Source: an uncultured Flavobacteriales bacterium (GTDB taxonomy: Bacteria > Bacteroidota > Bacteroidia > Flavobacteriales_D > Sanyastnellaceae). From it: a stretch of DNA of 64,000 nucleotides. Positions within the stretch are counted from its first letter, which is position 1. Each line of letters opens with the position of its first letter. Positions 1 through 64,000 of this stretch are shown here, one piece after another. Under the pieces are notes generated by a model. That model was not told the origin of the DNA. It saw nothing but the letters and a program-made list of their open reading frames with translations, and made no database searches. The DNA is taken from the NCBI GenBank assembly GCA_938082505.1, contig CALLLH010000027.1:1-64000 (forward strand), in the 5' to 3' direction. A program made the position numbers and the translations under genes.

Positions 1-28
1 TTCCCCGCCTTATCTTCGCGCACCGCGA

Positions 29-116
<88 letters not shown>

Positions 117-120
117 ATTG

Positions 121-154
121 AGAACCCGGTCGAACAGTCCGGGTTCTTGCATTT
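121..154 (+). terminator. Putative intrinsic terminator after tRNA-Ser
   Basis: 9-bp inverted repeat AGAACCCGG...CCGGGTTCT followed by TGCATTT. Confidence 0.6.
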
Positions 155-270
155 CAGCGGGGTACGGCAACATCGTGTACCGAGTACACAATAAATTGAC
201 TTCCAATGGGTTGGGTTAATTTTATGGGTTCAGCACCACCTCAGCTGCAGATCCGAACCCCTTGCCCACC

Positions 271-1359
271 ATGATCATTGGTATCCCCTCCGAAATCAAG
301 CCTTCCGAAAGTCGTGTTGGCATGACGCCAGCCGGCGTGTATGAACTGACCCGCCGCGGCCACACCGTCCTGGTCCAGTCCGGTGCGGGTTCGGGCAGTG
401 GGTTTTCCGATGCGGATTATTCCGGCGTGGGTGCTGAATTGAAAGGATCGATCGCTGAAGTCTATGCGGAAGCGGAGATGATCGTCAAGGTCAAGGAGCC
501 GATCGAGTCCGAGTATGGCTTGATTCGACCCGGTCAGGTGGTGTTCACCTATTTCCATTTCGCATCTTCTGCCCCGTTGACGGAAGCGATGGTGTCGAGT
601 GGCGCCATCTGCATTGCCTACGAGACGGTCGAGGACAAGGATGGCTCGCTCCCCCTGTTGACTCCGATGTCGGAGGTGGCCGGACGGATGGCGATCCAGC
701 AGGGCGCCAAATACCTGGAGAAGCCACGCAAGGGACGCGGCGTGTTGCTCGGGGGTGTTCCCGGAGTGCCTCCCGGGCGTGTGCTCGTTTTGGGTGCGGG
801 CGTGGCGGGAACCCAGGCGGCCAAAATGGCGGCGGGCTTGGGTGCGCATGTGACCATCATGGACATCAACATGGCCCGGCTGCGGCAGCTCAATGATTTC
901 ATGCCGCACCACGTGGTCACCGAATATTCCAATGCCTACAACATCAGGCAGGCCATCGCCACACATGACCTCATTGTGGGCGCTGTCCTGCTGAAGGGCG
1001 GCAGGGCACCACATTTGATCAACCGCGAGATGCTGTCGGAGATGCGGCCCGGTACGGTCATCGTGGACATCGCTGTGGACCAGGGCGGTTGTATCGAGAC
1101 CACACGGCCCACGACGCATGATGACCCGGTGTACATCGTGGATGACGTGGTGCATTACTGCGTCGCCAACATGCCCGGTGCGGTGCCGTACACCTCCACC
1201 CTCGCCTTGACCAATGTGACCTTGCCGTTTGTGATTGCCCTCTCTGAGAAGGGTTGGCAAACCGCCTGCAAGGAAGATGCGGCGCTGGCCAAAGGGCTCA
1301 ACATCTGTGAGGGCGACATTGTATATGCCGCCGTGGAGACGGCCTTCGCACCGGCCTGA
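271..1359 (+). CDS. ald: Alanine dehydrogenase
   Basis: [26 protein letters not shown]... and [28 protein letters not shown] Rossmann motif; ATG at 271 preferred over TTG at 262. Confidence 0.95.
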
Positions 1360-1433
1360 AGCCGCATCGCATCCCCGTCGCCTGTGCAATAGCCGCGCTG
1401 GACCGTGTCGTATCTTTTCGTTCAACCAGAGAT

Positions 1434-3542
1434 GTGATGAGGCGTGTATTTATTTTCTTGATGTGGTCCAGTTTGCTTTCGGTTCAAGGACAGACTTGGC
1501 AGCTGTCGTGGAGCGATGAATTCTCCGGAGCCGCCATCGACAACAGCAAATGGGGCTATGATATCGGGACCGGTGCCGCGCAGGGATTGTGGGGATGGGG
1601 CAACGGAGAACTCCAGTATTACACGGACCACACGGACAACGCCCGTCTGGAGAACGGCCATCTCATCATCGCTGCGCTCGAAGAGAATTTTGCGGGCAGC
1701 AGTTACACTTCTGCAAGGATGGTGACCCGCGACAAATTCAGCCAGACGTATGGCAAATTCGAGGCGCGCATCGATCTGCCCACAGGTCAGGGCATTTGGC
1801 CCGCATTCTGGATGCTGCGCGAGAACAACCCCTGGCCGGGGGAGATCGACATCATGGAGATTGTGGGCAATGCGCCCGGCAGCTGCCATGGTACGGCCCA
1901 TTGGGGAGAAGTCGGTTCCGTCGTCTCTTCCGGGGGTGTCGCGTATTCAACAGATTGGACGACGACATTTCATACTTACACTGTGGAATGGTGGCCCGAC
2001 CACATCCGATGGTCGGTGGACGGTCAGGTGTACTTCGAATTGGACCGGACCCAGGTTTCGCCCGCCAATCCCTGGCTCTTTGCTGAAGACTACCACATGC
2101 TGCTCAATGTGGCTGTCGGTGGCATGTGGCCCGGTTCTCCGGACGCCAGCACGGTATTCCCACAGGAGATGGTGGTGGATTGGGTGAGGGTCTACGAACA
2201 TGTCCCCGAGCCGCAGCCCGTGACGTTCAGGGTGAACCTCAGCGAGGAGAACTTGGGTCCTGGCGACCTGGTGTACGTCACCGGAGCATTTGACAATTGG
2301 GCCGGCAGCACCCATGCGCTATCCGCGGGTGCTGATGGCATCTGGTCCGCCACATTGGACCTGCCACAGGGCATCCATGAATACAAGTTCACCATCAACG
2401 GTTGGGCTGGTCAACAGGAGTCCTTCCCTCCGGGTGCCCCGGGCACATTGACGTCCTTCGGGAGCACCGAGACGTTCGTCAATCGTTTTGTCGACGTGGC
2501 GTGGGATGCCATCGTGACCGATGCGGACTGCTTCTCCTCTTCCGAGGGGTGCCCCGGAACGGGCGGCAGCGGATGCACAGACCCGGATGCGGCGAACTAC
2601 AGTGCAGCTGCGACGGTTCATGATGGCAGTTGTGTCTATGCCGTGCAGTTTTCCGTGGACCTCAACGAAGAAAATGCAGCCGGCCAGGTGGCTTACGTCA
2701 ATGGTACGTTCAACAGCTGGTGCGGTGATTGCGCGCCGATGAACGATTCGGACGGCGATGGGATTTGGGAGGCCAGCGTCATTTTGCCCCCAGGTGAACA
2801 CCAATTCAAATTCACGACCAATGCGTGGAGCGGTCTGATCGAGACGTTTGCGGTCGGGACTTCCTGCACGCAGACGACATACGATGGTCCCAATGTCTAT
2901 ACGAATCGGGTGTTCGACGTCGGGTCCGCCCCGGTTGACCTCGGTACGGTCTGTTTCAATTCCTGTGAGGCCTGTTTGCCTGTCGACCCCGTTTTCCACG
3001 AAGTCACCTTCCGGGTCAACATGCCGGATGCCACCATGGAGGCCCTGATCGAAGTCGGTGGCCAGTCGTATCCGATGACCCATGCACTGTGGGGGGCCAA
3101 AGAAGCCACAGTACTGGTGCCCGGCGGCGTCCCTTTGTCCTATCGCTTCGGGACTCCATCGGCTGCCGGCACGGCATGGGAGTCGCTGCCGTCCCCTTGC
3201 GGTGCAGGGGGATACCGCACCATTACAGTGGCTTCCGACCTGCAAATGGAGGCGGTCTGTTTTACGGAATGTGAGGCGTGCTTGGGTTGTGCAGATCCGT
3301 TTGCATCGAACTACGATCCACTGGCCCACCCCGACTCTCCGGCCAGTCTTTGCAGCGGACAGGCCGAATCGGGCTGTACTTATCCCGAGGGTTCCAATTT
3401 CAGCGCTGAGGCTGTGTGGGATGACGGCACCTGCACCTTTGATCTGTCGACCTCCGACTGTCCCGACAACAATGGAGACGGATTGGTTGGCGTCAATGAC
3501 GTGTTGATTCTACTGTCTGCCTTCGGAGATGTTTGCGAGTGA
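1434..3542 (+). CDS. Secreted GH16 family glycoside hydrolase (laminarinase-like) with CBM/E-set-like repeats, Cys modules and C-terminal dockerin-like tail
   Basis: Signal peptide; GH16 catalytic motif GEIDIMEIVGN; two repeats VTFRVNLSEENLGPGDLVYVTGAFDNW.../VQFSVDLNEENAAGQVAYVNGTFNSW; modules GCTDPDAANYSAAATVHDGSC; tail CPDNNGDGLVGVNDVLILLSAFGDVCE*. Confidence 0.9.
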   Translation: MMRRVFIFLMWSSLLSVQGQTWQLSWSDEFSGAAIDNSKWGYDIGTGAAQGLWGWGNGELQYYTDHTDNARLENGHLIIAALEENFAGSSYTSARMVTRDKFSQTYGKFEARIDLPTGQGIWPAFWMLRENNPWPGEIDIMEIVGNAPGSCHGTAHWGEVGSVVSSGGVAYSTDWTTTFHTYTVEWWPDHIRWSVDGQVYFELDRTQVSPANPWLFAEDYHMLLNVAVGGMWPGSPDASTVFPQEMVVDWVRVYEHVPEPQPVTFRVNLSEENLGPGDLVYVTGAFDNWAGSTHALSAGADGIWSATLDLPQGIHEYKFTINGWAGQQESFPPGAPGTLTSFGSTETFVNRFVDVAWDAIVTDADCFSSSEGCPGTGGSGCTDPDAANYSAAATVHDGSCVYAVQFSVDLNEENAAGQVAYVNGTFNSWCGDCAPMNDSDGDGIWEASVILPPGEHQFKFTTNAWSGLIETFAVGTSCTQTTYDGPNVYTNRVFDVGSAPVDLGTVCFNSCEACLPVDPVFHEVTFRVNMPDATMEALIEVGGQSYPMTHALWGAKEATVLVPGGVPLSYRFGTPSAAGTAWESLPSPCGAGGYRTITVASDLQMEAVCFTECEACLGCADPFASNYDPLAHPDSPASLCSGQAESGCTYPEGSNFSAEAVWDDGTCTFDLSTSDCPDNNGDGLVGVNDVLILLSAFGDVCE

Positions 3543-3568
3543 TATGGCCGGGGTCTAGATTGCCCCCG

Positions 3569-4129
3569 ATGCTCACACCGACAGCGGATCGTTGGTCCTT
3601 CCTGGTCAATTTCTTCAAGGCCCCCCTGCGAAATGCAAGCGTGGCGCCCAGCAGCAAAGTCGCTGCGCGCAACATGCTCAGGGGCTTGGACCTTGAGGCC
3701 CTTGAATTCGTGGTGGAACTCGGACCGGGAACCGGCAGTTTCACGCGGGAATTGTACGCCCGGCTTCCCGAGCGGTGCAAAGTGCTCGTGATCGAGCTCG
3801 ATTCAGGTTATGTCAGGCGATTGCAGGAACAGTATGGCGGCCGTTTCGACATCGTGCAGGCCAGTGCGTGTGAATTTGATGCCTTGGTCTTGGAAAGGGG
3901 TTGGCCACGTGTGGACCTGATCATCTCGGGCTTGCCCTTCGTGCTGCCCGAGCCGGTGAAGGCCTCCCTGTGGTCGGCGCTGAAGCGTCAAACCCAACAG
4001 GGCACCGTCTATCGGTGGTTCACTTACATGCCGCCCCTGATGAAGCGGCATTATCGGGAGTTCGATATGAACCTGGTCCGCCGTGTCTGGGCGAACCTCC
4101 CCCCCATGTGGATATACTCGGTGAATTGA
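3569..4129 (+). CDS. SAM-dependent methyltransferase (phospholipid N-methyltransferase / KsgA-like fold)
   Basis: VVELGPGTGSFTRELYARLPERCKVLVIELDSGYVRRLQ motif I; start MLTPTADRW. Confidence 0.75.
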   Translation: MLTPTADRWSFLVNFFKAPLRNASVAPSSKVAARNMLRGLDLEALEFVVELGPGTGSFTRELYARLPERCKVLVIELDSGYVRRLQEQYGGRFDIVQASACEFDALVLERGWPRVDLIISGLPFVLPEPVKASLWSALKRQTQQGTVYRWFTYMPPLMKRHYREFDMNLVRRVWANLPPMWIYSVN

Positions 4130-4189
4130 CCCCACGGGCGGCCTGGGGCTGCTGCATCCGGCATTGAAATCCTGATGCGCTTGGGTTGT

Positions 4190-4654
4190 TCAGGATTTGT
4201 TGCGGGCGGAAACGCCGTGTTCGATCCAGTCTTTGAAGTCGTCCATGAAGCGCTGGCTCGTTTTCCGGAACATGCCCGGCAGCATGAGTCCCATGGCCTT
4301 CATGAACAGGGCGTCGAATTCGAATTCGCTCTCGCTGCGCCATTCCGTGCGCCCATCACCGAGGTCCTTGAAGAAGTTGCGCTGAACATTCCGCACTCCC
4401 TCCATGTCGTACCGGCCGTGGAAATGGTGGGGCAGGCCATTGTCTGTGATGGTCTCGATCATCGTCATGTCCCGGCCGCGGTTCTGGTAGTGCAACACTG
4501 CGGTTGAACCATCTGCTCCAGGGGCTCCCTCCTGCTCCTTCAGACTGACGAATCCCCGCTGCCAATCGCCAATCTGGTGCCGGTCCCCGAAGACTGCGAC
4601 CACCTCCTCAACGGACTTTTCGAGTACGATAATGTTGCTGTATTTCAGTCCCAC
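4190..4654 (-). CDS. SRPBCC-family (polyketide cyclase-like) protein
   Basis: Small START-like fold: MGLKYSNIIVLEKSVEEVVAVFGDRHQIGDWQRGFVSLK...WRSESEFEF. Confidence 0.7.
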   Translation of the reverse strand: MGLKYSNIIVLEKSVEEVVAVFGDRHQIGDWQRGFVSLKEQEGAPGADGSTAVLHYQNRGRDMTMIETITDNGLPHHFHGRYDMEGVRNVQRNFFKDLGDGRTEWRSESEFEFDALFMKAMGLMLPGMFRKTSQRFMDDFKDWIEHGVSARNKS

Positions 4655-4683
4655 GACATTCGAGTTCCGTGGAAGTTAAGGCG

Positions 4684-7600
4684 ATGTTCATGCAACCTTC
4701 AGTTCTTGCACCGGTTAAGACTGCGTACCTTTCGCATGCCTTGGATTTGAAGCTTTACCTGCGTCTTTGCTTGCTCTTGTCAGGCTCTTGGGCTACCGGC
4801 CTTTTCGGGCAGGTGGTCATCAATGAGTTCTCCTGCTCCAACTATTCGTTGAATGTTGCCGGCAACAATGAGGATTTCGTCGAGTTGTACAACACGACAG
4901 GAGGTCCGATAGACCTCGGTGGTTGGTTCATGTCCGACGATGTAGATGACCCGACCAAATTCGAGATTCCCGCAGGCACGGTGGTTCCACCCAATGGTTT
5001 TCTGACCATCATCTGCAGCGGCGAGGCCCAAGCGGGCAACCTGTATGCCGGAGGCTTCCTCAACACCAATTTCAGGATTCACCAATGCAAGCAGGAATCC
5101 GTGGTCCTCGCGGATGCGAGCGGCGCCATTGTTGAGAGCTACACATACGGGACGGACATTTCCACCAACCAGGAGGACCACAGCTGGGCGCGGGCAGCAG
5201 ATGGCCTCGGGGATTGGAAGGTCTGCACCGATCCGACACCCAACGGAGCCAATGGGGCATCCCTCGCATCCATGTACGACGGCTATGCGCCCATGCCCGT
5301 GATGAGTGAGGCCCCTGGATACCATGCCGACGCATTCTCCCTTGACATCAGTGCAGCGCCGGGGATGGAGATCTACTACACGCTCGACGGCTACAAGCCT
5401 ACGGCATCGAGTCTGCCCTATGTGTTGCCCATCGGCCTGTTCGAAACTGTGGTGGTGAGGGCCGTGGTCGTGGATCCGTCCGGGCTCTTGGCGCCCAGCT
5501 TCACCGAGACGAACACGTTCTTTTTCGGGGCGGACCAGCATTCGATCCGCATTGTCAGTGTCAGCGGGGATGGTCTCGAGGATGGCGCATGGTTCGGCGA
5601 TGAGCCCATGCACATCGAGTTCTTCCATGAAGACGGCACCTTCTGGGTGGAGGCCGAAGGCGACTCGAATGAACACGGCAACGATTCCAATGCATACCCG
5701 CAGAAGGGCTTCGACTACATTACACGGGACCAGATGGGGTATGACGATGTTGTCGATGCCGAGCTGTTCCATGTAAAGAACCGCGGGAAATTCCAGCGCC
5801 TCATCTTCAAAGCGGCGGCGAATGACAATTACCCTTTCTCAGGAGGAGCCCACATCCGGGATGCCTACTGCCAGACGCTGAGCGACCGGGCGGACCTGCA
5901 CGTGGACGAACGCACGAGTGAGAGCTGCGTGTTGTACATCAACGGCCAGTACTGGGGCGTTTATGAGTACCGGGAAAAGGTGGATGACAGCGATTTCACG
6001 AACCGCTACTACGACCAGGGGCGCTACGACATCGATTTCCTGAAGACCTGGGGAGGCACGTGGGAGGAGTATGGCGATGGTGCGGATTGGTATACCCTGG
6101 TGGATTTCATCACCACCAATGACATGACCGATGCCGACAATTACGAAGAGGCCGTATCGGAGTTGAATGAGATGTCGCTCATCGATTATTTCATTCTGAA
6201 CAGCTATGTGGTGTGTGCAGACTGGTTGAATTGGAACACGGCCTGGTGGAGGGGGCGAAATGAGGACGGCGATGGGCGCCGTTGGCGTTATGCCCTCTGG
6301 GACCTCGACAACACCTTCGGACATGGGGCCAACTATACCGGCCTGCCCAATACCGGTTCCGATGCCGACCCCTGCAACCCTGAGTCGATGGGTGATGTGG
6401 GCGGCCAAGGACACATTCCCGTGCTCAACGCACTCATGGAAAATGAAACGTTCTGGGCGACGTACATCAACCGATGGGCCGATCTCGGCAACACCCATTT
6501 CAGTTGTGACAACATGCACGCTGTACTGGACAGCATGATCACGGTCATCGACCCCGAGATGCCAAGGCAAATGGAGCGTTGGGGTGGTGATTACGCCACG
6601 TGGCAATCCGAGGTGCAGGAGATCCACGACTTCATCGATGAGCGCTGCAATGACACGGTTCTCGAAGGCATGGAGGACTGCTATGAGGTGGAGCCCGTCG
6701 ACCTGACCCTTCTCATTGATGGATGCGGTGAAATCGAATTGAACTCGTTGGACATCAGCCCCGACATGGTGCCCTACACCGGATGGTATTTCGCCGATGT
6801 GCCGATCACCCTCGATGCGGTGGAACTGTGTGATGGTGCGGAATTCCTGTATTGGGAAGTGGTCTCTGGAGACCTCGTGCTCGACGACATCATGGACAGT
6901 TCCATGACGGTGCTGTTGGGAGGCGATGTGACCCTCATGGCCCATTTCGGGGAGCCCGTGCCGCCGGAAGTCATCATTTTCGAAGTGGAGCCTGCCGGCA
7001 CAGGCAACATCAGCCTGAACGGAGTGGTGATCGGCCCTTACCCCTCAGAACAGGAACTGTTCGATGGAGCGCACGATATCGCGGCCTCTCCGATTCCATG
7101 GTGGACATTCACCCATTGGACACTCGATGCGAATTCCATCACGCCGGACCAGATCGCGCCCATCGCGGAACTGCAAGTGGACACTGGAGGTACCGTGGTC
7201 GCCCACTTCGAATATGTCGAGCACGTCGACCTCGTGGTCGAAGTGGAACCTGCCGGAGCAGGCATTGTCAAGGTGGTGGGTCGCGCCAACGTTTCCGATT
7301 ACTGGACGGACAGTTTCGTAGTGGATGGTCCCCAGGCCTTCATTGCCCAGGAAGGGAGCGATTGGAAGTTCAGCTATTGGGAAGTGGAAGGCGCTTTGTC
7401 CAACTCCTCCCTGCAGTCGGCCGAGCTGGGCGTGGAATTGCCTGCGGATGGGCCGGTTCGTGTGGTGGGGCATTTCGAGGAAATGGAACTTCAGCTGTAT
7501 GTCCCGAATGCCTTCTCCCCGAACAACGACGGCGTCAACGACGCTTTCCGGCCGCTGGGACAGGCTTTTGGTGCCACCGACTATCGTTTCGAGGTCTACA

Positions 7601-7782
7601 ACCGATGGGGTGAAGTGGTCTTCTCCTCCACCGATCCGGATGAGGCCTGGCTCGGACAGGACCAGCGCGGTGACGGGACGCACTATGTCAAGGACGGGGC
7701 CTATGCCTGGTATGTCCAGGTGCGCTGGACGCACGGCAATTACCCCGAACAATTCAGGGGCACGCTCACGGTGGTGCGCTGA
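4684..7782 (+). CDS. Secreted CotH kinase-family protein with lamin-tail domain and gliding-motility-type (T9SS type B) C-terminal domain
   Basis: Lamin-tail-like VVINEFSCSNYS...DFVELYNTTGGPIDLGGWFMSD; CotH-like SCVLYINGQYWGVYEYREKVDDSDF...WRYALWDLDNTFG; C-terminus VPNAFSPNNDGVNDAFRP...YNRWGEVVF. Confidence 0.85.
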   Translation: MFMQPSVLAPVKTAYLSHALDLKLYLRLCLLLSGSWATGLFGQVVINEFSCSNYSLNVAGNNEDFVELYNTTGGPIDLGGWFMSDDVDDPTKFEIPAGTVVPPNGFLTIICSGEAQAGNLYAGGFLNTNFRIHQCKQESVVLADASGAIVESYTYGTDISTNQEDHSWARAADGLGDWKVCTDPTPNGANGASLASMYDGYAPMPVMSEAPGYHADAFSLDISAAPGMEIYYTLDGYKPTASSLPYVLPIGLFETVVVRAVVVDPSGLLAPSFTETNTFFFGADQHSIRIVSVSGDGLEDGAWFGDEPMHIEFFHEDGTFWVEAEGDSNEHGNDSNAYPQKGFDYITRDQMGYDDVVDAELFHVKNRGKFQRLIFKAAANDNYPFSGGAHIRDAYCQTLSDRADLHVDERTSESCVLYINGQYWGVYEYREKVDDSDFTNRYYDQGRYDIDFLKTWGGTWEEYGDGADWYTLVDFITTNDMTDADNYEEAVSELNEMSLIDYFILNSYVVCADWLNWNTAWWRGRNEDGDGRRWRYALWDLDNTFGHGANYTGLPNTGSDADPCNPESMGDVGGQGHIPVLNALMENETFWATYINRWADLGNTHFSCDNMHAVLDSMITVIDPEMPRQMERWGGDYATWQSEVQEIHDFIDERCNDTVLEGMEDCYEVEPVDLTLLIDGCGEIELNSLDISPDMVPYTGWYFADVPITLDAVELCDGAEFLYWEVVSGDLVLDDIMDSSMTVLLGGDVTLMAHFGEPVPPEVIIFEVEPAGTGNISLNGVVIGPYPSEQELFDGAHDIAASPIPWWTFTHWTLDANSITPDQIAPIAELQVDTGGTVVAHFEYVEHVDLVVEVEPAGAGIVKVVGRANVSDYWTDSFVVDGPQAFIAQEGSDWKFSYWEVEGALSNSSLQSAELGVELPADGPVRVVGHFEEMELQLYVPNAFSPNNDGVNDAFRPLGQAFGATDYRFEVYNRWGEVVFSSTDPDEAWLGQDQRGDGTHYVKDGAYAWYVQVRWTHGNYPEQFRGTLTVVR

Positions 7783-7788
7783 GAGGAC

Positions 7789-8313
7789 TCAGTCCTTTTT
7801 CTCTCCAACGAACCAATCCTCCTTGCGGTCGAACAGGACGTTGAATGTCGTCAGGGAACCGTAGCATCGGGTGATGTACTGTTGGAGGTTCACCTTGTCC
7901 TCATCGCTGAGCTTCGCGTGGCTGTTGATGTTCTGTTCGAGAACGCGGAGCCGGTCACGGAGCAGGACGATCTTGTGGAAGAAGGTCTCGATGGGCACTT
8001 CTTTTGACTTCAGGCCTTCTTCGCCTGGACGCAATTCCATGACGCCGCCTTCCCACCTGTCCCCCAATTCGACAGGACCCGGGGATTCCATGTATTGATC
8101 AAAGACGTTCTCCACGGCGGCGATGACGTCCTCGAGGGCAATGCCCCCTGAACTTGCCGGTGCGGGTTCCATGACCTCATAGGACTCATAGGTCTTGGCC
8201 AGCTCCTTCTCGCCATGTTCCTGGAAGAAAATGCGCCAGGCTGCGCCTGACTCTCCAAAAATCGCGCCCTCTCCGTATTTGGGGTGGGCGATGCGTGCTC
8301 CGATACCAATCAT
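7789..8313 (-). CDS. Conserved hypothetical protein
   Basis: Intact 174-aa ORF in a gap between genes; N-terminal IGARIAHPKYGEGAIFGESG resembles the small beta-domain in UvrD-type C-termini. Confidence 0.65.
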   Translation of the reverse strand: MIGIGARIAHPKYGEGAIFGESGAAWRIFFQEHGEKELAKTYESYEVMEPAPASSGGIALEDVIAAVENVFDQYMESPGPVELGDRWEGGVMELRPGEEGLKSKEVPIETFFHKIVLLRDRLRVLEQNINSHAKLSDEDKVNLQQYITRCYGSLTTFNVLFDRKEDWFVGEKKD

Positions 8314-8404
8314 GATGCTAAGATGTGTTGCGGGTCAATCCATCAAACAGTGCCGATGCAGTCGAAATGAACACAGGCCCGTCGAAGCCTTAGATTTGCA
8401 GGTC

Positions 8405-9403
8405 ATGCAGGACGACGCACTCAAGACATTGCCCAAGGTGGAATTGCACTGCCATCTGGAGTTGACAGCGCGTCATGCATTGCTCAAGGAATTGCTGGCG
8501 ATGCGAGGAAAGACGATGGATGACGCACAATTCCGTCGAGACTATCTCATCACGGAGCCGGTGGGTGACCTTCCCACCTTGCTCAACATTTTCCTCGGTC
8601 ACCGGGACCTGCTGGACTCACCCGAAATCGTGGAGCGCATGACATACGAGTGCTGTGAGGACATGGCCGCCAACGGGGTGCGTCTCCTGGAACTGCGCTA
8701 TGCGCCCAGCTTTCTGTGTGATGCCCATGCCAGCCTCACACCGGACAGCATGCATGCCGCTGTGCTCAGGGGTGTAGCGCGGGCGGAGCGGGACTTTCCC
8801 CTTGCTGTGGGCCTCATTTGTCTGCTTCAGAGGATCAAGACGGTCGAGGAAAACCGGTACTGGTTGGACTTCGCCATCGAGAAGAAATCAGATTTCCTTG
8901 CGGTCGATCTGGCGGACAATGAATTGGCCTTCGGTCCGGAACCGTTCATTCCGCTGTTCGAGCGGGCCAAATCGGAAGGGTTCCACGTCACCATTCATGC
9001 CGGCGAGGCTGAGGGCCCCCAGGCAGCGCGCAACATCCGCAATTCGATTGAGATGCTGCACGCTGACCGCATAGGCCATGGTGTTCGCATCCTCGAGGAT
9101 CCAGAGGTGCTGGAGTTTGTTCGGGAACGCGGAACGGTCCTGGAGCTGTGCCCCACGTCGAATTGGTTGAGCGGAGTGTGCCCGACAAGGGAGGCCCATC
9201 CTTTCCGCGCCATCATGGAAGCCGGAATCCGGACCACCGTCAATACCGACGACCCCGGCATCATGAACATCGACATCATGGATGAGTACCGGTTGCTGCG
9301 CGATGGCATGGGGTTCACACAGGCCGAATTCGAACAGATCAACACGTGGGGTCGTGAGGCCTGTTTCATCCCGGAGGGGCGCAAGGCCGAAGTCTGGCCC
9401 TGA
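8405..9403 (+). CDS. add: Adenosine deaminase
   Basis: LPKVELHCHLELT, HVTIHAGEAEGP, RIGHGVRILEDPEV, VNTDDPGIMNID metal/substrate motifs. Confidence 0.93.
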   Translation: MQDDALKTLPKVELHCHLELTARHALLKELLAMRGKTMDDAQFRRDYLITEPVGDLPTLLNIFLGHRDLLDSPEIVERMTYECCEDMAANGVRLLELRYAPSFLCDAHASLTPDSMHAAVLRGVARAERDFPLAVGLICLLQRIKTVEENRYWLDFAIEKKSDFLAVDLADNELAFGPEPFIPLFERAKSEGFHVTIHAGEAEGPQAARNIRNSIEMLHADRIGHGVRILEDPEVLEFVRERGTVLELCPTSNWLSGVCPTREAHPFRAIMEAGIRTTVNTDDPGIMNIDIMDEYRLLRDGMGFTQAEFEQINTWGREACFIPEGRKAEVWP

Positions 9404-10231
9404 TCAACGCGGAAAGAGATCCGGTCGGCGCAACCTGAGCAGTGGGCGCCACATCGGGGCCATGTACACGAGCCGGGCTTTGTTCACCTTCTCTGCGTTG
9501 AATTCAGCATAGAAACGGTCTACCCCGGGATCCGCGCTGCCTCCGAAATCAAAGCATCCATCGCCCTGAGCGGCTGCATGACGCTGCGCCGTACCGATGA
9601 GAAGCACCGTGGCGCGGCTGGTGTCTCCTGGTGTCGCATTCCTGAATTGCCCTCCGAACCCATAGATGCAGCGCCCATCGTCCGATCCATGGAACAAGCC
9701 TCCGGCCAGGGTCTCCTCTGCCGCATTGGTGATTTCCCAGGCCTGCGTCCCGGGTTCCTTGAGCAATTCGCTCATCAGCCTTTCCAGGGGTTCGGCATCA
9801 CTCGACAGGCCCTTCCTGGTCCGCGAGGCCTGATGCAGGGCCACGAGGGAGCGCACATCGCGAATGCGGTGGACCTGCATCCCCTCGCGCTCAGCCCGGT
9901 TGAACTGCTTGCGGCGGTGTGCCGGCCAGGCCGCAATCGGGTCTTCTTGTCCGGTCAGGGCGACTTGGCGGGTATGCCGCTCCAGGGTCCAGCATCCTGG
10001 CGGCAGGCTTTCTGGTGCGGGAATGCCCGGCGCCAGATCCAACACCACCAGGGGTGCCGGAGGTGCGGCCAGCAATCGGAGGATGGCGGGAGTGTCGGCA
10101 TGGGCTCCAATGTCCTGCGCCCATGGAGGCGTGGCCCAGGCCCTCAGCCCGAACCGCATGGCCAACGGTGTCCGCCTTCCGGCCTCGTCATGCACGCCTT
10201 CCAAAAAGGCCCGATCCCACGCGGCATTCAT
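9404..10231 (-). CDS. FemAB/GNAT-like acyltransferase
   Basis: RRKQFNRAEREGMQVHRI..., ETLAGGLFHGSDDGRCIYGFGGQFRNATPGDTSRATVLLIGTAQRHAAAQGDGCFDFGGS. Confidence 0.65.
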   Translation of the reverse strand: MNAAWDRAFLEGVHDEAGRRTPLAMRFGLRAWATPPWAQDIGAHADTPAILRLLAAPPAPLVVLDLAPGIPAPESLPPGCWTLERHTRQVALTGQEDPIAAWPAHRRKQFNRAEREGMQVHRIRDVRSLVALHQASRTRKGLSSDAEPLERLMSELLKEPGTQAWEITNAAEETLAGGLFHGSDDGRCIYGFGGQFRNATPGDTSRATVLLIGTAQRHAAAQGDGCFDFGGSADPGVDRFYAEFNAEKVNKARLVYMAPMWRPLLRLRRPDLFPR

Positions 10232-10406
10232 GCCGCAAAGATGCGATGGTCAATCTTTCCGACATCTCTGTCGTCCAAGATCACATCCAACTCAAACCCG
10301 GTCACTGTGCCCGCATCTTCATCAGTTACTGGAGGGACCTGGCGGCCGTGGAGGAATAGAGCCGTCACGTGTTCCATTGAGCAGACCCGCTGGTTCCGCC
10401 GTGGAT

Positions 10407-12671
10407 TCAGTCCAGGATGAGGGTGAGCTCCCCGACCCGCTGGATATCCTGGTCGAGACAGCTATGGTCCGCATTCAGGATGTAGTAGTACGTCCCGGGA
10501 GCAGCGACATCCCCGCCGATGCGCCCGTCCCACGAGGCTCCGACCCCTTCCGATTCGTGCACGAGCACCCCCCAACGGTCGAAAATCTGGAGCTTGAATT
10601 GGCTGAAGGAGGACACATCCGTCGGCAGGACGCTGCCGTCATCGACCCGGCGCGTGCCGACCCGAAAACGGTCATTCTTGCCATCCGCATTGGGCGTGAT
10701 CACATTGGGAACGACCAGCTCCACCTCTGAAACCAGCTCCGGGACAAACACCTCGAACTCGGCGGACTGACTGGTCCCGCATTCTTCGTTTTCAATCGTG
10801 AGCGTCACCGGGTAGAGCCCTGGACTGGCGAAGTCGTAGGTGACCGTGTCGCCATTGGCCGAGCCGGCGGTTCCGAAATCCCACGTCACAATGTCCGCAT
10901 AGGCCCCGTTGAAGAGGAAATCCACTGTGGTTTCCAAGGAGCAGGCGAGCGGTTCAATGGCCCCGAAGGCAAGGACCAGGGGGTCCTCGGGAAGTACAGT
11001 GATGATCCCGGTGGTGGTGTCGGCGCAGGCGGTGCCCGGTTCCGCGATCAATTGGGCTTCGAAATTCCCGTAGGCATCGTAGGTCCAGGTCGGGTTCGTA
11101 CTCGTGGTCTCAGGGCCAATTCCCGTTGAGGGATCCGCCAGATTGAACACCCATTGGTACCCATCCGCATTGGCGGACAGGTTGCTGAAGGCGATCTCCA
11201 GCCCATTGCAGGGCGGATCTGACATGGCGAAGTCTGCTGTGGGAAGCTGGGGCATATCCACAACCTGGGTTGACTCCACCTCACATCCGATTTCCGTTTG
11301 CAGCACATTGGACACCGTGTGGTCCCCCGGAGGGATTTCAAGGGCGCCGGGCACGGTCCCACTGCCTGCAGCTTCGCCATCCACCAGCCACGTCAAGGAA
11401 CCGGATGCGCCGGGGAAGTCTCCATTGTAGGTCACTTCCTGTGACCAACCATCGTCTGTGCAGACCACAGCGCCAAGGGCAAAGGTTGACTCCACGGGCG
11501 GAGCGATGAGGATGTTCTGCTGCAGGCTGTCACCACAGCCGCCCAGGTCGTAGGCCAGGGACACCGTGTATTGGCCCAGGCCCGGAAAAGAAAATGACGG
11601 CGATGGGCTCGAGCTCGTGTCGGCGTCTTCCGCGGTACCGAAATCCCAGAAGAATTCACCTTCGGTGGCGTCCACGAGGAAGTCCACGTCAAGTCCGGTG
11701 CAGGGTTCGGGCCATTGTACGCCCGGCAACACAATTTCGCAGGGGACCACGTCAATGGTGAAATCACGCAACATTTTCCCCAGGTTGATCCAGTCTCCGT
11801 TCTCGTTTTGCCGGTATTCGTTCACGTAGATGCCGAGGACGTACTTGCCCACCATGGTGGGCGTGCCCATCAATGTCCCGTTGGTCTCATCGATGTACAC
11901 CCAATCGGGTTCCGTGTCACCCAGGGGGGTTGTCGGACCGTATCCATTGGCCCACATCACGTTGTCGAATGGCGGCCCGGTTGGTGGATTGGGGGTCGGG
12001 GCCGAAAAGCTTCCTCCGATGAAGACGTCTCCTATCGTGTACTGCAAGCTGTCACCGTCGAGGTCTTCGGCCGGATTGGGCAAGGCGAAGGGTTGTCCTA
12101 CGCACACATAGGCCTGAGGCAGGAAATCAAACCGCGGCGAGGAATTCTCCGTTACCGCAAAATCCTCCATCTCCAGCATTGCTGGGATTTCAGCGAAAAT
12201 GGTGAAGCCGGTGTTCATGGGGTCCGCCAGGTTGATGACCTGCGGGTTCCGACAACAGCGCTGGTACACGATGGTGTACGGCTCCGAGCTGGGAGGAAGC
12301 GTGATGGTGGTGGTGTAGACAGCCCGCTCCACACAGACACCGGGCGGCAGCTGGGCGCAGGGGTTTCCGCTTTGCAGATCGATGTTGGAGACGTTGTTGT
12401 TCAAGGGGACACTTCCCTGGAAATACAAGTCGAATCCCTCGTAGACGGCGATGTTCGCCATGATGTCGAAACCGGTGCCATTGGTGTTCGTGGGGCCGCA
12501 ATCGCGGTAAATGATCAGGTGGATCTCATACTGGTCATTTCCGAGATAATCGTAATACATCTCGCCTCCCACGAGGTGGGTGGCGTATGCTGACGTGGTC
12601 GATAAGACGAGGAGAAGTGCCGTTGAAAGGGACTTCCACCGCGGTGTATCTTGCCGTTCAATGCAGTTCAC
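10407..12671 (-). CDS. Secreted PKD-domain protein with gliding-motility-type C-terminal domain
   Basis: Signal-like segment STALLLVLSTTSAYATHLVGGEMYYDYLGNDQYEIHLIIYRDC; PKD-like FSFPGLGQYTVSLAYD; C-terminus VPNVITPNADGKNDRFRV...IFDRWGVLV. GTG start at 12671 is a guess. Confidence 0.8.
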   Translation of the reverse strand: MNCIERQDTPRWKSLSTALLLVLSTTSAYATHLVGGEMYYDYLGNDQYEIHLIIYRDCGPTNTNGTGFDIMANIAVYEGFDLYFQGSVPLNNNVSNIDLQSGNPCAQLPPGVCVERAVYTTTITLPPSSEPYTIVYQRCCRNPQVINLADPMNTGFTIFAEIPAMLEMEDFAVTENSSPRFDFLPQAYVCVGQPFALPNPAEDLDGDSLQYTIGDVFIGGSFSAPTPNPPTGPPFDNVMWANGYGPTTPLGDTEPDWVYIDETNGTLMGTPTMVGKYVLGIYVNEYRQNENGDWINLGKMLRDFTIDVVPCEIVLPGVQWPEPCTGLDVDFLVDATEGEFFWDFGTAEDADTSSSPSPSFSFPGLGQYTVSLAYDLGGCGDSLQQNILIAPPVESTFALGAVVCTDDGWSQEVTYNGDFPGASGSLTWLVDGEAAGSGTVPGALEIPPGDHTVSNVLQTEIGCEVESTQVVDMPQLPTADFAMSDPPCNGLEIAFSNLSANADGYQWVFNLADPSTGIGPETTSTNPTWTYDAYGNFEAQLIAEPGTACADTTTGIITVLPEDPLVLAFGAIEPLACSLETTVDFLFNGAYADIVTWDFGTAGSANGDTVTYDFASPGLYPVTLTIENEECGTSQSAEFEVFVPELVSEVELVVPNVITPNADGKNDRFRVGTRRVDDGSVLPTDVSSFSQFKLQIFDRWGVLVHESEGVGASWDGRIGGDVAAPGTYYYILNADHSCLDQDIQRVGELTLILD

Positions 12672-14217
12672 AGGCGACAATTTAGCGTATGTCGGTACGC
12701 TTTGGTACTCGAAAGCCCTGAGGTCGGCAAAGTGCTCCGTAAAGATCACGGTGTGTGCGACGGCACTTCTGTCGTTCGGGACAGGAATGGAGGCGCTAGC
12801 CCAGGCGGCCTTGTATCCGCCTTCCATGCGGTTGGCCACGCGTCAGTTTCTCGCCCCTGAATCCGGGCAATTTCTGGAGGTCCAAGCCGAGTTCCTCGCT
12901 TCCAACCTGGAATGGATCAATGTGACGGACAGCACCGTCAAGGCCGCTGTCCGTTGGACGGTGGTGGCCTATGACAGCACGGGGACATTGGCGGGATTCT
13001 CCAAATCCACGGCACGTACGGATGCGCTGCCATTTGCCGGTGATTTTGTGGATGTGGCGAGGATCCCCCTCGCACCTGGACCGCATGTCCTCGAGTTTGA
13101 AGTCGAAGACCTCGGGTCGCCAGAGCGCCCTTCACTCCAGCATGAGATTGTAGTTGAGATGGGCGAGTATAGACCTCTCGATATCAGCGACTTGTTTGTG
13201 GTTCAGGGCATGGCGGCCGCATCGGTGCCCCCTTCTTCTTTCACGCGATCCGGTATGGACATCCTGCCCTTGGTGGATTCCAGGATTTCGGCAGAGGCGT
13301 CGCGCGTGGTCTTTTATGGCGAACTCTACGGCACGGAAACCGCATTCGGCGATGGCGGTGACTTTCTGGTGGTGGCCGGCTTCAGGACACCGGGCAATGA
13401 GGAAGGCTGGTTGGTCGAAACCAAGCGGTATTTCCGGATGAAAGCCGCTCCCGTAGTGCCGTTGCTGGAAGCCTTGCCCTCCCCTCCTCCGGGTGTACAG
13501 GAATTGGTTGTTCAAGTGATGACGCCTAAACAAGAGCTCCTGGTCGCCGGGAGCCTGTTGTTGGAATCGGTGAGCACCGAGGCGCAGGATGCTGCGGAGG
13601 CGGCAGGGGCACTGCGGCCTTTCGTGCTTGAATTCCAGGACAGGGACAGCCTGCTCGCTGTGGTGGAGACCTTGATTCCGATCGCGGATGCCGGTGAGCG
13701 GCGGTCCATCGAATACGTACTTCAGGGTGCGGACCTGCGCCAGTTGCAATCCTTTCTCGAGCATTTCTGGACCGTGCGGGACCCGAACAATCCGGAAGAA
13801 GCCTGGAAGGCCTACAGGACGGAGGTTGCCGTTGCGGATGCGGAATACGGGAGCTGTCCCAACCGGGAAGGCCATGAGACTGATATGGGCTGGATCCTGC
13901 TCAGGTATGGACGGCCCAACACCATCGTCCAGCGCCACAACGGCACTTCCTACTACCCTTATGAGATCTGGCATTACTACAAGGCAGGGCAATTCAACAA
14001 CCGCAGGTTTCTCTTCTACACCCCCCAGGTGGTCGGAGAGTGTTTTGAATTGCTGCACAGTGACCACCCCCAGGAGTTGCGGAATGCAGATTGGTTGGAC
14101 ATCCTGAGGACCCGTGAATTGGGGCACTCCGTGGTCCAGACGGGCTTGAACCAGCTGGGCAGGCGCGACACATACAGCCGCGAGGAACCGGAAGATCTGT
14201 TTTTCAATCCCCGATGA
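12661..14217 (+). CDS. GWxTD domain-containing protein
   Basis: C-terminal ADLRQLQSFLEHFWTVRDPNNPEEAWKAYRTEVAVADAEYG...MGWILLRYGRPNTIVQRHNGTSYYPYEIWHYYK; Bacteroidota GWxTD family. Confidence 0.8.
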   Translation: MQFTGDNLAYVGTLWYSKALRSAKCSVKITVCATALLSFGTGMEALAQAALYPPSMRLATRQFLAPESGQFLEVQAEFLASNLEWINVTDSTVKAAVRWTVVAYDSTGTLAGFSKSTARTDALPFAGDFVDVARIPLAPGPHVLEFEVEDLGSPERPSLQHEIVVEMGEYRPLDISDLFVVQGMAAASVPPSSFTRSGMDILPLVDSRISAEASRVVFYGELYGTETAFGDGGDFLVVAGFRTPGNEEGWLVETKRYFRMKAAPVVPLLEALPSPPPGVQELVVQVMTPKQELLVAGSLLLESVSTEAQDAAEAAGALRPFVLEFQDRDSLLAVVETLIPIADAGERRSIEYVLQGADLRQLQSFLEHFWTVRDPNNPEEAWKAYRTEVAVADAEYGSCPNREGHETDMGWILLRYGRPNTIVQRHNGTSYYPYEIWHYYKAGQFNNRRFLFYTPQVVGECFELLHSDHPQELRNADWLDILRTRELGHSVVQTGLNQLGRRDTYSREEPEDLFFNPR

Positions 14218-14218
14218 C

Positions 14219-15295
14219 ATGACGGGGTCCAATCGTGGTCAATGTCGGGTGGCCGTCGCCATCCTGAATTGGAACGGGGAGCATCACCTGCGGCGTTTCC
14301 TGCCTTCCGTGGTGGCCCATGCAGAGGACGAAGACGCGGTCTTCGTGATCGACAATGGCTCGGATGACGGCAGTCTGAAGCTGCTGGCGGAGCAATTCCC
14401 GGAGGTCAAGGTCGTGACCTTGCCATCCAATGCGGGATTTTCCGGCGGGTACAATCAAGGCCTGGACCTTGTGGCCAAGGAAATCGAGGCCACTTGGTAC
14501 CTCCTGCTCAACAGCGATGTCGAGGTCAATGCGGGCTGGGTTGGAACCGTGGTCTCCGCCTGTGAACGCCATGGCTGGTCCGTGGCGCAACCCAAAATCA
14601 GGGCGCTGGACCGGAGGGCGGAATTTGAATATGCCGGCGCGGCTGGGGGCTACATGGACCGATACGGCTATATGTTCTGTGCGGGCCGCCTGTTTGACAG
14701 CTTTGAGGTGGACCATGGTCAATACGATTCGGAGCGTGCTGTATTCTGGGCTTCTGGTGCCGCAATGCTCATCCGGAAGGAGGCCTGGGATTCCGTGGGC
14801 GGACTTGATGAGGATTTCTTTGCCCACATGGAGGAGATCGACCTCTGCTGGCGGCTGCGGAACCGAGGTCATGCCATCGGCGTGGCCACGGGCACCCATG
14901 TGTACCACCTCGGCGGGGGAACGCTTTCGCAGTCGAGTCCTCGAAAGACGGAGCTGAATTTCCGCAACAACCTGTACCTGCTCGTCAAGAATGACCACCG
15001 TCCGGGAATTCAACGGCGCCTGATGGTCCGGAAATTGCTGGATGGCGTTGCCGGACTTCATTTCCTGGTGGGTGGAAAGGTGGCCTTGTTCGGGGCTGTC
15101 ATTCGTGCGCACGGCCAATTCAGGCAGAACCGGCGCCGCATGTTCAACAAGAGAACGGCCGAGCTGAAGTCATGTGCGGGAACGGACCGCCCACCGGACT
15201 CGCTTTCAGGACGTTACGAAGGATCGGTCATCCTTGATTATTTCATCCGGGGCCGCAGGTCCTGGTCCAGCCTCCCTCCTTCCCGCTTCAGTTGA
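14219..15295 (+). CDS. Glycosyltransferase family 2
   Basis: VAVAILNWNGEHHLRRFLPSV...VFVIDNGSDDGS...LLLNSDVEVNAGW...GLDEDFFAHMEEIDLCWRL. Confidence 0.92.
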   Translation: MTGSNRGQCRVAVAILNWNGEHHLRRFLPSVVAHAEDEDAVFVIDNGSDDGSLKLLAEQFPEVKVVTLPSNAGFSGGYNQGLDLVAKEIEATWYLLLNSDVEVNAGWVGTVVSACERHGWSVAQPKIRALDRRAEFEYAGAAGGYMDRYGYMFCAGRLFDSFEVDHGQYDSERAVFWASGAAMLIRKEAWDSVGGLDEDFFAHMEEIDLCWRLRNRGHAIGVATGTHVYHLGGGTLSQSSPRKTELNFRNNLYLLVKNDHRPGIQRRLMVRKLLDGVAGLHFLVGGKVALFGAVIRAHGQFRQNRRRMFNKRTAELKSCAGTDRPPDSLSGRYEGSVILDYFIRGRRSWSSLPPSRFS

Positions 15296-15349
15296 GTCCT
15301 CGGCCTGCAGGGCGTTGGCGAACTCCACGCTGGCCTGGGCAAACTTCCC

Positions 15350-17176
15350 GTGAACTCCTTTTCATTTCAAGCCTCCTTTGGTGGCATGAAAGGGCCTTCC
15401 GTCCTCCGTCTGTTGCTTCCCGGAATCTGCCTTGGATGGTGCTGTGGCTCGGTCATCGGAGCTCCGTGGAACTGGACGGTCATGCTGGTTTCCCTTCCCG
15501 GAATCCATGGGCTGCTGAAAGCCTCGGATGCGCGCCGATGCAGGATCGGAGCCCTTCTGCTGGGCGCGGGTCTGGGCGCCCTCGGCCTGAATGCGGATCA
15601 AATCGCCCCCCCTTTTCCGGTCGAGTCGGAGACGAGGCAGGCAGGCAGGTTCGAAGCAGTGGAGTCTTGGCAACCCTCAGGCCGCTGGTTCAGGACCGTG
15701 GTCGTGGACGAGGGAGGAAACAGGCTGTTGTTGCTCCACGATGAGCCTTGGCCGTTGGGGCATTCCGGCGTTGCGGCCATTTCTGGACGCCCCTTGCGCG
15801 AGGCCCTGTATCCGGGCGCTTTTGATGAGGCAGGGTTTCTTCGATCCCGGGGCATAAGCGGCAAGTTCCGCGTTCATGGGCTCGGGGGCCTTGAGCCCGC
15901 CTCCGGCTTGTCCGCGATGCTGAGGCGTTGGACCTCGTCGGCCCGCCTGCAGGTGCTCCGAAAATTCCACCGCTGGGGCGACAGTTCGGGCGTTGTATTC
16001 CTGAGGGCGGTCATGATCGGTGACCGTCGAGGCATGCCGAAGTCCACAAAGGGCGCCTTTGCCAATGCCGGACTGGCCCATTTGACGGCGGTGTCGGGAT
16101 TTCATACCGGCCTGGTCGCCGCGGCGCTGTTCTTCCTGTTGTCGGTCATGCGCATACCAAGGGCTTGGAAGGCAGCACTCCTGTGGCTCGGCATCTGGGG
16201 TTATGTCGGCGTATGCGGATCGCCCAGCTCCGCTGTGCGGGCAGCGGTCATGGCCTCCATGCTCTCCCTGGCAGATGCCTGGCGCTTGCGGGCAGATGGG
16301 CTTACGCTGCTTTCCACAGCAGGCCTCGTCATGTTCGCATTCAAGCCTCACGCCATGACGGACCTCGGGGTCCAGTTGAGTTTCTCTGCCACCTTGGGCA
16401 TTCTACTGCTGCATCGAAGGTTGCGGAGCATGGACATGCGCGGCGGCCGAGCGCTTCGCAGAGGGCTCATGATGTGTGGGGTCCCCCTGGTGGCCGTGGC
16501 ATGCACCGCGCCTTTCGCGTGGCCCGTCTTCGGAAAGGTTCCCTGGATTTTCCTTCCGGCGAATGTGGTCATCACTCCGCTCGTCACCTGCTGTACCATG
16601 GTGGCCGCCGCAGGCCTGGCCATTCCCGCCCCCTTTGATTTGTGGTGGAGTCCCGTGTGCGTTCGGATGGCGGAAGCCCTGTTGTGCCTTGTCTCTCTTT
16701 TGGGCGGATGTCGACCGTTGATCCTTCCCCTGGATGGGCAGGTGGTCATGTGGTCTGGTGTGTTGATGGCCGGGGGGTGTATCGTGGGATTGCTGGTCAA
16801 GCACACCCTGCGCTGGATGCTGGCCGGCTTCCTGGGGGCATTCGCTCTGTTGCGGTGGCAATCCGACCTCGAAAGGCAGGGGCTGGTGTTCCCTGTGGCA
16901 GGCGACCTTGTCGTACTCGAAGGGGGCCAATGGACGGTTTTCACTGACAGTGCTCTCGGAGGAGATGACGTCTTGAAATGGGAAACCCGCACCATGTTGG
17001 AGCGGGTTTCCCATCAGCCTGTTCCTTCTGCACAGTGGTGCGGACAGGGGCTGGCTTTTTCCAGGGCCCTTCTCCGGTTCAAGAGACCGGATGGGACGTG
17101 GGGTGAGATCAGTTCATCTCCGTCACGTTGCGGATCACGCGCTCCACATACGCTTCCCAGGCCTCCATGCCCATGA
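15350..17176 (+). CDS. ComEC/Rec2-family competence membrane protein
   Basis: HLTAVSGFHTGLVAAALFFLL, SPSSAVRAAVMASMLSLADAWRLRAD, DLGVQLSFSATLGILLL; multi-TM. Confidence 0.87.
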   Translation: MNSFSFQASFGGMKGPSVLRLLLPGICLGWCCGSVIGAPWNWTVMLVSLPGIHGLLKASDARRCRIGALLLGAGLGALGLNADQIAPPFPVESETRQAGRFEAVESWQPSGRWFRTVVVDEGGNRLLLLHDEPWPLGHSGVAAISGRPLREALYPGAFDEAGFLRSRGISGKFRVHGLGGLEPASGLSAMLRRWTSSARLQVLRKFHRWGDSSGVVFLRAVMIGDRRGMPKSTKGAFANAGLAHLTAVSGFHTGLVAAALFFLLSVMRIPRAWKAALLWLGIWGYVGVCGSPSSAVRAAVMASMLSLADAWRLRADGLTLLSTAGLVMFAFKPHAMTDLGVQLSFSATLGILLLHRRLRSMDMRGGRALRRGLMMCGVPLVAVACTAPFAWPVFGKVPWIFLPANVVITPLVTCCTMVAAAGLAIPAPFDLWWSPVCVRMAEALLCLVSLLGGCRPLILPLDGQVVMWSGVLMAGGCIVGLLVKHTLRWMLAGFLGAFALLRWQSDLERQGLVFPVAGDLVVLEGGQWTVFTDSALGGDDVLKWETRTMLERVSHQPVPSAQWCGQGLAFSRALLRFKRPDGTWGEISSSPSRCGSRAPHTLPRPPCP

Positions 17177-17363
17177 TGGGAAGGATGGCATTCACCCGGT
17201 TGTTCTGCTTGCTGTAAATCGCCTCGACATAGAAACCATTGATCTCGAAAATGCAGAGGATGTAGCGGTTCTCCACCATGCGCTGAGAGATACAGTTTCC
17301 ATGGTCCCACATGTAGTTCGTCTTTTCATCGAGCGGGAGCCGGTTGAATGTGCGGAGATCCAT
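17109..17363 (-). CDS. Conserved small hypothetical protein
   Basis: 84-aa MDLRTFNRLPLDEKTNYMWDHGNCISQRMVENRYILCIFEINGFYVEAIYSKQNNRV...; coherent composition; convergently overlaps comEC 3' end by 68 bp. Confidence 0.65.
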   Translation of the reverse strand: MDLRTFNRLPLDEKTNYMWDHGNCISQRMVENRYILCIFEINGFYVEAIYSKQNNRVNAILPIMGMEAWEAYVERVIRNVTEMN

Positions 17364-17466
17364 GAGTGTATAGTTGACGTTGTGTTGAAATCGTACCGCA
17401 GGGCGGATTCGTCTTCCAATACGACAGGGTGAACCGGCGGGTTTCATTTTGTTCAATCTTTGCGTC

Positions 17467-18342
17467 ATGGGAGAAGGGCAGGTCAAGACTGAACCGTGGT
17501 ATCTGACGGACTGTCCGCGGGATGCGATGCAGGGGTTGGTTCCCTTCATCCCGACGGAGCGCAAAGTCCGTTGGCTGTCGGCCTTGATGGAAGTCGGATT
17601 CGATGTGCTTGATGCGGGCAGCTTCGTCTCCCCCAAGGCGGTTCCCCAGATGGCGGATACTGCGGAAGTGTTGGCCGCATTGCCGGAAACGGACACCGCC
17701 GTGCTGGCCATCGTGGCCAATGAACGCGGAGCCCGCGAAGCACTGGACCATGGCCGCCCTGATTTCATCGGGTTTCCGTTTTCCATTTCTGAGACTTTTC
17801 AGCAGCGGAATACGGGGGGCGGAATCGAAGAAGGATGGCGTCGACTCGAGGCCATCAAAAACGCGGTGGAACAGGCCGACCGGAAATTGGTCGTCTACTT
17901 GAGCATGGGATTCGGGAATCCTTATGGAGACCCCTGGTCACCTGAATTGACAGCATCGTGGGCCGTCAGGCTGAAGGAAGAATTGGGGATCGGCCAACTT
18001 GCCCTCAGTGACACGATCGGCAAGGCCGATCCAGCGTTGGTCGAATCTGTATTCGATGCAGTCGCCGTGGGTTGCCCCGGGTTGACCACAGGTGCGCACC
18101 TTCACGGAAGGCGCGAGGACGCCCCAGCGCTGATGCAGGCAGCGTGGCGCGGGGGGTGTCGTCATTTCGATGGGGCCCTGGGCGGACTGGGAGGATGCCC
18201 GATGGCCAAGGATGAACTGGTGGGCAACCTGCCCTCTGAAGTCCTGATGCAGGCACCGGTATCATGGGGTGCCCCTTCGAGGCGCTGGAACCTCGAAGCT
18301 TTGGAACGTGCCCATAAACTCATGGGCAGTTTGATGGGGTGA
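17467..18342 (+). CDS. Hydroxymethylglutaryl-CoA lyase family protein
   Basis: LTDCPRDAMQG, VLDAGSFVSPKAVPQMAD, HFDGALGGLGGCPMAKDELVGNLPSE signature. Confidence 0.9.
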   Translation: MGEGQVKTEPWYLTDCPRDAMQGLVPFIPTERKVRWLSALMEVGFDVLDAGSFVSPKAVPQMADTAEVLAALPETDTAVLAIVANERGAREALDHGRPDFIGFPFSISETFQQRNTGGGIEEGWRRLEAIKNAVEQADRKLVVYLSMGFGNPYGDPWSPELTASWAVRLKEELGIGQLALSDTIGKADPALVESVFDAVAVGCPGLTTGAHLHGRREDAPALMQAAWRGGCRHFDGALGGLGGCPMAKDELVGNLPSEVLMQAPVSWGAPSRRWNLEALERAHKLMGSLMG

Positions 18343-18344
18343 CC

Positions 18345-18446
18345 TCAATTGAGGCAGTGCTCAAAAAGCTCGAACCCGAATTGATCGGTATTCAATTCGA
18401 TGCGCTCGAACTTCTTGATCGTAATGCGGATGCGAAAACGTTTCAT
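18345..18446 (-). CDS. Candidate 33-aa micro-ORF
   Basis: Minus-strand ATG...TGA encodes MKRFRIRITIKKFERIELNTDQFGFELFEHCLN in an otherwise unexplained gap; below ORF-track cutoff. Confidence 0.3.
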   Translation of the reverse strand: MKRFRIRITIKKFERIELNTDQFGFELFEHCLN

Positions 18447-18500
18447 GAGACAAGCTTTGCCTCCGATACGCCTCCGTTCCCCGATGGGTTACGTTTCTGC

Positions 18501-19247
18501 TCAATGAGGACTGGCCAACAGGGCGAGCAGCAGGCCGCACAGGACCGTCAGCAGTTTGCGGCCATTGAAGTCGTGGCCGTCTGCTGTCTCAAAGAGAATG
18601 GTGGTTGAGATGTGCAACAGGATGCCGACCAGGATGCCGTTGAGTGCGCCAAACACGAGCGGGTCCTGTGGCAGGGTGCCGGCGATGACCATGCCGACCA
18701 ACGGAACGAGGGCGAAGGTGATGATCCAGCCCCAACGGCGCATGCGGGATGAGACGGTTGCCTTCAGGATCGTCATCAACGCCAGGGCTACGGGCAGTTT
18801 GTGCAAGGCAATTCCGAACAACAGAGCGAAACGGCCCTCCCCTGCGTGATGGTGGTGATGGTGACCACTGTGGTCGTGGGAGTGGTCATGCACATGGCCT
18901 GCCTCCAAGGCCTCCATTCCGAAGGGCATCGCTTCCACCAAGGCATGGAGACAGAGGCTGAGGAAGGCAATGAGTCCGAACCGGTTTCCATGGACATGCC
19001 CGTGTTCCATGCCCTTGCTCAGGTACTCCAACCCCACTTGAAGCAAAAATCCGAGGATCACCCAGCGCCCTGCAGCGCCATTCATCACAAAGGCCTCTGG
19101 CAACAGATGAAGGAAGCACAGGCCCAGGAGGAAGGCGCCGCCAAACGACAGCAAAAGGGGCAATTGCTGTTTGAATCGGTCCCCGACCCATTCTCCGAGC
19201 AGCCCCCCGACCAGGGCCACAAGAACCAAGGTGATGCCTGCCGTCAT
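18501..19247 (-). CDS. ZIP-family metal transporter
   Basis: His-rich loop HVHDHSHDHSGHHHHHHAGEG; TM helices with HALVEAMPFG and ALHKLPVALAL motifs. Confidence 0.88.
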   Translation of the reverse strand: MTAGITLVLVALVGGLLGEWVGDRFKQQLPLLLSFGGAFLLGLCFLHLLPEAFVMNGAAGRWVILGFLLQVGLEYLSKGMEHGHVHGNRFGLIAFLSLCLHALVEAMPFGMEALEAGHVHDHSHDHSGHHHHHHAGEGRFALLFGIALHKLPVALALMTILKATVSSRMRRWGWIITFALVPLVGMVIAGTLPQDPLVFGALNGILVGILLHISTTILFETADGHDFNGRKLLTVLCGLLLALLASPH

Positions 19248-20014
19248 GATTTCGTCGCGTGGATGATGAGCCGCGGGGTTTGTCCTTCCACCCATGGAGA
19301 AAGGTCGTAATGGCCAAATTCCTCCCGGATCTTGAAGCCGGCCTCATGCAGCATGGATTCAAGGTGTCCATGTTCGAGTGCGGCCACGCGTTCTTCATGG
19401 GAGACGAGGTGGCCCTCCTCCGATCGGTGCTCAATGCGCTTCACGAAAGTCTCCCAGGCCTCATGCTCCGGGGATTCCATGTGTCGTTCCATGTGGTATT
19501 CCACCCCGTTGCGGACCACCATTTCGGAAGGGTTCAACCGCTCACGGGCAAAACCGGTCTCGAGGAAGTCCAGGATGAGGAAGCCATCGGGCTTCAGGTG
19601 ACTGTGGATTCCGTTCAGCACTGCCATGTGGTCTTGCCTTTTGTTGAAGTAGCCGAAACTCGTGAACAGATTCAGGACGCCATCAAAGGTCGAATTCAAT
19701 GTGAAATCCCGCATGTCCCCGATTTCGAAGGACAGACCGGGCACATTCTCATGGAGGCGGCGCGCCGCCTCCACGCTGTTCCTGCTCAGGTCCAAACCGA
19801 CGACTTCATGCCCCAGTTCCGCTGCAGCCCGGGCATGGCGCCCCATGCCGCAGGCGAGATCCAGCAGGCTCAGCCTGTCCCACCCAAGGCGGGCGTGCAG
19901 GGCCTCCATGAAAGCCTTGGCTTCTGCGTTGCTCCTGTGGCCATACAACTGATGGTAGTGGTGGCTGTCGAACCAGACTTCGAACCAGTCCGACCGGGAA
20001 TGAATGCCTTCCAT
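19244..20014 (-). CDS. SAM-dependent class I methyltransferase
   Basis: LLDLACGMGRHARAAAELGHEVVGLDLS; 4-bp ATGA-type overlap with the ZIP gene. Confidence 0.88.
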   Translation of the reverse strand: MEGIHSRSDWFEVWFDSHHYHQLYGHRSNAEAKAFMEALHARLGWDRLSLLDLACGMGRHARAAAELGHEVVGLDLSRNSVEAARRLHENVPGLSFEIGDMRDFTLNSTFDGVLNLFTSFGYFNKRQDHMAVLNGIHSHLKPDGFLILDFLETGFARERLNPSEMVVRNGVEYHMERHMESPEHEAWETFVKRIEHRSEEGHLVSHEERVAALEHGHLESMLHEAGFKIREEFGHYDLSPWVEGQTPRLIIHATKS

Positions 20015-20093
20015 GATTGGGTCGGCAAGATAATTCGCTTGAGTGGGGCAACCTCGGCCGCGGGTCTTCCGTATGAGAAGCGATTCCTGCCTG

Positions 20094-20657
20094 ATGACGA
20101 CTTCATTCCATTCCATGCACGGCGCGCGGTCGACCGGCAGTCGTTGGTCCACCCTCATTGCATTCGAAGGGATTCCCTCGAGACGCAATGTGGACAGCCT
20201 GCTTGCGGAGGTGGAGAATCTGGTCGTACAGCGAACGGAGGATCGGAAGGCCTTCAGGGCCATCATAGAATGCATTCAAAACCTCGAGCGGCACGCTGTC
20301 CCGAATTTGCCGGCAAGGTTTTCGCTTTCAGGCAGGGTCGTCAAGGGCGAGCCCCGGTTCTGCATCCGGAGCCTGAATCCCATACGCGACGCGGAATTGA
20401 ACGATGTCGCCGATTGGATTGCCCAGTATGAAGAACTGCAGGAAATGGTCATGGGGGCAATGGAAGAGGGCGTTCTGGATTGGCGGCAACTATACCGCAA
20501 CTGGTTGGCGCGCGGTGAACGCACACCCCGCGGCGGCGCTGGCCTCGGTTGGGTGTCCATGGCCAGGATGGCCTTGCAGCCACCGAGCATTCGCATGGTG
20601 GAATCCGCTGGGAAACCAAACTTGTTCTTCTCTGTGGAGGTAGCTTGCGGCAGTTGA
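20094..20657 (+). CDS. SiaB-like (DUF6272) family protein kinase
   Basis: IIECIQNLERHA N-box-like segment, GAGLGWVSMARMALQPPSIRM...LFFSVEVA C-terminus; followed directly by a SiaC-like gene. Confidence 0.65.
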   Translation: MTTSFHSMHGARSTGSRWSTLIAFEGIPSRRNVDSLLAEVENLVVQRTEDRKAFRAIIECIQNLERHAVPNLPARFSLSGRVVKGEPRFCIRSLNPIRDAELNDVADWIAQYEELQEMVMGAMEEGVLDWRQLYRNWLARGERTPRGGAGLGWVSMARMALQPPSIRMVESAGKPNLFFSVEVACGS

Positions 20658-20670
20658 TTAATTTGCACCC

Positions 20671-21039
20671 ATGGGTCCGCTTCACATCGCTGCAACTGTC
20701 AAGACACCAGAAATCCAATTTCTCGACCAAGAGAACCGTCTGATTTTGTCAGGCCGTTCCATTCCCGAGAATGCGGTCGATTTCTACAGGCCCGTGCTGG
20801 AATGGGCCCAAACCATCGGCCCTGATACGCCGTTGACCGTTCAGGTCCAACTGGAGTACTTCAATACGAGCAGCAGCAAATGCCTGCTCGACCTGTTCAA
20901 GCGTTTGGAAGCGAGCTCCTCGCTCGAGGTGCAGTGGTACTTCGATGCCGACGATGAGGATATGCTGGAGGCGGGAGAGGATTACGACCACATCGTGGGC
21001 GTGCCCTTCAAGTTTGTCGAGGTCGACCCGGAAGCCTGA
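20671..21039 (+). CDS. SiaC-like (DUF1987) regulatory phosphoprotein
   Basis: TPEIQFLDQENRLILSGRSIPENAVDFYRPVLEW...VQVQLEYFNTSSSKCLLDLFKRLE; STAS-like phosphosite region. Confidence 0.85.
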   Translation: MGPLHIAATVKTPEIQFLDQENRLILSGRSIPENAVDFYRPVLEWAQTIGPDTPLTVQVQLEYFNTSSSKCLLDLFKRLEASSSLEVQWYFDADDEDMLEAGEDYDHIVGVPFKFVEVDPEA

Positions 21040-24022
21040 AGGACGGCCGAAATGAAAGCCCGACCATCATGGCGATGGTCGCCATCCACAGTACAATCCA
21101 ATTGCCCCATCTCTTGGGCACCTCGTGGCCTCCCACGTCGGATCGCGCCGAGTGATACGCCCCTGCTCCAGGAGCAGCAGGTTTGGCGTACAGGGCATCC
21201 CGGGTGTTGACGATGCGGTCGCCGTCCACGGCAAACCCCTTGTTGATCACCTGGTCCTTGGTGGTCCAATCCATCAGGACCTGGTTGAATTGGGCGTCCT
21301 TGATGGGACGGGCCGTTGTGGCCTTGTCCCATCCCAATGCCGCGAGCTTGTCGTCCAGTCCCTGTTTCGCGTTTCTCCAGGCCTTGCGTTGTTGGCCCCT
21401 GTAGGACTCGAGTTCATCCGACAACGCACTGAACTCGATGCCGTCCAAGCCGTCTTTGAATGTAGCCGACACCTTGAGGGCGCCTCGGCTGAACAAAGCC
21501 TGCCATTCCTGCTTCACCGTGCTGAGCGCCTGCACATCTCCCTGTGATGCCGCTTGGAGCTGGCGTTGCATCTCCGGAACCCATCGGTCCCGCCGGAATG
21601 CAGCCTCAGCCAACTGTTTGTGAAAGTCAAAAACAGCTGTAGCGTAATCCGTTTCGGCGGCGTAGAGCGTCGTCAGTGCCTCGAAACCCCAGCGGCTGAT
21701 CATGAGTTGACCTGGGAGCGACACCCCCGATGGCTTGGACATGCTCGGATGCAGTTGGTCATAGGTCACGATGGCGCCGCCGAGCATCAATTGGGGAATG
21801 ATGAAGAGGGGGATGGCCAGATAGATGACCCTGACACTGTTGAACAGCAACGAGATGATCAGCCCGAACATGTTGGCGCAGCACGCCACGGTAAACAGCG
21901 TGAACCAATACGCTCCGAACCGGCCTGGCAATTCGAGCAATGGGTGCGAACAGAGGGCAAACAAGAGCGTCTGGACGGCGGAAATACCAAACAGCACACC
22001 GCATTTGGCCGTCAGGTAGGCTGCCCAATTGAGCCGCAGGTGATGTTCCCTTTTCCGCATGAGGCGGTCGCGGAACAACTCCTCAGCGGAGACCGTGAGC
22101 CCCATGAAGATGGCGACGATGACCGCGATGAAGAGGAAATGCGGGATGTTCGCTGCATTGCCAAACGTGTAAGGGCCATCGCTCTGCGGCGCCCTCAGGA
22201 TGAAGGCGAGCAGCAAGGCCAGCAATGGGGCCTCCAACAAGTTGATCAACAGATACTGCCGGCTCTTCCACTTGCGGTTCAGGTCCCTCCGGGCCTGGAT
22301 GGACCATTGGCTGGCCCAGCTTGGAGGACGGTGGCTTTCCGAAGGGGCTGTCGAAACATCCCCCTGAAGGGCATCCATTTCAGCCTCCATCTGGGGAACG
22401 AGCAGGACGTTGTAGAAGTCATTCCACTCTTTTGGGCTGATGCGGCGAAGCCCGGTGGACTTGCCACGGCCATCAAGCACCGGCACTTCGATGATGTCGA
22501 AGATCTGTTCGGGATTCACGTGGCCGCATTGTCCACAGGCGACCTGGTCCGCGTCAAAGTGGTTGACGATGCTCCTGAAATGTTGGAGGGCATCCAATGG
22601 GCGCCCCGTGAACACCGGATAGCCTCCGTGGTCCAGGACCCACAGGGCGTCGAAACTCCGGAAGATGTCCCCACTCGGTTGGTGGATCACCGCGATGACC
22701 AACGTGCCGCCATAGGTCATCTGCTTCAGGAGGTCCATCAACAGCTCGGAATCCTTGCTGCTCAGACCACTGGTCGGTTCGTCGACCAGCAGCACCCGAG
22801 GTCCCCGGATGAGCTCCATGGCGATGTTGAGCCGCTTTCTCTGTCCCCCGCTGATGGTCTTGTTCAAGGCATCGCCCACCGGCAGCTCGCGGGCTTCCCA
22901 CAGGCCGAGTTGCTGAAGGCATTCCTCCACGCGCCGTTCGCTCGCACTCCGGTCGTCGTCGGCAAACGCCAGTCTGGCCGCATAGAACAGATTCTCCCAA
23001 ACCGTCAACTCGGGCAGCAGGTGGTCTTCCTGAGGAACCAAACCAATCCAAGAACGGGCCCTGTCCTCTGTGACCGGGATGCCGTCGATGGTGATCTTTC
23101 CGAACGTCGGTTTCGCCGTGCCCGCGAGCAAATTCAGCAGGGTGGATTTGCCGGACCCACTGGCCCCCATCACGCCGACGAGCATGCCGGATTGGGTCGC
23201 CGCGCGGAAGGGGTGCAAGGCTTGCTCCTCCGGATAATTGAACCAATGGCTGACCTCCTGGATCTCCAAGGAGAATTCCGCAATGTTCTCCTCCTCCATG
23301 AAGGAGTGCTGGATGTCCACGAAATGCAACGGGGCAGCCCCCGGATGGCGCAACGTGGAACCGGGTGTGAAGGGCTGGGTGCGCAGAGGATCGAGGAGTT
23401 CCCCGTTGAGTTGGACTGCCCCGGCGCCCATGGGCCTCAGAAAGACCACCTGGGATTCTGGATGGCGGAAGCAAGCCAGCGGAGTGGACCAACCCGGCTT
23501 TACCACGCCACCCAATTGGGGCTGGTCACCGATCAGGAAGGCCTCGTGGTACCGTTGGGTCATGACGGGCCATTCCGCGGTGTTGAAGACCAGTGTCTCG
23601 TAGCAGCGCTTCTCCCCTTCCCGGATGCCGAAAACATCCGCCACGAGATCGATCAATTCGCGTCCAAGGGCATCCGTCTCCCCTTCCTCCGGCTGAATGG
23701 CCCATTCGAACTCCAACATGCGGAGGAACACCAAGGCCTTCTCACTCGCCTGCAGGTCGCGGTTGATGTCCGTGCACGTCCGCAACACCTTCGTGGAACG
23801 CAGGGCGGTCCGTTTGAGACCGGCCACCTCCCGGGTCTCCACGGTCCCGCCATATTGGACGAGATAGCGCTCGAAGAGGATCAGCCATTCGGAAACGGAG
23901 TCCTTTGTCAACCTGCTGCGGAGGAAATGGGCCACCACTTCCCTGCCCCGTTCAATCCCTTCTTCACGAAGGGTGATCAAGGCGAACAACCGCATCAGCG
24001 CATCGAGAATGTGCCGACTCAT
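21008..24022 (-). CDS. ABCG-type ABC transporter (fused ATPase and ABC-2 permease) with long N-terminal extension
   Basis: Walker A GASGSGKST, ISGGQRKRLNIAMEL signature, LLVDEPTSGLSS Walker B, VIHQPSGDIF; C-terminal membrane domain. Confidence 0.9.
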   Translation of the reverse strand: MSRHILDALMRLFALITLREEGIERGREVVAHFLRSRLTKDSVSEWLILFERYLVQYGGTVETREVAGLKRTALRSTKVLRTCTDINRDLQASEKALVFLRMLEFEWAIQPEEGETDALGRELIDLVADVFGIREGEKRCYETLVFNTAEWPVMTQRYHEAFLIGDQPQLGGVVKPGWSTPLACFRHPESQVVFLRPMGAGAVQLNGELLDPLRTQPFTPGSTLRHPGAAPLHFVDIQHSFMEEENIAEFSLEIQEVSHWFNYPEEQALHPFRAATQSGMLVGVMGASGSGKSTLLNLLAGTAKPTFGKITIDGIPVTEDRARSWIGLVPQEDHLLPELTVWENLFYAARLAFADDDRSASERRVEECLQQLGLWEARELPVGDALNKTISGGQRKRLNIAMELIRGPRVLLVDEPTSGLSSKDSELLMDLLKQMTYGGTLVIAVIHQPSGDIFRSFDALWVLDHGGYPVFTGRPLDALQHFRSIVNHFDADQVACGQCGHVNPEQIFDIIEVPVLDGRGKSTGLRRISPKEWNDFYNVLLVPQMEAEMDALQGDVSTAPSESHRPPSWASQWSIQARRDLNRKWKSRQYLLINLLEAPLLALLLAFILRAPQSDGPYTFGNAANIPHFLFIAVIVAIFMGLTVSAEELFRDRLMRKREHHLRLNWAAYLTAKCGVLFGISAVQTLLFALCSHPLLELPGRFGAYWFTLFTVACCANMFGLIISLLFNSVRVIYLAIPLFIIPQLMLGGAIVTYDQLHPSMSKPSGVSLPGQLMISRWGFEALTTLYAAETDYATAVFDFHKQLAEAAFRRDRWVPEMQRQLQAASQGDVQALSTVKQEWQALFSRGALKVSATFKDGLDGIEFSALSDELESYRGQQRKAWRNAKQGLDDKLAALGWDKATTARPIKDAQFNQVLMDWTTKDQVINKGFAVDGDRIVNTRDALYAKPAAPGAGAYHSARSDVGGHEVPKRWGNWIVLWMATIAMMVGLSFRPSFRLPGRPRQT

Positions 24023-24064
24023 GTCAGAATAAATTGGATTGGGAATTCAGGAGAGCAGCCGGAA

Positions 24065-25606
24065 TTATTGGCGCTCGTAGCAGCCCTTGTCCGGTGCGGA
24101 GCCCACGACCCTGGGCAGACCATCGAGGTCCGTGGCGAGGAAGGGCAGTCCGGCCGGAATCCCCACGCCATTCCATTGGTTGTTTCCGCTGACGAAGTGG
24201 AAATCCCGGTTGAAGACATCGGCGAAAGGCGGCGCAGCATCGAGGCTGCTCTCCTCGATCCAGTCGGCCGGGCCGAAATCATCCAAATCCACGGCACAAC
24301 CACGGATGAGCAGGTCGTTGACATCGCCCTCAAGGTCGACGACCAACTCGTCGAATTCATCCAATCCGGCATTGTTTCCCCACATCACACAGTTCAGGAA
24401 ACGCGATTCTGCCAATGGCCGGATTTGCAGGTTGCCTTCGAAATCCTCGTAGTGGTCGTTGATGAGGACGGTGGGGGTGCCCCGGGTGCCATCCGACCAG
24501 TAGTTCGCAAAGGTGCTGTGGGTAAACCGGTAGCGCCCCCCCAGCGTGAACGCGGCGCATGCTTGGCCGCAATCGTAAATCAGATTGTTCGTGCCGTCAA
24601 TGTGTGCACCCTGGGCGAGCAAGCCGATGGCACTCATATTGTGGATGACACAATTTTCCATCACGAGGGCGGCACCTGAGAGCGTGCCGGTTGTGTCCAC
24701 TTGGAGGCCTATGGTTCCATTGCGCAGGACGGCATGGCGCATGGTGCTGCCCGGCGATCCTGAAATCCAAATGCCCCCTCCCAGGATGCTGGCTTGCGAG
24801 ACGCCCACTTCCGTTTGAATCAGCGTGTCCACCTGTATGCCCCATTGTCCGGGAACATCGCTGTACTCCTGTTCCAGGCGGTCGCCCTCGAAGACGACCT
24901 CCTGCCCGAGCTCCCCATTGACCTCCAGTATGCCCCTGTCGACGTAAATGCCCCCTCCGGCGTGGACATGTACCGCCGCCCCGGCCTCGATCGTGAGGTT
25001 GCAGTCTGGCGCCACCCCCACCACGCCATAGATGACATGGGGCCGCTGCGACGTCCAGATTTCATTGCAGGGCAGGGAGACCAATCCACCAGGGGATCCG
25101 TGGTAGAATGCATCCTGCCCGTAGGCCATGAGTTGCACATATTGGCTGAAGCCGTTGACCGTGACCCTGATGCGGTCCTTCACCGTGAACGGCAGGTCAT
25201 AGTCTTCCGGATCGATGGTCACCTCTACGAAAACGTATACAGAGTCCCCCTCGTCCAAAGCCAGGCCGCTTACGGAGGGTCCGGGAATGCCGTCCACATT
25301 GATCCTGAACTCGCTTCCGTCCCCATCTTCAAGGGTGACGTCTTCGAGCAGGATGCGTCCGGGGCTGTCGTTGATGATGCGCAACGCCTGACTCGCGCTG
25401 CCGATCGTGGTGAATACCGTGTCAAAAAGGACGGTGTCCCGGCTGAACGTGACCCTTGCATCCGCCCCGACGTAGAACTTTTCTCCCTGGCATCCCGTCG
25501 ACAGCGCCCCAGCGGTTGCGATGGCCAGTGCGACGGACAAAACCCACCAAGCGCTGCCCTTTGAATCGGGCCGTTTTTTGGAATCCCCGGCGTGCTTTCG
25601 GTACAT
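24065..25606 (-). CDS. Right-handed parallel beta-helix lipoprotein-like protein
   Basis: Lipobox-like GALSTGC; repeated NGELGQEVVFEGDRL/ILGGGIWISGSPGSTMRHAVLRNGTIGLQVD beta-helix turns. Confidence 0.7.
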   Translation of the reverse strand: MYRKHAGDSKKRPDSKGSAWWVLSVALAIATAGALSTGCQGEKFYVGADARVTFSRDTVLFDTVFTTIGSASQALRIINDSPGRILLEDVTLEDGDGSEFRINVDGIPGPSVSGLALDEGDSVYVFVEVTIDPEDYDLPFTVKDRIRVTVNGFSQYVQLMAYGQDAFYHGSPGGLVSLPCNEIWTSQRPHVIYGVVGVAPDCNLTIEAGAAVHVHAGGGIYVDRGILEVNGELGQEVVFEGDRLEQEYSDVPGQWGIQVDTLIQTEVGVSQASILGGGIWISGSPGSTMRHAVLRNGTIGLQVDTTGTLSGAALVMENCVIHNMSAIGLLAQGAHIDGTNNLIYDCGQACAAFTLGGRYRFTHSTFANYWSDGTRGTPTVLINDHYEDFEGNLQIRPLAESRFLNCVMWGNNAGLDEFDELVVDLEGDVNDLLIRGCAVDLDDFGPADWIEESSLDAAPPFADVFNRDFHFVSGNNQWNGVGIPAGLPFLATDLDGLPRVVGSAPDKGCYERQ

Positions 25607-25647
25607 GTTGCGAAACTAAGGCGGCCATGGCGCGCTACCTTGTCTGA

Positions 25648-26304
25648 ATGAGTTCGGATGGGGATCAAACGCAGATATTGGAGAATTCGCATGCCCCTTG
25701 GACCTGGATGGAGGCACGTGGCCATTTCAGGTCCGTCGATGCGGCGCTGGCCGAATTGGCTGACGGACTGCCCGACCCTGCGGAACCGGAAGTCCGCTCC
25801 ACCTACGAGAGCTTGGCCCGGGCCATCGTGGGGCAGCAATTGAGCACAAAGGCGGCGGCGACCATCTGGGGTAGATTCAAGGACCTTCACGGCGCCACCC
25901 TCTCACCCTCGGCGGTGCTCGAGATCGATGCGGAGCGTCACCGGTCGGTGGGGATCAGCGGTCAGAAACACACATACCTGCAGGATCTGGCACGTCACCA
26001 TCTGGACGACCCCGCCGGTTTCGATGATGTCAGCGGGTTGGACGATGGGGACATCGTGGAATCCTGGACCCGTGTCAAGGGGATTGGCCCATGGACCGTG
26101 CAAATGCACCTCATGTTCCAGCTGCGCCGGCCCGATGTTTTCGCGCCGGATGACCTCGGGATTCGAAGGGCCATGGAACGTTTCTGTGGCGTTCCGAAGG
26201 ATTCACCCAGGTCCGTATACGCGGAACGGGCCTCCATTTGGGGCCCGTTCCGAACAGCGGCTTGCCGCTTTCTGTGGGATGGTCTCGACGCTCAGCCCAA
26301 ATAG
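25648..26304 (+). CDS. DNA-3-methyladenine glycosylase II family (AlkA-like HhH-GPD)
   Basis: [59 protein letters not shown] helix-hairpin-helix GPD motif. Confidence 0.92.
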
Positions 26305-27161
26305 GACTTCAGGATCTTGCTCCGGCTCGTATGCTTCAAGCGCCGGATGGCCTTCTCCTTGATCTGCCTGACCCGCTCTCTTGTCAGATCGAAGCGTTCT
26401 CCGATTTCCTCCAAAGTCAACGGGTGCTCACCGCCAAGACCGAAGTAAAGTCGGATGACGTCGGCTTCCCGGCTGGTCAGGGTCTGCAGGGAACGCTCGA
26501 TCTCCTTGCGCAGGGACTCCGTGATGAGCACGGTATCCGGTGAAGGGGTGTCGTTGGTCTGCAGTACATCATACATCGTACTGGAGCTGTCGTCACCATC
26601 CTTCAACGGAGCATCCATGGAGACATGTCGTCCGGCGTTCTTCAAGCTCTGCTTGACTTCGTCCAGGGTCATGTCCAGGACCTCCGCCAATTCAGCGGGT
26701 GTAGGCGGGCGCTCGAACTCCTGTTCAAGCCGTGCGAATGCCTTGTTGATTTTGTTGATTGACCCGATTTTGTTCAGGGGCAAACGGACAATCCGGCTCT
26801 GCTCGGCCAACGCCTGCAGAATGCTCTGGCGGATCCACCAGACCGCATACGAAATGAACTTGAATCCCCTCGTCTCATCGAAACGTTGGGCGGCCTTGAT
26901 CAGTCCGAGGTTGCCTTCGTTGATCAGGTCGGGCAGGGACAACCCCTGATTCTGGTACTGCTTGGACACGGAAACCACGAAACGCAGGTTGGCCTTGGTC
27001 ATCTTCTCCAGGGCAGCTTGATCGCCCTGTTTGATGCGGCGGGCCAATTCGACTTCTTCCTCTGCAGTAATCAAGTCAACACGGCCGATTTCCTGCAGGT
27101 ACTTGTCGAGTGATGCGGTCTCCCTGTTGGTGACCTGTTTCGTGATTTTCAGCTGTCTCAT
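26292..27161 (-). CDS. rpoD: Primary RNA polymerase sigma factor (RpoD/SigA-like, short Bacteroidota form)
   Basis: [47 protein letters not shown]...[44 protein letters not shown]. Confidence 0.95.
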
Positions 27162-27239
27162 GGGCGGTGCAATTCAGAGGTTGATGGGGAGGCAAGAATG
27201 GCCCACCTCCCCTTCAAACGTAATTCTCGTTCAATCGTT

Positions 27240-29372
27240 TCACTCAGGCTTCGGAAGGAGCACTTTCCTGCTCAGTTTGAGCTTGCCTGTCCGGGGGTCC
27301 CGTCCGGTCACCTTGAACTTGACCAAGTCCCCCTCATTGATGATGTCGCTGACCTGGTCCACCCGGTGATGCTCGAGTTCGGAAATGTGCAACAATCCGT
27401 CCTGTCCGGGAATGATCTCGACAAACGCACCGTAAGGCATGACCGTCTTGACCTGTCCCTCATACACTTCCCCGACTTCGACAGTGGGCGGGAAGGCAAT
27501 GGCCTTGATCCGCGCAACAGCTGCGTCGATTTTCTGCTTGTTGTCTCCGGACACTTCCACGAGGCCTTTGCCATCCGCGTCTTCAATGGAGACGTTGGCA
27601 CCGGTCGTATCCTGGATCTCGTTGATGATCTTGCCGCCAGGTCCGATGATGGGGCCGATGGCTTCAGCAGGAACCTCAAAGGAGACGATGCGAGGCGCGT
27701 GGTCCTTGTAGTCCTCACGCGGCTTGTCCATCGTCTTGAGCATCTCGTTCAGGATGTGGGCGCGCCCTTCCTTGGCCTGAAGCAAGGCTTCGGTCAATTG
27801 GGCGAATGACAATCCCTTGATCTTGATGTCCATCTGGCAGGCCGTGATGCCTTCCGTCGTTCCGGTCACCTTGAAGTCCATGTCGCCGAGGTGGTCCTCG
27901 TCACCGAGGATGTCGCTCAACACGGCATACTTGCCGGACTCTTTGTCGGTGATGAGGCCCATGGCGATGCCCGATACGGGGCGCTTGAGGGGAATTCCTC
28001 CGTCCATCAGGGCCAATGTGCCCGCACACACCGTCGCCATGGAGCTTGAGCCGTTTGACTCGAGGATTTCGCTGACCAATCGGATGGTATATGGACACTC
28101 CTCCACGGGCGGCAGCATGGGCTTCAACGCACGCAGGGCGAGGTTTCCATGACCAATCTCCCTGCGGCTCGTTCCACGGATGGGACGCGCCTCCCCTGTT
28201 GAGAACGGAGGGAAGTTGTAGTGGAGCAGGAACTTCTCGGTCTTGCGCACGAGCGCATTGTCAATGAGCTGCTCATCGTCCTTGGTGCCCAAGGTCAGGG
28301 TCGTCAGGCTCTGGGTCTCTCCCCGTGTGAACACGGCTGATCCATGGGGCCCTGGGAGGTAGTCCACTTCGCACCAGATCGGACGGATGTCCTTCGTGCC
28401 CCTTCCGTCGAGGCGGATGCCCTCGTTCAGGAGCAGGTCGCGGATTGCCTTCTTCTGGGTCGCTTTGAAGTAGTCACGCAACATGTACTGCTTTTCGGCC
28501 TTCTCCTCGTCGGACAGGGTCTCGAGGAAAGTCTGCTTGATGGCCTTGAAGGACATGCCGCGCTCCAGCTTGGACCCCGCATTCTTGGCGGCATCGTAGT
28601 ACTGCTGGTACAGCTCGTCGTGCATGCGCTGCTTCAGCGCTTCATCGTGCTTCTCATGCTCATACTCGCGCTTGGGCGAGGATGTCGGCACCTCTGCCGC
28701 CATGTCAAGCTGCGCTTGGCATTGCTTCTGTATGGCCTTGTGAGCCGCTTCAATCGCTTCCACCATCTCCTCTTCGGAGACTTCCTTCATCTCCCCTTCC
28801 ACCATGACGATGCTGTCCATGGAACCGGCGATCATCATGTCGATGTCGGCCTCCTCCAATTGGGCATAGGTCGGATTGATCACGAATTGGCCGTCAATCC
28901 TGGCGACGCGGACTTCGGAAATCGGGCCGTCGAAAGGAATGTCACTCACCGCGAGGGCTGCCGAAGCTGCCAGGCCGGCCAAGCTGTCCGGCATGTTCTC
29001 TTTGTCGGCAGACATGAGTTGGATCATGACCTGCGTCTCGGAGTGGTAATCCTCAGGGAAGGTGGGGCGCAGGGCGCGGTCCACGAGGCGCATGACCAGG
29101 ATTTCCGTGTCGCTGGGTCGTGCTTCACGCTTGAAGAATCCTCCCGGGAAACGTCCGGTGGACGCATATTTCTCCCGGTAGTCCACCGTGAGGGGAAGGA
29201 AATCCACCCCTTCGGATGCTTCGTTGTTGCTGACTGCGGCCGCAAGCAGCATGGTATCGCCTTGACGCACCACGACACTTCCGTGGGCTTGTTTGGCGAG
29301 TTTTCCGGTCTCAATGGTGACCGGGCGACCATCACCTAAATCGATGGTCTTGGTTACAATATTCAGTTCCAT
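27240..29372 (-). CDS. pnp: Polyribonucleotide nucleotidyltransferase
   Basis: Two RNase PH-like domains, KH ([20 protein letters not shown]) and S1 ([33 protein letters not shown]); start [16 protein letters not shown]. Confidence 0.97.
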
Positions 29373-29497
29373 AAAGGAGATGTCAATTCGGGCATCCGTA
29401 ATGTCCACTGGGCGTTTCCCTGTGGAAGGTTCAGAGGGTGACGCTGCGACCGGATGCCCATGCCGCAACGAAGCTGTATGATTTTCCGTGAAGGGTA

Positions 29498-29767
29498 TCA
29501 GCGGCGCAGGCCGAGATCCTTGACGATGGCGCGGTAACGGTTGATGTCCTTGCGCTTCAGGTAATCGAGCAGACGGCGACGCTTGCCCACCAAGGTGATC
29601 AGGGATCGTTGGGTGTTGGCGTCCTTGCGGTTCTCCTTGAGGTGCTCTGTCAGGTGAGAGATGCGAAAGGAGAACATGGCAATCTGGCCTTCAGGGCTGC
29701 CGGTGTCTTCGGTGTTCTTGCCGTACTTGGCGAAGAACTCTTGTTTTTTCTCGGGTGTGAGGTACAT
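29498..29767 (-). CDS. rpsO: 30S ribosomal protein S15
   Basis: [69 protein letters not shown]. Confidence 0.98.
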
Positions 29768-29862
29768 GTGGAAATCTCTACGATGTTCTTGATGCGACCT
29801 GATTTTCAGGGGTGCAAAAGTAGGATGGTGCCGGCGAATGGCCAAGCCTTACATGAACTGAA

Positions 29863-30774
29863 TCAGTCCATCAGCATGCCGATGAGCTCCGCCAGCTCTC
29901 CCCTCAATTTGGCGCGGTGGACAATGCGATCCACGAAACCGTGTTCCAACAGGAATTCCGATTTCTGAAATCCATGAGGAAGGTCCTTGCCTATGGTCTC
30001 CTTGACGACCCTTGGCCCGGCAAATCCGATCAGGGCATTCGGCTCTGCCAGGTGGACGTCTCCCAGCATGGCAAAGGAAGCCGTCACCCCTCCGGTCGTC
30101 GGGTCCGTCAGCACACAGATGTACGGCAAGCCCGCCTTTGCGAGCAGACTGAGCTTGGCGCTTGTCTTGGCCATCTGCATCAAGGAAAGCCCCGCCTCCA
30201 TCATCCGGGCGCCTCCGGATTTCGTGATGCACACGAAGGGCAGGCCATTCTTGATGGCGTAATCCACTGCGCGTGCAATCTTCTCACCGACAACGGAACC
30301 CATCGAGCCTCCGATGAAGCCGAAATCCATGCAGCTGATGACCATGGAGCGGCCGGCCACCTCCCCCACTCCGGTTCGGATGGCGTCTTTCAATCCTGTC
30401 TTTTCCATGGAGGATGCAAGGCGGTCCTCATAGTCCTTGGTGTCCTTGAAACCGAGGGGATTCGCAGAAGTCATCTTGGCCTGCAGTTCCCGAAACTTTC
30501 CGCCATCGAACAGGATGCTGAAATATTCGTTTGAACCGATGCGCGCATGGTGGTCGCAATGGCCACAGATCCAGAGATTCTCCTCGTGCGCGGCACTGGC
30601 GATGACGGTCTTGCACGAAGGGCATTTGTACCAATTGCCCTCAGGTATTTCCTTTTTTTCCGCAGTCTTCGTGGTGATTCCCTCCTTCATCCTACGGAAC
30701 CAGCCCAGTCCTGAGCCTTCCGAATTGCCGGCCTCGTTCGAGCGGGCCTCAGCCTGTTGCTTTTCGTCTGCCAT
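29863..30774 (-). CDS. accD: Acetyl-CoA carboxylase carboxyltransferase subunit beta
   Basis: Zinc finger [10 protein letters not shown]...[55 protein letters not shown]. Confidence 0.97.
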
Positions 30775-30796
30775 TCGATGCAAATGTAGCCGCCCT

Positions 30797-33109
30797 TCAG
30801 AACGGTACGGATACGGCGGGGTGAATCCGCCAACTGCCTTCCGTGGGCAGGCTGCCCAATGGTGTCCTCCACGGCCTTCCGACATCGCATCTGAGCAGGA
30901 AGTAATCAAAGTCCAACCGCACCCCCGCACCATAGGAGACGGCCGTCTGTGAGAGGAAGGTGTCGAAGGCGAACTCCACATTGGGCCTGTTTTCCTCCGG
31001 ACGCGTCATCCAGATGTTGCCCGCATCCGTGAATGCCGCCAACTGAACCCAATCGTTGATGTACTGCCTCAGTTCGAGATTCAGTTCGAGGCGGATGTCA
31101 CCCCGCACCCTCAGTCCTTCCACATCAGAGCCCCCTGGGCCGAGGCCCAAAGCCTGCCACCCCCTCATGCTGTTGGGTCCCCCGACATAAAACTGCTTTT
31201 CCAGGGGGATGCCCACCCCCGGAATCGAGGATGATGCCGCGCCAATGAAGCATCGGCCGAATACGCCACTGCGGCCATCGTGACTCCATCCACCGCGCGC
31301 CTCCAACAGCCACCTGGTGTAGCGCGCCACTTGCACTTCTGCGGTCTCACCGAATATGCTGGGCAGCGGCACCGTGGTCTCCTGCGGTGAGCGGGGGTCG
31401 ATCAGGTGAAACAGGTTCCCCGCCCCTTCAAATTCGAGGTTGAGGCTCCACCTCCATCGTTGTTTTTTGTTTCTCGGCGTGCCGACCCACCAGTCCACAC
31501 CCGAACCGAACAGGGCCCGCGATTGAAACGAAGAAGTCACGACTTCGGATGCAAGGTCCGCCAGGTCCTCTTCAAATTGGGGCTGGAGCCGGCTCGAAGT
31601 GACGGCAATTTCAAAGGGCCTCAATTCGATTTTTGAACCTGTCGCTGGATTTTCCACGAAGCCTTCGACCAATCCGATCTGGACGTAGGTCCTGCTGAAG
31701 CTGGGGCGGTTCTCGTCCCGCAAGGTGAGGGACAGACGGCTTTCAGGCTTGTTGGACTTCGGGAACCGCGCTGGGCCGTAGGGGAAGAGCCTGCCTGTTG
31801 AATAGACCACACCCGCAGAAAGGACCCGGGAATTCAAGGGGGTCGGACCCTGAGCTTCACCATCCGAACCCGAACTGTAGGGTGTCACGGTCTCCAATCC
31901 GAGGCCGACGTCCAAGCTGATCTGTTCGGCCCGGTTCCGGAAATCCAGGTCTGCCACGGAAAGGGCCATTTCCCCGCCGATTCCCTGCCGGGAAATCATG
32001 GCGCCATTGGCCCGCATCAGCCCCCTTTTGGCCGGGTAGGCATCCAGGTGAACATGCAAGGGGGCCACCCCGTCCTTGGTCACGTCATCCCTTTGTACGA
32101 TGTCCACCCTCACGTCGCGGATCAAGGGCAGTTGGCGCAGGGACTGCCTGGCTTCGGACAACTGCTTCGGATTGTACCGATCCCCTGTGGCGAGGTGCAT
32201 GCGGTGGGACATTCCACTGACATTCCTGCCTGCGGGAACCCTCCAGAGGATGCCATTCTCCATTCGGCTTTCCAACGAATCTCCATTGCCATCGAAGGGG
32301 TGCCAATGGAAAGTCAAGCTGTCAATGATGGCCCGTCGGTGCACGAGGGTGTCCTCACCCTGGACGATGGGTGAGACCACGAGTCCGAGGTGCACCTTGC
32401 GTGATGCCCGGCTGCCTGTCGTGTCGATGTTGATGCCGAAATGATCGGAAATCAACCCGAACCACCCCTCCGATTGAAGCAGTTGGGAAAGTGCTTCCCT
32501 GTCGCGATCGAGCGCGTCAAGATCCAACGGGCGTCCCACCCATCGGGCCCAGCGATTCCCCAGTGCCTCGGTGTCATCCCCGTCCAGGCCGCTGCCTTCG
32601 GCTTTCAATGAGGTGGAACCGCATACATAACGTGGTCCCGGGTCCACGTTGACGGTGATGGTCATTTTCCCGTCGACGTTCGCGGTGTCCATCGACAGGG
32701 CGCCCTCGAGATGACCGGAGCGGACCAACCGGGATTCGAGCAACATCCGGCTGCGTTCCAACATGACGGCATCAAAGGGAGAGGCTGACCCCATCGGAGG
32801 CGGAATGCCCTGTTCGACCGCTTTTTTCCACTTGCCATTCAACCTGGACCATGCGTGACGAAAGGGAATGCCCATCCAGCGCTCCGGCGCGCGAAGGATG
32901 AGGCCGCCATCCAACATCTGCTCCAGACTTCCAGTGTTCATTTCATCGTCCCGTCCTTCTTGCGAGATGCGCCAGTCGACCTTCCAGACCACCTCACCCC
33001 CGGCCGACTGACCTTGCGCTTCGGGCATTTCGCCCAATGGCAGCAAACCCCAAGCAAGAATTGCTGCTTGGAGCGCCCTTCTTGCGCAACTTTGGGGACC
33101 AGGGAACAT
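30797..33109 (-). CDS. BamA/TamA-like outer membrane surface-antigen protein
   Basis: POTRA-like N-terminus; C-terminal barrel [20 protein letters not shown]...DAGNIW...[23 protein letters not shown]...HPAVSVPF*. Confidence 0.82.
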
Positions 33110-33875
33110 GCCTACGAAGAACGAAATTCTAGCGGTGAGGGCGTTGATGCGCCGCAAAACAAGGGGCGTGGAACGCAAATTCGTGGCCGAGGGGCGAAAG
33201 GTCGTCGAGGAAGCCCTCGCCAGTGGATGGACCGTCCACGGACTTTATGCCACAGCGGGCGCTGAGGTCCCTGCGCACTGGGGTGCCGAGCAGGTCGCCG
33301 CACGCGAGATGGAAAGGATGAGTTCCCTGCAGACTCCACCCGGAGTGCTGGCCGTCCTGGGCATTCCTGAAATGGTCATTCCCCAGCCTGCTGATTTGGC
33401 CGAGCCGGGCACGCCCAAATTGGTGCTCGCACTGGATGGGATTGCAGACCCGGGCAACCTCGGCACCATCATACGCACGGCGGATTGGTTCGGCATGTCC
33501 GGGATCTTCCTTGGGGGAGGGGCTGTGGACCATTTCAATCCAAAGGTGGTGCAGGCCACCATGGGGGCCTTGTTCCGAGTTCCCGTTTGGACCTTGGACC
33601 TTGAAATGGCCCTGGGCCAGGCTGTATCGAACAACATCCCTGTCTGCGGGCTTGATCTGGAAGGCCGTTCGGTCTGGGACGCGGCCACTCCGCCCCTGCC
33701 CGATCTCCGCATTCTTGTTGTCGGAAGTGAGAGCCATGGAATTTCGGAGGGGGTCAAATCGATGTGCACTGAATTCCTGCACATACCGGGCGCAGGTCGT
33801 TCCGAATCATTGAACGCCTCCATGGCGGCGGGAATTGCCATGGCCGCCTGGGACGCGGAACGGAGGTCTTCTTGA
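33108..33875 (+). CDS. SpoU/TrmH-family RNA 2'-O-methyltransferase
   Basis: LDGIADPGNLGTIIRTADWFGMSGIFL...VVGSESHGISEGV...IPGAGRSESLNASMAAGIAMA. Confidence 0.94.
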   Translation: MPTKNEILAVRALMRRKTRGVERKFVAEGRKVVEEALASGWTVHGLYATAGAEVPAHWGAEQVAAREMERMSSLQTPPGVLAVLGIPEMVIPQPADLAEPGTPKLVLALDGIADPGNLGTIIRTADWFGMSGIFLGGGAVDHFNPKVVQATMGALFRVPVWTLDLEMALGQAVSNNIPVCGLDLEGRSVWDAATPPLPDLRILVVGSESHGISEGVKSMCTEFLHIPGAGRSESLNASMAAGIAMAAWDAERRSS

Positions 33876-33881
33876 TGGGGG

Positions 33882-34883
33882 TCAGACCCGGTCGCTTTCT
33901 TCCCTGTAGATTTCACACATTCCGGTCCAGACCTGCTCTGAGTCCAGCGGGCCCGTGAGGTTGGACAATTGCTGTCCCGCCCATTCGATGCGCGTCAGGA
34001 ATTCCGGACTGAGTGCCCCCGGGTCGCCCGTGGTCAGGGCCTCTTGTGCTTCAGCGGCCCATTGACCGGAAATGCCCAAGTCAACAATGGCCCGGTCCAC
34101 GTCGGATGCCAGGATCTGCCAGCCTTCCCGACTGAGGTCTTCCGGGACCTGCACCGCTTCCCCCTCCGCAATGCGGACGACACCCTTCCACCCCTCCAAG
34201 CCCGCCCGCATGCTGCGTTCGTCATCGCCCTGCGCCTTGTGGCCCGTCAGTTTCTCGCGCAACAGCAAGGCGTCACAAGGATTCACGTCATAACGCATGG
34301 ATACCGGGCGCAGGAGACCCTTCAATGCTGCCGCTCCCTGCTCCTCTCCTCCCCATGCCATTCCCAACATCCTGAGCAGCCCGACATGGGTTTCGTCCTT
34401 GCCGTCCTTGGATCGTCCCGGAGCCTGGGCGATCCAGACGTGACCGCCATCCTGGACAATCGATGCGATGCGTCGACTCAGCCCCTTGTGCTGTTCCATG
34501 GCTGCCCTGCCGGTCAGCTCGCGGTCAATGAAGATGGCCTTGTTCGCCACCAACAGGTCCTTTACCCAAGGCACCTTGGCGAGGTTGCTTCCGAGGACAA
34601 TGTGTGTCGTTTCCAAGCCAGCCTCCACCCTCGCAAGATTGAAGAGGGCCGGGTCACAGACGATATCCCTGTGCGTCCCGATGAAGATGCCCGGCGGATC
34701 GTGCGGTTGCATGCTGCATTCCACTTTCGACGTGGTCTGCTCCACGACCCAGCGCATGAATGGCAGGCTCCACTCATTTTGAATGTGCGCCGGGGCGTCA
34801 GGCAACTCCAGCCCCTTTTCAGCGAGATACCCCCGCAAACGCTCCATTTCTGGACTTTTGAAGGACATCGTAGCGGTGCGCAT
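33882..34883 (-). CDS. 1-acylglycerol-3-phosphate acyltransferase-like protein
   Basis: FIGTHRDIVCDPALFNLA, ANKAIFIDREL, HVWIAQAPGRSKDGKDETHVGLLRM acyltransferase blocks. Confidence 0.78.
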   Translation of the reverse strand: MRTATMSFKSPEMERLRGYLAEKGLELPDAPAHIQNEWSLPFMRWVVEQTTSKVECSMQPHDPPGIFIGTHRDIVCDPALFNLARVEAGLETTHIVLGSNLAKVPWVKDLLVANKAIFIDRELTGRAAMEQHKGLSRRIASIVQDGGHVWIAQAPGRSKDGKDETHVGLLRMLGMAWGGEEQGAAALKGLLRPVSMRYDVNPCDALLLREKLTGHKAQGDDERSMRAGLEGWKGVVRIAEGEAVQVPEDLSREGWQILASDVDRAIVDLGISGQWAAEAQEALTTGDPGALSPEFLTRIEWAGQQLSNLTGPLDSEQVWTGMCEIYREESDRV

Positions 34884-34948
34884 GGACGGCAAAGGAAAGG
34901 AACGTTTGGAAACCACCATGGACTTCATCCATGGGTTAATCTTGCAAC

Positions 34949-36235
34949 ATGACGTTTGAAGACCTCAAGGTCACGCGGCAATACCTGAATGTGCTCGAAG
35001 AAATGGGCATTTCCGAGCCTACTGAAATCCAGTGCAAGGCCATTCCCAGAATCAGGGCAGGTCAGGACGTCATCGGCATTGCCCAGACCGGCACCGGAAA
35101 GACCTTGGCTTTTCTCTTGCCGCTCATGGCCATGCTGTCCCATGCGCAGGGCAAAGGTCCGCGTTGCATCATCCTTACCCCCGCCAAAGAGTTGGCGTTG
35201 CAGATCGCCAGGGTCGCCGCCGAGCTCGCAGGTGCCTCGGACCTCCGGGTGCAAGTCGTCTACGGCGGAGTCGGTCACAGGGCCCAACAGGAGAGCCTTG
35301 AGGAAGGGTGCGACCTCATCGTCGCAACCCCTGGTCGGTTCATGGAGTTGTACCTGCGACAGGCCTTTGACATCAAGGGCATTCAGCATCTGGTGCTGGA
35401 TGAGGCCGACCGACTGATGGATCTTGGGTTCATGCCGCAGCTCCGAAAGCTCCTCGAAGTGCTTCCGGTGAAACGGCAGAATCTGCTCTTTTCCGCCACG
35501 TATCCGCCCAAGACCGAAGAGATGGCGGGAGAGTTCCTGCTGTGGCCCACCCGCGTCGAGGCTTCTCCCCAGTCCACCGCCGTGGACATCATCGAGCAAT
35601 CCGGCATCAAGGCTCCGAATTTCGGCACCAAACTCAACCTGCTCGAGGCGCTGATCCGGGATGGTGACATTCCCGAACAAGCATTGTTGTTCGTCCGGGA
35701 GAAGGACCAGGCTGAGCGCATAGGTCAGCGCATTGCCCAGGCCATCACATCTTCCGTTCGAACATTGCACGCGAACAAGGGGCAAAACAGCCGGATCAAT
35801 GCCATGGACGCATTCAAGGCGGGAGAATTGCGGTTCCTCGTGGCGACGGATGTGGCCAGCCGGGGCATCGATGTCCCCCGATTGGACATGGTCATCAATG
35901 TGACCGTTCCCAAGGATCCCCACGACTACATCCACAGGATCGGCCGCACGGGACGGGCCAAGCGGAAGGGCCGGGCGCTCACCCTCGTTGACCCCAGTGA
36001 GATGGCCGCCCTGAAACGGGTGGAGGGTCTGTTGGGTGCACCCTTGATGCTCACCCCCCTTCCCGAAGGGGTCGAGGAGGTGCCGACACCCAAATGGGAA
36101 GCCCAGGCCATGGCCCGGGCTGTAGACCGCGAAAAGCGCAAGGCCGACCCCACCTTCAAGGGCGCGTTTCACGAAAAGAAGCGGAAGCCCTCCTCCGGCA
36201 AGGGCCGCAGCGGACGCCACAAGGGTCGCCGTTGA
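34949..36235 (+). CDS. DEAD/DEAH-box RNA helicase
   Basis: AQTGTGKTLAFLLPL, VLDEADRLMDLGF, SATYPP, HRIGRTGRAKRKGRAL. Confidence 0.96.
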   Translation: MTFEDLKVTRQYLNVLEEMGISEPTEIQCKAIPRIRAGQDVIGIAQTGTGKTLAFLLPLMAMLSHAQGKGPRCIILTPAKELALQIARVAAELAGASDLRVQVVYGGVGHRAQQESLEEGCDLIVATPGRFMELYLRQAFDIKGIQHLVLDEADRLMDLGFMPQLRKLLEVLPVKRQNLLFSATYPPKTEEMAGEFLLWPTRVEASPQSTAVDIIEQSGIKAPNFGTKLNLLEALIRDGDIPEQALLFVREKDQAERIGQRIAQAITSSVRTLHANKGQNSRINAMDAFKAGELRFLVATDVASRGIDVPRLDMVINVTVPKDPHDYIHRIGRTGRAKRKGRALTLVDPSEMAALKRVEGLLGAPLMLTPLPEGVEEVPTPKWEAQAMARAVDREKRKADPTFKGAFHEKKRKPSSGKGRSGRHKGRR

Positions 36236-36242
36236 GCCTGTT

Positions 36243-36635
36243 TCAAAGAGGCTCGACCGTGCCATCGCGTTCGACCCGGTAGCCCACGTCGTAGCACCAC
36301 ACCTCCGTACCACCATCCATGCCGCGGGTCATGCTGGTGTGGTAATCGAATTCGAATCCTTTCTCCTTCAGCCATTGGAGGGAGCCGATGTCGGCCATGG
36401 CCGGTGCATCCCGCCTCCATGACCTGAACGCCTTCAGGATGTCGCAATTGCGGCGAAGGATGCGGTCGACGGCTTTCTTGCTGCGGTCCGCATGGTAAGC
36501 GGGATTACCGGCGGCAAGCAATTTGCGTATGTTTCCCGGATACGAGGAAAAGCAATATTCCGAGCAGAAATCACCGGAATAGGTCGAGGACGGCGTAGAT
36601 GAGATCCGCCCCTTGCATGAAAGGCAAATGTGCAT
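36243..36635 (-). CDS. Small zinc-finger-like conserved hypothetical protein
   Basis: MHICLSCKGRISSTPSSTYSGDFCSEYCFSSYPGN, CxxC...CxxxC metal-ligand spacing. Confidence 0.6.
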   Translation of the reverse strand: MHICLSCKGRISSTPSSTYSGDFCSEYCFSSYPGNIRKLLAAGNPAYHADRSKKAVDRILRRNCDILKAFRSWRRDAPAMADIGSLQWLKEKGFEFDYHTSMTRGMDGGTEVWCYDVGYRVERDGTVEPL

Positions 36636-36732
36636 GGTCGTGAATTCAAAGGCAATCAAGAGCAAGGGCCCTTGATAACCTGCATCAAAAGGGAGCGCAT
36701 TCGTTGATGTTCTCCTTTCCTTTGTTTGCGTC

Positions 36733-37902
36733 ATGAAGGATGCGATGATCATCGGCGTCGTAGGTGCCGGCACCATGGGAAGGGGCATTGCCCAGGTTGC
36801 TGCCACGGCAGGGCACTCCGTCAAGTTGTTTGACCAGGACGCAGCTGCCGCGGGGAATGCACTGCAGTTCCTCGGCAACATCCTGGACCGCAGTGTGACC
36901 AAGGGAAGGATGAGCCGGGAAGAGGCAGAGGCCACACTCGGTAGGATCGAACCGGTGGATTCCGAGGGGGGGTTGAAAGATTGCGGATTGGTGATCGAAG
37001 CGATTGTCGAGCAGCCGGAAGTGAAATCCGCCGTGTTTGAGCGGATCGAAGCCCACATCGCTCAGGGCGCCATCATCGCCACGAACACTTCCTCCCTGTC
37101 CGTGACCGCATTGGCCTCCGGACTCATGCGTCCCGAGCGGTTCATCGGCCTCCATTTCTTCAATCCAGCCCCGCTCCTGCCCCTCGTTGAGGTGGTGCCT
37201 GCATTGCAAAGCCGCCCGGACCTCGCCGCTGAAATGTCGGCCCTCATGCGTCAGTGGGGCAAGCAGCCCGCATTGGCCATGGATACACCAGGTTTCATCG
37301 TGAATCGGGTCGCCAGGCCCTATTACGGAGAAGCCATCCGCCTGCTCGAGGAGGGGGTTGCGGATGCTGCCACCATTGATTGGGCCATGACAACATTGGG
37401 CGGCTTCCGGATGGGGCCCTTTGCCTTGATGGACCTCATTGGGAACGACATCAATTACGCGGTCACGGAGAGCGTTTGGAAATCGTTCCACCACGACCCC
37501 CGCTATCGGCCCTCCTTCGCCCAGAAACGCAACGTGGATGCCGGTTGGCTCGGCCGAAAATCCGGGAAGGGCTGGTATGACCATCAGGAAGGCGCAGACG
37601 CTCAGCAACCCAGGCAGGACAAAGCACTGGGGCAGGACATCCTCTGGCGCATCCTCGTCATGCTGATCAACGAAGCCGCCGATGCGGTGTTTTGGGGTGT
37701 TGCATCGGCAGACGATGTGGACAGGGCCATGCAAGGCGGCGTGAATTACCCCAAAGGCCTTCTGGCCTGGGCCGAGGAAGTCGGACTTGACCGTTGCGTG
37801 GAAGCCCTTGACGCCCTGAAGGCCAAGTATGGCGAAGAGCGTTACCGCTGCAGCCCGCTGTTGCGGGCCCGGGCCATGGAGGGCCGGGGATTCTTCTCCT
37901 GA
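36733..37902 (+). CDS. 3-hydroxyacyl-CoA dehydrogenase
   Basis: IIGVVGAGTMGRGIAQVAATAGHSVKLFD; GLHFFNPAPLLPLVEVV; DTPGFIVNRVARPYYGEAIRLLEEG. Confidence 0.95.
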   Translation: MKDAMIIGVVGAGTMGRGIAQVAATAGHSVKLFDQDAAAAGNALQFLGNILDRSVTKGRMSREEAEATLGRIEPVDSEGGLKDCGLVIEAIVEQPEVKSAVFERIEAHIAQGAIIATNTSSLSVTALASGLMRPERFIGLHFFNPAPLLPLVEVVPALQSRPDLAAEMSALMRQWGKQPALAMDTPGFIVNRVARPYYGEAIRLLEEGVADAATIDWAMTTLGGFRMGPFALMDLIGNDINYAVTESVWKSFHHDPRYRPSFAQKRNVDAGWLGRKSGKGWYDHQEGADAQQPRQDKALGQDILWRILVMLINEAADAVFWGVASADDVDRAMQGGVNYPKGLLAWAEEVGLDRCVEALDALKAKYGEERYRCSPLLRARAMEGRGFFS

Positions 37903-37903
37903 G

Positions 37904-38590
37904 TCAGCAGCCTTCGCCGAATCCTCCCAGCATCTGGAGGACATCCGATACGGTCACGGCTCCATCGCCGTCGAGGTCTGCCCCGCAGTCCACGAGACAA
38001 CCGAAATCAGCCAGCACGACGAGTACATCGGCGACGGAAACGAAGAAGTCGCCTGTGAGGTCCAGCAGGCAGGCGAGTTCCTCAAAGCTGATGAGGCCGT
38101 CGCAGTTGTTGTCCAATCCGCTGGCGGTGCCGGGAGCTCCCGGGAATATGCTGGCGTCTCCGTCATCGCAATCGCAGATGACGTTCTCCCCATCACCATC
38201 GAGGTCCACGATGCCGGCACAATCCTCGAATTGCGCCTGGCAATTGGCAAGGATGCAGGCTTCACAATCGGCTGCACTCCCAAAACCGCATACAAAGAAG
38301 CAGTTGTCTTGGGCACAGGTGCTTTGTTCAGCAAAACACCCGACACAACCTGTGCTCATCGTGGGAATGGCCGCTGCAATGCAACTGGAGAAACAAGCAT
38401 TCAGGTCGCCTGCGAAAATGCAATCGAAGCCACATGCGAAAATGGCGTCATTGACTGCAGCGCCATCCTGACATAATATGCTGAAATCCAAGGAATCACA
38501 CTGCGCCTGAAGCCCTTGGAGGGGCAGGGTGGACAGGCACCATGCGAGCATGCCCCCAATTCTTGAGATTCGGTTCGTCATCACATACAA
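37904..38590 (-). CDS. Secreted Cys-rich protein with MopE-like metal-binding motif and C-terminal dockerin-like doublet
   Basis: Signal peptide (MLAWCLSTLPLQGLQAQC); Cys-rich N-region; CDCDDGDASIFPGAPGTASGLDNNCDG; tail CLLDLTGDFFVSVADVLVVLADFGCLVDCGADLDGDGAVTVSDVLQMLGGFGEGC*. Confidence 0.8.
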   Translation of the reverse strand: MYVMTNRISRIGGMLAWCLSTLPLQGLQAQCDSLDFSILCQDGAAVNDAIFACGFDCIFAGDLNACFSSCIAAAIPTMSTGCVGCFAEQSTCAQDNCFFVCGFGSAADCEACILANCQAQFEDCAGIVDLDGDGENVICDCDDGDASIFPGAPGTASGLDNNCDGLISFEELACLLDLTGDFFVSVADVLVVLADFGCLVDCGADLDGDGAVTVSDVLQMLGGFGEGC

Positions 38591-38614
38591 ATAACGCCAG
38601 CGGGCCGTTCAGGT

Positions 38615-39463
38615 TCATTGCTCCAGGGCAAAGCCCCCTCCATCCAGGGCTTTTCCAGCTTCAACGATGTCCTCTGGACGGGTGAGGTCCAAAAAAGCAC
38701 CCGCCATGGGAATCGCCCTCATGGTCCAGTGGCCTGACTTGATGCCCATCGAGACGGCCATGGGAAGCTCCCGCTCAAGCCTCACGGGATGCTCAGGGGT
38801 GTTCCGGACGGCTTCGAGGAAATCGCCATGGGGGGCCCGGAAATAGTTCATGCTCACCCGAGGCCTTCCGTCCGGCCAAACGGATGCAGACACTTCTTCG
38901 GGGCTGGGTTTCTCTATGATGCCGGACAGCTGTCCCGAAGGGTTCGCTTGGAGCACGGCAAAGGCGAGGATCCGGTCAGGAGGGAGTCCCAGGCGGTCGG
39001 GTTGAAATGCGGGCAACGCGCAATCGTGCTTGAACAGCTCACGGAACATGCCCCGCGGAGGCAGATTGTCCCCGTTGGCCACCGTGATAGGGTGCCCCTG
39101 CCATGCCTTCATGGCTTCCAGTGCCAATTGCACCGCTTGTGCCGTTCCCTCAGGCTTGGTCCTCCCGGCAGGGATGGACTGCCTGATGAAATCCAAGGCC
39201 AAGCCCGGAATGGGATGGGCAGAGAAATGGGACGGTGTGAGTTGGTCGTCCGCCGCGATGACCACGCAAGCCGCAGTGCAACCCTCTTCCCGCAATTGCA
39301 ACAGCAAATGCTCGAGCAAGGGCCTTCCACCTTGGCCAATGCGGATCATCGCCTTGGGCCGGGACTGCGCTTCCATCAGGATTTCGGCCGAAACGGAGGC
39401 CGAGGCCCTCATGCGGCTTCCCTTGCCCGCCGCCATGATGATGGTCGGATTCACGATGTGCAT
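38615..39463 (-). CDS. Sugar nucleotidyltransferase family protein
   Basis: PTIIMAAGKGSRMRA...RPKAMIRIGQGGRPLLEHLLLQLREEG...ITVANGDNLPP. Confidence 0.82.
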   Translation of the reverse strand: MHIVNPTIIMAAGKGSRMRASASVSAEILMEAQSRPKAMIRIGQGGRPLLEHLLLQLREEGCTAACVVIAADDQLTPSHFSAHPIPGLALDFIRQSIPAGRTKPEGTAQAVQLALEAMKAWQGHPITVANGDNLPPRGMFRELFKHDCALPAFQPDRLGLPPDRILAFAVLQANPSGQLSGIIEKPSPEEVSASVWPDGRPRVSMNYFRAPHGDFLEAVRNTPEHPVRLERELPMAVSMGIKSGHWTMRAIPMAGAFLDLTRPEDIVEAGKALDGGGFALEQ

Positions 39464-40467
39464 GCTGCGCCCTGGTCCATTTCCACGCGCCAGGCGCCCG
39501 CTGCGCCGGCCTCCTTCATGGCTTTTATGACATCCTCCGACCGGTATTCCGGACTCAGCACGAAGCAGCATCCTCCTCCCCCCGATCCGTTGATCTTGCC
39601 GCCCCAAGCTCCCGCTGCGATGGCGGCCTCGAGCATGGATTCAATGCGGGCGGTAGAAAGACCGAGAACGTCCCTCAACACGGCATGGTGGCGGGTGAGG
39701 TCCTTTCCGAATTCCGCGCCGTCCGGCTTCCCCTTGGCCATGGCCCTTCCCCATTTTTCCTCGAGGTCGCGGTTGATCCTTGTGCCCGCGAGCAGGTTCA
39801 TTTCGTCGTCAGACAATGCGGGATCCTCCTCATCCAGGCAAGGCATCAGCGGAATACGTGCATCCCTGCACCGTCTGAGGTGGCCCTGGGTGTCCTTGGG
39901 TTGGCCCGAGTCACCGAGAATGAAGACGCCTTCGGGCAGGGTCAATTCTCGGGGAGCCCCGGAGCCGAATCTCCGCAGACCGCCATGGCCACAGGCGAAC
40001 TGGTCCATGTTCCCACCCGCACCATTGAAGTCCAGCACTTCATACCTATGGCAACGTTCCACGACGTCCTCCGCGCTGAATCCGCCGTTGAGGATCTTCA
40101 GCCATCCTGCAATCCACGCTGTCATGAGCGCGGTCGAAGAACTGCAGCCTGCCCTGACCGGGACGTCGCTTGTGATGTGGACGTGCCATCCGCCGTCTTG
40201 AGGAACGCCGCCTTCGCGCAACAGGCAACCGAGTGCATGTCGCAGGGGGTCTGATTGTCGATTCCGGGCCAATTCAGGGAGCTCAAACACGTCCATTTCC
40301 CCGAGGATGGCACTGGTCAGTTTGACGCGATTCCCTTCTGCCGGACTGAATTCAAGGTGGCACCGCCGGTTCATGGCCATGGCGATGACCGGAAGGCCCA
40401 AATAGTCCTGATGCTCCCCGAACAGACAGAGCCTTCCCGGCGCGGAACTGACAAAGGCCTGCCTCAT
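39451..40467 (-). CDS. GHMP-family sugar kinase (galactokinase/arabinokinase-like)
   Basis: SAPGRLCLFGEHQDYLGLPVIAMAMNRR; VPVRAGCSSSTALMTAWIAGW; GGKINGSGGGGCCFVL. Confidence 0.88.
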   Translation of the reverse strand: MRQAFVSSAPGRLCLFGEHQDYLGLPVIAMAMNRRCHLEFSPAEGNRVKLTSAILGEMDVFELPELARNRQSDPLRHALGCLLREGGVPQDGGWHVHITSDVPVRAGCSSSTALMTAWIAGWLKILNGGFSAEDVVERCHRYEVLDFNGAGGNMDQFACGHGGLRRFGSGAPRELTLPEGVFILGDSGQPKDTQGHLRRCRDARIPLMPCLDEEDPALSDDEMNLLAGTRINRDLEEKWGRAMAKGKPDGAEFGKDLTRHHAVLRDVLGLSTARIESMLEAAIAAGAWGGKINGSGGGGCCFVLSPEYRSEDVIKAMKEAGAAGAWRVEMDQGAACTS

Positions 40468-42239
40468 GCCTTGCGCTGCAATCGCAGGATGAACGCAATG
40501 GACAGGCCCGTCAATGCGCCGAAGAGCATACCCGTGGCTCCGTGTCCATAGATGACGGAGCCGAACCCCAGGAGCAGGCCATACACGGCGACGCAACCCA
40601 GGAAGGCCTGAAGGAGTGCCCGCGGCACATTCCATTCTTCCTCCGGAGCCCCCGTCCTTTTGAACCGCCGCCATCCCGGGCCACCAGGGCGGACCCGGTC
40701 CACGAACGCTTGAAGCACATCTTCGCGTTCAGCAGGCAGCACAAAAGCACAGATCAGCCATCCAACCGTGGTGATGGTGGCACCCCAAACCAATTTCTCC
40801 CAGGAAGCCAATTCAGGCACGATCGCTACCGGGTTGGCGGCCAAGGCGTCATGGGCCCATGTGAAATACGCTGCGACGACCAACGACAGCACCATCGCTG
40901 CAATCTCCGTGGCCGCAGAGATGCGCCACCAGAACCAACGCAGGATGAAGAGCCCGCCAGTCCCCGCACCCAGCAGCAACAGCAAGTTGAATGCCTGACC
41001 GGCTGAGGTCAGGGTAAGGCTGAGCAATGCTCCGGCCAACAGCGAGATGACGGTGGCCCACCGGCCTGCCGCCACCTTTTGGGGCTCTGTGGCTTCGGGT
41101 CGGATGAAACGACACCACAGGTCATTGACGAGATAGCTGGCCCCCAGGTTCACCTGGGTGCTCATTGTAGAGATGAAGGCGGCCAGCAGGGATGCGGCCA
41201 CCCATCCCAGCATGCCGGAAGGCAGGAGACTGAGCATGGCGGGATACGCCACGTCATGTCCCACTTTGTCAGAGGCAAGGGCCGGAAAGGCGGATGCGAT
41301 GGACTCCAGGTCGGGGAATACGATCAGCGAGGCCAGGGCCACGATGATCCATGGCCAAGGCCGAAGGGCATAGTGTGCCGCATTGAACAGCAGGGTGGCG
41401 CCGACGGCATCATCCTCGCTTCGGGCACTGAACATTCTCTGGGCGATGTAACCGCCTCCACCGGGCTCGGCGCCCGGATAATAACTCGCCCACCATTGTA
41501 CAGCCAAGGGCACGAGCAAGACCGGCACCCACACCGAGGGGTCGTCGAAATCGGGCCACATGGACAATTTGCCCGCCACATTCGGATGGGCCATGAGCCC
41601 TTCCATCCCCCCGACCTCGGGCATGGACAACACCCACAAGCACGCGGCCACTGCTCCTCCCATCGCGAGAACAAACTGAAACAGGTCGGTCCACAGTATG
41701 GCGCGCAATCCACCATAGGCGCTGAAGAAGAGGGTCACGCTGCAGGTCACGGTGAGCGTCAGCCATCCAGGCCATCCGAGCAGGATGCTGCCGAGTTTGA
41801 TGGCAGCCAGGCTCACGGTGGCCATCACGAGAACATTGAACACAAGGCCCAGATAAATGGCGCGGAACCCCCGGAGGAAGGCCCCCGCCTTTCCGCCATA
41901 ACGCAACTCATAGAAGGCGATGTCGGTGAGCACCCCCGATCGACGCCACAACCTTGCATAGACGAACACCGTCAGCATGCCCGTCAACAGAAAGGCCCAC
42001 CAGGCCCAATTGCCCGACACACCTTGCTGCCTTACCAGGTCGGTAACCAGGTTGGGGGTGTCCGCGCTGAAGGTGGTGGCCACCATGGAGGTGCCCAGCA
42101 GCCACCATGGCATGTTGCGGCCGCCCAGAAAGAAGTCATCGGCATTGTCCTCCCCTTTTCTCCCGGCCCACCATCCAATGCCGAGCACGATGAGCAGCAC
42201 CACGGCAATGATGGCCCAATCCAACGATGTCAATTGCAT
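40464..42239 (-). CDS. Sodium:solute symporter family protein
   Basis: MQLTSLDWAIIAVVLLIVLGIGWWAGRKGEDNADDFFLGGRNMPWWLLGTSMVATTFSADTP; multi-TM. Confidence 0.92.
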   Translation of the reverse strand: MQLTSLDWAIIAVVLLIVLGIGWWAGRKGEDNADDFFLGGRNMPWWLLGTSMVATTFSADTPNLVTDLVRQQGVSGNWAWWAFLLTGMLTVFVYARLWRRSGVLTDIAFYELRYGGKAGAFLRGFRAIYLGLVFNVLVMATVSLAAIKLGSILLGWPGWLTLTVTCSVTLFFSAYGGLRAILWTDLFQFVLAMGGAVAACLWVLSMPEVGGMEGLMAHPNVAGKLSMWPDFDDPSVWVPVLLVPLAVQWWASYYPGAEPGGGGYIAQRMFSARSEDDAVGATLLFNAAHYALRPWPWIIVALASLIVFPDLESIASAFPALASDKVGHDVAYPAMLSLLPSGMLGWVAASLLAAFISTMSTQVNLGASYLVNDLWCRFIRPEATEPQKVAAGRWATVISLLAGALLSLTLTSAGQAFNLLLLLGAGTGGLFILRWFWWRISAATEIAAMVLSLVVAAYFTWAHDALAANPVAIVPELASWEKLVWGATITTVGWLICAFVLPAEREDVLQAFVDRVRPGGPGWRRFKRTGAPEEEWNVPRALLQAFLGCVAVYGLLLGFGSVIYGHGATGMLFGALTGLSIAFILRLQRKA

Positions 42240-42314
42240 GGCCTGAAAGTAATACTGGCCCTCCCCTGTCGCGGCATTCATGTCCAAGCTGTGGGTCTTC
42301 GTTATCTTCATGTC

Positions 42315-43757
42315 ATGCGACCCCTTCTGCCGCTCTTCCTTGTATTTCCGTTTTCAGGAGTCTTGTCCCAGCAGGTCACTTTCCATGCAGACGTGGCCCC
42401 CATCATCTACCAGCATTGCACTTCCTGCCACCGCGTGGGGGAAATCGCACCGATGCCCTTCACGGATTATGGGGAGGTCGCACCTTATGGCGAGTTCATT
42501 GAATATGTCACCTCCATAGGCTACATGCCCCCATGGTCGCCGGACCCCGAATACAGCCATTTCGTAGGGGAGAATGTGCTTTCACAGGAGCAAATCGCCA
42601 CCTTGGGCGCCTGGGTGGCCGCAGGCAAACCCGAAGGTGACCCCGCGGACAACCCCGGCTTGCCGGAATTCACATCGGGAAGCCAGATCGGCACACCCGA
42701 CCTCGTGCTGACCATGTCCGAACCTTACACGCACGGCGGAGACATGACGGATCAATACCAGGTCTTCGTCCTCCCGTCGGGGTTTGGTGATGGCACGGCC
42801 ATTCGCAGCATTGAAGTCATGCCGGGCAACCACAATGTCGCCCACCACGGCATCCTTGGATTGGATGTTTCCGGAACTGCGGCAGCATTGGACGCTGCGG
42901 ATCCGGAGCCCGGATACGAGAGCTTTGGGGGGTTCGGATTCAATGCGGCGAGTTCCTTCTTCGGAGCATGGGTGCCCGGAGCGCTGCCCGTCGAATACCC
43001 TCCCGGCATCGGCCGGACCATTCCAGCGGATGCCGACCTGCTCCTGCAGATGCACTACGGCCCCACTCCCGTGGTGGAATCGGACCTTTCGGAGGTCAAT
43101 ATTTTCTTTTCGAACGGGCCCATCGAACGTGAAGTGTTCACCGCCATCATGGGGCCGCAGCACTTGGATGCCCCCTTCATCCTGCCGCCGAACCAGGTGT
43201 CCTCCTTTCATGGCACCATGCCGGTCACGGAGGATGTGAGCCTGATCAACATTGCGCCCCATTGCCACCTTGTCGGGGCTTCGTGGTTGGTGTATGCCAC
43301 CTCGCCGGATGGTCAGGACACCATCCCCCTCATTTCCATTCCCCACTGGGATTTCAATTGGCAGGGCTACTTCACCTTCCCGCATCTCACGAAGATTCCG
43401 CAGGGATACACACTGCATGGGGAGGCGACCTATGACAACACCACCAACAACCCCTTCAACCCCAATGACCCCCCTGGATGGGTGCTGTTCGGGGAGGGGA
43501 CCGAGGATGAGATGTTCTTCATTTTCATCGATGTTGTTCCCTATGAGGCGGGTGACGAGGACATTGCGCTCGGACCGTCAGCAACAACCTGTCCTCCGGA
43601 TGTCAACGGGGATGGCCTGGTAGGCGTGACCGACATCCTGCTGCTGCTGGCCGATTTCGGATGCCTTTCCGGATGCACGACGGATGTGGATGGGGATGGC
43701 CTCATCACGGTCTCCGATGTCCTGACCATACTCAGCGTTTTTGGAGAGCCATGCTGA
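42315..43757 (+). CDS. Secreted cytochrome c / copper type II (ascorbate-dependent-like) monooxygenase with C-terminal dockerin-like doublet
   Basis: Signal peptide; HCTSCHRVGEIAPMPF heme c site; NVAHHGILGLD and APHCHLVGASW copper-ligand-like His motifs; tail CPPDVNGDGLVGVTDILLLLADFGCLSGCTTDVDGDGLITVSDVLTILSVFGEPC*. Confidence 0.88.
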   Translation: MRPLLPLFLVFPFSGVLSQQVTFHADVAPIIYQHCTSCHRVGEIAPMPFTDYGEVAPYGEFIEYVTSIGYMPPWSPDPEYSHFVGENVLSQEQIATLGAWVAAGKPEGDPADNPGLPEFTSGSQIGTPDLVLTMSEPYTHGGDMTDQYQVFVLPSGFGDGTAIRSIEVMPGNHNVAHHGILGLDVSGTAAALDAADPEPGYESFGGFGFNAASSFFGAWVPGALPVEYPPGIGRTIPADADLLLQMHYGPTPVVESDLSEVNIFFSNGPIEREVFTAIMGPQHLDAPFILPPNQVSSFHGTMPVTEDVSLINIAPHCHLVGASWLVYATSPDGQDTIPLISIPHWDFNWQGYFTFPHLTKIPQGYTLHGEATYDNTTNNPFNPNDPPGWVLFGEGTEDEMFFIFIDVVPYEAGDEDIALGPSATTCPPDVNGDGLVGVTDILLLLADFGCLSGCTTDVDGDGLITVSDVLTILSVFGEPC

Positions 43758-44233
43758 ATCCCCTTATCCTTGGTCTTCCGGTCCGCGTCATTTTGTTCCT
43801 CGCACCACTGTGCCCCATTTGTCAGGACATGACCTTTGACCTGCGGGGCCTCGAAGCCGAGTTTGACGACCCCCGGGTTGAGTTCATCGGCGTGTTTCCC
43901 AACTCCTCTACCCGGCAGGAACAGATGGAGGCATTCGCCGAACGCTATGGAATCGAAATGACCCTGGTAAGGGACACGGCCAACTGGGCCGAAGCGCTGG
44001 GCGCCCGATGGACCCCTGAAGCCTTCATTCTCGACGTGCAGGACTCCATCCTCTATCAGGGCCGCATCAATGACCGGTACTTTGCGCCGGGCCGGCGGAA
44101 GAGCAAGACCCGCAACCGGGATCTCCGCAATGCCCTGCTCGACATCATGGCAGGGCAACCCGTGACCGTGCCGCTGACCGAGGCCGTGGGCTGTCCCATC
44201 GAAGGTGTCAAAGTGATGCCGTCGAAAAATTGA
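43751..44233 (+). CDS. Redoxin (thioredoxin-fold) protein
   Basis: LFLAPLCPICQDMTFDLRGLEAEF...VEFIGVFPNSSTRQEQMEAF...WTPEAFILDVQDSILYQGRINDRY; start overlaps preceding stop (ATGCTGA). Confidence 0.82.
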   Translation: MLNPLILGLPVRVILFLAPLCPICQDMTFDLRGLEAEFDDPRVEFIGVFPNSSTRQEQMEAFAERYGIEMTLVRDTANWAEALGARWTPEAFILDVQDSILYQGRINDRYFAPGRRKSKTRNRDLRNALLDIMAGQPVTVPLTEAVGCPIEGVKVMPSKN

Positions 44234-44280
44234 ACCGCCCCTCCAAATGGGGCTCCAAAACAGCCCATAACTTTGGTTTT

Positions 44281-45807
44281 ATGCGTGTATTGTTCATCCT
44301 GACCCTCTTTACTTCCCTTCATCTGATGTCCGATGCGCAGGTGACCTACCACCTCGATGTGGCCCCGATCATCCACAACACCTGTGCGGAGTGCCACCGG
44401 GCCGGAGAGATTGGCCCCATGCCCTTCACGACTTATGAAGAGGTCGCGGCCTACGGAGCGTTCATTGAATACGTCACTTCCATCGGCTACATGCCACCCT
44501 GGTCGCCAGATGCGGAGTACAGCCATTTTGTGGGCGAGCGCGTGCTTTCGGCGGAGGAGATCGAGACCATCAGCGCATGGGTGGATGCGGGGATGCCGGA
44601 AGGAGACCCCGCCGACAACCCCGGGCTTCCAGACTTCCCGGATGGCAGCCAGGTTGGGGAGCCCGACCTCGTATTCAGCATGTCTGAGGCCTACACCCAT
44701 GAAGGGAACATGGAGGACCAGTACCAGGTGTTCGTGATGCCTACGGGATTCACGGAGGATGTAACGGTTCGCTCGCTTGAGGTGAGACCGGGCAATGGAT
44801 CCATCGCCCACCATGCCATCCTCGGAGTGGACATCGAGGGCACGGCCCAGGACCTGGACGCTGCGGACCCCGGTCCCGGATATGAGAGTTTCGGTGACTT
44901 CGGATTCGAGGCGTATGAGAATTTCTTCGGGGGATGGGTGCCCGGCACGCAGACCGTCGTTTATCCCGAAGGAATAGGCCGGGTGATCCCTGCCGGCAGT
45001 GATTTGCTCATGCAGATGCACTATGGTCCCAGTGCCGTGGAGGAGAGCGACCAGACCGAAGTCAACGTCTTCCTGACCGATGGTCCCATCGAACGTGAGG
45101 TCACCACGGGCATCATGGGCCCCTGGACCTTGGGCGAGCCCTTCTTCATCCCCGCCAACCAGGTGAAGACGTTTCACGGCACATTCACCGTGCCCGTGGA
45201 CTTGAGCCTCATCAGCATCGTGCCCCATTGCCATCTGGTCGGGATTTCCTGGGAAGTCTATGCTACAGGCCCCTCAGGAGCCGATACGATCCCACTGATT
45301 TCAATTCCCGCATGGGACTTCAATTGGCAGGGTTTCTTCACTTTCCCTACGCTGACGCGCATTCCCGCGGGATATACGCTTCACGGCATTGCGACCTATG
45401 ACAATACGGCCGACAATCCTTTCAACCCGAACGACCCTCCTCAGCTCGTCATGTACGGAGACAATACCGGGGATGAGATGTTTTTCGTGTTCTACGATTA
45501 TGTGATGTACGAAGAAGGGGACGAAGACATCTCACTCGACACGCCCTTGCTGAGCAGTGTGGAGCCCATGGAGCAGGAGGCGCCCAGCGTGCGACTGCAA
45601 CCGAATCCGGCGTCAAGACAGGTTCAAGTCCTGGTGCACCCCAGGTTCGTGGGGCAGGACTGGGCCCTCGTGGACCTGGGCGGCCGGCTGCTCGAATCCG
45701 GTGTGTTCGGTTCGCCCAATGAACGTGTACTGCTCGAAGGCATACCGGACGGAGTTTATCTCTTCCACAGTCCGGCAGGCACGGAAAGGCTCGTCATCCA
45801 ACACTGA
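44281..45807 (+). CDS. Secreted cytochrome c / copper type II monooxygenase with T9SS type A C-terminal domain
   Basis: Paralog of 42315..43757: TCAECHRAGEIGPMPF; SIAHHAILGVD; VPHCHLVGISW; C-terminus VRLQPNPASRQVQVLV...DGVYLFHSPAGTERLVIQH. Confidence 0.88.
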   Translation: MRVLFILTLFTSLHLMSDAQVTYHLDVAPIIHNTCAECHRAGEIGPMPFTTYEEVAAYGAFIEYVTSIGYMPPWSPDAEYSHFVGERVLSAEEIETISAWVDAGMPEGDPADNPGLPDFPDGSQVGEPDLVFSMSEAYTHEGNMEDQYQVFVMPTGFTEDVTVRSLEVRPGNGSIAHHAILGVDIEGTAQDLDAADPGPGYESFGDFGFEAYENFFGGWVPGTQTVVYPEGIGRVIPAGSDLLMQMHYGPSAVEESDQTEVNVFLTDGPIEREVTTGIMGPWTLGEPFFIPANQVKTFHGTFTVPVDLSLISIVPHCHLVGISWEVYATGPSGADTIPLISIPAWDFNWQGFFTFPTLTRIPAGYTLHGIATYDNTADNPFNPNDPPQLVMYGDNTGDEMFFVFYDYVMYEEGDEDISLDTPLLSSVEPMEQEAPSVRLQPNPASRQVQVLVHPRFVGQDWALVDLGGRLLESGVFGSPNERVLLEGIPDGVYLFHSPAGTERLVIQH

Positions 45808-46549
45808 TCGGCCAACGGGCCGCCCCAGTCCATCGGTGTGTCACCTCCCCGCCACGGTAGATCCCGTCCGGGCGCAAATCGTCGAACCGGACCTCCCCGG
45901 AGGCATGAAGGACCCGCGCGGGTTCTTCCTCCTCCTGCCAGCAGAACCCGACATGCGTCACTTTGCCGGCATCATGTCGGTGGAAAAACACAAGGTCACC
46001 GTGGCGGAGTCCATCGAATGTGGTCTCATGTGGCCTCAGGTCCCGCCATTGTAGTGATGCGTCCCTCGGCAGGCTGAATCCACAAAGGAAAGACGACAAT
46101 TGGGTCAAGCCGCTGCAGTCCATTCCCAACACGCTCTTGCCACCCCATAGGTATGGCGCTCCAAGGAAGGCATGGGCCACTTCCACCGGCTGCGAGGCCT
46201 GGGCTTGCCGGGCGCTGATGATGCTCGTTGGAACCCGGGAACCCGCGGGCAGATGGTAAGGCCTTCCCTCCCACTCGAGCACCGTCAAGGGGGAGGTCAG
46301 CAACCCCGTTTCCAAGCTGAAGGCCGCGAGTGCATCTGCAGATCCGTCGATCAGTTTCCTGTCACAGAATCCTTGGTAACCATCCGAGCGGAGCCTGACC
46401 TCGACCCAGGCTTCCTGTCCATCCAACGGCGACCATTCGACCTCCTCTCCGAAGAGGGCTTGTGTGACCATTTCCGAGCGGTCATCCGCAGCGGACCGGA
46501 TGGGGGCAATCGGCACCCGTATGATTCCTGCACTTGCCCCTTCCATCAC
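45794..46549 (-). CDS. NlpC/P60-family peptidoglycan hydrolase with SH3-like N-terminus
   Basis: AHAFLGAPYLWGGKSVLGMDCSGLTQLSSFLCGFSLPRDASLQ...GDLVFFHRHDAGKVTHVGFC. Confidence 0.92.
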   Translation of the reverse strand: MMEGASAGIIRVPIAPIRSAADDRSEMVTQALFGEEVEWSPLDGQEAWVEVRLRSDGYQGFCDRKLIDGSADALAAFSLETGLLTSPLTVLEWEGRPYHLPAGSRVPTSIISARQAQASQPVEVAHAFLGAPYLWGGKSVLGMDCSGLTQLSSFLCGFSLPRDASLQWRDLRPHETTFDGLRHGDLVFFHRHDAGKVTHVGFCWQEEEEPARVLHASGEVRFDDLRPDGIYRGGEVTHRWTGAARWPISVG

Positions 46550-47724
46550 ATGCGTTCGATCACCATGGCACTCGCACCACCCCCTCCGTTGCAGATGCCC
46601 GCCAAGCCCAATTGCTTGCCGTGCCGATGCAACGCATGGACGAGGGTGACCACGATGCGGCTTCCGGAACTGCCCAGGGGATGTCCAAGAGAGACGGCGC
46701 CACCGTGCACATTGACGATGGCGGGATCCAGCCCCAACAACTTGGTGTTGGCCAATCCCACAACGGAAAATGCCTCATTGAGCTCGACGAGTTCAACATC
46801 TTCCATCGACTTCCCCGCCCGCTCCAATGCCAGGGGCACGGCCTTGGCCGGAGCAATGGTGAAGCGATCCGGATCCCTCGCTGCGTCCGCATTGGCGAGG
46901 ATGCGGGCCAACGGCTTCAAGCCACGGGAAAGGGCCACTTCCTCTGCCATGAGAACCAATGCGGAAGCCCCGTCATTCAGGGTGCTCGCATTGGCCGCAG
47001 TCACGGACCCCTCGCGATCGAATACCGGACGCAATTGCGGGATCTTGTCCAGCTTGACGTTGCGGTACTCCTCGTCTTCAGTGACCATCAGCGGATCACC
47101 CTTGCGCTGGGGCACGGGGACAGGGGTCACTTCGGCCGCGAACGCACCGTCTTCCCATGCCTGGGCTGAGCGGCGATAACTCTCTATGGCAAAGGCATCC
47201 TGGTCTTCCCTGCTGAAGTTGTGTTCCCGTGCGCAGAGTTCAGCGCAAACGCCCATGTGCTGCTGGTTGTAGACGTCGGTCAGCCCATCGTGTACCATGC
47301 CGTCCACTGCTTGCAGATTGCCGAGCTTGACTCCCAACCTGCCCTGCAGGTAATGGGGTACGGCGGACATGTTCTCCATCCCGCCGGCCACCACGATGTC
47401 GGCGTCGCCCAGCGCAATAGCATTGGCGGCCAAGTGGAGGGCCTTCATCCCTGAAGCACATACCTTGTTGACCGTCGTGCAGGGCACGGAATCAGCGATG
47501 CCGGCCCCCATGGCGGCCTGCCTTGCCGGAGCCTGACCCAGGCCCGCCTGCAGCACATTGCCCATGTAGACTTCATCCACGTCCGTTCCACTGACGGAAG
47601 CGGACTCCAAAGCGGCCTTGATGGCGATGCTGCCCAACCGTGGCGCAGGAACGGAGGACAAGGCGCCGAGAAAAGAACCCATCGGGGTTCTTCGGGCGGA
47701 AACGATAACGACTGATCTGCTCAT
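46546..47724 (-). CDS. Acetyl-CoA C-acetyltransferase (thiolase)
   Basis: VVIVSARRTPMGSFLGALS; VNKVCASGMKALHLAANAI; NVHGGAVSLGHPLGSSGSRIVVTL; GICNGGGGASAMVIE. Confidence 0.96.
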   Translation of the reverse strand: MSRSVVIVSARRTPMGSFLGALSSVPAPRLGSIAIKAALESASVSGTDVDEVYMGNVLQAGLGQAPARQAAMGAGIADSVPCTTVNKVCASGMKALHLAANAIALGDADIVVAGGMENMSAVPHYLQGRLGVKLGNLQAVDGMVHDGLTDVYNQQHMGVCAELCAREHNFSREDQDAFAIESYRRSAQAWEDGAFAAEVTPVPVPQRKGDPLMVTEDEEYRNVKLDKIPQLRPVFDREGSVTAANASTLNDGASALVLMAEEVALSRGLKPLARILANADAARDPDRFTIAPAKAVPLALERAGKSMEDVELVELNEAFSVVGLANTKLLGLDPAIVNVHGGAVSLGHPLGSSGSRIVVTLVHALHRHGKQLGLAGICNGGGGASAMVIERM

Positions 47725-47825
47725 TTCAGATGGATTGCGTGGGCGCGAAGATACCAAGGAGAGCGCCTGATTCATTAGGTTTTGTTGGGACCCGATGACG
47801 CCACGGCCAGGTCACATTTTCATGT

Positions 47826-47842
47826 TTGGCACGGTAGTTGAA
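47826..47842 (+). promoter_or_regulatory. Possible sigma-54-like promoter motif TTGGCACGGTAGTTGAA
   Basis: Matches -24 element TTGGCACG exactly; -12 element imperfect (TTGAA versus TTGCW). Confidence 0.3.
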
Positions 47843-47851
47843 TTCAAGTAC

Positions 47852-47948
47852 GCAGCTGAAAGCAGCGATATGGTTCAAGATGCCGGCAACGATCCGGCAT
47901 TGATTTGGTTAAGGTTGAAGCGCCCCGAAACGTCGGGGCGTTTCTTAT
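47852..47948 (+). ncRNA. Candidate structured intergenic small RNA
   Basis: Hairpins GCTG-AAAG-CAGC, ATGCCGG-CAACGAT-CCGGCAT, and CGCCCCG-AAACGT-CGGGGCG followed by TTTCTTATTT, in a 220-bp gap without ORF. Confidence 0.35.
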
Positions 47949-47950
47949 TT
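47921..47950 (+). terminator. Intrinsic terminator-like hairpin (possibly bidirectional)
   Basis: Perfect 7-bp GC stem CGCCCCG/CGGGGCG plus T-rich tail; immediately 3' of the minus-strand pseudouridine synthase gene. Confidence 0.65.
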
Positions 47951-48841
47951 CACGACCCGGAGGAACTCCTTGGGGACACGCGTCTTCACCTCCCACATCG
48001 CATCGAGCTCCTTGTCCGTCATCACGATACGGAACAGGTGGACCCCTTGACGGCCCAGTGGATCGGGTGCATCGTCCCCCAAACCGCAGACGAGGCAATT
48101 GTGGTGCCTGAGGCCCGGCAATATCTCTGGAATGTCCTGCATTCCTGCCTGCACCTTGATGATGGTGAACCGGCCACCGGAGCGCATGCGACGGAATGGG
48201 AATTTCCTGGCGGAATACTGCTCGCCGGGCTTCCTGCGGGCGCTGAACTCACCGTCTTCTGGAATTTCCCCCTGCAACAGGAGGTAGGATTCGAACTGCT
48301 GCTCCTTCCAACTTTCCTGAAGTCGCCTTCTCAGTCCCATGTCCCGCACGACAACTGCAATTCCACTGCTGTCCTTGTCCATCATGTTCACGAAATGAAC
48401 CGCACGTTCCGGAATTCCAGCTTCGAGGTCCTGCGCAATCAGATACTCCTTGACCCGGGTGAAGCTCGTGTCCACCCGTGGATTGGGCGATGCCAGAATC
48501 CAGCCGGCCGGTTTCATGTAGCAGAAGAGGTCGTCGTCCTCATAGAGGACCTCAAAGGGCAGGTCGTCTGATGGCCGTATGGACTTGGCGGCGTTGGCCG
48601 GTTCTCCCCTGCGCGCCTCCTTCTCCTCCGGAACCGAAATTTCCTGTCCGATCGGGATGACCAAAGAAGGGAGCTTGACGACATCGCCATCCACACGCAC
48701 CGCACCACCCTTGATCAGGTTTCGGGAAGCGGTCGTGCTTTTCAGTCCCAATTCGGAACGAACGAGGGCATGCAGCGGGGCCTCGATTTCCGAGGTCCAA
48801 CGGCGGATGTTGATCTTGGGGCGGGGTGGTCTGGCGGCCAT
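47945..48841 (-). CDS. RluA-family pseudouridine synthase-like protein with N-terminal S4-like region
   Basis: LKSTTASRNLIKGGAVRVDGDVVKLPSLVIPIGQEISV (S4-like); FEVLYEDDDLFCYMKPAGWI; VHFVNMMDKDSSGIAVVVRD catalytic-loop equivalent. Confidence 0.78.
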   Translation of the reverse strand: MAARPPRPKINIRRWTSEIEAPLHALVRSELGLKSTTASRNLIKGGAVRVDGDVVKLPSLVIPIGQEISVPEEKEARRGEPANAAKSIRPSDDLPFEVLYEDDDLFCYMKPAGWILASPNPRVDTSFTRVKEYLIAQDLEAGIPERAVHFVNMMDKDSSGIAVVVRDMGLRRRLQESWKEQQFESYLLLQGEIPEDGEFSARRKPGEQYSARKFPFRRMRSGGRFTIIKVQAGMQDIPEILPGLRHHNCLVCGLGDDAPDPLGRQGVHLFRIVMTDKELDAMWEVKTRVPKEFLRVVK

Positions 48842-48867
48842 GGCGATGCAAGATGCACCGGGATTCC

Positions 48868-51800
48868 TCATTCCCCGCAGGCTTCCCCATACAAAGCCAA
48901 CAATGCCAGGATGTCAAGGGCGGAAACTGCGCCGTCTCCTGTAATGTCCATGGTACAGCCCGATGCGCATCCAAATTCCGAGAGGATGGCGAGGATATCG
49001 GATGCACCGTGGACACCATCGCCGTCCAAGTCCGCGATGCACGGTTCAGTTGCCCCACAAAGGCCATGGCATGAGCCGTTGTCGAGCTCTGCCGCCGGGT
49101 CAAAATTGCAGGCCGAGGGGTCCGTGCAGCCTTCCCATCCCAACACGGGCAGACAGAAAGGCCCAGCTGATCCGGAACTGAAGTCGTTCCCTGCCGCATC
49201 GTCAGAAAGAGACCAGATGGTGTCTCCTGCCATGGAAAGCAGGTTCATCGTGCCTTCCATGCCACAGAAAGTCCCTGCGAACCCATTGCCCGAAGCGTCG
49301 TGAAGCAGGATGTCGAAGCAACCATGGGTCAGGCACAGGGTGTCCAATACTTCGGTTTCAATAGGGAAATGTTGCCGCCGCCCCCATGGGTTTCCAGCCG
49401 TATCCGCGACGGCCCAAGCCGATTCCATCGGGGTACAGTCCGCCAGGGTCGACATGACGACGGAACCCACTTCAGGCCGCAGGTTCCATGCCACGCCGAG
49501 GACATCATTCTCGGGCACGGCATCCGGCCCACCCGCCATCAGCCCATTGTCCAGATTCCCATCCAATCCCACGGCATCGAGGATTCGAACGACAAGGTCC
49601 TCTCCCGCCGGAACCGCACCCCGGGTCGCTCCTGACCACGCGAGGGCCGCCTCTTCGCCCGGCGGCAATATGAAACCATGTGTGGTCGTATCGGCTTCAT
49701 TCCACAAGAGGGTCACCGAGACCAGCGTATCCGAACCTGCATTCCGGATGGTCGCCGAAATGTCAAGGGGTCCTGAACAGCCCACCGCATCGGTTCCGGA
49801 AATCCCCACTATTGCGGCATCACGGTCAGGCAGCACATGCAATGGCGCCTTCCATAGCCCCCGCCCGTATGTGGCGAGTAGGAGTTCACCCGTGGATTGC
49901 CGTATGGCCAGATCACTGCACAACACCTCTGGAAGTCCGGCTTTGTATGGCATCCAATTGGATGCCCCCTCCGAAAGAACATAGACTCCCGCGTCAGTGC
50001 CCGCATAGAGGTCTCCAGAGGCTGGGTGGTGGGCCATGGTATTGATTGGCAATGCGGGCAATCCCTCGCCAACAGACAGCCACGATTCTCCTCCATCCTC
50101 CGTCAACCACACCCTGTTCTCCCCATCGTATCCCCCGAAGGACAGCCAGAATCGATCCGCATCCACTGCGTCGAATTCCACATCGAGCACTGGCAAACCC
50201 GGGAGCCCGAACAAGGGAGACCAGGCATTGAGGTTCTCGGTCTTGAAGGCGAATGTTCCCCGCGCGACGACCACCGTGCTGTCCTCGGAAGGCGCTGGTG
50301 CCAATACTTCGATCTCTTCTCCGGGCAATGCTGACGTCTGGTTCCATGTGCCGCCCGCGTCATCGGTCCAGTAGACCCTGTGCTTGGCCACGAAAATCCG
50401 TCCGGGATTGTTCGGCGCGAACATGATGGGGGTGTTCCAGTCCCCCTGTTCGTTTACACCGTCGGCATTGCTGCTGATCCAGGGTGACCAGCTCCATCCG
50501 CCGTCCGTGCTCCGGAATGCCCGACCGAAATACTCTGCAGCGATCATGGTCCCGGCATCTGCAGGGTCGATCAAGCAGTGGAATCCATCCGCGCCGAACA
50601 CCTGGGCATGGACCCCGCCATCCAGAAGATTGACCCCATTGTCCTGCCATCCAGACAAGAGGCGGTCCGGCCTTGTTTCAGACCATCCGAGGCGGTACAC
50701 CTGTCCGACCTCCAAGCCCGAGCTCAGGTCGGCAATGCCTTCCTGGGTGCGCCTTCCCACCCCACCATCATGGGCACTGACCCAATCCGAAGTGCCGGGC
50801 AGGAATGTCACCGCGTGGTGATCGGCATGGATGAACGCCGCATCAGCGCCTGCAAACCAGTGCCCGATGCAATTCCATGCCTGTCCACCATCGAAGGATT
50901 CCCAAAGGTTCACACCCCCTGCGAGCACGTGGTCGGCATCGAGGGGATCCATGGCCAAGGCCAGATCATAGAAACCCTGTCCACCGAAGTCAACGCCCTC
51001 CACGGTCCAACCCAGCAGATTGGGCAAATCGGGCACTTCCTGGAAGGAAGCTCCACTGTCCACACTCATGTAGAAACCCTTCAGCCCTTGTGTCCCGCTT
51101 TTGGCAGCAATGGCCGCCACCCGTCCCGGGTCTGCGGCGGAGGTGGCCAAGGTGTATCGGCTCACCAGGAATGGCGAGGGCATTCCGGGTATCGCTTCCC
51201 AATTCCTTCCGCCATCCGTTGAACGCATGAGTTCACCCGGTCGCCTTGCTGCATGCCATATGGAAGAGTCTCCCGGATGCGGCAGCAAATCGGAACAAAT
51301 GCCTTCCAGTGTTTGGATGAAGGTGGCTCCATCGTCCTCGCTCAACCATATCCCATTGGAAGTGGCCGTCAGGATCTGGTTGGCATCGCCTTCCTTTCTG
51401 TGCACCCGGCTGCAGGTGATGCCCGCCTCCAGTTCGAACCCGAGGCCCGTGGTCTCCCACGAAACTCCGCCGTCCACCGACTTCATGAGTCCAACGGCAT
51501 AGGCGCTCCCGAAGTCGGTGTCACCAGTTGCTGCCAGGATGATGTTGGGGTCAAGCGGATGCAACGCGATATCGGAAACACCCATGCCCGCCCAATCCTG
51601 GGTCCCCATAATCGCCCATGATGACCCTGAATTCTGTGTGACCCAGACGCCACCGCTCGGTGCGCAGGCAAACCAGCGGGCCGTATCCTGTGGGTCGATG
51701 ACCACCCGGTTCACCCTGCCGGCCCCACCAATCAGGGGGACGCCACCCGGGACGGCTGGCTCCCAAATTCCCGGATCGACATTCACGCGGGCCTGGCGGC

Positions 51801-52113
51801 CTTGGCGCTCCCATTTGGTGGCGGTCCATGGGGCAGCCGGTGCAAATCCCGCAGCACCCTCAAACGCATAACGGTCCTCAGCGAAGTGACGCCATCGCAT
51901 GAACGGCTTGAAGCCCTTTCCTTTGGCGGGAACGCTGTCCGCCCAGGTCATCTCGAAATCCTGAAAGGCCTGCTCCCAATCGGAACCAGACCACACGCCA
52001 TCGCTCCAGTGTTGCGCCTCCATTGTCCAGGAAGCTGCAACAAACCCGAGCATCACCAGGATTCTGGTGGCACAAGGCCGGGACGGCTCCTTTGCGAAAG
52101 GGCTACAGAGCAT
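48868..52113 (-). CDS. Secreted BNR/sortilin-like beta-propeller protein with one Cys module and C-terminal dockerin-like doublet
   Basis: Repeated SVDGGVSWE, SEDDGATFIQ, STDGGRNWE, SVDSGASFQE, STDGGWSWS, TEDGGESWLS; GCTDPSACNFDPAAELDNGSC; tail CIADLDGDGVHGASDILAILSEFGCASGCTMDITGDGAVSALDILALLALYGEACGE*. Confidence 0.88.
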   Translation of the reverse strand: MLCSPFAKEPSRPCATRILVMLGFVAASWTMEAQHWSDGVWSGSDWEQAFQDFEMTWADSVPAKGKGFKPFMRWRHFAEDRYAFEGAAGFAPAAPWTATKWERQGRQARVNVDPGIWEPAVPGGVPLIGGAGRVNRVVIDPQDTARWFACAPSGGVWVTQNSGSSWAIMGTQDWAGMGVSDIALHPLDPNIILAATGDTDFGSAYAVGLMKSVDGGVSWETTGLGFELEAGITCSRVHRKEGDANQILTATSNGIWLSEDDGATFIQTLEGICSDLLPHPGDSSIWHAARRPGELMRSTDGGRNWEAIPGMPSPFLVSRYTLATSAADPGRVAAIAAKSGTQGLKGFYMSVDSGASFQEVPDLPNLLGWTVEGVDFGGQGFYDLALAMDPLDADHVLAGGVNLWESFDGGQAWNCIGHWFAGADAAFIHADHHAVTFLPGTSDWVSAHDGGVGRRTQEGIADLSSGLEVGQVYRLGWSETRPDRLLSGWQDNGVNLLDGGVHAQVFGADGFHCLIDPADAGTMIAAEYFGRAFRSTDGGWSWSPWISSNADGVNEQGDWNTPIMFAPNNPGRIFVAKHRVYWTDDAGGTWNQTSALPGEEIEVLAPAPSEDSTVVVARGTFAFKTENLNAWSPLFGLPGLPVLDVEFDAVDADRFWLSFGGYDGENRVWLTEDGGESWLSVGEGLPALPINTMAHHPASGDLYAGTDAGVYVLSEGASNWMPYKAGLPEVLCSDLAIRQSTGELLLATYGRGLWKAPLHVLPDRDAAIVGISGTDAVGCSGPLDISATIRNAGSDTLVSVTLLWNEADTTTHGFILPPGEEAALAWSGATRGAVPAGEDLVVRILDAVGLDGNLDNGLMAGGPDAVPENDVLGVAWNLRPEVGSVVMSTLADCTPMESAWAVADTAGNPWGRRQHFPIETEVLDTLCLTHGCFDILLHDASGNGFAGTFCGMEGTMNLLSMAGDTIWSLSDDAAGNDFSSGSAGPFCLPVLGWEGCTDPSACNFDPAAELDNGSCHGLCGATEPCIADLDGDGVHGASDILAILSEFGCASGCTMDITGDGAVSALDILALLALYGEACGE

Positions 52114-52214
52114 CAGGTTCAGGTTGGTCCGCCTGAAGTTGCACCCGATTTCGGACAGGTGCGCTACACGGATCCCCAGGCGGGGAGATCCGGGCAGTGG
52201 GCGTCATCTATGGC

Positions 52215-55157
52215 TTACTGTGGGCAAGCCACACCGAAAGTCGACAGCGCCATCAAGATATCGCTGGCCGCCACGAGACCATCCCCGTTCAGGTCAGGTG
52301 CGCCGCAGCCGTCAACACAACCAAAGGCGCTGAGCATCACAAGAATATCGGATGCGCCACGAAGGCCATCCCCATTGAGATCTCCGGTGCAGACCACTTC
52401 AGCCTCGTCACAGATGCCATCACCGTCCTCGTCGTTCAAACAACGGCCCAGGCAATCCACCGTAGAAACACCATCCACGACGGATCCTGGGTAGAGGTCC
52501 TCCGGTGCGGCGCAAGAGCCATTGTCAATGGTGGCGGAGGGGTTGAAATTGCAATAGGCGACATCCATGCATCCTGCACAGGTCAGGAACTCGCAGGTCC
52601 CATCATCATCCGTCGCCAGATCGTGGTAGTTGCACGCTCCGCCATCCATGCAGCCGGAAACTTCCTCCTCGTCGCACACGCCATCGCCATCTGCGTCATT
52701 GAGGCAGGCTGCATCGCAATCGACAAAGTCCTTGTTGTAGAGGTCCACGGGCGTGATGCAGGAACCATCATCTATTGAAGCCGTCGCGTCATAATTGCAG
52801 GCCTGCATGTCGGTGCAGCCCGAGCAACTCTGGTAGTCGCATGAGGCATCCGTGATCCATGCGCCGGCATCGAAGTTGCATGCCGCAGGATTCGTGCACC
52901 CCGCACAACTCAGGAAGTCACAGCTCCCGTCGTCGAGTGTGGCATTGGAAACGAAGTTGCACGCCGCTTCGTTCATGCAGCCGTTGACTTCCTCCTGGTC
53001 GCAGATTCCATTGCCGTTGACGTCCGTCGTACAGACCCCATCGCAATCCACATGGGGAGAAACATGAAGGTCCTGCTGAAAGAGGCATGTCTCATTGGAC
53101 GGCTGCGTGTAGCCGCTTTCGTAGTTGCACGCCGCCTCATCCATGCATCCGTAACAACCGAAAGTGCAGGTCCCGTCCTCAGTGTCTGCTGTCGCATCAT
53201 AGTTGCACGCCTGGGGAATGGTGCATCCCTCAATGGCCATCACGCCTGCCCGGTCCTCATCCAGCGCTGAAATGCCTTCGATGTCGCAGCTGCTGAAATC
53301 GCACGCCTCCACTTTGTAGAGGTCGGCGTCCGGGTCATAGTTGCAGGCAAAGCCGAGGGGACAGCCTGCACAGGTGAGAAAATCGCAACTTCCATCGTCA
53401 GCATTCGCGGAAACATCGAAGTTGCACGCCTTGGGAGATGTGCAGCCGAGGTACTGACAATCTTGATCGATGGTGGCACAAGCCTCGAAATTGTCCGCGT
53501 CAGCATCCGTGCAACCCGTGATGCGCAGCGCGGGAGAAAAGCTGTTTGCGCCGCACAGGGCCAATTTCTCCTCCCGGTCCAATCCACTCACCTGAAGCTC
53601 GGAATTGGAGAAGATGTTGTCCTGTAGCGTCCAGTCGATGTCCACCTCCATCACGAGGGCAGTGCCGTGCATGTTGAAATTCGTCGACGTTACCGTCAAG
53701 GCGTCAGCAGGATCGCTGCTGACGACGTGAACCCCTTTGGCACCGGCAGATTCGAATGTGCAGGATGAAATCTCCGTCGTTCCAACCTCACCATCTGCTG
53801 TGCTGATGGCAAGCCCGGTTCCATTGCCGAACATGGTGCTGGAAGACACCGAGAGGTGCCCGTTTCTATGGTTGATGGCCTGCGAGAATCCTGAAATTTT
53901 CAGATGTTCGATGACCGTGCCCTGTCGCGCGATGATGCCTGTGGCCTCTGGCGCGCCGCTTCCGACGACGATGCTGTTCCTCAGGATGATGCCCTCCGAT
54001 GCCGGCAGGACCTCGATGCCATCGCCCGCTGAGGCGATTTTCACTCCGTCCAATGTGGGCTGACCACCCGTCACGACCAAACCCGGGATGATGGTCTCAC
54101 TGCTGCGGCCGCTTGTCGCCGCTCCGGCTATGCCTGCGTTGGCGCCCACAATGGTCACTGAATGTCCGATCTCGATCGGTGTGGTGTCATAGGAGCCGGC
54201 TTCCACTTCAATGGTCATGGCGTCTTCTGCGGCATCCACTGCGCTCTGCACTGACATGCCCGGGAAGACCACCATGTGCTGCGTGGCCAAATCGTAGGAG
54301 ACCAACGGGGCAACTTGGGCACCCAAGGCCGCAGCAATGGCCCTGACATCGTCGCTGTGAACCAGGATGCATCCCGTGAGGTCCCCGGGCGCCTCGAGTA
54401 CGTAGTCAAATCCATCGGCATTCATGATGACAGGGAAACCGGCACTGCCGCCGACAGGCAATTCAGACGGGTCAATCTGCACAATGACGCCTCCGCCGCC
54501 GAGGCTTTCCGGACCGTCGAGATCGAGCACCCCGGAAAAGACGATGTCGTGGATCTCCTGGTCATAGTAGTTGGACTCCATGATGGCGATATCACCGTAT
54601 CCATTGTCTGAACTGGTCACATGCTCAATGTGCACATTCGAGCACGTGCTCAATGCCAAACCGAATCCAATGGCGCTGCCGCTTACCGTCACATTGCGGA
54701 TCGTGTTGACGCCCGGACCGGTGAGTCCATTGAGGTCGATGCATGTGCGCGTGGATTCAACCACTTTGACATCCTCAATGGTCAGACTGGAAATACCGGG
54801 TTCGGAATGGATGGCATAGGCCGTATTCACTCCTCCGGACACCACCGTGACATCTTCCAGCGTGATGTTGCTGCTCGACAGTGTGATTCCCCATCCATCC
54901 TCTTCGGACACATCGATGATGGTTACCCCGGTTTCTGATCCGGAGAGCGTCAACGGAATGCTGATCGCCACATGCTCTACGAATCGGGTAGCCGCCAGCT
55001 CAAGATGATCGCCAGCATTGGCTTCATCCATGGCCTCGGCTATGGTTTCGTAAGCGTTTCCTGTCGTGACGTTCAACACGGGATTGGTGGACGCCTCTTG
55101 CGCTGACAGGGCAACTGTGCAGCAGAAGAGCAGGAGTAATGTAGACAGACGGAGCAT
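52215..55157 (-). CDS. Secreted parallel beta-helix protein with about 10 Cys modules and C-terminal dockerin-like doublet
   Basis: Signal peptide MLRLSTLLLLFCCTVALSAQ; beta-helix; modules such as CTNPAACNFDAGAWITDASC; tail CTGDLNGDGLRGASDILVMLSAFGCVDGCGAPDLNGDGLVAASDILMALSTFGVACPQ*. Confidence 0.88.
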   Translation of the reverse strand: MLRLSTLLLLFCCTVALSAQEASTNPVLNVTTGNAYETIAEAMDEANAGDHLELAATRFVEHVAISIPLTLSGSETGVTIIDVSEEDGWGITLSSSNITLEDVTVVSGGVNTAYAIHSEPGISSLTIEDVKVVESTRTCIDLNGLTGPGVNTIRNVTVSGSAIGFGLALSTCSNVHIEHVTSSDNGYGDIAIMESNYYDQEIHDIVFSGVLDLDGPESLGGGGVIVQIDPSELPVGGSAGFPVIMNADGFDYVLEAPGDLTGCILVHSDDVRAIAAALGAQVAPLVSYDLATQHMVVFPGMSVQSAVDAAEDAMTIEVEAGSYDTTPIEIGHSVTIVGANAGIAGAATSGRSSETIIPGLVVTGGQPTLDGVKIASAGDGIEVLPASEGIILRNSIVVGSGAPEATGIIARQGTVIEHLKISGFSQAINHRNGHLSVSSSTMFGNGTGLAISTADGEVGTTEISSCTFESAGAKGVHVVSSDPADALTVTSTNFNMHGTALVMEVDIDWTLQDNIFSNSELQVSGLDREEKLALCGANSFSPALRITGCTDADADNFEACATIDQDCQYLGCTSPKACNFDVSANADDGSCDFLTCAGCPLGFACNYDPDADLYKVEACDFSSCDIEGISALDEDRAGVMAIEGCTIPQACNYDATADTEDGTCTFGCYGCMDEAACNYESGYTQPSNETCLFQQDLHVSPHVDCDGVCTTDVNGNGICDQEEVNGCMNEAACNFVSNATLDDGSCDFLSCAGCTNPAACNFDAGAWITDASCDYQSCSGCTDMQACNYDATASIDDGSCITPVDLYNKDFVDCDAACLNDADGDGVCDEEEVSGCMDGGACNYHDLATDDDGTCEFLTCAGCMDVAYCNFNPSATIDNGSCAAPEDLYPGSVVDGVSTVDCLGRCLNDEDGDGICDEAEVVCTGDLNGDGLRGASDILVMLSAFGCVDGCGAPDLNGDGLVAASDILMALSTFGVACPQ

Positions 55158-55176
55158 AATAATCTCTTTTCGTCTA

Positions 55177-55184
55177 CAAATATA
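55177..55184 (-). promoter_or_regulatory. Bacteroidota -7 promoter box (TATATTTG) upstream of the 52215..55157 gene
   Basis: Perfect TAnnTTTG on minus strand, 20 nt upstream of ATG in an AT-rich gap; no well-spaced -33 TTG seen. Confidence 0.4.
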
Positions 55185-55252
55185 CACATTATAACTGCTA
55201 TTTTGACCTCTCCAAAGTTTATATCTTTGATTTCGTCGAAATTTCCGGAATG

Positions 55253-55278
55253 AAAAATGGCCGCTGATGCGGCCATTT
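55253..55278 (-). terminator. Intrinsic terminator of the 55302..59852 gene
   Basis: Perfect 10-bp stem AAATGGCCGC-TGAT-GCGGCCATTT; T-rich on the minus strand (ATTTTTC). Confidence 0.75.
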
Positions 55279-55301
55279 CTCTGTCTTTTTCAATCTTCCG
55301 A

Positions 55302-58300
55302 TTACGGACAGCTCGTACCGAAATAGCTCAGCATCTGGAGCACATCGTTTGCTGTTACGATTCCATTTCCATCCAGGTCGGCGTCGCCGCAGTCCGCGCT
55401 ACATCCGTACGCAGCCAAAACCACCAAAATGTCAGAAGCACTTCTGATGCTGTCTCCATTGAAGTCTCCCGGGCAAACGTCATCGGCGTCACAGATGCCA
55501 TCATCATCGGCATCGTTGTCCACGATCACTCCATTGACACACGTCTCACAGATGCCATCCACGTAAGTACAGGATCCGTCGTCGTCGGTGGCGCTTTCCT
55601 CGTAGTTGCACGCCGCGGGATCGTCACACCCCAGTACCTCCAATTCATTGCAGACCCCATCACCATCGGTGTCGTTGAGACAGTCGCCATTGCAATCGAG
55701 GTATGGCGCGGCAGGGAAAGTACATGATCCGTCATCCAGGGCAGCCAGCGCGTCATAGTTGCATGCCGTTGCATCGGTACATCCAAGCTCTTCCTCGTCG
55801 CAAATGCCATCATTGTCCACATCGTTCAGGCACTCGTTGAAGCAGTTCACATAATCCTTGCCATACAATGAGGACGGTGTCGTACAGGAACCGTCGTCAA
55901 AGTCGGCCCCCGGATTGTAGTTGCATGCCGCAGGATTCAGGCAGCCCCCACAGCTTTCAAATTCACATGACCCATCCTCGAAATCAGCCGCCGCAACGTA
56001 GTTGCACGCGGTCACATCGGTGCATCCACTCAATTCATCCTCGTCACAGATGCCGTCGTTGTCCGCGTCATTGACACATCCGCCACCGCAATCCAGATAG
56101 GTGACATTGTAGAGGTCGAGAACGTAAATGCAACTGCCATCATCCGTCGTTGCCCCCGGGATATAATTGCAGGCATCTGCGTCCGTGCACCCTTGACAGG
56201 AAGTGTAGTTGCAGGTGCCATCATTGATTGTTGCCGTGATGTCATAATTGCAGGCCCCGGGATTCGTGCATCCTGCACAGGAGACGTAGTCACAAGAGCC
56301 ATCATCGTCGGTGGCACTGTCCGAGAAATTGCATGCAGAAGCATCCCTGCATCCCAGGATTTCGTTCGGGTCGCAAATCCCGTCGCCATCCGCATCAGCA
56401 AGACAGTCGCCGTTGCAATCGAGGTAGGTTTGAGTAGGATAGGTGCAAGTTCCACTCAGGGTCGCGGAAGCGTCATAGTTGCAGGCCCCAGGATCCGTGC
56501 AACCGGAGCAGGTTTCATATTCGCAGCTGTTGTCAGGCTTGGTCGCCGTCGCATCATAGTTGCATGCAGAAGGGTCCGTGCAGCCGGCGCAGCTCGTGTA
56601 CTCGCAATTGCCATCGTTCTCCGTAGCATTCGCTGCGTAGTTGCAAGCGGAAGCATTCGTGCATCCCAAGATTTCATCGGGATCACATGTGCCGTCACCA
56701 TCGGAGTCGGCAAGGCAATTGCCATCACAGTCCAAAGATGAGGAACCGTAAAGGTCGAGCGGGAAAGTACAGGGCCCTGACAAGGTCGCCGTCGCGTCAT
56801 AATTGCAAGCCGTGTTGTCCGTACAGCCGGTACAGGACTCATAGTCGCACGAGTCGTCGTTGATCAGGGCTGCGGCGTCGTAGTTGCATGCCTCGTCGTC
56901 GGTGCATCCAGCACAGCTCAGCGATTCGCAGGATCCATCTTCATCTGTTGCGCCAGCGGAATAATTGCAGGCATTCTGGTCCGTACAGCCTAATACTTCG
57001 TCCTCGTCACAGACCCCGTCCACATCCGAGTCGTTCACACAGTTTCCAGCGCAGTCCACATTGCTTGAGCCATAGATGTCCACAGGGAATGTACACGTGG
57101 ACGTGGACAACGTGGCACTGGCATCGTAGTTGCAAGCGGTGCCATTGGTGCAGCCCGCGCAGGTGTCGAATTCACAAGGTGCCTCAGCGAGGTAATTGCA
57201 TGCAATAGGCAATGTGCAAGTCGTGATGGCCGGCATGCCGGCGGTCATGCCATACGTGCACCCAAAAGTCAACTGCGGTAGAATGGCCGAGTCGTAGTTC
57301 GTCGCCGCAGGATCGCCACAACACGAGAGGTAATCACACAGGTTTCCATCATGGATGAGCACGTTGGGGTCATAGTTACAGAATCCCTCAATGGCACAGC
57401 CGGCACAAGTGGTGAACTCGCAGCTTCCGTCGTCCACACTGGCGTCCGCGTCGTAGTTGCATGCGCCCGAATTGGTACAACCACCGAAAATGCAGCTTCC
57501 GTCGTCCACATTGGCATCGGCGTCGTAGTTGGTCGCTGTTGCATCCGTGCATCCGAGGAGAATGCAGGATCCATCATCCACCGTTGCATCGGCATCATAA
57601 TTCGTGGCATTCGGATTCGTACATCCACGGCAGCTGTAATAGTCACACGTACCGCTGATTGTGGCGGTAGCGTCGTAGTTGCACGCCTTGGGATTCTTAC
57701 AACCGGCACAGCTTGCGAATTCACACGAACCATTGTCGATGTTGGCACTGGAATCATAGTTGCATGCCGTGATATCGGTACATCCAAAGAAGAAACAGAC
57801 CCCATTGTCAAAGTTGGCGTCGGCATCGTAGTTGTCTGCCGCTGGGTCGGTACATCCGGGAAACAGACACGATCCGTCGTCGAACGTGGCGCCCGCATCG
57901 TAGTTCAGCGCGCCTGAATCCGTGCATCCACGGCAGGAAAGGTATTCGCAGGTTCCATCGTCATTGGTGCTGGTGGCGTCATAGTTGCACGCAATCGGAT
58001 TGGTGCACCCAGCGCAGGATTGGAACTCACAACTTCCATCGTCTTGTGCTGCACTCTCCACATAATTGCACGCACCTGGGTCGTTGCAGCCTGCATAAAG
58101 GCAATTGCCGGAATCGATGGTCGCACATGGTTCGAAGTTGACCGCTGTATTGTCCGTGCAGGCGTCTATGCTGATGGCCGGATTGCTGAAATCATTGCCT
58201 TCGCAAAGTGCGATCCTCTGTGCGGTAGTCAGTCCGATGATTTGAACCTCGGAATCTACAAAGACTCCCCCTTCAACGCGGTGAGCGCAATCCACATCGA

Positions 58301-59852
58301 AACGGAATGCATAGCGGTGCAGGTTGGCTGTGCCGCCAACGACCACAAGGCTGTCCGAAGCGTCTGCCGCGCCCACGATGAATGCATCAGCCCCTGCATT
58401 GCGGAAAGTGCATCCATTGGCTCGGATCACATCGGCAACACCGTTTGCGCTTTGCAACTCTACCCCCCCCCTGTTGTCCGTGACGACACAGGAGGTCAGG
58501 TCGAGGTCGCCTCCCTGCATCGAAACAGCCAAGGGCCAATTCCTCAAGGATGAATTTTCGAAGTCGATTTGACCGGCATTCCGAAGACCGATGGTACTCG
58601 CGTCACCATTCTCCTCGAACCAACCCCTCACTACACTGTTCTTGACCACGATATTGCTGCTGCTGGCAGCAATGTCAAGTCCTATGGGATCGCCCGCTTC
58701 GCCCAGGATCCGGATCCCGTCAATCAACACATTGGATGCGTCGATGATGATGCCCCCTGAGAAAATAGCCTCCGTCTCCCTGACGGGATCGTTGGCCGCA
58801 ATGCCTTGGTTGGGGCCAAGGATGGTGATGGACTTGTTGATGGTGACCGGCTCCGTGTCATACAACCCCGGTTGCGCCACCCGAATCGTCTCGTCCGAAC
58901 CTGAGGCATTGATGGCCTCCTGCAAGGACATGCCCGGCCAGACCTCAATTTCTCCGGTCAACAAATTGCGCCCTTTCAAGTCGGTAACGCCGAGCAAATC
59001 GGTCAAATTATTGGATAGGGCACCCACACTTGATGCCTTGCAAAGGACATACCCCAGGGGATTGCCGTCGTAAGTGGTGGTTCCCGTCAGCTGGTGAATC
59101 AGGCCGGCCTGCATGTCCAGATCGAACCCGATGCCGATGCCGGGATTCACAACGGTCGAGTCGGATTGGATGATGATGCCGCCAAGGCCGTCGCCTTGGG
59201 GACCTCCAAGCGACAGCGTTCCTGCAAAGGTCAAATCACCGGTGCTGTTGGTAGTGTAAGCACTCTCCAGAATACCGATGTCACCGTAGCCATTCTTGGA
59301 GCTGACGAAATCACGCACTTCGACGTTCTGACAGCTGCTCAACGCCAAACCGAAACCAGCGGCCGAATTGATGACCTCACAATCCTCCACCAGGTTCACT
59401 CCAGGACCGACGAGACCATTGAGGTCAATTCCGGATGTCCCGTTGTTGAGCACCCTCACATTCCTTAAAGTCAGGTCCGTGGTGCCCGGGTCACAGTGGA
59501 CGCCGTAGCCGTCATGGGCAATGTTCGACAGAACGGTAATGTTTTCCAACGTGATTCCACTGGTTCCCAACCAGATGCCCCATCCCGTGGTGCCCCGAAC
59601 ATCCAATACGGTACCTCCTGAGGGGTCGCCGATGATGGTCACGGGTGTTTGAATCAACAATCGCTCGGCGAATGTGAGCGCACCAAGGACGATTACATCT
59701 CCAGCATCCGCCTGCTGTATGGCGGTAGAAATGGATTCATAATCGGTTCCACTTGTCGTGTTTTGAATGGGATTGCCCTGGGCATGAAGGCCCCAGAAAG
59801 GAGCGCACAACACGCTAACAATCAGCAGAGAGCAAAGGCGTTTTTGGTCCAT
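55302..59852 (-). CDS. Giant secreted parallel beta-helix protein with about 27 Cys modules and C-terminal dockerin-like doublet
   Basis: Start MDQKRLCSLLIVSVLCAPFWGLHAQ (1516 aa); beta-helix; long array of GCTDPxACNYDxxATxDDGSC modules with DxDxDGxCD inserts; tail CPGDFNGDSIRSASDILVVLAAYGCSADCGDADLDGNGIVTANDVLQMLSYFGTSCP*. Confidence 0.9.
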   Translation of the reverse strand: MDQKRLCSLLIVSVLCAPFWGLHAQGNPIQNTTSGTDYESISTAIQQADAGDVIVLGALTFAERLLIQTPVTIIGDPSGGTVLDVRGTTGWGIWLGTSGITLENITVLSNIAHDGYGVHCDPGTTDLTLRNVRVLNNGTSGIDLNGLVGPGVNLVEDCEVINSAAGFGLALSSCQNVEVRDFVSSKNGYGDIGILESAYTTNSTGDLTFAGTLSLGGPQGDGLGGIIIQSDSTVVNPGIGIGFDLDMQAGLIHQLTGTTTYDGNPLGYVLCKASSVGALSNNLTDLLGVTDLKGRNLLTGEIEVWPGMSLQEAINASGSDETIRVAQPGLYDTEPVTINKSITILGPNQGIAANDPVRETEAIFSGGIIIDASNVLIDGIRILGEAGDPIGLDIAASSSNIVVKNSVVRGWFEENGDASTIGLRNAGQIDFENSSLRNWPLAVSMQGGDLDLTSCVVTDNRGGVELQSANGVADVIRANGCTFRNAGADAFIVGAADASDSLVVVGGTANLHRYAFRFDVDCAHRVEGGVFVDSEVQIIGLTTAQRIALCEGNDFSNPAISIDACTDNTAVNFEPCATIDSGNCLYAGCNDPGACNYVESAAQDDGSCEFQSCAGCTNPIACNYDATSTNDDGTCEYLSCRGCTDSGALNYDAGATFDDGSCLFPGCTDPAADNYDADANFDNGVCFFFGCTDITACNYDSSANIDNGSCEFASCAGCKNPKACNYDATATISGTCDYYSCRGCTNPNATNYDADATVDDGSCILLGCTDATATNYDADANVDDGSCIFGGCTNSGACNYDADASVDDGSCEFTTCAGCAIEGFCNYDPNVLIHDGNLCDYLSCCGDPAATNYDSAILPQLTFGCTYGMTAGMPAITTCTLPIACNYLAEAPCEFDTCAGCTNGTACNYDASATLSTSTCTFPVDIYGSSNVDCAGNCVNDSDVDGVCDEDEVLGCTDQNACNYSAGATDEDGSCESLSCAGCTDDEACNYDAAALINDDSCDYESCTGCTDNTACNYDATATLSGPCTFPLDLYGSSSLDCDGNCLADSDGDGTCDPDEILGCTNASACNYAANATENDGNCEYTSCAGCTDPSACNYDATATKPDNSCEYETCSGCTDPGACNYDASATLSGTCTYPTQTYLDCNGDCLADADGDGICDPNEILGCRDASACNFSDSATDDDGSCDYVSCAGCTNPGACNYDITATINDGTCNYTSCQGCTDADACNYIPGATTDDGSCIYVLDLYNVTYLDCGGGCVNDADNDGICDEDELSGCTDVTACNYVAAADFEDGSCEFESCGGCLNPAACNYNPGADFDDGSCTTPSSLYGKDYVNCFNECLNDVDNDGICDEEELGCTDATACNYDALAALDDGSCTFPAAPYLDCNGDCLNDTDGDGVCNELEVLGCDDPAACNYEESATDDDGSCTYVDGICETCVNGVIVDNDADDDGICDADDVCPGDFNGDSIRSASDILVVLAAYGCSADCGDADLDGNGIVTANDVLQMLSYFGTSCP
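55560..58170 (-). repeat. Tandem Cys-module coding array (ACNYD modules)
   Basis: Recurring codon-phase DNA TCATAGTTGCA(T/C)GC (= GCATGCAACTATGA, ACNYD) throughout; about 27 modules by eye. Confidence 0.9.
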
Positions 59853-60029
59853 ACTATAAAAGTAGACTTTGTTTTGGTGCGGACACAAACTATTGACGGC
59901 ACAAAAGAGGCGTTTCGACGTGGAATATTCTATTTCGGTTATTTTTATACATATTACACACAGCCATTCACTTTGATTTCCGAACCTACAAGAGGTTGTA
60001 CTAATTTCAATAGACCAAAATTTATCCAC

Positions 60030-60479
60030 ATGTATCGCTTCGTTCCCCTTTTCCTCGGACTCCTGATCTTCCCTTCCGTCCATTCCCAACTGACTTTGGA
60101 AGCAGTCTCCTATTCCACGCGTTGCGCGGGCAGCAGCACGGGCCTCGTGGAAATCAGTGCAACCGGAGCATCAGGGTCGGTTACCCTCCTGACGAATGTC
60201 GACCTGACCCAATTGGAGGCTGGCGATTATACGATTAGTGGAGAAGACGAGTCCGGACAGCAGGCCTCCGTGAGCTTCACAATCCTGGACCATCCCGCCA
60301 CATGTGGCTGCACCTATCCTACGGCGTTCAACTATGAGGTGAACGCTGCGGTAGACAATGGATCGTGTGTATTCAGTTCCGACCAGAGCTGCTTGGCCGA
60401 CATTGTCCCGGATGGTATCGTCGGCACGAATGACCTCCTGCAATTGCTGGTTGAATTCGGTGTCGTCTGCACCGAATGA
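60030..60479 (+). CDS. Secreted mini-protein: SprB-repeat-like segment, one Cys module and a single dockerin-like tail
   Basis: Signal peptide MYRFVPLFLGLLIFPSVHSQ; GLVEISATGASGSVTLLTNVDLTQLEAGDYTISGEDESGQQASVSFTI; GCTYPTAFNYEVNAAVDNGSC; CLADIVPDGIVGTNDLLQLLVEFGVVCTE*. Confidence 0.8.
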   Translation: MYRFVPLFLGLLIFPSVHSQLTLEAVSYSTRCAGSSTGLVEISATGASGSVTLLTNVDLTQLEAGDYTISGEDESGQQASVSFTILDHPATCGCTYPTAFNYEVNAAVDNGSCVFSSDQSCLADIVPDGIVGTNDLLQLLVEFGVVCTE

Positions 60480-60489
60480 CCTTGTGGAC

Positions 60490-61218
60490 TTAATCTTCAG
60501 TGCTTGACGACATCGTGTGGAATACGTTCTGCACATCCTCGTCTTCTTCCAGCTTCTCAATCAGTTTTTCGACTTCCGCCGTTTCGTCGGCGCCCAACTC
60601 TTTCGTTGTGGCCGGGATGCGGTCGAATCCGGACTCGACGATGTCGATTCCTTCCTCCTCCAATTTTTTCTGGAGCCCACCGTAGTTTTCGAAGGCTCCG
60701 TATATCATGATGGAGTCCTCATCCACGCCTATTTCCTCCGCTCCGAAATCGATTAATTCCAATTCGATTTCCTCGGGATCACGCCCTTCAAGGGCGATTT
60801 TGAAGTGACAAACGTGGGAGAACATGAATTCAACGCTGCCCGTGGTGCCCAGATTCCCGTTGCACTTGTTGAAGTGACTCCGGACATTGGCCACGGTCCT
60901 GTTGTTGTTGTCAGTCGCCGTTTCCACGAATACAGCAATGCCATGCGGTCCATAGCCTTCAAAGGTGATCTGCTTGAGTTCCGCTGAATCCTTGTCCGTG
61001 GCCTTCTTGATGGCCCGTTCAATGTTCTCCTTGGGCATGTTGGCCGCCCTGCAGTTCTGAATGACTGCCCGCAGCCGCGCATTGAGGTCCGGATCTGAAA
61101 TCCCGCCACCCTCCTTGATGGACAAGATGATGTCTTTGTTGAGGCGGGCAAACGTCTTGGACATCGCTGCCCAGCGCTTCATCTTCCGCTCCTTCCTGAA
61201 TTCAAAGGCTCTACCCAT
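60490..61218 (-). CDS. YebC/PmpR-family regulatory/translation-associated protein
   Basis: MGRAFEFRKERKMKRWAAMSKTFARLNKDIILSIKEGG...NMPKENIERAIKKATDKDSAELKQITFEGYGPHGIAVFVE. Confidence 0.95.
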   Translation of the reverse strand: MGRAFEFRKERKMKRWAAMSKTFARLNKDIILSIKEGGGISDPDLNARLRAVIQNCRAANMPKENIERAIKKATDKDSAELKQITFEGYGPHGIAVFVETATDNNNRTVANVRSHFNKCNGNLGTTGSVEFMFSHVCHFKIALEGRDPEEIELELIDFGAEEIGVDEDSIMIYGAFENYGGLQKKLEEEGIDIVESGFDRIPATTKELGADETAEVEKLIEKLEEDEDVQNVFHTMSSSTED

Positions 61219-61303
61219 GTTCCAAAGATAGGAGGCGTCCAAAGCCTTGGCGCCGCGAAACCTTCACGGCATATCCCCCGTAACATGGTGAAAATCCGTC
61301 TCG

Positions 61304-61663
61304 ATGATGCGCTCCTTCCTCTCCTTCCTTCTGGTTCTCGCTTCCTTCAGCATCCAGGCACAAACACCGGGCACTGCAGACCTGCACCGTCCAAGCTCCT
61401 TTGACAACAGTTTTGAAGGCACACTGCCGCAAGGCGGCCTTGCCCGTTCCTTCCAAGAGGGACGTTACGGTTTCTTGGCCCTATTCGAAATCCGCGTGGC
61501 GCCCGGGGTCGTGAAGGTGCTTGACGTCCGTCAATTCTTTGCCAATGAACAGCTCGCCGTCCAGGGCTTCATGCGGGTGCAGGCCGCCATGCCGGATCAG
61601 GCTGTCCTCGCCAATGTGGTCTGGCTCAATCCGACGGAAGGCCACATGGGCATCGGCCAGTGA
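61304..61663 (+). CDS. Small secreted hypothetical protein
   Basis: Signal peptide MMRSFLSFLLVLASFSIQAQ, 119 aa. Confidence 0.6.
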   Translation: MMRSFLSFLLVLASFSIQAQTPGTADLHRPSSFDNSFEGTLPQGGLARSFQEGRYGFLALFEIRVAPGVVKVLDVRQFFANEQLAVQGFMRVQAAMPDQAVLANVVWLNPTEGHMGIGQ

Positions 61664-61670
61664 TCCGGAA

Positions 61671-62039
61671 TCACTTGCGTGAGCGCAGCAGGTAGAACCC
61701 CACCAGGGTCACCAAAGCGCCAGCCCCTACCGCGAAGTACAAAGGGTCGTCACTTGCCGTGCTGAGCGTGGCGCCCACACCGAGCGTACCCAGAAACAAC
61801 AGGACGTACACGAAGTCCGGAACCTTCTCCGTGACTTCGGCCAATTTCTCCGCCCTCTCCGTCTTGACCAGACGGCTGAGGGCGTCCTGCATGTCCCGGC
61901 CATAGGCGGGCATCCGGGATTCGGTCCCATCGACTTCCCGAATGGTGATGAAGTACTTGTTGAATCCCGGAGAGGAATTGCTGTCCCTCTCCCACTCGGC
62001 CTTGATGGCCATGCGGCGTGGTTTGTTCGGCTTTGACAT
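61671..62039 (-). CDS. Hypothetical membrane protein
   Basis: MSKPNKPRRMAIKAEWERDSNSSPGFNKYFITIREVDG...; two C-terminal TM segments and LLRSRK tail. Confidence 0.6.
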   Translation of the reverse strand: MSKPNKPRRMAIKAEWERDSNSSPGFNKYFITIREVDGTESRMPAYGRDMQDALSRLVKTERAEKLAEVTEKVPDFVYVLLFLGTLGVGATLSTASDDPLYFAVGAGALVTLVGFYLLRSRK

Positions 62040-62079
62040 GGTGTTCAAATCGCCGGCAAAGATGCGCTCAACATCAAGA

Positions 62080-64000
62080 TCAACGCTTCGTCCGAATCAA
62101 TTCCTTGCGTCGGATTTTTCCGTCCTTTCCAAGTCCCATCAAAATATAGCTGCCGCTGCCGCCGTGATCCAGGCGCCAATGCACTTCTCCACGGGCATTC
62201 GCCGGCATGGAATCGACATGTCGACCTCGGGCATCGAACAGGTGCAGGACAGTACCCGGCTCCCATCCTGCTGCATGGAAACGGTTCGAGAACGGCATGG
62301 GCCAGGTCATGATTCCTTGGGCGTCGGCGTCATCGTCCAGCCCCGACATCGCGACGTCGTGGATGATCAGATCATCGACTGCAGCTTCAATCAGGGAGCC
62401 CCCGTCAAACTCCAGCCCCTGATTCGGACGAAGGCTGTCAGAAGCCGTGAATCGGATTTTGAATTCATTGGTGAGGGGGACATAGGACCCGATGGCGAAG
62501 GCATTTCTCCTCCAGCTGATGTCCTGTGTCAGGGTTTCCTCGACTTTGACCCAGCTTGCACCGCCATCGGAGCTGACGTGGACCTGCCACCAATCGGCCC
62601 CTGGATTCGCCCCCGTCGCAGGCGCATTGACATACCAGCGCCAGTAACTCAATACGGGGGCCACCATGTCCGAGAGGTCCAAAGCCTCCGATTGCAGGGT
62701 GGTGCTGCCCTCGTCCACATCGTTCGACCCGATGCCCGCTTCAGCCCCTGGACTCACTCCGGTGATGAAGGCGAACAGACCATCACCGGGCGTATGGTCC
62801 TCGTCAGGCGCACATATGGATGAGGGGTCGTCCGGGTTGCTGAAGGAGCCGATGGGAATGGCGGACTCCCACTCACCGGTGGTGGCGTTGTCTCCCGGCA
62901 ATCCCAATTCCCAGAATCCGAATTCGGAGTAGTCATCCTGGTCATCGATCAACACGGGTGCGAGGCCCACAATGGTATTGAATGGAAGATTCGGATTGGC
63001 GGCATCGTCCGAGCTGTATGGCGCAATGGCACTCACGGAACCGTAGATGTCAGCAATGCCGAAGTAATACTCCACGACCGTCCCCGTCTCCTGCATGGGC
63101 AACTGGGCCTGATAGCTGCTTCCACCAACCTGCGCCATGGGCATGGCCGTCCAAGGGGCAAAGGGGGATGTCCGATAGAACACTTCTACACTGCTGAAGT
63201 ACTGGGTGAAAGGGAACAACACCAGCGCATCGGCCTCAAGTGTGATCGGGTCACCGGCTTCGGCATATCCCTCGGGATCATGTCCGATGTCCACATTGCT
63301 GAACAATGTGATGCCGTGCAGGCCGAAGCCCTGGAGGATGGCCGCACCATTCGGCGTACCATCCGAAAGGTCAGCGTTGTCATCGTCGGCCTGCAGGGCG
63401 TCCAACAGGACTTCTGCGAATGCCTCTCCCTCGTTGCCATTCTGCGCATTGGCCTGCAGGCCAGCATAGGCTTCGGTGAACAGGGCCATGGATTGATCCC
63501 AATCCTCCCCCATCAACAAATGGGTGTCGTACCAAGCGCCACAGATGATCTCGCCATCTGCATGCACTTGCCCCACCAGGTCCAGCGGATACACCTTGGG
63601 GTCCTCGTCGTAGCGCCTGATGAAGAATTCGGGATTGTCCGAGTAGCAGCCGTTGCCCAGAATCGGATTCCCGGATAGGCTGACCGCCCACCAATCCGCA
63701 TAGCCCTCGTTCATGGCCCCATTGCTGAAATTGCTGCCGAGACTTTCGTAGTAGAGGTCGTTGATGCCGTGTCCATACTCGTGGAAGACGACATCAGAGA
63801 CCAGGGAGAACGCATTGCATCCATCTCCCGTGGAGTAAAAATTGATGCTGGGATCACCCGGAGTGTAGAACGCATTGCAGGTTCCACTCACATCCACGAT
63901 GGTGGGCAGGGCGAAATCAAGTCCGCTGAAACCCGGCAACCACGTCTCCATGTGTTCGTGAATCCTGTTCACGCTATGGTATGCGCTCAACTCCCGAATG
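62080..64000 (-). CDS. Secreted zinc metallopeptidase (HExxH) with T9SS type A-like C-terminal domain, 5' end probably outside window
   Basis: VVFHEYGHGINDLYYES...MNEGYADWWAVSLSGNP; C-terminus MTWPMPFSNRFHAAGWEPGTVLHLFDARGRHVDSMPANARGEVHWRLDHGGSGSYILMG. Confidence 0.82.
   Translation of the reverse strand, partial: IRELSAYHSVNRIHEHMETWLPGFSGLDFALPTIVDVSGTCNAFYTPGDPSINFYSTGDGCNAFSLVSDVVFHEYGHGINDLYYESLGSNFSNGAMNEGYADWWAVSLSGNPILGNGCYSDNPEFFIRRYDEDPKVYPLDLVGQVHADGEIICGAWYDTHLLMGEDWDQSMALFTEAYAGLQANAQNGNEGEAFAEVLLDALQADDDNADLSDGTPNGAAILQGFGLHGITLFSNVDIGHDPEGYAEAGDPITLEADALVLFPFTQYFSSVEVFYRTSPFAPWTAMPMAQVGGSSYQAQLPMQETGTVVEYYFGIADIYGSVSAIAPYSSDDAANPNLPFNTIVGLAPVLIDDQDDYSEFGFWELGLPGDNATTGEWESAIPIGSFSNPDDPSSICAPDEDHTPGDGLFAFITGVSPGAEAGIGSNDVDEGSTTLQSEALDLSDMVAPVLSYWRWYVNAPATGANPGADWWQVHVSSDGGASWVKVEETLTQDISWRRNAFAIGSYVPLTNEFKIRFTASDSLRPNQGLEFDGGSLIEAAVDDLIIHDVAMSGLDDDADAQGIMTWPMPFSNRFHAAGWEPGTVLHLFDARGRHVDSMPANARGEVHWRLDHGGSGSYILMGLGKDGKIRRKELIRTKR

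Follow-up and report, generated by a model that had tools for sequence, protein, structure and literature searches.

Thrombospondin type 3 repeats (PF18884, TSP3_bac) have a calcium-type DxDxDG loop that is rich in Asp and flanked by cysteines, and dockerins of type I and of the GC type (PF00404, NF041540) have a C-terminal loop-helix half of the form DxNxDGxxxxxDLLxxLxxFG, which in type I is duplicated. The T9SS type A sorting domain (TIGR04183) is likewise C-terminal. Amongst viruses, the muzzle constitutes the tail tip of PhicrAss001, and its crass domain has been proposed to touch the cell (PMC10172136). According to one report (PMC6949934), the tandem BACON repeats of crAssphage are also a Bacteroides-associated tandem domain on crAss-like phages, although BACON is a different domain and is associated with the gut, whereas the cysteine module described here is marine. 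In animals, perforin-2 has been described as having interstrand disulfides in a P2 domain, besides an EGF-like region that is truncated (PMC6989145).

The window (the whole 64-kb stretch of DNA that was analysed) encodes an array protein whose insert shares the loop and flanking cysteines of thrombospondin type 3, although its 27-residue module is unmatched there and the insert loop closes with E at position 12, as in an EF-hand. The tail of the same protein has the dockerin half in common with PF00404 and NF041540. It differs from these dockerins in that a cysteine stands on either side of the half, which frequently occurs once only and always lies at the stop codon, and a Pfam cohesin partner was not found in the genome. 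In sequence the tail is unrelated to the T9SS type A domain, which ends other array proteins of the source genome. Modules like those of the array protein also occur C-terminal of the muzzle in crAss-like muzzle proteins (PF25729, PF25731), which are components of the virion tail tip and not bacterial surface proteins.

The module array and its family

The pattern GCTDxxACNY...DDGSC was located at 27 starts, from window position 58160 down to 55628, three of them degenerate (57398, 57320 and 57218), and the figure of about 27 reached by eye in the initial annotation was therefore exact. The longer interruptions, put there at about six, are six DxDxDGxCDxxE inserts and a degenerate seventh. Modules occur in a 27-residue form with four cysteines and a 24-residue form with two, and in part of the array they recur in a higher-order pattern, two plain modules and then one that bears the insert. 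Residue-shuffled versions of this region contained a mean of 0.23 modules (maximum 3), compared with the 27 observed.

Tandem Repeats Finder reported no tandem array at the DNA level in the 64-kb window, which indicates that the module copies are old and have diverged in their DNA. Orthologues were found at locus L200, from another species (71% identity over 1516 residues), and at locus L185 (56% identity). Most modules match a counterpart at an equal relative position in these proteins, with a small block absent from L200. Because the orthologues keep the modules largely in order, an assembly artefact, against which the initial annotation had cautioned, is excluded. Several other array genes in the source assembly sit at contig ends, and these other arrays may accordingly be truncated. 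Of five further genomes in the genus, three have relatives of the head at 63-68% identity, and across 61 sampled genomes of the family full-length relatives occurred in this genus alone.

The listed open reading frame of the array protein (55302..60089, minus strand) begins at a TTG. The ATG at its residue 80 is likely the true start, and the initial annotation likewise ended at this position, 59852 (Table 1).

Table 1. Features of the array protein and its neighbours, in window coordinates
Feature	Position	Strand	Remarks
Array-protein gene (signal peptide, head, 27-module array, dockerin-like tail)	55302..59852	-	ATG at 59852 as likely start
Sec-type signal peptide MDQKRLCSLLIVSVLCAPFWGLHAQ	59778..59852, end approximate	-	Crude signal-peptide rule and sequence inspection
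Head domain, weakly NosD/pectate-lyase-like (beta-helix type)	58161..59777	-	Weak similarity; relatives in genus
Array of 27 cysteine modules	55569..58160	-	Runs from the first C1 codon (58160) to the end of the last C3 codon (55569)
EF-hand-type loop 1 DSDVDGVCDEDE	56997..57032	-	
EF-hand-type loop 2 DSDGDGTCDPDE	56673..56708	-	
EF-hand-type loop 3 DADGDGICDPNE	56361..56396	-	
EF-hand-type loop 4 DADNDGICDEDE	56034..56069	-	
EF-hand-type loop 5 DVDNDGICDEEE	55788..55823	-	
EF-hand-type loop 6 DTDGDGVCNELE	55638..55673	-	
Loop 7, degenerate variant DADDDGICDADD, immediately ahead of tail	55479..55514	-	
C-terminal tail, two cysteine-bracketed half-dockerins up to the stop codon	55305..55475	-	
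Adjacent paralogue, 990 aa, head-array-tail layout like the array protein	52215..55187	-	Heads 38% identical; about 9-10 modules
Neighbouring gene: sortilin/VPS10-type propeller, single module, tail as in the array protein	48868..52113	-	
C-terminus of small divergent neighbouring ORF, with one module and a half-dockerin tail	60309..60476	+	

No model in Pfam, NCBIfam or PHROGs matched the module when the whole proteins were searched, nor did any in Pfam or NCBIfam with 56 aligned units, and the well-characterised domain of other role that the initial annotation had allowed for was thus not found. The literature searched gave no account of the module or of the half-dockerin tail. On these sequence comparisons the module is a so far unnamed and uncatalogued building block. 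At least 152 matches are spread over many contigs of the source genome, with 1 to about 100 copies per protein; one of these proteins, of 4421 aa and about 100 modules, has its counterpart in another assembly at 4415 aa and 101 modules. Across the class, 102 of 296 genomes had a match at E<=1e-6, the family of the window being far richer than the others. Named relatives come mainly from marine Flavobacteriales and Crocinitomicaceae assemblies, and a few records labelled Neomarinimicrobiota or Euryarchaeota are possibly misbinned.

AlphaFold2 run on the 56 unchanged sequences gave a confident model with a mean pLDDT of 93.7 and a pTM of 0.61, a value that is little informative on overall stiffness, and with the six sequences of the window only the model was not usable (pLDDT 45). 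Using Foldseek, a 104-residue model had no match in the PDB at E<=10; ten viral models matched at E<=0.001, and a muzzle model of crAss-like type from Virus NIOZ-UU157 narrowly missed this threshold (1.9e-3). Against a single-module profile, MPEG1/perforin-2, for which structures have been solved, scored E 0.0067 (0.19 with a second profile), through an ungapped 22-residue segment resembling the two-cysteine form. Judged by this resemblance, the mammalian immune pore protein likely carries one module copy by common descent, although, unlike in the bacterial arrays, the copy there is single and stands in an animal protein of the MACPF type.

Cysteine parity and the insert loop

The cysteines of the modules follow a parity rule. 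With C2 denoting the cysteine in ACNY, and C2+ and C2- the modules with and without it, the number of linker cysteines is odd after 185 of the 188 C2+ modules of the source genome and even after all 119 C2- modules, so that the rule holds for 304 of 307. In other species it was observed for 557/606 C2+ and 279/286 C2- modules, and in viruses for 46/84 and 124/142, respectively. Total cysteines are even in 98.7% of the 307 source-genome modules (52.5% in shuffles, maximum 60.9%), in 94.5% of 892 modules from other species (54.2% shuffled) and in 76.5% of the viral modules (53% shuffled), comparisons that serve as a guide and not as a significance test, since the shared ancestry of the modules makes shuffles overstate independence. 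Parity is therefore weaker in the viral copies than in the bacterial ones, and the viral modules also show another cysteine arrangement: many C2+ modules without a linker cysteine have one directly ahead of DDGSC instead, which suggests a second partner position.

The simplest reading of the rule implies C1-C3 and C2-C4 disulfides, with the insert paired within itself. The disulfide-rich character proposed in the initial annotation is strongly supported by this parity, which amounts to a testable disulfide map drawn out of sequence alone.

Within the insert, D64, D66, D68, C71 and E75 are invariant in the 56 aligned units. Amongst 224 loops from all loci, 212 have D at loop positions 1, 3 and 5 and E at position 12, where the search pattern partly imposed positions 1, 3, 5 and 8 and left position 12 free; this is the 12-residue spacing of an EF-hand. 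The DxDxDG loop of thrombospondin type 3 was found in the six loops here and in the 224 overall, in the insert only. PF18884 matched weakly (12 of 56 units at E<=1), reached 17.8 bits in the paralogue, below its cut-off of 25, and had no match in the array protein itself in the Pfam search. The calcium loops of this type that had been initially suggested are consequently borne out in spacing and in these weak matches, but for the insert alone and with scores below cut-off. A calcium-type loop in the insert is supported by sequence, and it may bind calcium.

Viral copies and the C-terminal tail

A scan of IMG/VR revealed 309 module-encoding loci, of which 80 were retrieved for analysis; tblastn against phage and plasmid collections gave no match, for which the low-complexity filter of BLAST is possibly responsible. 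In the region of up to 450 residues ahead of the first module in 77 viral proteins, PF25729 (crAss_MUZ_C) matched in 22, PF25731 in five and phrog_14478 in 24, and the module lies directly C-terminal of a crAss-like muzzle domain in 24 of the 77. For the genes beside the viral ORFs with a muzzle, Pfam gave nothing informative. Some other viral module proteins carry T9SS-type C-terminal domains and may be host DNA.

A genome-wide search with an alignment of 24 tails gave 83 half-dockerin matches. In the stretches around these matches, 52 distinct ORFs with a stop codon carry at least one half, and in every one of them the final half comes within 0 to 2 residues of that codon, a distance biased toward small values by the trailing residues in the profile; no internal-only half was seen. 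Two halves are present in 27 of them and one in 25, and 36 also contain a module. The tail was found in 31 of the 296 genomes of the class; three family genomes have at least 28 matches each and the others 0 to 6. Its best sequence match in the PDB comes from a cellulosomal GH48 enzyme, whose dockerin it resembles at E 1.4e-8. NF041540 (dockerin_GC) reached 21.8 bits on the array protein, below the cut-off of 29, PF00404 remained below cut-off in two of its neighbours, and two loop-helix halves with the DxNxDG motif, duplicated as in type I dockerins, are present at 55305-55475. No PF00963 cohesin was detected at E<=0.01 in the source genome (94.8% complete), nor any Pfam cohesin at this threshold in the other two genomes of the family that the class survey covered and in seven genomes of the same order. 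The tail is thus dockerin-like in sequence, as first annotated, but it has no cohesin partner found and behaves as a C-terminal signal.

By a crude rule, a signal-peptide-like start is present in the array protein and in 29 of 39 tail-bearing ORFs, compared with 17 of 160 control ORFs, which include non-coding frames. TIGR04183 has 40 matches over cut-off in the source genome and none in the array protein, and when the lists were compared by contig and frame no ORF of this genome carried both TIGR04183 and the half-dockerin tail. Module-array proteins with known ends mostly terminate in one or the other. The T9SS translocon protein SprA was found in the source genome at 2345 bits.

A putative stalk and its alternatives

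It appears probable that the array is a secreted, surface-displayed and disulfide-braced stalk or spacer, probably stabilised by calcium. A C1-C3 disulfide would close each module. In the longer form C2 would pair with C4, located in the linker after C3, while in the six insert-bearing modules the first insert cysteine would take the place of C4 and the remaining two would pair across the 12-residue EF-hand-type calcium loop. The outcome would probably be a compact, protease-resistant and semi-rigid stalk keeping the beta-helix head, with its putative ligand, at a distance from the cell, and the C-terminal half-dockerins may act as an export or anchoring tail. A rigid stalk is plausible in the light of the confident AlphaFold2 model. 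The initial interpretation thus held for the disulfides and the loop sequence, but the likeness of the head to NosD and pectate lyases is weak and no cohesin was found for the tail.

The main rival is that the modules themselves bind, for instance to glycans or to a host or prey surface, and that the array serves multivalent adhesion instead of being a passive spacer. The position of the modules in 24/77 viral proteins, directly after a muzzle that lies at the tail tip and of which one part may, as has been proposed, touch the cell (PMC10172136), would suit such a role, as would the range of 1 to about 100 copies per protein in the source genome; however, the conserved positions (C, A, N, Y/F, A, DDGS) look structural and no known binding family matches the module, and we consider binding modules unlikely. 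The array could also be inert filler, varying in copy number by repeat slippage and without selected structure. Near-identical repeats in some other arrays of the family, seen as equal-scoring copies on contig C20 and as evenly spaced equal-scoring copies near 2.08 Mb in genome G295, point in this direction, but the window lacks a detected DNA-level tandem repeat and the protein of about 100 modules has a counterpart of nearly the same length elsewhere. Filler was rejected on positional orthology, the module order being kept between species, and on the parity rule, which requires selection; it is largely refuted and retains very little probability.

A cellulosome-like component, with its tail docking into a cohesin scaffold, would agree with the GH48 dockerin match and with the NF041540 matches below cut-off. 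Against it, Pfam cohesins were not found at E<=0.01 in the source, two family and seven same-order genomes, divergent ones being possible, single halves make up 25 of the 52 tails, and all 52 end at the stop codon. This explanation was rejected on these grounds and is quite improbable.

Returning to the stalk and its tail, we propose tentatively, as a suggestion rather short of probable, that the half-dockerin is an unrecognised sorting or anchoring signal of the family, parallel to T9SS type A and carried by approximately as many proteins, and that the module is common to surface proteins of marine Bacteroidota and crAss-like tail tips. Through its presence beside the crAss-like muzzle, the module connects surface proteins of bacteria with the tail tips of phages. 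As the module is absent from Pfam, NCBIfam and PHROGs although marine bacteria and viruses encode it at hundreds of loci, many large surface proteins are in effect without annotation, and in T9SS-bearing bacteria the half-dockerin tail is a candidate, open to testing, for a second C-terminal signal.

Half-dockerin tails and giant arrays

The dockerin-like loop-helix half that forms the tail is bracketed by two cysteines. Across the whole source genome (G000), 52 ORFs carry it, and in all 52 it runs up to the stop codon. A search of this genome, which carries the tails, detected no Pfam cohesin. The giant module protein (L053) is matched in another assembly (L255) by a counterpart of 4415 aa and 101 modules. 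Contig ends cut module-array genes on contigs C6, C12, C20, C45, C4, C24, C35 and C57 of the G000 assembly, a pattern that fits short-read assembly breaking at near-identical repeats.

Features located in this analysis
Feature	Location	Strand	Source
Half-dockerin tail	55305-55475	-	window
Half-dockerin tail	52221-52391	-	window
Half-dockerin tail	48877-49041	-	window
Half-dockerin tail	43590-43754	+	window
Half-dockerin tail	37907-38071	-	window
Half-dockerin tail	3459-3539	+	window
Half-dockerin tail	60390-60470	+	window
Module protein with terminal T9SS signal domain (type B or type A)	L123:1481-4804		
Same	L169:2429-4258		
Same	L163:1098-3236		
Muzzle-plus-module protein, example	L101:2-5431		IMG/VR locus
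Giant module protein, 4421 aa, ~100 modules	L053 (G000:C29:1481-14743)		

Modules on viral contigs and a probable copy in an animal protein

The two-cysteine form of the module matched MPEG1/perforin-2 without gaps (PDB 6u23, residues 332-353; E 0.0067); the bearer of this module-like segment is an animal immune protein.

Many viral modules that have the cysteine of ACNY and lack a linker cysteine carry an alternative cysteine immediately ahead of DDGSC (for example, CTDPMACNYDATANCDDGSC). Module proteins on the viral-classed contigs L123, L169 and L163 terminate in a T9SS signal domain, either type B or type A, and are phage-borne or misbinned host DNA.

Among the viral module proteins from IMG/VR (L101-L180), 24 of 77 have a crAss-like muzzle, a phage tail-tip domain, followed directly by cysteine modules. 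One muzzle-type protein, L157:2-5845, has C-terminal matches of Hint/AXH type and is possibly self-processing.
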